Assembly (NCBI GenBank): GCA_022448165.1
Contig: JAKVAS010000015.1
Coordinates: 1-40,471, forward strand
From: Crocinitomicaceae bacterium
Lineage (GTDB): Bacteria; Bacteroidota; Bacteroidia; Flavobacteriales_D; Crocinitomicaceae
Length of the DNA stretch: 40,471 bases
Direction of reading: 5' to 3'
Below, one piece after another: positions 1 to 40,471 of this stretch (positions are counted from its first letter, which is position 1; each line of letters starts with the position of its first letter). The notes under the pieces are model-generated. The model saw only the letters and a list, made by a program, of their open reading frames with translations. It was not told the origin of the DNA and ran no database searches. A program made the position numbers and the translations under genes.

Positions 1-1
1 G

Positions 2-1480
2 CCATTTATCGAAGAGGAAAAGGATGGGGTAAAATCATCGGCTGGAAAAGTCTTGATGGCCACTGTAAAAGGAGATGTACATGATATTGGAAAGAACATT
101 GTCGGTGTGGTTTTGGGCTGTAATAATTATGAAATCGTTGATCTGGGTGTAATGGTTTCTTCTGACAAGATTATTGAAGAGGCGATAAAGAATGAAGTAG
201 ATGTTATTGGTCTTAGTGGGTTGATTACGCCATCCTTGGATGAAATGGTAACTGTTGCGAAGGAAATGGAACGTGCAAAGCTTTCTATTCCTTTAATGAT
301 TGGTGGGGCTACGACATCAAAAGTACATACTGCAGTGAAAATTGAAGAGCATTTTAAGCTAGATCAAACAGTTCACGTGTTAGATGCCTCTAGGTCTGTG
401 ACCGTAGTAGAGCAATTACTTGGAAAAAAGAAATCAGATTTTATTTCTGATATTAAAGAGGAATATAAGCGTGTGCGAGAGCATCATGCGAAACATCGAG
501 CGCAAAAGCAGTTACTGTCTCTAAGTGATGCAAGAAAGAACAAGTTTGATATTGATTGGAAGGAAGATGCAATTCAATCGCCTAGAGAATTGGGTATTCA
601 GGAAGTTAGCGTAGAAGCAAAAGATTTGATTCCGTATATTGATTGGACTCCATTTTTTAGAACGTGGGAACTTCATGGAAGATATCCGAATATTTTAACA
701 GATGAGGTTGTGGGTAAAGAGGCGACTAGTCTATTTGAGGATGCGAAACAAATGTTAGAACAAATTCAGGAAGAGAAGTGGTTGGAATATAAAGGTGTGT
801 TCGGATTATTTCCTGCGGCAAGTGTTGATGATGATATTTTGATTTATGCGGATGAGAACCGTGAGGTGATTCTACATACTCAGCATTGTATGAGACAGCA
901 AACAAAAAAGGCACCGGGAGTTCCTAATTATGCACTATCTGATTTTATTGCTCCGTTGGACAGTGATATAAAAGATTATGTCGGTGGATTTGTGGTGACT
1001 TCGGGGTTAGGGATTAAATTAAAGATAGATGCTTTTGAAGCAGATCATGATGACTATAATTCTATATTATTGAAGGCTCTTGCTGATAGATTGGCAGAGG
1101 CATTTGCGGAATATTTACATGAACGAGTTAGAAAATATCACTGGGGTTATGTGAATGATGAGTCATTTGACAATGAAAGTTTAATTAAAGAAAAATATCA
1201 AGGTATTAGGCCTGCGCCAGGATACCCTGCATGTCCGGATCATACGGAAAAAATTGGTTTGTTTAAGTTGCTTGATGCAACGCGTTTGACAGGTGTTTCT
1301 CTTACGGATAGTTTGGCGATGATGCCTGCTGCGAGTGTTTCTGGATGGTACTTTGGAAATCGTAAATCCAAATATTTTGGCGTTGGAAAAATAGGTTTAG
1401 ATCAGGTAGAATCTTTGGCAAATAGAAAAGGTGTTAGTACGCAAGAGATGGAAAAATGGCTCTCTTCAAATATTCATTAG
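2..1480 (+). CDS. metH: B12-dependent methionine synthase, C-terminal part (cobalamin-binding and SAM-activation domains), truncated by window start
   Basis: Open frame continues upstream of the listed ATG (PFIEEEKDGVKSSAGKVLMATVKGDVHDIGKNIVGVVLGCNNYEIVDLGVM); GDVHDIGKNI cobalamin motif and RPAPGYPACPDHTEK activation-domain motif. Confidence 0.97.
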   Translation, partial: PFIEEEKDGVKSSAGKVLMATVKGDVHDIGKNIVGVVLGCNNYEIVDLGVMVSSDKIIEEAIKNEVDVIGLSGLITPSLDEMVTVAKEMERAKLSIPLMIGGATTSKVHTAVKIEEHFKLDQTVHVLDASRSVTVVEQLLGKKKSDFISDIKEEYKRVREHHAKHRAQKQLLSLSDARKNKFDIDWKEDAIQSPRELGIQEVSVEAKDLIPYIDWTPFFRTWELHGRYPNILTDEVVGKEATSLFEDAKQMLEQIQEEKWLEYKGVFGLFPAASVDDDILIYADENREVILHTQHCMRQQTKKAPGVPNYALSDFIAPLDSDIKDYVGGFVVTSGLGIKLKIDAFEADHDDYNSILLKALADRLAEAFAEYLHERVRKYHWGYVNDESFDNESLIKEKYQGIRPAPGYPACPDHTEKIGLFKLLDATRLTGVSLTDSLAMMPAASVSGWYFGNRKSKYFGVGKIGLDQVESLANRKGVSTQEMEKWLSSNIH

Positions 1481-1675
1481 CTTCATTTAGAATGAGGCTC
1501 CTATGACTATACTTGCAAAAGGGGATTGAGTCTTGTTATGAGGTCTCGATAATTTAAAATTCCCTGAAGGGGAAAAGATCTAAAAGTAGCTGAGATTATA
1601 TATCTCTAGTTCTTTTAAGTATTTTGAATGAAAATTGATTATATGTCAAGTGTGGTATGAAATGGTTATAAAACA

Positions 1676-1703
1676 GTAGAGCAACCCGGGAGGGTCGCTC
1701 TAC
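1676..1703 (-). terminator. Stable hairpin, candidate terminator of a small - strand transcript
   Basis: gtagagc-a-accc-ggga-gggt-c-gctctac inverted repeat; on the - strand followed by tgttttat. Confidence 0.5.
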
Positions 1704-1786
1704 ATAACCTAACCTAACCACTATTCACTGAAAAAGACTTTTAGTGTTATGATTTAAATCAAAATACTAAATCAATCTTTACACTG

Positions 1787-1818
1787 CAAATATACGACGC
1801 TTCTGAAGGTTAGGCAAA
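1787..1818 (-). promoter_or_regulatory. Bacteroidota-type promoter reading leftwards
   Basis: - strand TTTG-N20-TATATTTG (matches TTG / TAnnTTTG consensus); no CDS downstream on that strand until 1480. Confidence 0.5.
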
Positions 1819-2270
1819 TTGTAAAATACAATGTTCATGTCAGTCTGAAAACCTATTGCATCTAATGATCACTTATAATTGTTAATATACGTGTCAAAAC
1901 CTATGCTTAATAGTGAAAAAAAGTACATTCATAGAAAATTCAAAAAGATTATTGTTGGATTCCTAAGTTTTAATTAAAAAGAAAATATTCGATGAGTCAG
2001 ATAGAATACTCGATTATCGTCAATTACTGTTCGTTATGCCTGCATAGTTTTATGTTGTTGTGTTGCAGATCTTTTATGATTTTAGTATTACTTTTTTGTG
2101 AAATATAAAGTATTGACTTTTAGTTTGTTTTTGTGTTTTTGAAAATCATATTTAGCCCAATTAATTTGAATCATTTTTTTAGTAGTTCAATAGATGTAAA
2201 TTATGACTCTTCGTTGTAGAAGTTCATTTTACTGCGATATCGTACGTCGAGTATTAGAAAGCTGATAAAA

Positions 2271-2302
2271 GAAAAAAGAGCGATCATAAGATGACCGCTC
2301 TT
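2271..2302 (-). terminator. Rho-independent terminator of the efflux operon
   Basis: - strand aagagcggtcat-ctt-atgatcgctctt followed by TTTTTTC, just after the RND gene stop. Confidence 0.85.
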
Positions 2303-2323
2303 CTCGAATTAATTTATTTACTT

Positions 2324-5300
2324 TTAAAGATTACTTCTTATTTCCCAACCGAATAATCCATAAATCCAGTTTTTCAATTGATGTAAAAGAAGGTAAAGGG
2401 AAGGAATGATTACAAGTGTCAAGAAGGTTGCAAATGTTAATCCATAAATAATTGCCCAAGACATTGGGGCAAAGAATATGTTGTTGTCTCCTCCGAAATA
2501 TATTTTCGGATCATAGGTTGTCAATAGGCTTGAAAAGTCGATATTGAAACCAATAGCTAATGGAATTAATCCTAGAACAGTAGTAATTGCTGTTAATAGT
2601 ACCGGGCGTAATCTCGTTTTCCCACCCTCAATAGCTGCTTTAACAATTTCATCATATGGGAGTTGGTCATATTCGCCTAAGCCTAGCTCATCGCGCTTTT
2701 GCTTTCGTATTAGATTAGTATAGTCGATAAGTACAATTGCATTGTTTACTACTACACCTGCTAATGAAATGATTCCAATCATTGTCATCATAATAACGAA
2801 GCTTTGTCTTGAAATTAACAACCCGAGCAATACTCCAATTAATGAAAGTACAACCGTCAACATAATAATTGATGGTGTTGAGAATGAGTTAAATTGAGCA
2901 ACAATAATCAGAAGTATTAAGAACACCGCAATACCTAAAGCTTTGCTTAGGAATGCCATTTCTTTAGCTTGTTCTTCTTGTTGTCCAGAGAACTTGTAAT
3001 TGACTCCATTTTTAATTGTATTGGTTTCTTCATACAATTTCATTTTAGCTCTTAGTGTGTCAACGATCTCAGTTGGGTTTGATCCTTCCGTAACGTTTGA
3101 TGTTATTTGAACTAAAGGAATTTGATCTTTTCGAACAACTGCAGTATAGGATGTAACTTCTTTTGGATCTTCAATTACCGACTGGATAGGAATGTTTAGT
3201 AATTTCCCTTTGTTGTTTCTGAAAATTAAACGTTGATTTAGTAAAGCGTCTATACTTTCACGATTTTTCTTATTGAACTTTACTACGATATCGTAAGATT
3301 CATCACCTTTCGTATAGGTAGTAATGTCTTGTCCAAGTAAGGCCTTCCTAATTGCCATGCCAACTTGATAGGTCGAAGCATTTAATTTACGAATTTGATC
3401 GCGATCTACACGGATTGGAATTTCAGGTCGATCTGCTTCAACGTTAAGCTTGAGTTTTTCGACACCTTCTACGTGTAAGCCATCCAGATAGTTTTGGATT
3501 TTTTTCGCCTCAGAAATTAATTGACCATATTCTACTTTACCCGTGATATCCATGCTAATTGGAGCTCCTTGTGGCGGCCCCGCTGCATCTTTGGCAGCTG
3601 TAATTTCAATATCCGCATTAAACTCGCCTTGAAGCTTTTGTTGTATCTCTTTGAGAACCTGAGAACTAGTTACTCCATTTCTGTATTGAGATTCAACAAA
3701 GTTGACAGTAACACGGGCTTTATGAGGAGTGTTTCCCATGGTTACACCTTGTGCGGGATCACTAGTCCCTTCTCCAACTTGGGATATAATAGATTTGATT
3801 AAACGCCTGTCTTGAGGAAGCCCTGCTTTTTCATCTTTTTCTATGTATTCCTTTAATATATCATTGGTGAGAAGATCTTCGATCTCTTTTGTTGTTTCAT
3901 TGGTTACAGTGATATCTGTTCCAATCGGGTGGGAGATGAAAATATTCGCATAGTTTGGTTCGTTTACAGGGAAGAAGTCAATCTTAGGTGGGAATATAGA
4001 CATTGCCATGATTGAAAGGAACAACACAATAAATGTTCCTAAGAAGAAGACTAATGGTTTTTTCCCTTTTAAAGCAAAATTTAAGAATTTTTCATATCCT
4101 CTTTCTAAACGAGGAAGGAATCCATTTTGGAATTTCACAGTTCCAGGGTATAGTATAAACAAGTTAAGAAGACCAATAATTGCTATAACAATTAAAAAGT
4201 TTCCTAAGCCAATACCACCTAATATTAACATTATAACTCCGATTCCTGTAAGTACAATTGAATTTCGGATAACACGTTTTTTCTTTGGTTTGTTAGAGGT
4301 TACTTTCATGTAGGCAACGGCCAGTACAGGATTAATTACTAAGGCAACAAATAAGGAAGAACCCAATACAATGATTAACGTAATTGGTAAGTATTTCATA
4401 AATTCACCCATAATTCCAGGCCAGAATGCCAAAGGAATGAATGCTGCTAATGTAGTAGCAGTTGACGCTATAATTGGCATTGCAATTTCTCCTACACCAT
4501 CGATAACGGCTCTCGTAGAAGATTTACCTTCTGCCATATGTCTGTATATGTTTTCTACGGTTACAATTCCATTATCTACAAGCATTCCGAGAGCAAGTAC
4601 TAATGAGAAGAGCACCATTACATTCATGGTAACTCCCATTGAGTTTAGAATTAAGAAGGACATTAACATTGAGAGTGGAATAGCAACTCCCACGAAGAGC
4701 GCATTTCTTAACCCTAAGAAGAAAAGTAATACGCCTACAACGAGTATAATTCCGAAAATAATCGAGTTTAATAGATTCGAAACCATGTCTCTCGTATTGT
4801 TTGACTGATCGCTCGTTCTTGATACACTTACGCTTGAGGGAATTGTTCCGTCTAATGATGCTCTTTCAAGGATTTTAGTAATGCTGTCGGAAGCATCTAA
4901 TAAGTTTTCACCTCCTTGTTTTTTAATATCTAACATCACTACTGGTGATCCAAATTCTCGCGCGTATGAAGTTGTGTCTCCATTACCAAATTCTACATGT
5001 GCTACATCTTCTAGTTTGACAGGTAAAAAATCATCTTGTTTAATTATTATTTTTTTTAATTCTTCGGCATTTCTAAACTCACCATCGATACGAACGGTTT
5101 TTCTTACCCCATCTTCTAGAATTTCTCCTCCAGAGATTGTTTGATGTTCTGAATTTACCGCATTTTGAATATCTTCAATTGTAACGTTTACCGATTGAGC
5201 CCGGATAGGGTCTACTTCAATACGCATTTCTTGCGTTTGTGTACCGCGAATATCAACTTCACTGATTTGCGATAGGTCTTCAATTTGATCCTCGAGATTT

Positions 5301-5812
5301 TCAGCAATTTCTTTTAAAAGAGCAGGATTTTCTCCACGAAGATTGATATTCATGATTGGCATTTGCGATGGATCAAGCTCAAAAATATTTGGCTCTACCG
5401 GTAGTTGAGGGAAATCAGACTTCGCCCGAGCATCGTCAACAGCATCTTTAACTTTTTGAAGCGCTTTGTCTACTGACATCTTGAAGTCAAACTTAATACG
5501 AATAGTTGTGTACCCATGTACAGAGTTTGTGTTGATTTCGTCGACGAGCTTAATTCCTCCAATCTCTTTTTCAACAGATTTGGCAATTTTTTCTGACATA
5601 TATTGTGGAGAAGATCCAGGCTTAGCAATTCCAACATAAATTTCTGGAATCTGCAATTCTGGGAAATTCTCTTTAGGCATGGAGTTATAGGCTCCATATC
5701 CTCCGAGTAAAATGATTACTAAGATGAGGAATACCGTCTTTCTGTTGTTGACAGCAAGTGTTGATAGACCAAATCCGCTATTTTTATTTTCCATTATTGT
5801 TAAATTGGTCAA
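2324..5812 (-). CDS. RND-family efflux transporter permease (AcrB/MexB-like)
   Basis: 1162 aa; N-terminal TM, FPELQIPEIYVGIAKPGSSP, GMLVDNGIVTVENIYRHM, GVVVNNAIVLIDY, TTVLGLIPLAIG motifs typical of RND pumps. Confidence 0.95.
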   Translation of the reverse strand: MTNLTIMENKNSGFGLSTLAVNNRKTVFLILVIILLGGYGAYNSMPKENFPELQIPEIYVGIAKPGSSPQYMSEKIAKSVEKEIGGIKLVDEINTNSVHGYTTIRIKFDFKMSVDKALQKVKDAVDDARAKSDFPQLPVEPNIFELDPSQMPIMNINLRGENPALLKEIAENLEDQIEDLSQISEVDIRGTQTQEMRIEVDPIRAQSVNVTIEDIQNAVNSEHQTISGGEILEDGVRKTVRIDGEFRNAEELKKIIIKQDDFLPVKLEDVAHVEFGNGDTTSYAREFGSPVVMLDIKKQGGENLLDASDSITKILERASLDGTIPSSVSVSRTSDQSNNTRDMVSNLLNSIIFGIILVVGVLLFFLGLRNALFVGVAIPLSMLMSFLILNSMGVTMNVMVLFSLVLALGMLVDNGIVTVENIYRHMAEGKSSTRAVIDGVGEIAMPIIASTATTLAAFIPLAFWPGIMGEFMKYLPITLIIVLGSSLFVALVINPVLAVAYMKVTSNKPKKKRVIRNSIVLTGIGVIMLILGGIGLGNFLIVIAIIGLLNLFILYPGTVKFQNGFLPRLERGYEKFLNFALKGKKPLVFFLGTFIVLFLSIMAMSIFPPKIDFFPVNEPNYANIFISHPIGTDITVTNETTKEIEDLLTNDILKEYIEKDEKAGLPQDRRLIKSIISQVGEGTSDPAQGVTMGNTPHKARVTVNFVESQYRNGVTSSQVLKEIQQKLQGEFNADIEITAAKDAAGPPQGAPISMDITGKVEYGQLISEAKKIQNYLDGLHVEGVEKLKLNVEADRPEIPIRVDRDQIRKLNASTYQVGMAIRKALLGQDITTYTKGDESYDIVVKFNKKNRESIDALLNQRLIFRNNKGKLLNIPIQSVIEDPKEVTSYTAVVRKDQIPLVQITSNVTEGSNPTEIVDTLRAKMKLYEETNTIKNGVNYKFSGQQEEQAKEMAFLSKALGIAVFLILLIIVAQFNSFSTPSIIMLTVVLSLIGVLLGLLISRQSFVIMMTMIGIISLAGVVVNNAIVLIDYTNLIRKQKRDELGLGEYDQLPYDEIVKAAIEGGKTRLRPVLLTAITTVLGLIPLAIGFNIDFSSLLTTYDPKIYFGGDNNIFFAPMSWAIIYGLTFATFLTLVIIPSLYLLLHQLKNWIYGLFGWEIRSNL

Positions 5813-5813
5813 G

Positions 5814-6899
5814 TTATTTTTTTGTTCTTACGGTGTCTTTGTTCTTTATGCCTTTAGCACCAGCAACAACTACCTGCTCATTGTCTTTGACCTTTGGGTT
5901 GTCTTTGATCAATGCGGATCCGTCATACTTTTTAATTACCGTTACGTTAACACGTTCTACAGTGTATAGTTTTTTCTTTTTATCCTGAGAGTCAATTTCT
6001 GTTGCGATGTATAAGTAGTCGATATTATCTTGATCTTTAAGTATGCTTTTTGAAGGAACTACTGTTCCGTTTGGGACATCAAGATCAGTAATACTTACTT
6101 CGGCAAGCATATTGGGTAAAAAGAATGTATTGTTCTTAATTTTTGACATAATTCGGAACGTACGGTTTGTTGGTTCTATGTAATTACCCACATGCGTTAT
6201 TGCCAAGTTTACTGTGTCATCTGAAGAATATGGAAAAGTAACGGCTATTGGTGTTCCAATTTTTATTTTTGAAAAGTGCTTTTCAGATACAGTGGCAATG
6301 ATGTCAATGTTTGAGTTGTTTACTAAACGTACCAGTGGAGCTGCTGGACCAGCCATTTGTCCTTTTCGAGCAAATACCTGATCGATAGTTCCTGTAAATG
6401 GTGCGCGAATAGACGCTTTTCCTCGTTGTGTATTAAGAGAATTCATACTGGCCTTAAGACTGTTGACTTGATTTTTTGCTGTTTCTAAATCAAATTCAGA
6501 ACCAACACCTCGTTTCATTAGTTCTTCTTGCTTTCCAAGCATGTATTCAGCGTATTGAAGCTGAGTTTGCAGTTCTTGAACGTTAGATGTTAAAATAGAA
6601 GCGTCTACGTTGGCAATAACTTGACCTTTACGAACGATCTGTCCTTCTTTTACATTGATTGATGTTATCAAACCTCCCATCTCTGCGCTTAATGTAATGT
6701 CTTGATCTGTCTCAACATTACCTTGAACATTAATTTTGTGCGTGAATCTCGTTTGTTGAACAGGGGATAGCTCCACTAATGGCTCGAAAATTATTTTTTC
6801 TTCTTTTCCTGTATCCTTAGATGCGTCGCTTGAGCATGAGGCTGCTACCAATACTAGGCCTGCCATGAGCAAGAGATTTTTGATCTTTTTCGTTTTCAT
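5814..6899 (-). CDS. RND efflux periplasmic adaptor (membrane fusion) lipoprotein
   Basis: Listed ORF trimmed to MKTKKIKNLLLMAGLVLVAASCSSD lipoprotein signal; VTVSEK / ASIRAPFTGTIDQVFARKGQ biotinyl-lipoyl-like segment; sits between tolC and RND genes. Confidence 0.92.
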   Translation of the reverse strand: MKTKKIKNLLLMAGLVLVAASCSSDASKDTGKEEKIIFEPLVELSPVQQTRFTHKINVQGNVETDQDITLSAEMGGLITSINVKEGQIVRKGQVIANVDASILTSNVQELQTQLQYAEYMLGKQEELMKRGVGSEFDLETAKNQVNSLKASMNSLNTQRGKASIRAPFTGTIDQVFARKGQMAGPAAPLVRLVNNSNIDIIATVSEKHFSKIKIGTPIAVTFPYSSDDTVNLAITHVGNYIEPTNRTFRIMSKIKNNTFFLPNMLAEVSITDLDVPNGTVVPSKSILKDQDNIDYLYIATEIDSQDKKKKLYTVERVNVTVIKKYDGSALIKDNPKVKDNEQVVVAGAKGIKNKDTVRTKK

Positions 6900-6909
6900 T
6901 TTGTGCAAT

Positions 6910-8253
6910 TTATTCTGTTGGTAATAGTTTGTTGTAAATTTTATCGAGTGCCAATCTAGCTTGGAATACGTCCACAAGAGATCCTACATATTGGGCTTGT
7001 GCAACCATTAATTGGTTGTATTTTTGGGTAACAATAATGCTATTTCCTTCACCAATATCTTTTTTAGTGATGGCATTGTTGTAAATATTTCTTGCAAGAG
7101 AAATGTTTTCCTGCTGCAGTTTGAACTTACTCTGAGCGTTTGATAAATTGTTTTGAGCTTGAGCTGATTGAAATTTCAATGTCTGCTCCATTTGCTTAAC
7201 TGCATTTTGGTCTTGAAGTAGTTTAATACGTGACTGAGTTGTTACTGCATGTCTTGAAAGACCAGAGAAAATTGGAATGTTTAGTTTGAGTCCCCAGACA
7301 GTTTGTGCAAACCATTGTTTATCTTGAAAGAAATCAAACTCATTTCTATATGCATTATAGCTATGTTGAAAGAATGCATTTAATGATGGTAGATTTGCAA
7401 ATTCATTATTTCTTACGTTGTACTCAGAGAGCACCACTTGTTGTTCGAGTAGTTGGTACGTACGATTGTTTGTGATGTCTCCAGGAGTACTGAGTGTCGA
7501 TTGATTCATTAATTTTTCAGCGTTTTCGGAGATTGATAGTTGATTTTCCATAGGATAACCCATGGTCAATTTCAATGCACTTAGCGCATTTTCATATTGG
7601 ATTTTTGCTGACAATTGAGCATCTTTTGCCGTAAGTAAAGAATATGATAACTGATCCATATCCTCTTGTTGCATCAACCCTAGTTCTAGATAGTTTTTTT
7701 GCTTTTCTATGAGTTTTTCGGTGATGAGAACCATAGAATCAACGAATTGTTGATTTTCTTTTGCAACTGCTACCATCTCATAGGATTGAATTACATTGAA
7801 AATAACGTCTTCCTTTTCTATATTACTGGAAGAAGCTTGAAAACTCTTTAAATACTTTGCAACCTTTAATCCAATGATATAAGATCCATTGAATAATAAT
7901 TGTCCTACTTCTAATGATCCTGTAGCTGAGTATTCTGTTCCTGCGCGAAAGGAGATTAAATCACCAGGAGTTGCATTGGGGTTGAAAAATTGAGCGTCAA
8001 TTACTGAAACAGGAAGGTTTAAGAAGTTGTTGAAAGTTCCGTTTATCTGAACTTGGGGTAATCCCATGCCACGTACTTCGATGTATTTTTGATTCATTAC
8101 ATCAATTTCGTATTCAGAATTCTTTATTGTGAGACTGTTTTTGAGAGCGTACTCTTTTGCTTCTTGTAATGTGAAGCTGTTTTGCGACCATCCTGTTGCT
8201 GATAGAAACAGGATGGTTCCAAAAATAGTAACTAGCTTATTCATTGATTTCAT
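6910..8253 (-). CDS. TolC family outer-membrane efflux protein
   Basis: Signal peptide then FTLQEAKEYALKNSLTIKNSEYEIDV; coiled-coil rich; operon context. Confidence 0.93.
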   Translation of the reverse strand: MKSMNKLVTIFGTILFLSATGWSQNSFTLQEAKEYALKNSLTIKNSEYEIDVMNQKYIEVRGMGLPQVQINGTFNNFLNLPVSVIDAQFFNPNATPGDLISFRAGTEYSATGSLEVGQLLFNGSYIIGLKVAKYLKSFQASSSNIEKEDVIFNVIQSYEMVAVAKENQQFVDSMVLITEKLIEKQKNYLELGLMQQEDMDQLSYSLLTAKDAQLSAKIQYENALSALKLTMGYPMENQLSISENAEKLMNQSTLSTPGDITNNRTYQLLEQQVVLSEYNVRNNEFANLPSLNAFFQHSYNAYRNEFDFFQDKQWFAQTVWGLKLNIPIFSGLSRHAVTTQSRIKLLQDQNAVKQMEQTLKFQSAQAQNNLSNAQSKFKLQQENISLARNIYNNAITKKDIGEGNSIIVTQKYNQLMVAQAQYVGSLVDVFQARLALDKIYNKLLPTE

Positions 8254-8854
8254 TGTTAAAATGTTGCTGTATATATATTAGTCCATTTTCATTTACCATT
8301 CCCTTTAGTTGGAATCGAATAACTTCTCGTAATGTTTCATCTAATTTGAATTCGGGCCAAGGGAAAACCTCACCGTTTAAAATGGTTTCAATTGATGATA
8401 CATATAAACGTGAGATTATTGCAACGTTAAGGTTCTCACGATATAGTTTTTCTGCAATTCCTCGCTCTAAATTTTCTCTAATATTTGTTAGGATAAAATT
8501 CCATTTATGATCGTCCATTAGTTTCCATGCTTCAGGATAATATTTTCTAATGTCATAAAACACAGTAGGATTTACGTTGGATAGATGTTCCATAACAAAT
8601 CGACTGATCTTAATTAGTGCGTCAATTGCATTTACCCCTGCTTCATTACATGTGGTGCATGTTTCGCGATCTTCTTCAAGTTTTGCTTTAAACATTGCAT
8701 TTACTAATGCGTTTTTATCATCGAAGTATTTGTAGATTGTTTTTTTTGAAACTCCTAACTCACGAGATAAGTCATCCATGGTTACGGTTTTTATACCATA
8801 CTTCATAAATACTTGACTTGCACGTTCTAATATCTCGATCTGTTTTTTATCCAT
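8237..8854 (-). CDS. TetR/AcrR family transcriptional regulator (first gene of efflux operon)
   Basis: MDKKQIEILERASQVFMKYGIKTVTMDDLSRELGVSKKTIYKYFDDKNALV HTH; start trimmed to MDKKQ; overlaps tolC start. Confidence 0.93.
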   Translation of the reverse strand: MDKKQIEILERASQVFMKYGIKTVTMDDLSRELGVSKKTIYKYFDDKNALVNAMFKAKLEEDRETCTTCNEAGVNAIDALIKISRFVMEHLSNVNPTVFYDIRKYYPEAWKLMDDHKWNFILTNIRENLERGIAEKLYRENLNVAIISRLYVSSIETILNGEVFPWPEFKLDETLREVIRFQLKGMVNENGLIYIQQHFNNEINE

Positions 8855-8884
8855 AGGACAAAAGTATATATTAATTTGCACAAT

Positions 8885-8912
8885 GGAAACTTTAAACATG
8901 TTAAAAGTTTCC
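8885..8912. promoter_or_regulatory. 28-bp near-perfect palindrome, candidate TetR operator
   Basis: GGAAACTTTaAACATGTTaAAAGTTTCC, between tetR (-) and rnhA (+); - strand TACTTTTG -7-like box lies adjacent (tetR side). Confidence 0.65.
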
Positions 8913-8962
8913 AAAGTTCTTTAAGTTTATTTTAAAAGGATATCTTCGTGGAAATTGATTCG

Positions 8963-9418
8963 ATGATTCAAATCTATACAGATGGTTCCGCAAAAGGTAA
9001 TCCAGGCCCAGGTGGCTATGGGGTTGTTATGCGATTTAAAAATCAAGAGAAGGAGTTTTCTCAGGGGTACAGAATGACAACAAATAATCGTATGGAATTA
9101 TTAGCTGTGATTGTCGCATTAGAGTCTCTTAAAACTGATAAGTATCCAGTTCATGTATATTCTGATTCTAAGTATGTAATTGATTCAATTACCAAACGAT
9201 GGGTGTTTAATTGGGAAAAGAAGGGATTTAAAGGAAAGAAGAATGTTGATCTTTGGCGACGATATTTAAAAATACATGGGCGCTGTAATGTAACTTTTCA
9301 TTGGGTAAAGGGTCATGCGGGACACCCTGAGAATGAAAGGTGCGATGCACTTGCTGTTGCTGCTGCTGAAGATCGTGATCAATTGATTGATACAGCGTTT
9401 GAGGGGTTAAAAGATTAG
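8963..9418 (+). CDS. rnhA: Ribonuclease HI
   Basis: MIQIYTDGSAKGNPGPGGYG, TNNRMELLAVI, HVYSDSKYV, HWVKGHAGHPENERCDALA; GTG at 8948 is an alternative start. Confidence 0.95.
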   Translation: MIQIYTDGSAKGNPGPGGYGVVMRFKNQEKEFSQGYRMTTNNRMELLAVIVALESLKTDKYPVHVYSDSKYVIDSITKRWVFNWEKKGFKGKKNVDLWRRYLKIHGRCNVTFHWVKGHAGHPENERCDALAVAAAEDRDQLIDTAFEGLKD

Positions 9419-9422
9419 TAGG

Positions 9423-10121
9423 TTAAGCTTGTTTCTTAGAGTTGCTTTCAAGTTCAGCTAAACACGCTTTCATGAAAGTGTAAATCAACGGGTGAGGAAT
9501 TTCTCTTGTCGAGGTAATTTGGGGGCAAAATCCGCATGCAACGAAAAAAGGGTGTGTTTTTAAGCTAAGAACTTCGGGTTCTTCAAACTGATTGTAGGCT
9601 TCTACGTCAGTAAGTTCATTTTCTAATCGTTGAATTAAGCGAGGGTATAGTGAGAATCGACTAGAAGTTAGTTCTTCATTATTGCGATTCTTATATAGTT
9701 GAATGAATGCTTCAGAGTGAGGAGTGATGGATATTTTTTCAAATTGCTGACCATCCACAAGGTTGTCTGAAATTAGCTTTTCATTTTTTGGGTTTAATTG
9801 ATAAGAATTTATGATTGCTTCAATAAATGTTCGATATCCTGCTCCTGTGATCAACGCAGGTGATGGCTTACCCATTATTTCTTTGATGATACCGTGAAGA
9901 AAAAATTCGTTGATAATCGGTCCTGGTGCAATCCAAAAACCGTCATATTGATTAAATTGTTGAGGGCGAAAACTTAGTACTTCATTTAACTTGATCCAAT
10001 AATAACTGATTTCGACTTCCAGAAAGTTTGCTGCATGATCAATAGCCAGATTCGTCGCGTGATGCGAATTGTAAGTGAAATTATAGTCACCAATTATGGC
10101 TATTTTCAAGCTTTTTCCCAT
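9423..10121 (-). CDS. Class I glutamine amidotransferase-like protein related to the CTP synthase C-terminal domain, probably non-catalytic
   Basis: FWIAPGP...GKPSPALITGAGYRTFIEAI and C-terminal THPFFVACGFCPQ...HPLIYTFMKA resemble the CTPS GATase domain; nucleophile elbow lacks Cys. Confidence 0.7.
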   Translation of the reverse strand: MGKSLKIAIIGDYNFTYNSHHATNLAIDHAANFLEVEISYYWIKLNEVLSFRPQQFNQYDGFWIAPGPIINEFFLHGIIKEIMGKPSPALITGAGYRTFIEAIINSYQLNPKNEKLISDNLVDGQQFEKISITPHSEAFIQLYKNRNNEELTSSRFSLYPRLIQRLENELTDVEAYNQFEEPEVLSLKTHPFFVACGFCPQITSTREIPHPLIYTFMKACLAELESNSKKQA

Positions 10122-10170
10122 TTATTTCTTTAAAAATCAATAATTGAGAATGGCTTAACAGCTTTTAATA

Positions 10171-10794
10171 TTAGCGCTGAAACCATCCTTGATATGTTGC
10201 ATTTTGGATATGGATAGAATCCAACTCCATTGCTACTGCATCATAGTGGTAAATAAAACAATCAAAGTTGCAGATGAATTGTGAGTAATCTCCTGTATTG
10301 TCCGATTCTTGTTCTATTCCAGTGAATGTTACATTTTGAGCGTTTAAACTTGCTTCTGAACTTTTCCATTCTACACCAAATTGATCTGTATACGTGACCT
10401 CAAATCCAGCTAAACCATTGTCAGAATAAAGAGGAGTATCTTCATTTAAAAAGTGCTCATTAAAGTCAGAAACAGGAGGGTCTGAAGATAAAGAGGCGTT
10501 CCATTGAACACTTCCCATTCCTACTTTTATAGAGGTGGGAACTTCAGGTGAGGACATTTCCGAAAAATAAATTGCTGATGAATTTGCAGATGGAAGTATG
10601 ATTTTAGCTTTTGACGCTACGTTTTCATAACTTAATACATGTTCTGTAAACTCAACTGTTGCTGAATTAAAGTCTCCAATAAAATAGGCTTTTAAATCTA
10701 CTTTGGGAGTTGGAGCCGGAATAATTTCATGTTCTATACAAGAACTAATTAGTAGTCCCATCATCCCCAATAGAAAAATACCTTTTCTCGTCAT
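10171..10794 (-). CDS. Hypothetical lipoprotein
   Basis: MTRKGIFLLGMMGLLISSC lipobox; 207 aa. Confidence 0.7.
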   Translation of the reverse strand: MTRKGIFLLGMMGLLISSCIEHEIIPAPTPKVDLKAYFIGDFNSATVEFTEHVLSYENVASKAKIILPSANSSAIYFSEMSSPEVPTSIKVGMGSVQWNASLSSDPPVSDFNEHFLNEDTPLYSDNGLAGFEVTYTDQFGVEWKSSEASLNAQNVTFTGIEQESDNTGDYSQFICNFDCFIYHYDAVAMELDSIHIQNATYQGWFQR

Positions 10795-10914
10795 AATATT
10801 AGCAGTTTAGTGTATTTAGCTCCGTATAAAATATTATAGAGTGGAGCATGTATTTCATCTAAATTACGAAAAAAAAGAATAAAGGTTGCGTTGATGATTG
10901 TCAAAAATGAAAAT

Positions 10915-11235
10915 TTAGGCGCGAATTTGACGAATATTTTTGGTGTCAGAGATCGAAGATATGTTTACGAACGCATTAGATAGTGTGCTGAAGTCAGCGT
11001 AATATAAAGTGTCATTATTTTCAATTGTTTCAGATTTTAAAAATGTCTCTTCGGAAAAATCTGTGTTAGTTCTGCGTAAGTCATTTAACATACGGTTTAA
11101 TTGAGTATGCGAAACGAGTAAATCAGTTTCATAACTCATGTGTCCTTTTAACATGCTACCTTTTACAAGTACTTCACGATCTGTAGATAGAAATACTACT
11201 GATGATAACTCCATTGTTTGTGTTTGTATATTCAT
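10915..11235 (-). CDS. Hypothetical protein
   Basis: Intact ORF (MNIQTQTMELSSVVFL...); - strand AATATTTG near-consensus -7 box upstream; start uncertain (11259 possible). Confidence 0.6.
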   Translation of the reverse strand: MNIQTQTMELSSVVFLSTDREVLVKGSMLKGHMSYETDLLVSHTQLNRMLNDLRRTNTDFSEETFLKSETIENNDTLYYADFSTLSNAFVNISSISDTKNIRQIRA

Positions 11236-11454
11236 AACTTGTGTGTTTTGATAATACAAATATTGAGCTCAACAACGTAAAGTATTTACGATCTGAAAAA
11301 AATAGTTGACTTTTTAGATTTACTCTTATAATAGGACGATCTTGTTAATATTATATGTGTGAGGAACAGTTTTTTGAATTAAAGTACGGTTTTCAGGATG
11401 AAGTGAGGTCTATTTTGTTAAAAACAGTATTTTCATGATTCAAACATAAGAAAC

Positions 11455-12747
11455 ATGAAATATCATCAGATTAATAGTGCCCTTTTTGTTCAGAATAGAG
11501 CCGAGTTTATGGATAAAATGGAGACCTCATCATTGGCCGTGTTTAATTCCAATGATATATATCCAATAAGTGCTGATAGTACAATGCCTTTTCAACAACA
11601 TCGCGATATTTTTCATTTGTCTGGTGTCGATCAAGAAGAGAGCATTCTTGTTTTGTCACCTAACTCAAAAAATCCAGCACATAAAGAAGTGTTGTTTTTG
11701 AAGGAAACAAATGAACATATTGCGGTTTGGGAAGGTGAGAAATTAACAAAAGAAAGAGCTTTTGAGGTTGCTGGGGTAAAAACAGTTTATTGGTTAGATC
11801 AATTCGATACAATTTTTAAACAAATGATGTGTGAGGTAGATTCTATTTATTTAAATACAAATGAGCACCTAAGAGCTAATACAGTTGTACAAACAAGAGA
11901 GGATCGTTTTATCGATCAAGTAAAGAAAGATTATCCGAGTCACGGGGTTAAAAGAAGTGCGCCAATTATGCATCGAATTAGATCTATTAAGAATCCTATT
12001 GAAATAGATCTGATGCAAAAAGCATGTAATATTACTAAGGCTGGAATTGAGCGCTTACTTGGATTTGTTAAGCCCGGTGTGTGGGAGTATGAGATTGAGG
12101 CCGAACTGGTACATGAATTCTTGATTAACAGATCTAAAGGATTTGCATATACACCGATTGTTGCTTCTGGTGCTAATGCTTGCGTATTACATTATATTGA
12201 AAATAACATGCAGTGTAAGTCGGGAGATGTGATTTTGCTGGATGTTGGGGCAGAGTATGCAAATTATGCATCTGATCTTACGCGTTGTATTCCTGTAAAT
12301 GGGCGTTTTACAGATAGACAAAAAGAGGTGTATAATTCTGTACTTCATGTAAAAAGAGAGGCTGAGAAATTGTTAGTACCAGGTACTTTTTTGAATGAGT
12401 ATCATAAAGAGGTTGGTAAATTAATGGAGAGTGAATTACTGAAGCTTAAATTGATTGATCATACGGATATTAAAAATCAAGATGAAAATTGGCCTGCTTA
12501 TAAGAAGTATTTTATGCATGGAACATCTCATTTTATTGGTCTAGATACTCATGATGTAGGTCTTTGGAATGAACCAATTGAAGCTGGTATGGCTTTTACT
12601 TGTGAGCCGGGGATTTATATTCCAGAAGAAGGTCTTGGTATTCGCTTGGAAGATGATCTTGTGGTTCAAACTTCAGGAGAACCATTGAATTTAATGGGGG
12701 ATATTCCAATAGAGGCAGATCATATTGAATCATTAATGAATGGGTAA
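11455..12747 (+). CDS. Aminopeptidase P family (M24) metallopeptidase
   Basis: FTPIVASGANACVLHY-like segment, LLDVGAEYANYASDLTRCIPVNG, HGTSHFIGLDTHDVG, EPGIYIPEEGLGIRLEDDLVV metal-ligand motifs. Confidence 0.93.
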   Translation: MKYHQINSALFVQNRAEFMDKMETSSLAVFNSNDIYPISADSTMPFQQHRDIFHLSGVDQEESILVLSPNSKNPAHKEVLFLKETNEHIAVWEGEKLTKERAFEVAGVKTVYWLDQFDTIFKQMMCEVDSIYLNTNEHLRANTVVQTREDRFIDQVKKDYPSHGVKRSAPIMHRIRSIKNPIEIDLMQKACNITKAGIERLLGFVKPGVWEYEIEAELVHEFLINRSKGFAYTPIVASGANACVLHYIENNMQCKSGDVILLDVGAEYANYASDLTRCIPVNGRFTDRQKEVYNSVLHVKREAEKLLVPGTFLNEYHKEVGKLMESELLKLKLIDHTDIKNQDENWPAYKKYFMHGTSHFIGLDTHDVGLWNEPIEAGMAFTCEPGIYIPEEGLGIRLEDDLVVQTSGEPLNLMGDIPIEADHIESLMNG

Positions 12748-13495
12748 TTATTCTAGAAATAGATTAAAATACAGGGTGATTGGGAACGGTCACCCTGTTG
12801 TTTTTTTGCATGGTTATCTTGAATCGATGACAATGTGGAATGGATTGAACAGAACAGGATATAAATCGGTTGATTTTGACCTGCATGGACATGGACGATC
12901 ATTGCATGTTTTAGTCCCAGAAACACTGGAGCAGATGGCGCTTGATATCATGGAGGAGATTGAATCTTTAGGAGTTGATAGATATTCGTTGGTGGGGCAT
13001 TCTATGGGAGGATATATTGGACTTGAGTTGCTAAAAAATGACCCTAAGTGTCAAAAAATGATGCTACTTAACTCTAATTTTTGGGAGGATTCAACGCGTA
13101 AAATAAACGATAGAAAGCGTGTAGCTAAGATTGTTGAGACGAATGCTTCGCTTTTTTTGTATGAGGCAATTCCAAATCTTTTTCTTGATCCTAAAAAGAA
13201 TGATCGGGAGGTGAAATTATTAATTGCTGAGGCGATGAAGATGTTGCCAGCTGAGATTGGTAAAGCTTCATTAGCAATGAGTAGAAGGAAAAGTCATGAA
13301 AGGACAGTAGAGGCAAATGCTAAAAATGTATGGGTGGTTCAAGGAGAACAGGATCCAATTGTTTCTTGTCAGAGAATGAGGGAGGCAATATCAGGTTTAG
13401 CAATTAATTATCATGAATTGTCGGATGTTGGTCATATGACTCATATTGAATCGAGTAATGTTATTGATTCTCTTCTGAGAGCATTTGTTAGATGA
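12740..13495 (+). CDS. Alpha/beta hydrolase
   Basis: VVFLHGYLESMTMW, LVGHSMGGYIGLELL nucleophile elbow, GEQDPIV, HMTHIE; 8-bp overlap with upstream gene. Confidence 0.92.
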   Translation: MGNYSRNRLKYRVIGNGHPVVFLHGYLESMTMWNGLNRTGYKSVDFDLHGHGRSLHVLVPETLEQMALDIMEEIESLGVDRYSLVGHSMGGYIGLELLKNDPKCQKMMLLNSNFWEDSTRKINDRKRVAKIVETNASLFLYEAIPNLFLDPKKNDREVKLLIAEAMKMLPAEIGKASLAMSRRKSHERTVEANAKNVWVVQGEQDPIVSCQRMREAISGLAINYHELSDVGHMTHIESSNVIDSLLRAFVR

Positions 13496-13586
13496 TTTAG
13501 CATTAGTTAACAATTAAGGTGAAATGTTCATTTAATTTTCACGTCTAACAAGGGTAGTTAGTTTAGTAGTGAGGATAGTTATCCTC

Positions 13587-13630
13587 AGAGAGTAAAAGCA
13601 ATTCATAGAACTGGATTGCTTTTCTCTTTT
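13587..13630 (+). terminator. Rho-independent terminator
   Basis: agagagtaaaagcaat...attgcttttctctttttat inverted repeat with U-tract, downstream of the hydrolase. Confidence 0.7.
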
Positions 13631-13640
13631 TATAGATAAA

Positions 13641-13666
13641 AAAAAACGGAAACTTTAGTTTCCGTT
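13641..13666 (-). terminator. Terminator-like hairpin oriented leftwards
   Basis: - strand aacggaaac-taaa-gtttccgtt followed by TTTTTTTT. Confidence 0.55.
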
Positions 13667-13923
13667 GTCGTTAAAAATCCAAATTAAATGTTTTTCTAAG
13701 AGTATTTTTTGTTTCATAAAAGCTCAATGATTAATAATTTACATGTAAACAAGATACAGCGATTCTTTTTTTGAAATTTAAAAAAACCTTTATCTGTTGC
13801 TGGGATGTATTGAACGGGTGTGATTTTTTAATAATCGGGAATCACCTGAATAGTATTAGAAATAATAAAAACTTTAATGATAATATTAATCGTATCTTAG
13901 ATTTAAAACCTAAAGGAATATAT

Positions 13924-14700
13924 ATGAAATTGAGAGCTTTAATAGTTGATGATGAGGAGTTTGCACGTAAAAATCTAACAATGATGTTGGAGGAGTATTG
14001 CCCGGAAATTGAGGTGATAGGTGAAGCATCTCGAAAGGATCAGGCCAAAGCAATCATTGAATCATCAGATCCTGATGTTGTGTTTTTGGATATTCGAATG
14101 CCTTCTGGAGCAGAAGGATTTGAATTGTTGGATGAAATAGAAAATAAGAATTTCTTAGTTGTATTTGTAACAGCATTTAAAGATTATGCAATTCGTGCGT
14201 TTAACGCGAGTGCCGTTTATTATGTGTTGAAACCAATTGATATTGATGAATTGAAAATGGCAGTGGAACGTCTTGTAGAAACACAAACATCTTTCAAAGA
14301 AGAGCCTGAAAATTACAACACGTATTTTTCATCGTTGAAAGAGCTTTCAAACAACTTATTGCATAAAACGAATAGTAGTCGAATTGCCATTAGTCATACC
14401 AAAGGGTTAAAGATTGTTGAAGATGATACGATTACTCATCTTGAGGCTAGTGGTAATTGTACAACAATTTATTTTAATGATGGCTCAAGATATCTTGACA
14501 CGCGTACATTAAAGGTATATGAGAATTTATTGAATCCAAGAAAGTTTTGTCGAGTTCATAAATCGCACATAATTAATCTAAATATTTTGCAGGAGTATTT
14601 AAATGAGGATGGACATTTTGCCGTTCTTAAAGGTGGGATTCGTGTACCAGTTGCAAGAAATAGAGTTACTGAATTTGTTAGAATGCTAAAAGAACATTAG
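13924..14700 (+). CDS. LytTR family two-component response regulator
   Basis: MKLRALIVDDEEFARKNL, VFLDIRMP, FVTAFKDYAIRAF receiver; C-terminal LytTR (ITHLEASGNCTTIYFNDG...FCRVHKSHIINL); start trimmed from 13771. Confidence 0.94.
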   Translation: MKLRALIVDDEEFARKNLTMMLEEYCPEIEVIGEASRKDQAKAIIESSDPDVVFLDIRMPSGAEGFELLDEIENKNFLVVFVTAFKDYAIRAFNASAVYYVLKPIDIDELKMAVERLVETQTSFKEEPENYNTYFSSLKELSNNLLHKTNSSRIAISHTKGLKIVEDDTITHLEASGNCTTIYFNDGSRYLDTRTLKVYENLLNPRKFCRVHKSHIINLNILQEYLNEDGHFAVLKGGIRVPVARNRVTEFVRMLKEH

Positions 14701-17667
14701 ATGTTGAAAAAAACGTTGCTGCTACTGATAGGTTTGTTTGTTTATCAGTTATCATTTTCTCAAAAATATTCGTTTCAAACGTATAGTGCGGAAGATGGGG
14801 TGCCTCAAACTCAGGTGACTGACGTTGTGCAGGATAAAGATGGGTATCTTTGGGTTGGTACTTTCGGAGGTCTTGCAAAATTTAACGGTCGAGATTTTAC
14901 AACGTATTCGTCGTATGATGGCTTACTTAGTAACCGAATTACAAAACTTAAGTATATTAATGACGAATTGTGGGTGAGTCATGACGGTGGGATTTCTATT
15001 ATTAAGAATAACAAAATTGAAACAATCTCTTTTTTAGAAGGACAGGAGTCTTATGCCGTAGCAAGCTTCTTGGAGTTTAAAGGCAAAATTTATATTACAA
15101 CGAAAGGTGGTGGAATTTATAATGTTGAGAATCACAAGTTAATTGATTGTACCTATAATCATAAAGATACTACTAGGGCTTGGAGGATTCGTGCAGCTAC
15201 TGTTTCTGGAGACTCGATGTATTTAGCTACAAGGCACGGTATATTTTCAACAGGAGATATGAAGACCTTTAATCAGCATAAGGGGTTTGAAGAAGGGACC
15301 TTTTCGAGTGCAGTCTCAATGGGAGATACCCTTTATTTTTCTACGTTTAAACGTTTATTTCGATACCTGCCAAAAACGGGAGTTATAAAGGAGTTTTCTT
15401 CTGATCTGTTCAATGAGGCTACGATTGTAGATTGTAATATCGATCGAAAGGGGAATCTTTGGTTGATTACTACAACTGGCTTGATATCAGTTGATTCTAG
15501 TGATGATGTTCGTTTTTTGAACAGATCTTCAGGTTTGCCGTTTGGTAACTTGAATTGTATACATGAAGATCGTGAAGGTAATTTTTGGATTGGCTCAAAC
15601 GGTAAGGGGATGTTTCGATTTCCTGGAGAAACATTTAAGTACTTTGATCGATCTACGAATTATAAGAGTGATCTTTTCCTGACTGGGTTTCAGAAAAAAA
15701 ATGGTGATTTCTATTTTGGGACATTGGATGAAGGTATTTTAAAGAAGGGGAGGAATGGAGAGGTAAATGTTGTCTATTCTGATGAAGCGTGTATTTGGTC
15801 TTCTGTTAAAGATGTAGGCGGAAGAGACTGGTTTGGGACAATGTCGTCACTTGTCTCGATTGATAAAGAGGGGGAAATAGAGGTTCACCGAGTTTTCGGA
15901 GAGCATACATCAGCAAAGGTCGCAGGAATTTATCGCGTAAATGCTGATGAGATGTATATCGGTGGAGGACGTGGAGTGGTTCATTTTAAAAATGGGAAGT
16001 TTACTTTTTTAAATCAGAAAACAAGTGGGCACAAATTAGAAGATATTGGAACCGTTCGAGATTTTGTCTTAATTGAACAAGGTTTGGTTTGTGCTTCGAA
16101 TCTAGGCTTGTTTCTCTATAAGGATGGAAAATTCTCTCAATACAAGAACGTAGAAGAGTTTGTTTATTGTATAGAGATAGATGATGATGGAAATATTTGG
16201 TATGGAACTTCAAAGGGGATTTTTAGGTTGAAGAATGGTAAATCTGAGAGGTTTGACCTTTTACGTAGCCCTTCTGCAAATTATATTAACTTTTTAAATT
16301 ATCGAGATGATGAATTATTTATTGGGACCAATAATGGGTTGTTTATTTTTTCTGATTTAGATGCCATACAGCCTTCTATGAGACGCTACGGGCGTGATGA
16401 GGGAATTGTTGATCTTGAAACAAATATTTGTTCAGGATTCTTTGATTTAAATGGAGATTTTTGGTTCGGAACATCTTCTGGATTGGTTTGCTATAATAGA
16501 AGTAGTGAGGATGTATTGAATGTTACACCTAAAGTGCATTTGAAATATATCTTGATGAATTATCAACCTTTTGACTATTCAAAATATAGTGATTCGCTTG
16601 ATGATAGAGGTTTCCCTATTTGTTTGACATTCCCTTATTCAAAGAATAATTTAATATTTGAGTTAGAGGGGGTTTCAATGGCCAATCGTAAAAACTTGAA
16701 TTATCAGTTCTTTTTAGAGGGATTGAACGAAGATTGGTCTCCATTGACGCAAAACCCAACGATAACATTTACAAACCTTCCTGCTGGAGAATATAATCTC
16801 AGAATGCGAGCGGCGGATTTTGATGGAAGGGTTTCAATGGAGGTTGCTTATCCATTTACGATCAATCAAGCATTTTACAAAACTTGGTGGTTTATTGTGC
16901 TCTGTGGCTTGGCAGTTGTAGTAATTTCTTTATTGTATTTTCGACTTCGATTAAGGAGGTTGAATGATGCAAACGAAAAGGAAAAATTGGAATATCGTAC
17001 ACGTTTACTTTCGCTCGAGCAACAGTCGATGAATGCTAGTATGAATAGACATTTTGTCTTTAATTCGTTGAATTCAATTCAATACTTTATTAATACTCAG
17101 GACCGTATATCAGCGAATAAATACTTAACTAATTTTGCTAAACTGATTCGTAAGAATCTTGACTCGGCAACCGCTAATGGAAATGTTATTACTCTAGAAG
17201 AAGAACTTGAGCGCCTTCGGTTGTATTTATCTCTTGAATCCATGCGATTTAAGGATCGATTTGATTATTCTATTATGGTTGAGGATGGGATTGATGTAGA
17301 ATCGATTCAAATTCCTGCAATGTTGATGCAACCGTTTGTTGAAAACAGTATCATTCACGGAATTTTACCTAATGAAGAAAAGAAAGGGCAGATTGATATT
17401 CGAATTTCTTGGGAAAATGAACAGTTAATAGTCTCAGTTCGAGATAACGGAATAGGGGTTGATCAAAGTATATTACGTAAGCCTGGCATAGACGGAGATC
17501 ATCGTTCGAAAGGAATGGAGATCACTTCAAAACGAGTTGAATTGATACAAAAAATATCTAATGAGAACATATCATTAGAAGGGCCGTTCGAATTAAGAGA
17601 TGAAAACAGTTTAGTCAATGGAACATGCGTTTTACTCAAAATCCCATTAAATGACTTGGATATATAG
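14701..17667 (+). CDS. Two-component-regulator propeller / Y_Y_Y / TM / LytS-type histidine kinase
   Basis: Signal peptide; repeats such as DGYLWVGTFGGLAKFNG, NFWIGSNGKGMFRF; TM WWFIVLCGLAVVVISLLYF; HFVFNSLNSIQYFI H-box, PAMLMQPFVENSIIHGI and DNGIGV; starts directly after the RR stop. Confidence 0.95.
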   Translation: MLKKTLLLLIGLFVYQLSFSQKYSFQTYSAEDGVPQTQVTDVVQDKDGYLWVGTFGGLAKFNGRDFTTYSSYDGLLSNRITKLKYINDELWVSHDGGISIIKNNKIETISFLEGQESYAVASFLEFKGKIYITTKGGGIYNVENHKLIDCTYNHKDTTRAWRIRAATVSGDSMYLATRHGIFSTGDMKTFNQHKGFEEGTFSSAVSMGDTLYFSTFKRLFRYLPKTGVIKEFSSDLFNEATIVDCNIDRKGNLWLITTTGLISVDSSDDVRFLNRSSGLPFGNLNCIHEDREGNFWIGSNGKGMFRFPGETFKYFDRSTNYKSDLFLTGFQKKNGDFYFGTLDEGILKKGRNGEVNVVYSDEACIWSSVKDVGGRDWFGTMSSLVSIDKEGEIEVHRVFGEHTSAKVAGIYRVNADEMYIGGGRGVVHFKNGKFTFLNQKTSGHKLEDIGTVRDFVLIEQGLVCASNLGLFLYKDGKFSQYKNVEEFVYCIEIDDDGNIWYGTSKGIFRLKNGKSERFDLLRSPSANYINFLNYRDDELFIGTNNGLFIFSDLDAIQPSMRRYGRDEGIVDLETNICSGFFDLNGDFWFGTSSGLVCYNRSSEDVLNVTPKVHLKYILMNYQPFDYSKYSDSLDDRGFPICLTFPYSKNNLIFELEGVSMANRKNLNYQFFLEGLNEDWSPLTQNPTITFTNLPAGEYNLRMRAADFDGRVSMEVAYPFTINQAFYKTWWFIVLCGLAVVVISLLYFRLRLRRLNDANEKEKLEYRTRLLSLEQQSMNASMNRHFVFNSLNSIQYFINTQDRISANKYLTNFAKLIRKNLDSATANGNVITLEEELERLRLYLSLESMRFKDRFDYSIMVEDGIDVESIQIPAMLMQPFVENSIIHGILPNEEKKGQIDIRISWENEQLIVSVRDNGIGVDQSILRKPGIDGDHRSKGMEITSKRVELIQKISNENISLEGPFELRDENSLVNGTCVLLKIPLNDLDI

Positions 17668-17706
17668 GAGTATTGAGTTATATTTGTTTAGTAAAATCAT
17701 TTGATA

Positions 17707-17931
17707 ATGAGAAAGATCGTATATTTAATAGCAGTTGTTTTTGCCTTAGTAGCAGTATCTTGTACTAAACAAGATATTCGTCCTAAAACAAATACAACTT
17801 CGTGTGAGCCTACTTGGAGAGTGACTGAAGGTGATAGTGAAGAAGAAGAGATTGAAGGAAATGGAGGAATCACAGATCCTAATAAAGAAGTTACAGAGGA
17901 AGAAGATGCTAATAGCAATAATGCAAATTAA
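17707..17931 (+). CDS. Small acidic lipoprotein
   Basis: MRKIVYLIAVVFALVAVSC lipobox then Glu/Asp-rich tail; followed by strong terminator. Confidence 0.65.
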   Translation: MRKIVYLIAVVFALVAVSCTKQDIRPKTNTTSCEPTWRVTEGDSEEEEIEGNGGITDPNKEVTEEEDANSNNAN

Positions 17932-17954
17932 TTAGTTTCCTTTTTGAAAATATT

Positions 17955-17989
17955 AATCCCGATTACCTGTGGTAATCGGGATTTTTTTG
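17955..17989 (+). terminator. Rho-independent terminator
   Basis: aatcccgattacc-tgt-ggtaatcgggatt followed by TTTTTT. Confidence 0.9.
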
Positions 17990-18095
17990 TTTATCCGTTT
18001 GCTAAATAAAATATACACTTCAAATCTTAATTTAAAAAGGCGTTTTTTCTTTTAGTATCTTGATTACTCTACTTATAATGAGCAATTAACGATAC

Positions 18096-19655
18096 ATGTC
18101 TAGCAAGGTAAATAGTGCACTATTTGATTTGGTTAAATCCATGTCAAAATCAGAAAAGAGATATTTTAAATTAATGTCTTCTCGTCATACGATTGGTGAT
18201 GAGAATAATTATGTACGTCTTTTTGATTTTCTTGATAAACAAGAAGAATATGATGAAGACAATTTATTTAAAAGTTTCAAAGGGGAAGCATTCCTTAATA
18301 GATTCTCCATCACAAAGAAGAGGTTGTATGATCATATCTTAGTATCGTTAGATTCGTTTCATTATACAGGTTCAATCGAAGCTCAACTATTCAAACAGTT
18401 GCATTCAGCGGATATTTTATTTGAAAAATCGCTTTATGATCAATGTAGGAGAATTCTTAGAAGTGCAGAGAAGTTAGCTGATAAGCATGAGCTACATGCA
18501 ATACTATCAATGATTAGTTCGAAGCAAAAGCGTTTGCTTGAAACTTCTGGATACTTAAATTCTAGTGGAAAGGTAATTAAAGAGGTTCTTAATAAGGATG
18601 AACGATATGTTAAAATTATCCAGCAGCAAGATTTACTTTGGTCGATTAAGAGTGAGTTTTTTTCTCTTTTGTCTAAGAAGGGGGTTGCTCGTTCAGATCA
18701 AGAAGTAGAGGATTATAAGAATATTTGTCGGCCAATTTTGGGTGAATTTGCAATTGTAGGTACTCGGAAATCATATTACCTATATCACCACATCTTAGGT
18801 GCTTATTTCTATGCTATTGGAGATATGAAGAGTTCGCTCCATCAACTCCAACTCAACCTAGATGAGATGAGGAAAAATGATCCTGTAAAGTCAGGGTATG
18901 AAAACCGTTATATTTCGATTCTTACGAATGCTATTTATATTTCGGATAAAATCGGAATGTATCGGGAGTCATTGATTTATTTGGGAGAATTGAAGCAATT
19001 TGCTTCTACTGTAAAATCAAATGAAGATTTATCGATTAAGTTGTTTTCAAGTATTAGTAGCATTGAATTAAGTATGTCGCTTAGAAAAGGAGAGTTTGAC
19101 ATAGCTAAAAAAACAGCAAAAGGAATTGAAGAAAGTCTTCGTCAGTATGAAGAAAAAGTGGTTCCAATTCGGCGGGCTTATCTTGAGTTTAAAATTGCAG
19201 TTGTGTACATAGGGCTCGGAGATTATTCAGAAGCTTTAAAGTGGATTAATCGGGTTTTAAATGATTCGGAATTAGATAAAACGGAGGATATTATTGGATT
19301 CACTCAGCTTTTAGACCTGCTTGTACATCTAGAGTTAGATCATAATAAGTTGTTACCTTATTCGTTTAAGAATACTCAGCGGTTTTTCAAGACAAGAAAT
19401 CGAATGTATAATTTTGAAAAAGTACTTCTACAGTTTATTAGTAAGCTGATTAAATGTGACAATCCGTTTGATCGTCAACAAATTTGGGGAGAAATGTATA
19501 ATGAGTTGGCGAATATCACTAATGATGATGTTTTTGAAAGTGTAGCTCTCGATTATTTTGATTTTCAGTCTTGGGCAGAATCTAAATTAAAAGGAAAGTC
19601 ATTTGACTTAATTGTACGTGAAAAGTACAATCGTCAAATGCGCACAGCTTCATAG
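18096..19655 (+). CDS. Hypothetical alpha-helical (TPR-like) protein
   Basis: 519 aa intact ORF, helix-rich, KSMSKSEKRYFKLMSSRH; repeat-like helical pairs. Confidence 0.75.
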   Translation: MSSKVNSALFDLVKSMSKSEKRYFKLMSSRHTIGDENNYVRLFDFLDKQEEYDEDNLFKSFKGEAFLNRFSITKKRLYDHILVSLDSFHYTGSIEAQLFKQLHSADILFEKSLYDQCRRILRSAEKLADKHELHAILSMISSKQKRLLETSGYLNSSGKVIKEVLNKDERYVKIIQQQDLLWSIKSEFFSLLSKKGVARSDQEVEDYKNICRPILGEFAIVGTRKSYYLYHHILGAYFYAIGDMKSSLHQLQLNLDEMRKNDPVKSGYENRYISILTNAIYISDKIGMYRESLIYLGELKQFASTVKSNEDLSIKLFSSISSIELSMSLRKGEFDIAKKTAKGIEESLRQYEEKVVPIRRAYLEFKIAVVYIGLGDYSEALKWINRVLNDSELDKTEDIIGFTQLLDLLVHLELDHNKLLPYSFKNTQRFFKTRNRMYNFEKVLLQFISKLIKCDNPFDRQQIWGEMYNELANITNDDVFESVALDYFDFQSWAESKLKGKSFDLIVREKYNRQMRTAS

Positions 19656-19715
19656 CTTACCTTTAAAATATAGAGGGATATAGGGTGGTGTCTATCGTTT
19701 TTCAGATTTAGTACA

Positions 19716-20753
19716 TTACCCATTAAAATGATCCCATCCCTGTGCTTGAAGTTCGATTGCTGAACCATTCTTGTCAACGAAATAACGTCCATCATCTTCT
19801 GCAGTAATATGGCCAATAACGGTCATGTTTGGATTTCCTTTAATTTTATCGAAGTCATCTTGAGAAATCGTGAATAATAACTCATAATCTTCCCCACCGT
19901 TTAGAGCACATGTTGCGGGATCCATGTTGAATTCCAATGCTGCCATTGATGTCTTTCCGTCAATAGGAATTTTCTCATCATAAACATGACACCCAACTTT
20001 GCTGGAGGTACATATATGCATAATTTCCGAGGCTAATCCGTCTGAAATATCAATCATAGAAGTTGGAACAACGTCTAGATCTTTTAAAAATTGAATAATG
20101 TCCTGTCTTGCTTCAGGTTTTAATTGTCTTTCAATGATATAATCATTTCCGTCTAAGTCTGGTTGAATGTTCGGGTTTGCTTGAAAGACTTGCTTTTCTC
20201 TCTCGAGTATTTGGAGCCCGAGATATGCTCCTCCTAAATCGCCGCTGGCAACAAGTAAATCAAATTCCTTTGCACCAGATCGGTATGTGATTGATTCTTT
20301 TTTTGCACGACCTGTAGCCGTCACACTAATCATTAACCCTGAGAATGAGGAAGTAGTATCTCCTCCAACTAAATCAACATTGTAGACTTCGCAAGCTGAA
20401 CGAATTCCCTCGTATAATTCCTCTAATGCTTCTACAGGAAAACGATTAGAAACGGCGATAGAAACTGTGATTTGTTCTGCGACACCATTCATCGCACAAA
20501 TGTCCGAAATATTAACAGCAACGGCTTTGTACCCAAGATGTTTGAGTGGCATATACATTAAGTTGAAGTGAACGCCTTCTACTAACATATCTGTAGAAAT
20601 TAGCATTGCATCTTCTTCTGAAATAGAAATAACCGCTGCATCGTCACCGATTCCAAAGGAAGTTGATGCTTGTTTGTTTGAGAATTTTTCAGTCAGATGT
20701 TTGATTAATCCAAACTCTCCAAGGTCTCCTAATTCTGTACGCTTTTCACTCAT
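19716..20753 (-). CDS. thiL: Thiamine-monophosphate kinase
   Basis: GEFGLIKHLTEKF, SFGIGDDAAVI, MLISTDMLVEGVHF, ALNGGEDYELLFT; start trimmed to MSEKRTEL. Confidence 0.95.
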   Translation of the reverse strand: MSEKRTELGDLGEFGLIKHLTEKFSNKQASTSFGIGDDAAVISISEEDAMLISTDMLVEGVHFNLMYMPLKHLGYKAVAVNISDICAMNGVAEQITVSIAVSNRFPVEALEELYEGIRSACEVYNVDLVGGDTTSSFSGLMISVTATGRAKKESITYRSGAKEFDLLVASGDLGGAYLGLQILEREKQVFQANPNIQPDLDGNDYIIERQLKPEARQDIIQFLKDLDVVPTSMIDISDGLASEIMHICTSSKVGCHVYDEKIPIDGKTSMAALEFNMDPATCALNGGEDYELLFTISQDDFDKIKGNPNMTVIGHITAEDDGRYFVDKNGSAIELQAQGWDHFNG

Positions 20754-20941
20754 GATCACAGTTTTTTGCAAAACTACGAAAAGGTGTGCATGCAGCACCG
20801 ATTTTCAGAAATATTTCGTGTACCTTCGGGGAAATCATTTTTGCGAATAAAATTCGCTGGATTGGCCGAATCGACAGTAAGGTCGGGGAGAGCTGATCAC
20901 ATTCGTAGTAATTTTGACGAATGATAGAATAAAAGAATAAC

Positions 20942-22195
20942 ATGGATACAAAGAAATTTTCGGAACTAAATCTTGATCCTCAATTGTTGGAAGCAATTTC
21001 CTACATGGGATTTGAAGACGCAACTCCAATTCAATCACAGGCAATTCCCTTAGTTCTTGAAGGGCGAGATGTTTTAGCTTGTGCACAAACAGGAACAGGA
21101 AAAACAGGAGCATTTTTGTTACCTATCTTGAATAAACTTGTTGGAAAAGAAGATACAAGTATCAATACATTAATTATCGTTCCAACTAGGGAACTTGCAG
21201 TGCAAATCGAACAACAAATACAAGGGTTCTCATATTTTATTTCAGCTGGATCCCATGCAGTATATGGAGGAGGGGACGGAAAGGACTGGCTGGTTCAAAA
21301 GGAAGTGTTGACGAAAGGAACAGATATCATTGTTGCAACCCCAGGAAAGTTGTTATCTCATTTGAAATTGGGATATGTGAAGTTTGATAAGGTTCAACAT
21401 TTGGTAATGGATGAAGCTGACCGCATGCTCGATATGGGGTTTATTGATGATTTGAAAAAGATCATTTCATATCTTCCGAAAAAGCATCAAACATTGATGT
21501 TTAGTGCGACTATGCCTAAAAGCATTCGTGAATTGGCAAAGCGTATTTTGCATAACCCTTCTGAAATCTCACTGTCAATTTCAAAGCCAGCAGCTGGTGT
21601 GGATCAAAAAGTATATTTGACATTTGATCCGCAGAAAATTGGCGTGTTATCGCATATTTTATCTGAACGGAAGCACTATGATAGTGTGATTATTTTTACT
21701 TCAACAAAAAGTAAAGTGTTTGATATTGTGAGAGCTTTGAAGAAGAGTGGCTTTCCAGCAAAGGGAATTTCATCAAGTTTGGAACAGAGTGAACGAGAAG
21801 AAGTTCTACGTGGTTTCCGTTCAAAACGAATTCGAATATTAGTAGCTACGGATGTAATGAGTCGTGGAATTGATATTAAGGAAATTAATATGGTTGTTAA
21901 TTTTGATGTGCCAAATGATGCAGAAGATTATGTTCACCGTGTGGGAAGAACAGCCCGAGCAAATACTAAAGGAGAAGCATTCTCTTTGGTAAATGAAAAG
22001 GATATGTATAAGCTTCGGAAAATTGAAGAATTGATCGACTCATCGGTTCCGAAATTACAGCCCCCTGAAGATTTGGGAGCTGGGCCTGAGTGGAGAGAGG
22101 GAGCCCCAAAAAAGAAACGAAAGAATTTTAAAAAGCCTTACAAGGGGAAGAAGAAAGGTAATTATAAGAAACAGTCAGGTGTGCCTAAAAAATAG
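20942..22195 (+). CDS. DEAD/DEAH box RNA helicase (RhlE-like)
   Basis: ATPIQSQAIPLVLEGRDVLACAQTGTGKT, MDEADRMLDMGF, MFSATMP, HRVGRTAR; Lys-rich C-terminus. Confidence 0.96.
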   Translation: MDTKKFSELNLDPQLLEAISYMGFEDATPIQSQAIPLVLEGRDVLACAQTGTGKTGAFLLPILNKLVGKEDTSINTLIIVPTRELAVQIEQQIQGFSYFISAGSHAVYGGGDGKDWLVQKEVLTKGTDIIVATPGKLLSHLKLGYVKFDKVQHLVMDEADRMLDMGFIDDLKKIISYLPKKHQTLMFSATMPKSIRELAKRILHNPSEISLSISKPAAGVDQKVYLTFDPQKIGVLSHILSERKHYDSVIIFTSTKSKVFDIVRALKKSGFPAKGISSSLEQSEREEVLRGFRSKRIRILVATDVMSRGIDIKEINMVVNFDVPNDAEDYVHRVGRTARANTKGEAFSLVNEKDMYKLRKIEELIDSSVPKLQPPEDLGAGPEWREGAPKKKRKNFKKPYKGKKKGNYKKQSGVPKK

Positions 22196-22201
22196 GATAA
22201 A

Positions 22202-23173
22202 ATGGCAATTGAAAGGAAAGGGAAACAGCAAACGAAATCGAGTTTACACCCTAGAAATAAACATAGAGAGCGTTATGATTTAGCGCGTTTAGGTGAGGTG
22301 TGTCCTGAACTGAAGTCTTTTGTTAAACCAAATAAATTTGGAGATGAATCGATTGATTTTGCTGACCCAGTAGCAGTGAAATTTTTGAATCGTGCATTGC
22401 TTGAAGTGCATTACGAAATTACTAATTGGGATATTCCAGAGGGATATCTTTGCCCGCCAATTCCAGGTCGAGCTGATTATATTCATCACGTTTCCGAGTT
22501 GTTATGCCAAAGTAATTTTGGTGTTATTCCGATAGGTGAAAATGTTGTAGCCATGGATGTTGGAGTAGGTGCTAGTTGTGTTTATCCAATTATTGGACAT
22601 TATGAATATGGTTGGTCGTTTATAGGTTCTGATATTGATCGAAAATCAATCGATTCGGCGCAGGCCATTTTAGATCAAAATGAAAAGGTTAGTTCGTTTG
22701 TTTCTTTGAGATATCAGAAGGATAAAAGTGATATTTTTTACGGAATACTAAATCGTGATGAAAAAATAGATGTTTCGATTTGTAATCCGCCATTTCATAT
22801 TTCGGCAGATGAAGCCCGAAAAGGAGCTGTCAGAAAGGTTAAGAATCTTACAGGAAATAAACCGTTGAACCCTACATTGAATTTTGGAGGAATGTCAAAT
22901 GAACTATGGTGTGATGGAGGAGAACGTAAGTTTATTCGAAATATCGTTCACCAGAGTCGCAAATTTGCAGATAATTGTTTTTGGTTTACAACATTAGTTT
23001 CGAAGCAATCTAACTTGAAAAACATTTACGACATGTTAGATCAGATTGGGGCGAGAGAAGTGAAGACAATTCCAATGGGACAAGGGAATAAGGTGAGCCG
23101 TATTGTTGCTTGGACTTTTTTATCGCCTAAAAAACGAGTTGATTGGGGTAAAGAACGTTGGGGAAGAAAGTAG
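22202..23173 (+). CDS. rlmF: 23S rRNA (adenine(1618)-N6)-methyltransferase
   Basis: SLHPRNKHRERYDLARLGEVCPEL, MDVGVGASCVYPIIG, DVSICNPPFH, LNFGGMSNELWCDGGE. Confidence 0.93.
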   Translation: MAIERKGKQQTKSSLHPRNKHRERYDLARLGEVCPELKSFVKPNKFGDESIDFADPVAVKFLNRALLEVHYEITNWDIPEGYLCPPIPGRADYIHHVSELLCQSNFGVIPIGENVVAMDVGVGASCVYPIIGHYEYGWSFIGSDIDRKSIDSAQAILDQNEKVSSFVSLRYQKDKSDIFYGILNRDEKIDVSICNPPFHISADEARKGAVRKVKNLTGNKPLNPTLNFGGMSNELWCDGGERKFIRNIVHQSRKFADNCFWFTTLVSKQSNLKNIYDMLDQIGAREVKTIPMGQGNKVSRIVAWTFLSPKKRVDWGKERWGRK

Positions 23174-23179
23174 GTTAGG

Positions 23180-23512
23180 CTACATGTGTTTTCGTGAATC
23201 AATAATTTCCCAATGATTCTTATGTAGAGAAGAATTAAGGGGAATTTGACAAGCTAATCGTAATTCTGTCCAATTATTGATTTTTATCTCCTGTAGTTTT
23301 TGCATTTCTGGAGTTTCAATATCAATTTGAGGATTCCCTTTGAGTAATCTCACAGCGCAGGTTCCGCACCAAGCGCGACCTTTGCAGTCACCGATACTTG
23401 TAATTATATGGTCCTTTATTAATTCCAATAAACTTGGATATTCATTCTTTTTATAGTTTAACGAATAGGAATTTCCGAAAGAGTCGGTGATTTGTATTGT
23501 TTCACTTGTCAT
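23180..23512 (-). CDS. 2Fe-2S ferredoxin
   Basis: CKGRAWCGTC (C-x5-C-x2-C) plus distal LACQ; 11-bp overlap with upstream globin gene. Confidence 0.9.
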   Translation of the reverse strand: MTSETIQITDSFGNSYSLNYKKNEYPSLLELIKDHIITSIGDCKGRAWCGTCAVRLLKGNPQIDIETPEMQKLQEIKINNWTELRLACQIPLNSSLHKNHWEIIDSRKHM

Positions 23513-23918
23513 TTTGGATATTGATTTTATTTGGTCGCGCGTTCCAAATTGCTAAGAATTGTCCTGTGGCTATTCCCCTTGCAGCGTTTTTCGCTCTATC
23601 TGCAAGATCACCTGTGAACAATTCGTCAATGGTCGAAAACCAAAGATGTAACCAACGACCAAAATGTTCTTGTTCAATAGAGTGATTTGTTGTATTGTCC
23701 ATGTTTTGATGTGCCTTGACTGGATTTCCTTTGAACTTTGGGACGCCGAGTAATGTAGTCTCCCAAAAATCAGTTAATTTACTAATGTGACTTGGCCATT
23801 TTTCAATTGGAATCATTTTATGAAAGAATGGGCCGATCAGTTCGTCTTTTCTGACCTTCGTATAGAAAGAATCAACGAGGTTTTTAATGTCCTTTCTTGT
23901 AGTAATCTCTGATACCAT
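23502..23918 (-). CDS. Truncated haemoglobin (group III-like)
   Basis: IKNLVDSFYTKVRKDELIGPFFHKMI, HISKLTDFWETTLLG, AHQNMDNT, HFGRWLHLWFSTIDELF. Confidence 0.88.
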   Translation of the reverse strand: MVSEITTRKDIKNLVDSFYTKVRKDELIGPFFHKMIPIEKWPSHISKLTDFWETTLLGVPKFKGNPVKAHQNMDNTTNHSIEQEHFGRWLHLWFSTIDELFTGDLADRAKNAARGIATGQFLAIWNARPNKINIQNDK

Positions 23919-23920
23919 AT

Positions 23921-24226
23921 TTATGGGATTAGAGCTAATGAAACAATGGTTCCAATGATACTTATAAGTAGTGTTGCTACAAAGCCTAGGAGTACGTATT
24001 TCATTGGTGCTTGGGCAACAACCAAAGCATTTGAGCCCATGTTGATTGCGGCAACTAATGAAAGTAATATTGTGTTTATAGTAGAGTCATTTTGACAAAT
24101 AAAGCAAATCGCTATTGAGCCGCAGATACTTTGTGAGGTAATGATAATTGCTAACCATCCTAATCGAGTCTGTTCAGCTTTTTCTAAAATTGCTACTCTT
24201 CCTTCCTGTGTTAGTATGTTCATCAT
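23921..24226 (-). CDS. Small hypothetical membrane protein
   Basis: 101 aa with about three hydrophobic helices; 2 bp upstream of globin start. Confidence 0.7.
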   Translation of the reverse strand: MMNILTQEGRVAILEKAEQTRLGWLAIIITSQSICGSIAICFICQNDSTINTILLSLVAAINMGSNALVVAQAPMKYVLLGFVATLLISIIGTIVSLALIP

Positions 24227-24277
24227 GTCTATATGTATTTGTTTTAGTCAAAATTAGAGGATGATTATTGGGAATTT

Positions 24278-24293
24278 CATGATGTATGTCATG
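24278..24293. promoter_or_regulatory. CRP/FNR-type dyad in the divergent promoter region
   Basis: CATGA-N6-TCATG (TGA-N6-TCA core) between divergent 24226 (-) and 24411 (+) genes. Confidence 0.45.
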
Positions 24294-24364
24294 TCTAATA
24301 ATTCAACGCTAATTAGTTCGGTTAACTATGATTTACCTCATAAAGATGTTGAGTGGCTGCGCGG

Positions 24365-24372
24365 TACCTTTG
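24365..24372 (+). promoter_or_regulatory. -7 box for ric
   Basis: TACCTTTG, exact TAnnTTTG, 39 bp before ATG. Confidence 0.5.
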
Positions 24373-24410
24373 AAATAAGGAATAGTTTATGAAGATTAAA
24401 AGAAATAGAT

Positions 24411-25136
24411 ATGAACATAGAGAGTAAGCAAAGTATCGGGGAAATTGTCGCAGGTAATTATAGAGCGGCAACTGTATTTAAAGCGCACGGTATTGATTTT
24501 TGTTGTAAAGGGAATAGGAGTATTTTCGAGGTGTGTGAGTCAAACGGAATTGATGAAAGTCAATTGATCCATGAATTATATACTCATTTGAATAAAATTA
24601 ATGCTGACAGTATTGGTTATCAGCATTGGCCACTCGATTTGTTAGCAGATTACATTGAACGAAAGCACCATGTGTATGTGGAAGCTAAGAGCATAGAGAT
24701 TAAAGAATATTTGAGTAAACTTTGTAGTGTTCACGGACGTGCTCACCCAGAATTAATATTGATAAATGATCTTTTTGTAGCTGCTTCAAAAGATTTGGCT
24801 GTGCATATGAAAAAAGAGGAACTTGTTTTGTTTCCATTTGTTAGGAGGCTTCAAAGGGCGGTTGATTCGGGAGAGCAATTTCAATTTTCTAGTTTCGGTG
24901 GAGTGGAAAACCCCATTGAAGTTATGAAGCAGGATCATGATAATGAGGGGGAGCGTTTTCGACAGATTGCTAGACTTAGTAATGATTATTCAGTCCCTGA
25001 AGATGGTTGCAATACGTATGGAGTTGCGTATGCATTACTCAAGGAATTTGAAGATGATTTGCATCTCCACATCCATTTAGAGAATAATATTCTTTTTCCT
25101 AAGGTGTTGGAGATGGAGAAAGTTTATTTGAAGTAG
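24411..25136 (+). CDS. ric: Iron-sulfur cluster repair di-iron protein (Ric/YtfE/ScdA)
   Basis: VAGNYRAATVFKAHGIDFCCKGNRS; multiple conserved His/Glu (HHVYVE, HGRAHPEL, HMKKEELVLFPF, DHDNEGERF, HLHIHLENNILFPK). Confidence 0.95.
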   Translation: MNIESKQSIGEIVAGNYRAATVFKAHGIDFCCKGNRSIFEVCESNGIDESQLIHELYTHLNKINADSIGYQHWPLDLLADYIERKHHVYVEAKSIEIKEYLSKLCSVHGRAHPELILINDLFVAASKDLAVHMKKEELVLFPFVRRLQRAVDSGEQFQFSSFGGVENPIEVMKQDHDNEGERFRQIARLSNDYSVPEDGCNTYGVAYALLKEFEDDLHLHIHLENNILFPKVLEMEKVYLK

Positions 25137-25519
25137 AAATAGAGACGATTTTGTATGTTTCTTCTATTTTTTGATGTAAAGCTTCGTTGTATTCAGCGGA
25201 GCTTTATTGGTTCGTATGATAGTGATTGTTAGTTTGTATTAAGAAGGTTGATTCCTATTGTTTCTAATTAAATAATGTTCACGTCTCGCCAGTCGTCATA
25301 GAATTTTATAGTACTTTGAAAGATGTGACATTCATTTTATTTGTTGAAGCAATTATTGATTTCACTCTTCTTTGCGTTTAGCCTATTTGATAACACTACG
25401 TACAATTTCGGCCAAAAGCGTTGATTGCAAATAGTTTTTAGAATTGTCCACCACCTTTGGAAGAATGGTCTATTCAAACGCTTCTTTTAGTTCCGCTATA
25501 CTTGTCCTTGAAGTTTTAT

Positions 25520-25927
25520 TTAATTTTCTCCTCCTTTATTGAATCTCTTTTTTGTCAAGGTAAGAAACTCGGTTAGGGTAACTACCGAAATTGAAATTAA
25601 TATTATTGCGATTGACTCCCTTATTAATGAACTAAAATCTCCGAACACCAACCAAGTAATCATCACGTAGCAAGTTGATACTGCACTAGTAATTAAGAAG
25701 GCTAGGTAACTTCTTAAAGCTCTTTTTGTGAAGTACCAATTCTTGAATAACCAGTTTAAGATAAATCCAGAGCAAAGTGCTAAAACGAATAATGGAAGAT
25801 AAAGGATAGTAATTAGAAAAAATAAACTGCCTAAATCACCTTCAGTTTTGTCAAGAATAACACCAATTATGACGAATAAGATCAGGACTATTAACGGACT
25901 TATGGCCGCCATTTTACATCGATTCAT
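25520..25927 (-). CDS. Hypothetical integral membrane protein
   Basis: 135 aa with about four hydrophobic segments. Confidence 0.6.
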   Translation of the reverse strand: MNRCKMAAISPLIVLILFVIIGVILDKTEGDLGSLFFLITILYLPLFVLALCSGFILNWLFKNWYFTKRALRSYLAFLITSAVSTCYVMITWLVFGDFSSLIRESIAIILISISVVTLTEFLTLTKKRFNKGGEN

Positions 25928-26072
25928 TTCGAAATTTTCAAAATTATATGATTAAGTAGAGTTAAAAGTAACCAATTATTGAGGCATAAGACTAAATAGA
26001 ACTTGTTAGCTCTCTATAATGTGCTAGATATAAAGGGGGGAGTGCGTTTTAGGTGGTTTTATTTGTAGTTTG

Positions 26073-26540
26073 TTATTTTTCCATTTCATATCGATCCAAA
26101 GATTCGGAATAGAATTTGGGCTTTATGTTGATTACTTTGAATCCGTATTTTTCGAAGAAAGGAGCAATATCTTGTGTTGTCGCCAAACATATCTTCTTGT
26201 CTGGGAAGTTTTGAGAAATAGATTTGATTCTATACTCAAGTAACTTTTTACCATATCCCAATTTTTGAAATTTACGATTGACCATTCCCCAAGAAAGGTA
26301 TACTTCATTCGATTTTTCTACAAGTAAGTATCCTGCACAACCGAGAATATCGTTGTTATTTTCTAGTATGAAATAGTATTCTTTTTCAGAAACAGTGTAA
26401 GCTGACAATCCTTTTTCTTGTGCTACCAACCATTCTTTAAAAAGAGCGATCTCCTCGATTGCAAAAAAATCTGGTGTGTTACTATTAATTATTTCCATAC
26501 AAGCCGCATGGTCTTTTTTCTGATATTTTCTAATATTCAT
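26073..26540 (-). CDS. GNAT family N-acetyltransferase
   Basis: MNIRKYQKKDHAACMEIIN; VNRKFQKLGYGKKLLEYRI acetyl-CoA motif; start trimmed from 26633. Confidence 0.85.
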   Translation of the reverse strand: MNIRKYQKKDHAACMEIINSNTPDFFAIEEIALFKEWLVAQEKGLSAYTVSEKEYYFILENNNDILGCAGYLLVEKSNEVYLSWGMVNRKFQKLGYGKKLLEYRIKSISQNFPDKKICLATTQDIAPFFEKYGFKVINIKPKFYSESLDRYEMEK

Positions 26541-26843
26541 TTTAATTGTAAATAAAGTGCGGATCACTACCAACGTAGTTTTCTCGAAGATAAGAATAGA
26601 TTTGTTAACACCTAATTCGATCTCTCGAAGCAATTATCTGCATGGGATTGTAGGTCCTGTTGTCTACTTTTATATTTGATATAGTTTCGAATTTATCAAC
26701 TGTTCATTTTTCATTTTCACAAAGTAAAGTCCATAGGCATTACCACTCATTCCTTGTTCAGTTTGTTCATAGAAGTCATATGTTAAACCGTAAGAAAATT
26801 TATGCTGCTTTGTTTTTCCAAAGAATAATATTGAGTTTTTGAA

Positions 26844-27446
26844 TTACTTATTTAACCCCTCCAATCGTAATAATAAATAATCTCTAATTAAATAATTCAG
26901 AGTATATTCAGGATTTCTAAATATTTGCCTGTTAGTAACAATTTGGGTGACAAAATACTTGTCCAAAGTTCCTAGCAGTTCAATTGGCATTGGTCTAAAT
27001 AACCCATTATTCATACCTGTTAAGTATAATTCTTCCAATAAGGTAACAAATGAATCACTAAATAAATTGATCGCAGCCCAAGAAGTTGGATAATGGTTTT
27101 TTATATCATGCAAAAAAGAAATGGTGATATCGGATACTCCTGCTGAAAACTGTTCTAATAATCTCGAATATCTCACCTCTATAGGAGTAGTTTTGTCTTG
27201 TTGGATTTTGAAGACAATTTCCATAACAACTTTTATTCTCGTTTGACAAGCTGCTAAAATAACGTCTTCTTTACTTTCAAAATATTTGTAGATAGTGGCT
27301 TTGCTTTTTCCTGACATTTTAGCAAGGTCATCAATGGTCAAATCGGATAGCTCCACTGATTGCAATTTAACTAAAAGTAGTTCTAACCATTGACTCATTT
27401 TTGCAGTCTGATTCTTTCTTGATTTTTTGATTGCTTTTCTTCCCAA
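26844..27446 (-). CDS. TetR family transcriptional regulator
   Basis: LTIDDLAKMSGKSKATIYKYFESKEDVILAACQ HTH; divergent from SOI-like/flavoprotein genes. Confidence 0.92.
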   Translation of the reverse strand: MGRKAIKKSRKNQTAKMSQWLELLLVKLQSVELSDLTIDDLAKMSGKSKATIYKYFESKEDVILAACQTRIKVVMEIVFKIQQDKTTPIEVRYSRLLEQFSAGVSDITISFLHDIKNHYPTSWAAINLFSDSFVTLLEELYLTGMNNGLFRPMPIELLGTLDKYFVTQIVTNRQIFRNPEYTLNYLIRDYLLLRLEGLNK

Positions 27447-27555
27447 AATTTTTTCTTAAGAGTTTATGTTTTGACAAAATAACAATCAATGATAAAACTG
27501 AAAATAATGACGCGCTATTTAAACAAAACAAGACTCGTTAGTATCTTTTTTATAT

Positions 27556-27591
27556 AAAAATAAACTATTTAATGTTTAATAGTTTATTTTT
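27556..27591. promoter_or_regulatory. 36-bp inverted repeat, candidate TetR operator overlapping promoter
   Basis: AAAAATAAACTATT-taatgttt-AATAGTTTATTTTT, perfect 14-bp arms; right arm overlaps TATTTTTG (27585-27592), an exact TAnnTTTG -7 box. Confidence 0.7.
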
Positions 27592-27631
27592 GATGATTGA
27601 TTATTTACCTCATTCATTAAATATTGATATT

Positions 27632-28129
27632 ATGAATATAAGTCAAGAAAAATATTTTGGTCTAACCAAAAGGCAACGAGCTACTATTACCTTACACGGA
27701 ATGTTAGTAATTGTAGTAGGTAGTTTTGCTGGTTTTGCTTGGTTGATTTCTCTCTGTGGATCGCTTGAGTTATGGCCTATTCCACCAATTGAACTTTCAC
27801 TCCCTGACCAAAAAGAACTTTGGCGAAATGCACATCTTGGACCTATAGGTCATGGTATGATCATTCTTCTTATTGCTGCTTTAGCCCCTTTATTAAAATT
27901 AACGAAAAGAGAAGCTTCAATAATGGTGTATGCTACCCTGGTTGAGGTATGGTTTAATGTATTAGGGTTTCAATCTGCTCCATATACAACTAACAGAGGG
28001 CTTACAGCAGATGGTTCTTTCATTAATATATTTTCCTATTCTACATTTTATGTGGCAGTAATGGCTTCGTTTGTCATCTTGACATTATCTATCATGGGGA
28101 GTTATCGAACAATGAAAACAATCAATTAA
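27632..28129 (+). CDS. Styrene-oxide-isomerase-like 4-TM membrane protein
   Basis: HGMLVIVVGSFAGFAWLISLCGSLELWP...WRNAHLGPIGHGMIILLIAALAPLLKL...VEVWFNVLGFQSAPYTTNRGLT aligns by eye with StyC (HGILMI...GGFEIIP...WARAHSGPALNGMMVI...LDGWSNVGFYLFSNFSPNRGLT); start trimmed from 27572 because that ATG lies inside the inverted repeat. Confidence 0.72.
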   Translation: MNISQEKYFGLTKRQRATITLHGMLVIVVGSFAGFAWLISLCGSLELWPIPPIELSLPDQKELWRNAHLGPIGHGMIILLIAALAPLLKLTKREASIMVYATLVEVWFNVLGFQSAPYTTNRGLTADGSFINIFSYSTFYVAVMASFVILTLSIMGSYRTMKTIN

Positions 28130-28137
28130 ATTAAAAA

Positions 28138-29484
28138 ATGGTAAGTAAAAAGGAAACAGATTATCTAATTATTGGAGCAGGTGCGATGGGATTGGCTTTC
28201 GCAGATGTTATTTTTAGCAAAACAAATGCAAAAATCACAATTGTTGATCGAAGGGATAAACCAGGCGGACATTGGATTAATGCCTATCCTTTTGTCAGTT
28301 TACATCAGCCAGCTGCTTATTATGGTGTTAACTCTTTGAAGTTGGGTAATAATACGGCAGACCTTTCCTCTAAACCAGAATTATTGGAATATTTTGAAAA
28401 AGTGATGACCAAGTTCATTGATAGTGGTAGGGTTGAATTTTTAGGAGGCCATAATTATGTGGGCGATGGAAAAGTTGTTGATTTGAACAATCCTCAAAAT
28501 GTGGTGACTTTTCAGATCAACAAAAAAATGGTTGATGCCACTTATATGAATGTTGAAGTTCCTTCCACTCATGTCCCTAGTTATCAGGTGGATGAAGGAG
28601 TTTCTTTAGTGCCAATCAATGATTTGCCAGAGGTTTATCATAATTGGGATAATTTCTACGTGGTAGGATGTGGCAAAACTGGAATGGATGCGATTTTATT
28701 TTTATTGAAAAATGGAATTTCAAAAGAACAAATTTATTGGATTGCTCCTAATGAAGCTTGGCTTTTTAATAGGGCTAACCTTCAAGTAAAGCAGGCTACC
28801 GAAATGGTACTTCGGCATTCTAAGGCACTCGTAAAAGCTTGGGAAGTTGAAGATATTTTTATCGAGAATGAAGAAAAGGGAAATATCTTCAGGTTGAATA
28901 AAAGCATTTTTCCAAAAAAATGGCGATGTGCTACAGTTAGTCCTGAAGAGTTTGAGCAGTTAAAGAAGATAGAGAATGTTATCAGAAAAGGTAGAGTATC
29001 AAGAATTACCAATAGCGAAATTATTTTTCAAAATGGTAAAGAATCTTTTTCAGGAAAATCCATTTTTATTGACTGTTCTGCTAATGGACTTTCAAAAAGA
29101 AAGAAAACGCCTATTTTCTCAGAAGCTAAAATTACTTTACAATCGGTTTTCTTTTGTCAACAGGTTTTTAGTGCAGCTTTGATCGCTCGAATGGAATTAG
29201 TGAATGCTTCTGATGTCAAAAAAAATAAAATTGTTCCTGTTCCTCATCCTGAGTTTAAAGAGGATTGGCATGGTGCTTTATCATTGAGTATTGATAATTT
29301 ACTGATTGCTACACGCTATTTTCCTTTGTGGATGTTTCGTTCAAGATTAAATTTCATGAGTCATGAACCAATTTATAAATATGTTTATTATGGTTTAATG
29401 GCATTTAAATTGGCTACTCCTGTGCGCAAAGCGGCTAAACGGTTAGATAAGGTTCACAATATTCAGGAAGTAGCAATGGACTAA
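28138..29484 (+). CDS. FAD/NAD(P)-binding flavoprotein, FMO/class-B-monooxygenase-like
   Basis: YLIIGAGAMGLAFAD (FAD Rossmann), RRDKPGGHWINAYPFVSLHQPAAYYG, second dinucleotide motif VVGCGKTGMDA; 8 nt after SOI-like gene. Confidence 0.82.
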   Translation: MVSKKETDYLIIGAGAMGLAFADVIFSKTNAKITIVDRRDKPGGHWINAYPFVSLHQPAAYYGVNSLKLGNNTADLSSKPELLEYFEKVMTKFIDSGRVEFLGGHNYVGDGKVVDLNNPQNVVTFQINKKMVDATYMNVEVPSTHVPSYQVDEGVSLVPINDLPEVYHNWDNFYVVGCGKTGMDAILFLLKNGISKEQIYWIAPNEAWLFNRANLQVKQATEMVLRHSKALVKAWEVEDIFIENEEKGNIFRLNKSIFPKKWRCATVSPEEFEQLKKIENVIRKGRVSRITNSEIIFQNGKESFSGKSIFIDCSANGLSKRKKTPIFSEAKITLQSVFFCQQVFSAALIARMELVNASDVKKNKIVPVPHPEFKEDWHGALSLSIDNLLIATRYFPLWMFRSRLNFMSHEPIYKYVYYGLMAFKLATPVRKAAKRLDKVHNIQEVAMD

Positions 29485-29633
29485 TTCCCTCAATTTTAAA
29501 TTACGGATAACAATTGTATAAAACGCATTAATGTGTAACAGTGTTGTATGTTATTTTCTAAAGATTAATAACTTGGTGCTATATAATTTTTAAAATCTAC
29601 TCTTAACTTAGCTGGAACTGATAAAGAGCAGAG

Positions 29634-32177
29634 GTGAAAGATTATATTCTAGTCATTATATTTTTTGTGCCGTATTTCTTGTTCGGGCAAGAGGTGAAAT
29701 TTGAAGTTTTTAACGAGAATTCAGGCTTGCCAAGTACTCAAGTCTATGATATCTATCAAGATGAAAACGGATATCTATGGTTTGCCAGTGATCGTGGAAT
29801 TGCCAGATATGATGGGTATAATTTCGAATCTTTTGGCTTGAAAGATGGGGTTCCCGCTAATACTGTGTTTAAATTTTACCCGCAAGAAAACGGTAATGTT
29901 TGGTGCTCTACCTTTAATAATCGATTTTTTTATTTCAATACAACAGACTACAACTTTACACCGTATAGATTCAATGATACATTGGTGAAATACGCATTAG
30001 ATGCTGTTGTCAATGACTTACAAGTACTTGAAAACGGTGAAATTCATATTTCTTATATTAGACCATTTAGTCAGTTAAGAATAGATGATTCAGGTAAGGT
30101 TCTTGAAAAAAGAGTTTCGGATTTATTCGATCACCAAGCCGTTATTGAAAGGTCTAAAAATGGAGAAATTTTTAACTATTATTTAGATCCATCAGATGAG
30201 TTAATTGCTCGGTCGGAAGGAGGTGAAATTTGCTCCACACAGAAAATCATTGGTTCATCATTTAAATCTCTTCAAATAGGTAAATACAGTGTTTTTAGTG
30301 ATGTGAAACAGGTATATATAAAGCTGGGTGATCGATTGGTTGGGTCAATCGATAACGGCTTGTCTCCGCTTAACATTGGTAAATATGACGATACACATTT
30401 CTGGATCGGTTATCGAGATGGTGGTTTAGAAGTAGTTGATTTGGACGGAAATATAACGGAAACATACTTATCGGAAGAGTCGATTACCTTTTTATTAAAG
30501 GATCATGAAAATGGGATATGGATATCGACGCTTTCATCTGGTGTATTCTATTGTAAACGACCAGAGGTAAGAATCCATCTGTGGGAAAATGAAAAATACG
30601 TTTATAATTTGGCGAGAGACGTGCATGATAGTTTGTGGGTTAGTTTATACAGCGGTTCTAATTATTCGTACAAAAATGGGAGGTATAAGATGCGTTATAC
30701 TTCCAGGGATAAGCAACCTACTCCCATCGATTTCGATCAAAAAAACAGCAAATTGGCAATTCACACGAACGGTACTTTGTTCATGAATCATCAATTGTTT
30801 TCGCGGTTAGATACATTGGCTTATTCAATGAGTTTTTCTGAGGATAAACTTCTGTTTACTACGCTTGTTGGATGGGCAGTAAACAATCAATCATCTATTG
30901 CCTTTTATGACTCAAAACAACGAATTAAGGATGTTGTGTTCGCTCCTAATGGATTTTATTTAGCAACCCACAGAGGATTGATCTTTTATGACACCGTATC
31001 TCATAGGCAAACAGCGATTGGTGGCACTTCATTGAAATGTAGGATTGAAGATATTGAAAAAGTAAAAGATCGTTACTTGTTCGGGACATTAGGGTCTGGT
31101 TTGGTTGTTAAAGATAGGGATTCGTTTGAATCAATTCTCAAAGAGAAAGGCTTGTATAGTAATAATGTTAATAAGCTCTACACCGAAAATGACTCAACCG
31201 TATGGGTTTGCACAAGTATGGGATTAAATCGAATTGAATTCCACGCAAATGGAGAATTTTCGGTTTCAGGGCTTTCAAAGAGTGATGGGTTGATTTACAA
31301 CAATATCACGGATGTTGAAGTGATTGGTGATACGGTGTGGGTAGGGACACGATCAGGATTATGTTCATTTCCTAAGCACTTAATGAACAAAACTCAATAT
31401 CAAAAGGATATTGAATATTATCTGCGATTTATTGGTTTTGAAGTGAAGGATAAAGAAACTTTATCTCGAAAATTAACTGCGTTAACATATGATCAGAATA
31501 AATTAACCTTTCGATTTAAAGCAATTTCTTTTCGAAATAGTTCGAACCTTGTTTATCGTTATAGAATACCTCAATTGGAGAATGAATGGAATTATACGTC
31601 AGAATTACATTGCACATATGCTAGTATTCCATTTGGAGATTATCAGTTGCAAGTTCAAGTCAGTTCAGATAAAGAAAAATGGAGCCCAGAAATTACCCAA
31701 GAATTTTCTATTGCCCCTCCGTTTTATAGGACTTGGTGGTTTCTCATTTTGATCATGTTGTTAGGTTTGGGAGCTATATATTTGTTCTTTAAGCTAAGAG
31801 TATTGGTCTATAATCGTGATGTTACACGGGAGCTCATTCGATTGCTCATACAAAAGTTGAAAAGGAAAGAAAAACTGATCCTATTCCGCGAACAAGGAAA
31901 AGATGTGAAGTTGAAATCCTCGGAAGTGCTTTATGTGAAGTCTTCCAATAATTACATTGAAATCTTCACAAAGGATAAAACACATGTGGTTCGTTTCAAA
32001 ATTAGTGAGTTTTTGAGTATGACACCTGACCCTCTTGAGTATCTCAGAATTCATCGTTCATATATCATTCGCATTGATAAAGTGAACTCAAAATCGGGTA
32101 AAAATATCGAAATTAACGATGTCAATATACCTGTTGGGAAGTCCTACACTGAACAATTGGATAAAATCCATTTTTAA
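29634..32177 (+). CDS. Membrane-anchored one-component regulator: propeller / Y_Y_Y / TM / LytTR DNA-binding domain
   Basis: Signal peptide, DENGYLWFASDRGIARYDG propeller repeats, TM WWFLILIMLLGLGAIYLFF, C-terminal LytTR (LKSSEVLYVKSSNNYIEIFTKDKTHVVRF...YLRIHRSYIIRIDKV); GTG start; no kinase or receiver domain. Confidence 0.93.
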   Translation: MKDYILVIIFFVPYFLFGQEVKFEVFNENSGLPSTQVYDIYQDENGYLWFASDRGIARYDGYNFESFGLKDGVPANTVFKFYPQENGNVWCSTFNNRFFYFNTTDYNFTPYRFNDTLVKYALDAVVNDLQVLENGEIHISYIRPFSQLRIDDSGKVLEKRVSDLFDHQAVIERSKNGEIFNYYLDPSDELIARSEGGEICSTQKIIGSSFKSLQIGKYSVFSDVKQVYIKLGDRLVGSIDNGLSPLNIGKYDDTHFWIGYRDGGLEVVDLDGNITETYLSEESITFLLKDHENGIWISTLSSGVFYCKRPEVRIHLWENEKYVYNLARDVHDSLWVSLYSGSNYSYKNGRYKMRYTSRDKQPTPIDFDQKNSKLAIHTNGTLFMNHQLFSRLDTLAYSMSFSEDKLLFTTLVGWAVNNQSSIAFYDSKQRIKDVVFAPNGFYLATHRGLIFYDTVSHRQTAIGGTSLKCRIEDIEKVKDRYLFGTLGSGLVVKDRDSFESILKEKGLYSNNVNKLYTENDSTVWVCTSMGLNRIEFHANGEFSVSGLSKSDGLIYNNITDVEVIGDTVWVGTRSGLCSFPKHLMNKTQYQKDIEYYLRFIGFEVKDKETLSRKLTALTYDQNKLTFRFKAISFRNSSNLVYRYRIPQLENEWNYTSELHCTYASIPFGDYQLQVQVSSDKEKWSPEITQEFSIAPPFYRTWWFLILIMLLGLGAIYLFFKLRVLVYNRDVTRELIRLLIQKLKRKEKLILFREQGKDVKLKSSEVLYVKSSNNYIEIFTKDKTHVVRFKISEFLSMTPDPLEYLRIHRSYIIRIDKVNSKSGKNIEINDVNIPVGKSYTEQLDKIHF

Positions 32178-32187
32178 GAAGTATTAT

Positions 32188-32216
32188 TTCGCACCTATTT
32201 CAAAGTTATTCGCACC
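32188..32216. promoter_or_regulatory. Candidate LytTR-box: direct repeat TTCGCACC x2, 21-bp period
   Basis: TTCGCACC at 32188-32195 and 32209-32216. Confidence 0.55.
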
Positions 32217-32298
32217 AAAGTGCTGTTTTAATTGATGTTGCTGGTTTTATTAAAAGGAGTTTTGCGCTCAGATAAATTTAACTAAACACAACACATTT

Positions 32299-34314
32299 AT
32301 GAAAAAAACACTTCTAGGAATGGCCTTTATGACTTGTAGTTTTATGGGCTTTTCACAAAATCTCGTTTTAAATCCTAGTTTTGAGGAGGGAGCAATTCCA
32401 ACAGAACAGGGGCAGGTTCATTTAGCGAATCATTGGACGTCCCATATTTCCAATCAATTTGACAATAATATTTTGGAAGTAGATTTACTGGATCGTGATG
32501 CAGCAAGTGCCATCCCATTGTTAAGTCTCCAGGTTCCATTAAATAGGTGGGGTGAATTAGAAACACAATATGGAGTTAATGGACAGGAAGAGGATGATCG
32601 ATATGCACATTTTTTTCAGCGGAAGGAATCTAGTATTAGTCCTCATCCTGATGCATGGACAAGAGAGATTTTAAAAGGAACGCTCGAAGATCCACTTGAA
32701 CCAGGATGCTATGATTTCTCCTTTTTAGCTGCAAGAACAGATTGGGTAATTTCCGCAGATGCCCACCAGCAAATAAAAGTATCTTTAGTATCGGGCAGTT
32801 CAGGTACTGGGTTAGAAATAATGACCACACCAATCATTGTCAACGCTGCGAACGGAAGCTTAGACTGGAATGAATTTTCTGCTTCAGTTACTATTCCAGC
32901 GAATAACACAGTAGTTTACGACCGAATTCTTTTTGAATTCGTTCAATATGATAATGTTCCAGGAGAAGTCATACAACATGCCTTTGTTGATCATGTTTCT
33001 CTTGAAAGAAAGGAAACGGATATTGTTATTTCGGGCAGCAACGTATTTTGCTCAGGTCAAGGAACCTTTTTGACTGTTCCGACGAATGACTATACTAATT
33101 ATCAATGGTTCTCAAGTACAAGTTCTCAACCTATTTCGAATCAGCATTGGATTTCAGTAAACACAGGGGGAATTTATACTGTAGAAGCATGGAACGACGG
33201 AGACATATGTCATGCTTCTAGTTCTATTGTGGTTACAGAAGCTTTGCTTCCAAGCATTGACGTTCCAGCGACCGTTAGTTTTTGTAATGGCAATTTTGCT
33301 CCATTGTGTGGACCAATGAATACGTCTGTTTATTCATATACCTATGCTTGGTATTTCAATTCTGGTCAAAATACGTCACTGATATCTAATGATCCATGTT
33401 ATACACCAGATCAATATGGAAACTATCAATTAGAAGTGACAAATCAATATGGATGTACTTCTATTCAGAATTTTGAGGTTGTCGAAGGTTCAGGCCCAGA
33501 AATTAATATTCCTAACTTATACTACGGATGTAAAACAAAAGGCCCTAAAACCGTTGGATTTCCTGGAGCGTTGTACAATGCAGCCTCTTATGCATGGACG
33601 TATAATGATGGATCGGGAGTCATTGATCTTCAACAAAATGGATACGAAGTCCCTTTTCAAGGAGACGGCGAGTATTGCGTATCAATTATTTGGGAGGATG
33701 CTGACAATCCCCTGGTTAATGGATGCCCTACAGTTTCCTGTTTTGAGGTGATGGAATGCTGCGAGCCTAACCCAGAATACAGCTCTTTAGAGTGGGATGT
33801 TGAGACAGGTTCAATCACTGTAACAAATTCCGCTGCGAATGCGGCTTACTACTCTTCTGAAGAGTATATTTTATATGAAAATTGTAACAACAATGGATGG
33901 GTGCAAGTTGATCAAATTACTTCTCCAGTCGGAACATTCTTGAATACAGTTGTTTTCAATGATTTAACGGAAGGCTGCTTATACAAAGTGACGCACAATG
34001 TTAAATCGGATTGTATGGGGATGATATTTTCTTATACAAAGCCTCCAGGGGGACTTAAGATTTCGATTTATCCAAACCCCGCAGTTCTTGGTAATGATGT
34101 AACGATAGAGATGACATCTCTTTCTGAAGCTGCAATTATGGAAGTGTATGATATGTTTACAGGAAAACTAATTTTCACATCAAGCTTGAAGCATGGAGCG
34201 CCAATTGAGATTGAAAACGCTGTATTCCCAAAAAGCGGAGCTGCTGGTGGTTTTTATCAAGTGAAAGTGTATAACAGCACAGAAAATATTTTTGAGAAAA
34301 TCATCGTTCGGTAA
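32299..34314 (+). CDS. Secreted protein with T9SS type A C-terminal sorting domain
   Basis: MKKTLLGMAFMTCSFMGFSQ signal; C-term ISIYPNPAVLGNDVTIEM...GGFYQVKVYNSTENIFEKIIVR. Confidence 0.88.
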   Translation: MKKTLLGMAFMTCSFMGFSQNLVLNPSFEEGAIPTEQGQVHLANHWTSHISNQFDNNILEVDLLDRDAASAIPLLSLQVPLNRWGELETQYGVNGQEEDDRYAHFFQRKESSISPHPDAWTREILKGTLEDPLEPGCYDFSFLAARTDWVISADAHQQIKVSLVSGSSGTGLEIMTTPIIVNAANGSLDWNEFSASVTIPANNTVVYDRILFEFVQYDNVPGEVIQHAFVDHVSLERKETDIVISGSNVFCSGQGTFLTVPTNDYTNYQWFSSTSSQPISNQHWISVNTGGIYTVEAWNDGDICHASSSIVVTEALLPSIDVPATVSFCNGNFAPLCGPMNTSVYSYTYAWYFNSGQNTSLISNDPCYTPDQYGNYQLEVTNQYGCTSIQNFEVVEGSGPEINIPNLYYGCKTKGPKTVGFPGALYNAASYAWTYNDGSGVIDLQQNGYEVPFQGDGEYCVSIIWEDADNPLVNGCPTVSCFEVMECCEPNPEYSSLEWDVETGSITVTNSAANAAYYSSEEYILYENCNNNGWVQVDQITSPVGTFLNTVVFNDLTEGCLYKVTHNVKSDCMGMIFSYTKPPGGLKISIYPNPAVLGNDVTIEMTSLSEAAIMEVYDMFTGKLIFTSSLKHGAPIEIENAVFPKSGAAGGFYQVKVYNSTENIFEKIIVR

Positions 34315-34340
34315 GAATTACCTAACCGTTGCTGAAAAAT

Positions 34341-34374
34341 AAAAGCTCTACTCTTGAAAAAGGGTAGGGCTTTT
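34341..34374 (+). terminator. Rho-independent terminator
   Basis: aaaagctctac...gtagggctttt hairpin just after the T9SS gene. Confidence 0.65.
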
Positions 34375-34428
34375 ACAGTTTTGGGTCTAACAATTGTTAC
34401 AGCTAAGGAGTGTGTACTAATTGTACTA

Positions 34429-34457
34429 TTCACAAACTCATTTGTGTATTTCGCAAA
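34429..34457. promoter_or_regulatory. Candidate LytTR-box: direct repeat TTCrCAAA x2, 21-bp period
   Basis: TTCACAAA at 34429-34436 and TTCGCAAA at 34450-34457; downstream AAAGTG..TTTAATT also shared with 32188 site. Confidence 0.55.
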
Positions 34458-34513
34458 GTGGTTTAATTAAAGTGCGATAAATTTCACCACCTTTTGCTTT
34501 AAAAAGAAACACT

Positions 34514-35443
34514 ATGAAAAGAATATTACTAAGTACAATTGTGTTAATAGCATTTGGTTTTGGAACAAATGCTCAAAATGTAAACATTCCAGATGTTAAT
34601 TTTAAAAACTATTTGGTCACGAACTCTGCTATTAATACGAATTCTGATGCTGAGATTCAAGTAAGTGAGGCGAATGCTTTTGGTGGAACTATAGATTGTT
34701 CAAACTTGGGGGTTTCAGATTTAACTGGAATGGAGGCCTTTATCTCTGTTACGGCATTTTATTGTGAAAATAATGGACTTACTACAATGGATGTAACACA
34801 AAATGTTGCTCTAACTCAATTGATTATTGGAGGAAATAATCTAGCATCCATCGATGTAACACAAAATACAGCATTAACGTATTTGTATTGTCAGAACAAT
34901 AATCTGTCTTCATTGGATGTTTCACAAAACATTATTTTGGAATATTTATACTGCTTTAATAATTCACTATCTATTCTTAATCTTGCTGATCATACGGCGT
35001 TAGTTGAGTTAAATTGTGCAGGTAATGTTCCACTCTCAATGTTGAATATAGCCAATGGGAACAATATTAATTTGCCTTGGTTTGATGCAACAAGTTGCCC
35101 AAGTCTTACTTGTATTCAAGTTGATGATGTTGCGTGGAGTACAACAAATTGGTTAGGTATTGATGCGGGTACTAGTTTTTCAACGGATTGTGGATGGGGC
35201 CTTGGTATTGAGGGGCTAATTGAATCAATTGATTTTAAAATTTACCCAAATCCAACTTCAACCCAAATTACGCTTGAAACAATAGGAGAAATTGAAAAAG
35301 TCTTAGTTTTTAATACGGTTGGATTATTGGTGCAAACCGAATATTCTGAATCGTTTTCAGTTGAGAACTTACCGACTGGGGTTTATGTTGTTAACATTCG
35401 TACAAATGATGGGGTTTTTCTTAGCCGTTTTGTAAAAGAGTGA
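34514..35443 (+). CDS. Secreted leucine-rich-repeat-like protein with T9SS sorting domain
   Basis: Repeats TTMDVTQNVALTQLIIGGNNLASIDVTQNTALTYLYCQNNNLSSLDVSQNIILEYLYCFNNSLSIL; C-term FKIYPNPTSTQITLE...PTGVYVVNIRTNDGVFLSRFVKE. Confidence 0.9.
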   Translation: MKRILLSTIVLIAFGFGTNAQNVNIPDVNFKNYLVTNSAINTNSDAEIQVSEANAFGGTIDCSNLGVSDLTGMEAFISVTAFYCENNGLTTMDVTQNVALTQLIIGGNNLASIDVTQNTALTYLYCQNNNLSSLDVSQNIILEYLYCFNNSLSILNLADHTALVELNCAGNVPLSMLNIANGNNINLPWFDATSCPSLTCIQVDDVAWSTTNWLGIDAGTSFSTDCGWGLGIEGLIESIDFKIYPNPTSTQITLETIGEIEKVLVFNTVGLLVQTEYSESFSVENLPTGVYVVNIRTNDGVFLSRFVKE

Positions 35444-35609
35444 AATTTTAATAAGAATTTAGGGGGTACTTTTTTTTTGACATAGTACTGAGTTCTTTGA
35501 TACCGACATTTTTAGTGTAGGGAATTAAAGGCAAAATGAAATTTACAAGTTGTTATGAGTATTTTGTAACATTTGAAAGCATTTGTTTGTTTAATTATAA
35601 AACCTGCTC

Positions 35610-36455
35610 ATGAAATGTTTACTGACTTTTTTATTCAATCTTTTTATTCTATTTTCTTGGTCTCAACAATTTTCAGGATCGTTCTATGGAGGTTATCAAT
35701 TCGGTGTTGGGAAACAGAATTTGGAGCATCATAGTGTTAACGATTTTCTAAATTGGGAACCTTGGGTATGGGAGAAAGTTGATTTATCTCTCGGGCAAGG
35801 CGCTCAAGTATCGGCAAATTTATTTTATGACATAAATCCAAATTATGGGTTTACATTGAATGGTTCTTATCTATTTGGTTCTGAGTTTTCGTCTCGAGTG
35901 AAATACACGGATATTACATATGAGAGAACTCTTTCTGGAACTATGATGCGAATTAGTCCTTCATTCAGAATGTATGTGGGGTCCAATAAAATTAGATCTT
36001 ATACCGAAATAGGTTTTGTTTTGGGGATCGGTAAAATAAATTATTCTTTTTCTGGATATAGTGGTGATTCAACAATTCTAGGATATGAATATCTATATGA
36101 TGGGGGTGTTTCTTTTGGTGCCACAGCTAAATTTGGAGTTGAATTTAGGCTTACTGACCGAGTTCAATTATTTGGTGAATTTAATTTTATTAGTCAAGCT
36201 TATGCACCTGAGAAAGGAATCCTGACGGATTATGTTATAGATAATGAAAACGCGATGCACTATTTTGAGGATAATCCAAACGGTATTTCAATCGAATTTG
36301 TTGAGGAATTGCAAATAGATCCAACCATTTCACCAGAACCGAATGAGCCAGTAAAAAGAGCAAAACACAGCTATCCATTTCATAGCTACGGATTTAATGT
36401 TGGGGTGAAGTTTATCCTATGGACAAAGAAAAAAGAAGAAAGTAGTACGTCTTAA
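35610..36455 (+). CDS. Outer-membrane beta-barrel protein
   Basis: Signal peptide then alternating beta strands (GSFYGGYQFGVG, YGFTLNGSYLFG, FGATAKFGVEFRLTDRVQLFGEFNFI, YGFNVGVKFIL). Confidence 0.75.
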   Translation: MKCLLTFLFNLFILFSWSQQFSGSFYGGYQFGVGKQNLEHHSVNDFLNWEPWVWEKVDLSLGQGAQVSANLFYDINPNYGFTLNGSYLFGSEFSSRVKYTDITYERTLSGTMMRISPSFRMYVGSNKIRSYTEIGFVLGIGKINYSFSGYSGDSTILGYEYLYDGGVSFGATAKFGVEFRLTDRVQLFGEFNFISQAYAPEKGILTDYVIDNENAMHYFEDNPNGISIEFVEELQIDPTISPEPNEPVKRAKHSYPFHSYGFNVGVKFILWTKKKEESSTS

Positions 36456-36812
36456 GTCCTACTCATAATGCTTGGCTACTTGAGTATTGTTCGATACGGA
36501 AGGATATTCTGTTTTTTCTAGGCTATGATATTGACGAACCTTTGCCGTGGTGCAGAAAAATCAGCTTATATATGGATATAACAATTGTGGGGCATTTACG
36601 ATCTTTCTATAAGATCCTACATTTTTTGAGTAGTTGTGCTAAATTAAATGTATCGACCATTATGCTGTTGAAATTGACTTCGTAATGTTGCTGCTAATTC
36701 TTGAATGTTTGTCATTATTTATGAGATAATATATGGGTGTAAATTCAACGTTTACAGGATTTTAGTTGGTTTTATGTGTTGTTATATATGTGAATGTAGT
36801 TTAAAATAGATT

Positions 36813-36842
36813 TTGATCGAGAAGAGTCCTGATTTACCTTTG
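36813..36842 (+). promoter_or_regulatory. Bacteroidota-type promoter for the S41 peptidase
   Basis: TTG-N19-TACCTTTG, exact TAnnTTTG. Confidence 0.6.
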
Positions 36843-36917
36843 TTGTAGGGGTATTATATAGATACTATCAGCATTACACTCATTTCAGAAGGTGAAATAA
36901 TTTATAATAATAAAGAC

Positions 36918-38741
36918 ATGAGACTAAAAATAAGCACTCTAATTATGGCTCTCTTTTTGGCAGCGAATTATTCATTTGGGCAAATCTCAGATCTGGATCT
37001 AAGTTCGGTTGGTGCGTTCAAAGCTTGTAAATTTGAACGTGATGAAATGTTTATTCAGATTGAAGGTAGTGATGAATGGCTTCAATTGTTACAAGTTGGC
37101 GATTTCGCAACTGAGGATTTAGTTCGGTACATCAAAGAATTGTATGGAATGAAATGGGAGAGAAGTCTTTCAAGAGACTTTGTTTCGATTATTAATTTCG
37201 TTGGGTTGGAAATAGAATCCCCTGAAATAAATGTTACCGTTAAGGATGCTTCTGGACAAACGCAAAAGCGTTTTCTGCCTTTAAACAAGAGTAATAGGAG
37301 TGACGCAAAAGATTACTACGATGCAACACATCAGGAAAATGTCTCTTCAGATTCTATATCAAAGCGAGAAGCTATTGAGGATATAGATCAGGTATTTCAA
37401 ATATTAAGTACGAAGCATTCATATGCTCAACTTGAAAAGATTAACTATCAAGAAGAATTAGAGAAATTAAAAGATGAACTAGCCGCCAATGTTAGTGTCT
37501 GTTTTTTAACTAACAGGTTGGAGTATATAATTAATCGATTGGGGGATGGACATGCTTCTGTTTCTTCCTCTCAACCATCTCTGAAAAAAACATCCGGAAG
37601 GCTCCCGTTCAGGACGGTATATTCAGATGGGCGGATAGTGTGTTTGCATGGAACTGAAGAGGAACTTCTAAACAAGGAGTATCCATATTTGAAAGAAGTG
37701 AATGAAGTTAGTGTAGATCAGGTATTGCAAACTGCTTTTGAGATGCTGCCAGATGTTTCAGAACAATTCAAGCAGTTTTATGGTGCAAAAATGATCAAAT
37801 ACATAGGGTATATCCTAAGTGAAAATGATATAGAAATTGGATCTATGGTTACTGTGACACTTGAAAATGAGAATGGGAGAACCATTGAATATACTGCTAA
37901 GGTGGATTACGAGATTGAAAAGTCGAATCAAGGAAGGCTTGCAATGCTAAAAATGGTTATGAACGCTTTTGATCATGAGTTAATTGATGATGGCGAAATT
38001 GGGTATATGCGTATTTCAAAAATGTTCTTGTTAGGAGAAGCTAAAGTTCATAAGGCCATGAAAGAATTTAGGAACACAAAAGGGATGATTATCGATATTC
38101 GTGGAAATAGTGGGGGGAACAGACTTCCTTTGATGGCCTTAGCTCCATACTTTATTGATAGTAATTCAAGTCCTGTTGTAGTGAATGTTGCAAAGTTCCG
38201 TACGGATAGTCCTAACGAACTTACTGGCGAATATCTATTTGATCGATATTTATTTACAGAAGATTTTTACTATAAAAGTGATTCTTCCGCCTATAATGCT
38301 ATTCAAGATTACAAAAAAACTTTTTCACCGGAATGGGATGTAGACAGCACTAAGTTTAGTAATTGGCATTATGCAGTGATTTCACCTAAAAAAGATGAGA
38401 ATTACTATTACTACAACAAGCCAGTAATCGTATTAATGGATTCGTACTGTTTTAGCGCTTCGGATATTTTTCTCGCTGGTTTAAAAGAATTTGATAATGT
38501 TACATTGGTAGGTAGTAAAAGTGGAGGTGGCAGTGGCAGGTCTGTAAAATATGAACTTTCGAATTCAAAAATTCATTTAAAACTATCTACAATGGTTTCA
38601 TATCAACCCAATGGTCAGTTGTATGATGGAAATGGCGTGGATCCTGACATAGAAATTAACTCAACCTTGGAATCAACATTGAATAAGGAACTTTTAATCC
38701 AAGAGATGATAAAGCGTATAAATGAGAATGCGGCTAATTAA
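36918..38741 (+). CDS. S41 family (C-terminal processing-like) peptidase, secreted
   Basis: Signal peptide; GYMRISKM, GMIIDIRGNSGGNRLPL, VIVLMDSYCFSASDIFLAGLKEF (Ser region), GNGVDPDIEI. Confidence 0.9.
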   Translation: MRLKISTLIMALFLAANYSFGQISDLDLSSVGAFKACKFERDEMFIQIEGSDEWLQLLQVGDFATEDLVRYIKELYGMKWERSLSRDFVSIINFVGLEIESPEINVTVKDASGQTQKRFLPLNKSNRSDAKDYYDATHQENVSSDSISKREAIEDIDQVFQILSTKHSYAQLEKINYQEELEKLKDELAANVSVCFLTNRLEYIINRLGDGHASVSSSQPSLKKTSGRLPFRTVYSDGRIVCLHGTEEELLNKEYPYLKEVNEVSVDQVLQTAFEMLPDVSEQFKQFYGAKMIKYIGYILSENDIEIGSMVTVTLENENGRTIEYTAKVDYEIEKSNQGRLAMLKMVMNAFDHELIDDGEIGYMRISKMFLLGEAKVHKAMKEFRNTKGMIIDIRGNSGGNRLPLMALAPYFIDSNSSPVVVNVAKFRTDSPNELTGEYLFDRYLFTEDFYYKSDSSAYNAIQDYKKTFSPEWDVDSTKFSNWHYAVISPKKDENYYYYNKPVIVLMDSYCFSASDIFLAGLKEFDNVTLVGSKSGGGSGRSVKYELSNSKIHLKLSTMVSYQPNGQLYDGNGVDPDIEINSTLESTLNKELLIQEMIKRINENAAN

Positions 38742-39119
38742 ACATAAATCTCTGTTAATCTGTTCGGGTGTTGCTTTTTGTCGGTATTTTCGGACATGGT
38801 AAGTTTATGACCGATTTCCAGTTCGAATGATTGATCTTCAATTTGCAGAAGCTCCAGATCAGAGTACATCTATTTTTTTTAGAAAATTCTAGGAGTATTT
38901 ATCTAGACCTTTCGGTATTCCTTCTTATCTAGAATACATTTGAGCCATATCGCGTGGTTTCGTTTTATAGTGATCCGAACATGGTACATTTGGGCTTTAG
39001 TTACTGCTAAGGGGCAAGGCTAGGAAGTTGTATGGATGCTCAACCAAGATTAGTTTTAAAATATAAGAATTAGTTTTTCAAGAAAGATCGCCATCATGAG
39101 CAACAAGCCCGTGCGCTTT

Positions 39120-39731
39120 TTAGCCCTTTTTAGTTGTGTTTCCCTTTTTTAAGGACCGCCATAAATTCATATATATGGTGGCCATCCAGCCGGATCGTAG
39201 TCCTCTCTGAATATTTTCATGTTGCTTTTGAGTAGGTGTGCCTGGTCCACTAAATATATAATTATATTGTGACAACGCATGGCTGTATCCAGCTTCAAAC
39301 CTCAATATTGCATGGTCTATTATCAATGAATATCCTAAGTAAAATTTAAGGTTATTCATGTAGGAACTGTGATACCAGATATAGTCATTAGAGTCGTCAT
39401 CACCTAGTATGTCCGACCCTTCTCCAATATAAGTCCAAGCAGTACCAAGTGAGATAAAGCCTTTTTTGAAATAAAGGAAAGAGGCTTCCGGTCCAGTTGA
39501 TATTACTCCTCCTCCATAGTTAAAAGCTGCAAGCCCTGCTGAAAATTTTAGGCTGATATTTTTTGTGAAATATAAATTGGAAGTTATACCGATATTACCA
39601 AAATGGCTCTTATTGCCTATTCCAAAACCAGAAATAACATCAAATGATTTTATTTCATGCATTCGTTCTTGAGCTCCCAATTGGCAATTGAACATAAAAA
39701 CAGATAGAGTAATAATTAGTACAGTTCTCAT
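39120..39731 (-). CDS. Hypothetical outer-membrane beta-barrel-like protein
   Basis: Signal peptide MRTVLIITLSVFMFNCQLGAQ; beta-rich glycine/aromatic pattern. Confidence 0.65.
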   Translation of the reverse strand: MRTVLIITLSVFMFNCQLGAQERMHEIKSFDVISGFGIGNKSHFGNIGITSNLYFTKNISLKFSAGLAAFNYGGGVISTGPEASFLYFKKGFISLGTAWTYIGEGSDILGDDDSNDYIWYHSSYMNNLKFYLGYSLIIDHAILRFEAGYSHALSQYNYIFSGPGTPTQKQHENIQRGLRSGWMATIYMNLWRSLKKGNTTKKG

Positions 39732-39894
39732 AGTTTTATCATTATCACTAACGTTCTAGTATATGAAAAGTAGCCGAATTTTAGCATCACTTTTTCGTAT
39801 TATTACTGACCTTAAATTTATGAAAATCACTTTGAATTAAGCACTTAAACAGCTATTTTTTATATACGTTTTTGTGTGTAGTACTTTAGAACTT

Positions 39895-40471
39895 CTATTC
39901 TAAATTCCTTCTTACAATTTCTTCTCCAACCACTCCAAAATATTCAGATATTATCTTTTGCCATAATACCATCCCATTTTCAGAGTTCGAAAACAAAACC
40001 AAGCCTCTTTTTGTTTTTGGAAGCATAATTACTATAGCTTTTGTTCCATAATCTCCACCTGTGTGCATAATAGCATATTCGTTATTGGATAAGTTAGGTA
40101 ATAATTGCATTCCTAAATTACGGTCAATTCCCTTTTTTTCATTGACTTGTGGTTTTAAAAAATCTGTATATAAGCTGTCTGACAAATCTGCCCCATTCAT
40201 AATATAAATCAAAAATTTAGAATAGTCATTTGCCGTAGTCAATAAATTTGCTGCAGCATTGGCGTTATAATATTTTTCAAATCGTATTGGTTCTCCATTT
40301 TCATCGTGCTCAACTGCATAATCATTCTCATTTATTTCTGATGTCCAGTAAAAGTGAGTATCATTCATTTCTAATGGTAAGAAAAGAACTTCTGAAGCAA
40401 TTTGTTCAAAAGGTTTTTTAAGCTTGTTTTCTAAAGCTTTCCTTAGGTATTCAAACCCTTCACCCGAATAC
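39895..40471 (-). CDS. Serine hydrolase (beta-lactamase / class C PBP-like), C-terminal part, truncated by window end
   Basis: Frame runs to window end: YSGEGFEYLRKALENKLKKPFEQIASEVLFLPLEMNDTHF...; HTGGDYGTKAIVIMLPKTKRGLVLFSNSENG. Confidence 0.85.
   Translation of the reverse strand, partial: YSGEGFEYLRKALENKLKKPFEQIASEVLFLPLEMNDTHFYWTSEINENDYAVEHDENGEPIRFEKYYNANAAANLLTTANDYSKFLIYIMNGADLSDSLYTDFLKPQVNEKKGIDRNLGMQLLPNLSNNEYAIMHTGGDYGTKAIVIMLPKTKRGLVLFSNSENGMVLWQKIISEYFGVVGEEIVRRNLE

Follow-up and report, generated by a model that had tools for sequence, protein, structure and literature searches.

In the 40,471-nucleotide stretch of Crocinitomicaceae DNA analysed here (the window), a membrane-tethered LytTR regulator, a pair of direct repeats just behind its gene (operator A) and the T9SS cargo gene that follows very likely form a private regulator-operator-cargo module, which less certainly includes a second repeat pair (candidate operator B) and the next T9SS gene, 34514. 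The preliminary description of this DNA had proposed such a local regulon, in which the membrane regulator acts on adjacent T9SS cargo through paired repeats. The proposal is supported by the conservation of repeat pairs with a 21/22-bp period in relatives, by their phase to the -7 promoter element, by covariation of the half-site with a LytTR loop residue and by the TIGR04183 matches of the cargo proteins; taken site by site, the support is strong for site A and gene 32299 and only moderate for site B and gene 34514.

Domain organization of the membrane regulator

The regulator gene and its DNA-binding domain are placed as follows.

29634-32177, + strand: one-component membrane regulator of 847 aa with a GTG start, comprising a signal peptide, a periplasmic sensor of a double beta-propeller (Reg_prop) and Y_Y_Y, a membrane helix and a LytTR domain
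31905-32165, + strand: LytTR DNA-binding domain (PF04397), residues ~748-842, with the covarying loop residue N772 (SSNNY) and the motif YLRIHRS

The Reg_prop, Y_Y_Y and LytTR matches of the 847-aa protein all exceeded their Pfam cut-offs, with 40.9 bits for LytTR (PF04397) against a cut-off of 22.6, and the same search found no kinase, receiver or AraC-type domain. As expected of a TTR, one membrane helix (~701-726) and a DNA-binding domain thus reside in a single chain that lacks both kinase and receiver. In the AlphaFold2 model (mean pLDDT 81.5), the propellers are accompanied by a beta-sandwich, the helix at 701-726 and a linker helix, and the C-terminal domain is mainly beta. The top Foldseek matches were the periplasmic sensor domains of BT4663 and BT3049, with PorZ of the T9SS as a weaker structural match. 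In the alignment, YLRIHRS fits the FhRhHRS signature, in which the R, N (R/N) and S residues are involved in the DNA interaction of AgrA (PMC4227749). When the PDB was searched with a profile of the LytTR domain, the outcome was a weak match to 3d6w, whose annotation reads DNA response regulator; a single-sequence PDB search yielded only spurious designed repeats and was discarded.

Elsewhere in the window, a REC-LytTR protein (13771-14700) adjoins a propeller-Y_Y_Y histidine kinase (14701-17667), which represents a split, two-gene form of the circuit. Judged by this pair, the 847-aa propeller-LytTR fusion looks like a shortened form of the two-gene circuit.

Predicted cargo genes and the intergenic hairpin

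Two genes with export and sorting signals follow the regulator, separated by a hairpin.

32299-34314, + strand: secreted 671-aa protein with a C-terminal T9SS type A sorting domain (TIGR04183, 30.7 bits; cut-off 23), likely target of operator A
34340-34375, + strand: terminator-like hairpin between the two cargo genes, with 16-nt arms and a weak T tail
34514-35443, + strand: secreted 309-aa leucine-rich-repeat protein (LRR_4) with a T9SS type A sorting domain (TIGR04183, 40.5 bits; cut-off 23; Por_Secre_tail), possible target of operator B

Both genes are predicted to encode T9SS cargo, with TIGR04183 scores above NCBI's cut-off of 23. The Por_Secre_tail match of the 671-aa protein (24.4 bits) is slightly under Pfam's 27, and no paralogues of this protein were found in its own genome. 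The segment 34330-34390 folds at -25.5 kcal/mol (z -6.8), and the hairpin within it was not listed by the terminator scan. Because of this strong hairpin between the cargo genes, 34514 probably has its own promoter.

Paired repeats in the window

Each of the two cargo genes is preceded by a pair of 8-bp repeats.

32188-32195, + strand: operator A half-site 1, TTCGCACC, beginning 11 bp past the last base of the regulator gene
32209-32216, + strand: operator A half-site 2, TTCGCACC, 21 bp from half-site 1 and followed by AAA, as in relatives
34429-34436, + strand: candidate operator B half-site 1, TTCACAAA
34450-34457, + strand: candidate operator B half-site 2, TTCGCAAA, 21 bp from half-site 1, with no -7-like element at the family distance

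The sequence places all four half-sites where the preliminary description had put them, with start-to-start distances of exactly 21 bp and a 13-bp spacer in both pairs; the half-sites are identical at site A and 7/8 alike at site B. The genome-wide scan suggested there for TTCRCAMM-N13-TTCRCAMM was run on the assembly (3.39 Mb, 306 contigs, 86.5% complete) and returned 2 exact matches, both in the window, and 0 in the reversed control. When up to two mismatches were allowed, the whole assembly contained 102 matches versus 128 in the control, and this lack of excess rules out a wider regulon at the TTCRCAMM consensus. Because that pattern was written after the sites had been seen, we also applied a motif-free shuffle test to the two intergenic regions (121 and 199 bp). 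Four 8-mers as alike as these half-sites at one common offset appeared in 3 of 600 shuffles with any offset from 10 to 40, and in 1 of 600 with offset 21/22 only. The matching flanks described earlier (AAAGTG...TTTAATT) are literally there, but their alignment requires a gap of several bases. The flanking features conserved in relatives, AAA after half-site 2 and a T-rich segment at +18 to +20, are kept at site A and absent at site B, and the latter is overlapped by an inverted repeat, ATTCACAAA-4-TTTGTGTAT, at 34428-34449. Judged from sequence comparisons, site A is very likely the operator of the 29634-32177 regulator with 32299 as its target gene; site B is a plausible operator for 34514, with a weaker case than that for site A.

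Homologous regulator loci

Full-length homologues of the regulator, with 27-38% identity, occur in relatives, and the named genomes that carry them include Kordia, Flavobacterium, Aquimarina and Lacinutrix. The collection was scanned with a 7-row alignment; a 16-row alignment proved too diverged as a query. Identical 8-mer pairs flanking the homologous regulators had an offset of 21 bp in 8 of 40 loci (1.3 expected) and of 22 bp in 11 (0.4 expected), and no other offset from 11 to 49 stood out in these loci. The family consensus is TTCRTCAC-N13/14-TTCRTCAC-AAA with an often TATTTTATAGGG-like spacer, and the sites lie mostly within ~110 bp past the regulator end or in the divergent region preceding the regulator. 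A matrix partly seeded from these loci (a seeding that does not affect the exact-repeat offset test) detected paired TTCRYCAC-like sites in 32 of 42 family loci, a set that includes two other regulators of the window's own genome, when the threshold was set at the 99th percentile of 1213 control windows; about one-quarter of the family loci have no such site, and several (L107, L115, L121, and L138) have at least two. In the 26 family-bearing genome entries, TTCRYCAC-N13/14-TTCRYCAC gave 37 matches versus 1 in the reversed control, or 33 once a duplicated assembly is removed (G004 and G146 are identical). Site A scores 12.4 bits with the family matrix, slightly under the 13.2-bit control cut-off, as a diverged copy; it fits the family module in position, period, promoter phase and exported next gene, and its half-site has diverged.

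A T9SS-sorted gene adjoins the regulator in 23 of the 40 loci, compared with 4.0% of other nearby genes, and by a simple rule 33 of 41 genes next after a site have a signal-peptide-like start. The conserved cargo thus appears to be an exported protein, often though not always of the T9SS type.

Several loci showed further arrangements. Two Kordia loci (L110 and L114) have the paired site followed by a gene for a peptide of 61-70 aa with a double-glycine-type leader (MKKKNLKSLTLTRKTISNLHEVLKGGA..., MKNQQFTTLDKEFTLQILGGIT...), resembling a RiPP or bacteriocin precursor, and at L114 three to four half-sites stand in tandem. In Kordia aestuariivivens (L221, 5190-7371), a 270-aa LytTR protein with N-terminal hydrophobic segments is followed by an TTCACCAC/TTCGCCAC pair and an exported 416-aa protein. 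Genomes G159 and G163 contain family sites far from any regulator (L212-L218) that lie ahead of exported-protein genes, and several of these sites have TATGTTTG in the same phase; some regulators may therefore have distant targets.

Position of the sites relative to the promoter

The motif TAnnTTTG, which spans -12 to -5, serves the housekeeping sigma factor of Bacteroidota as its -7 element, and core promoters of this phylum consist of -33/-7 elements (PMC6847099). When 50 sites were aligned on half-site 2, T-rich segments appeared at +18 to +20 and +28 to +30, and TAnnTTTG at +47/48. After matches within coding sequence (L225, L226, L229, and L230) had been left out, 20 of 46 sites had a TAnnTTTG that began at +47/48, counted from half-site 2, and all other bins between +10 and +64 were empty. 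The half-sites would therefore lie near -60 and -81. One such element is predicted behind site A.

32257-32264, + strand: predicted -7 element, GAGTTTTG, which departs from TAnnTTTG at one position and starts at +48 relative to half-site 2 of site A

It places the predicted transcription start of 32299 at ~32269, 30 nt ahead of the start codon. At site B the nearest -7-like elements, TAAATTTC at +28 and ACCTTTTG at +39, are off the family distance. A sigma-70-type promoter scan gave chance-level matches only, as expected for Bacteroidota.

A search of 393 genomes of the order for the pair with the phased -7 element alone returned 7 matches in 6 genomes and 0 in the control. Five of the six genomes carry strong regulator homologues. 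The sixth, G394, had not been tied to the family before. At its locus (L242; contig C39, 426-3237), the gene of a 209-aa LytTR protein without a propeller is followed by the site 33 bp downstream and then by the gene of a 633-aa protein with a T9SS-type ending; thus, the DNA logic is kept there though the sensor differs.

Covariation of the half-site with a LytTR loop residue

A residue in the loop between two strands of the LytTR domain (position 772 of the window regulator, SSNNY) tracks the half-site variant in 30 of 30 regulators. Every one of the 23 regulators that have one or more TCAC half-sites carries glycine at this position, and none of the 7 others does. The other residues comprise asparagine in the window regulator, with TTCGCACC; aspartate, with TTCGCCAC; and arginine, serine and lysine, with CCC/ACC types. 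On a tree built without the LytTR domain, the loop residue changed in at least three independent instances, all concordant with the half-site, although three independent pairs are too few for sign-test significance and the site classes were defined after inspection. The covariation is thus a strong lead, rather than proof, that this residue determines specificity.

Tentatively, and at not far short of an even chance, we propose that Flavobacteriales possess insulated private switches, namely, paralogous membrane LytTR regulators, each assigned a half-site variant and an exported cargo of its own and separated by a one-residue loop code (Gly with TTCRTCAC, Asn with TTCGCACC, and Arg/Lys/Ser with CCC/ACC), alongside control of the PorXY-SigP type. 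If so, surface proteins would be chosen singly by outside signals, and PorXY-SigP type control would act on the T9SS machine. The natural covariation of loop residue with half-site also provides a starting point for working out the code by which LytTR domains recognize DNA.

Proposed mechanism and alternative explanations

Known LytTR sites are pairs of 9-bp repeats with a spacing of 10-13 bp that lie mostly upstream of the -35 element and activate (PMC11347149; cf. PMC6193735). Site A agrees with this description, being a direct-repeat pair with a spacing in the 10-13 bp range upstream of the predicted promoter. In the mechanism that we favour, the periplasmic double propeller and Y_Y_Y would sense an external signal, which would alter the sensor dimer such that the LytTR domains pair on the two half-sites. 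This cytoplasmic LytTR pair would occupy the same helical face at the two 8-bp direct repeats with their 21-bp period. Operator A precedes the predicted start of 32299 by ~60-81 bp, a location ahead of the promoter that suits an activator, and most likely would switch on 32299; operator B may, less certainly, do the same for 34514. Binding to operator A could also repress 32299, much as CoxC, itself a membrane one-component LytTR repressor, does at its target (PMC11347149), and the signal would then relieve repression. We consider this unlikely, since the CoxC operator overlaps the -35 box, whereas the pair here lies at about -60 to -81 in fixed phase, and since activation from upstream of -35 is the rule among LytTR-type regulators (PMC11347149). 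Still less probable is that another LytTR protein of the genome binds the repeats and the neighbouring regulator acts elsewhere. The genome has 25 LytTR matches, and similar sites adjoin the propeller-less LytTR proteins of L221 and L242, so that the core motif occurs with more than one architecture. However, the sites adjoin family regulators across many genomes, the half-site variant tracks the loop residue of the adjacent regulator, and 21 other LytTR genes examined in the genome have no excess of 21/22-bp repeats, which rules out a generic LytTR explanation.

That the repeat at site A is a coincidence or part of the core promoter, with no regulator involved, is very improbable: although its score falls slightly under the family-matrix control cut-off, the site matches the family in its position after the stop codon, its 21-bp period, the AAA after half-site 2 and the -7 element at +48, and the -33/-7 elements of Bacteroidota core promoters (PMC6847099) do not include a 21-bp repeat at -60/-81. 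For site B, there is a considerable, though clearly less than even, chance that the pair resembles site A by coincidence or serves as operator for a different protein, one that recognizes ATTCACAAA-4-TTTGTGTAT, rather than for this regulator. The overlapping inverted repeat, the lack of a -7 element at the family distance and the further divergence of the half-sites from the family consensus point in this direction. Conversely, site B is the sole other genome-wide match to the site A pattern and precedes the next T9SS gene, shuffles seldom yield such a pair of pairs, and more than one site is present at several homologous loci as well. Operation of the module through operator A, with a possible contribution of operator B, remains our preferred reading.

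Comparison with known regulatory systems

Like the window regulator, RcoM and CoxC combine a sensor and LytTR in one protein, and the RcoM1 repeats (TTCNNGCA) resemble those in the window as 8-bp direct repeats starting with TTC/TT and separated by spacers of 12-13 bp (PMC11347149). RcoM and CoxC differ in having three repeats, CO sensing, cox genes and a proteobacterial host, whereas the window combines an HTCS-like propeller sensor with two repeats, cargo that is exported and a promoter of the Bacteroidota type. The LRS systems (HdrRM and BrsRM) likewise feature a LytTR regulator, membrane control and direct repeats that lie close to promoters on the upstream side and have spacers of 11-13 bp (PMC6193735). 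There, however, the membrane inhibitor is encoded by a separate gene and the regulator activates its own operon, whereas here one protein unites sensor and regulator, the operator in most cases lies ahead of the cargo gene, and the genes downstream of the regulator encode T9SS-sorted secreted proteins rather than a membrane inhibitor. The HTCS BT4663 shares the periplasmic double propeller and Y_Y_Y with the window regulator but proceeds through a histidine kinase, a receiver and an AraC-type output, whereas LytTR directly follows the membrane helix here. The AlgR core box CCGTTCGTC contains TTCGTC (PMC4064291), as does the family half-site TTCGTCAC; AlgR is a response regulator with scattered single boxes in Pseudomonas, and we do not claim common descent of the boxes.

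According to the portions of the TTR survey consulted, TTRs resemble the window regulator as one-component proteins that act from the inner membrane, and Y_Y_Y is among the domains listed for them; the LytTR-propeller family, its operators and T9SS cargo do not appear in these portions (PMC10269533). The PorX/PorY/SigP system also ties transcriptional control to the T9SS (PMC4800418), but as a two-component system and sigma factor acting on T9SS components, whereas here single cargo genes appear to be under dedicated one-component regulators. Membrane one-component regulators with Y_Y_Y (according to the same portions of PMC10269533) and LytTR repeat pairs were thus already known. Our literature searches for TTCGTCAC or for LytTR control of T9SS cargo found no description of this system; as far as these searches reach, what is new is the propeller-LytTR family, the fixed phase of its operator to the Bacteroidota promoter and the pairing of the family with individual cargo proteins that are exported. 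While known T9SS control through PorX/PorY/SigP acts on the secretion machine, the predicted operator concerns the choice of cargo and would tie individual outside signals to individual surface proteins via a membrane-bound one-component regulator. The predicted operator, with its mapped promoter position, is also present in cultured species, among them Flavobacterium terrae and Kordia.

Related units elsewhere in the genome

The family consensus, learned from other genomes, matched exactly two sites in the window's own genome, each following another family regulator.

C130, 316-345: site 27 bp past the stop of a LytTR fragment and ahead of a secreted protein of >900 aa
C190, 1933-1961: site following a regulator paralogue with 34% identity

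Together with the window, these make at least three regulator-site units in the genome, with differing half-sites. At the second locus (L105; C190, 1933-2222), the site is followed by no ORF of 60 aa or more, and a hairpin with a T run lies ~230 nt beyond it; the site may therefore be followed by a small RNA gene or by a gene that has decayed. The start of contig C130 (L233, 1-130) consists of GGAAATTTCCTGG-like repeats fused to the LytTR frame, probably an assembly break in a repeat. On the - strand of the window, 2324-8253 holds an RND efflux operon encoding an AcrB-type pump, an HlyD-type adaptor and an outer membrane factor.
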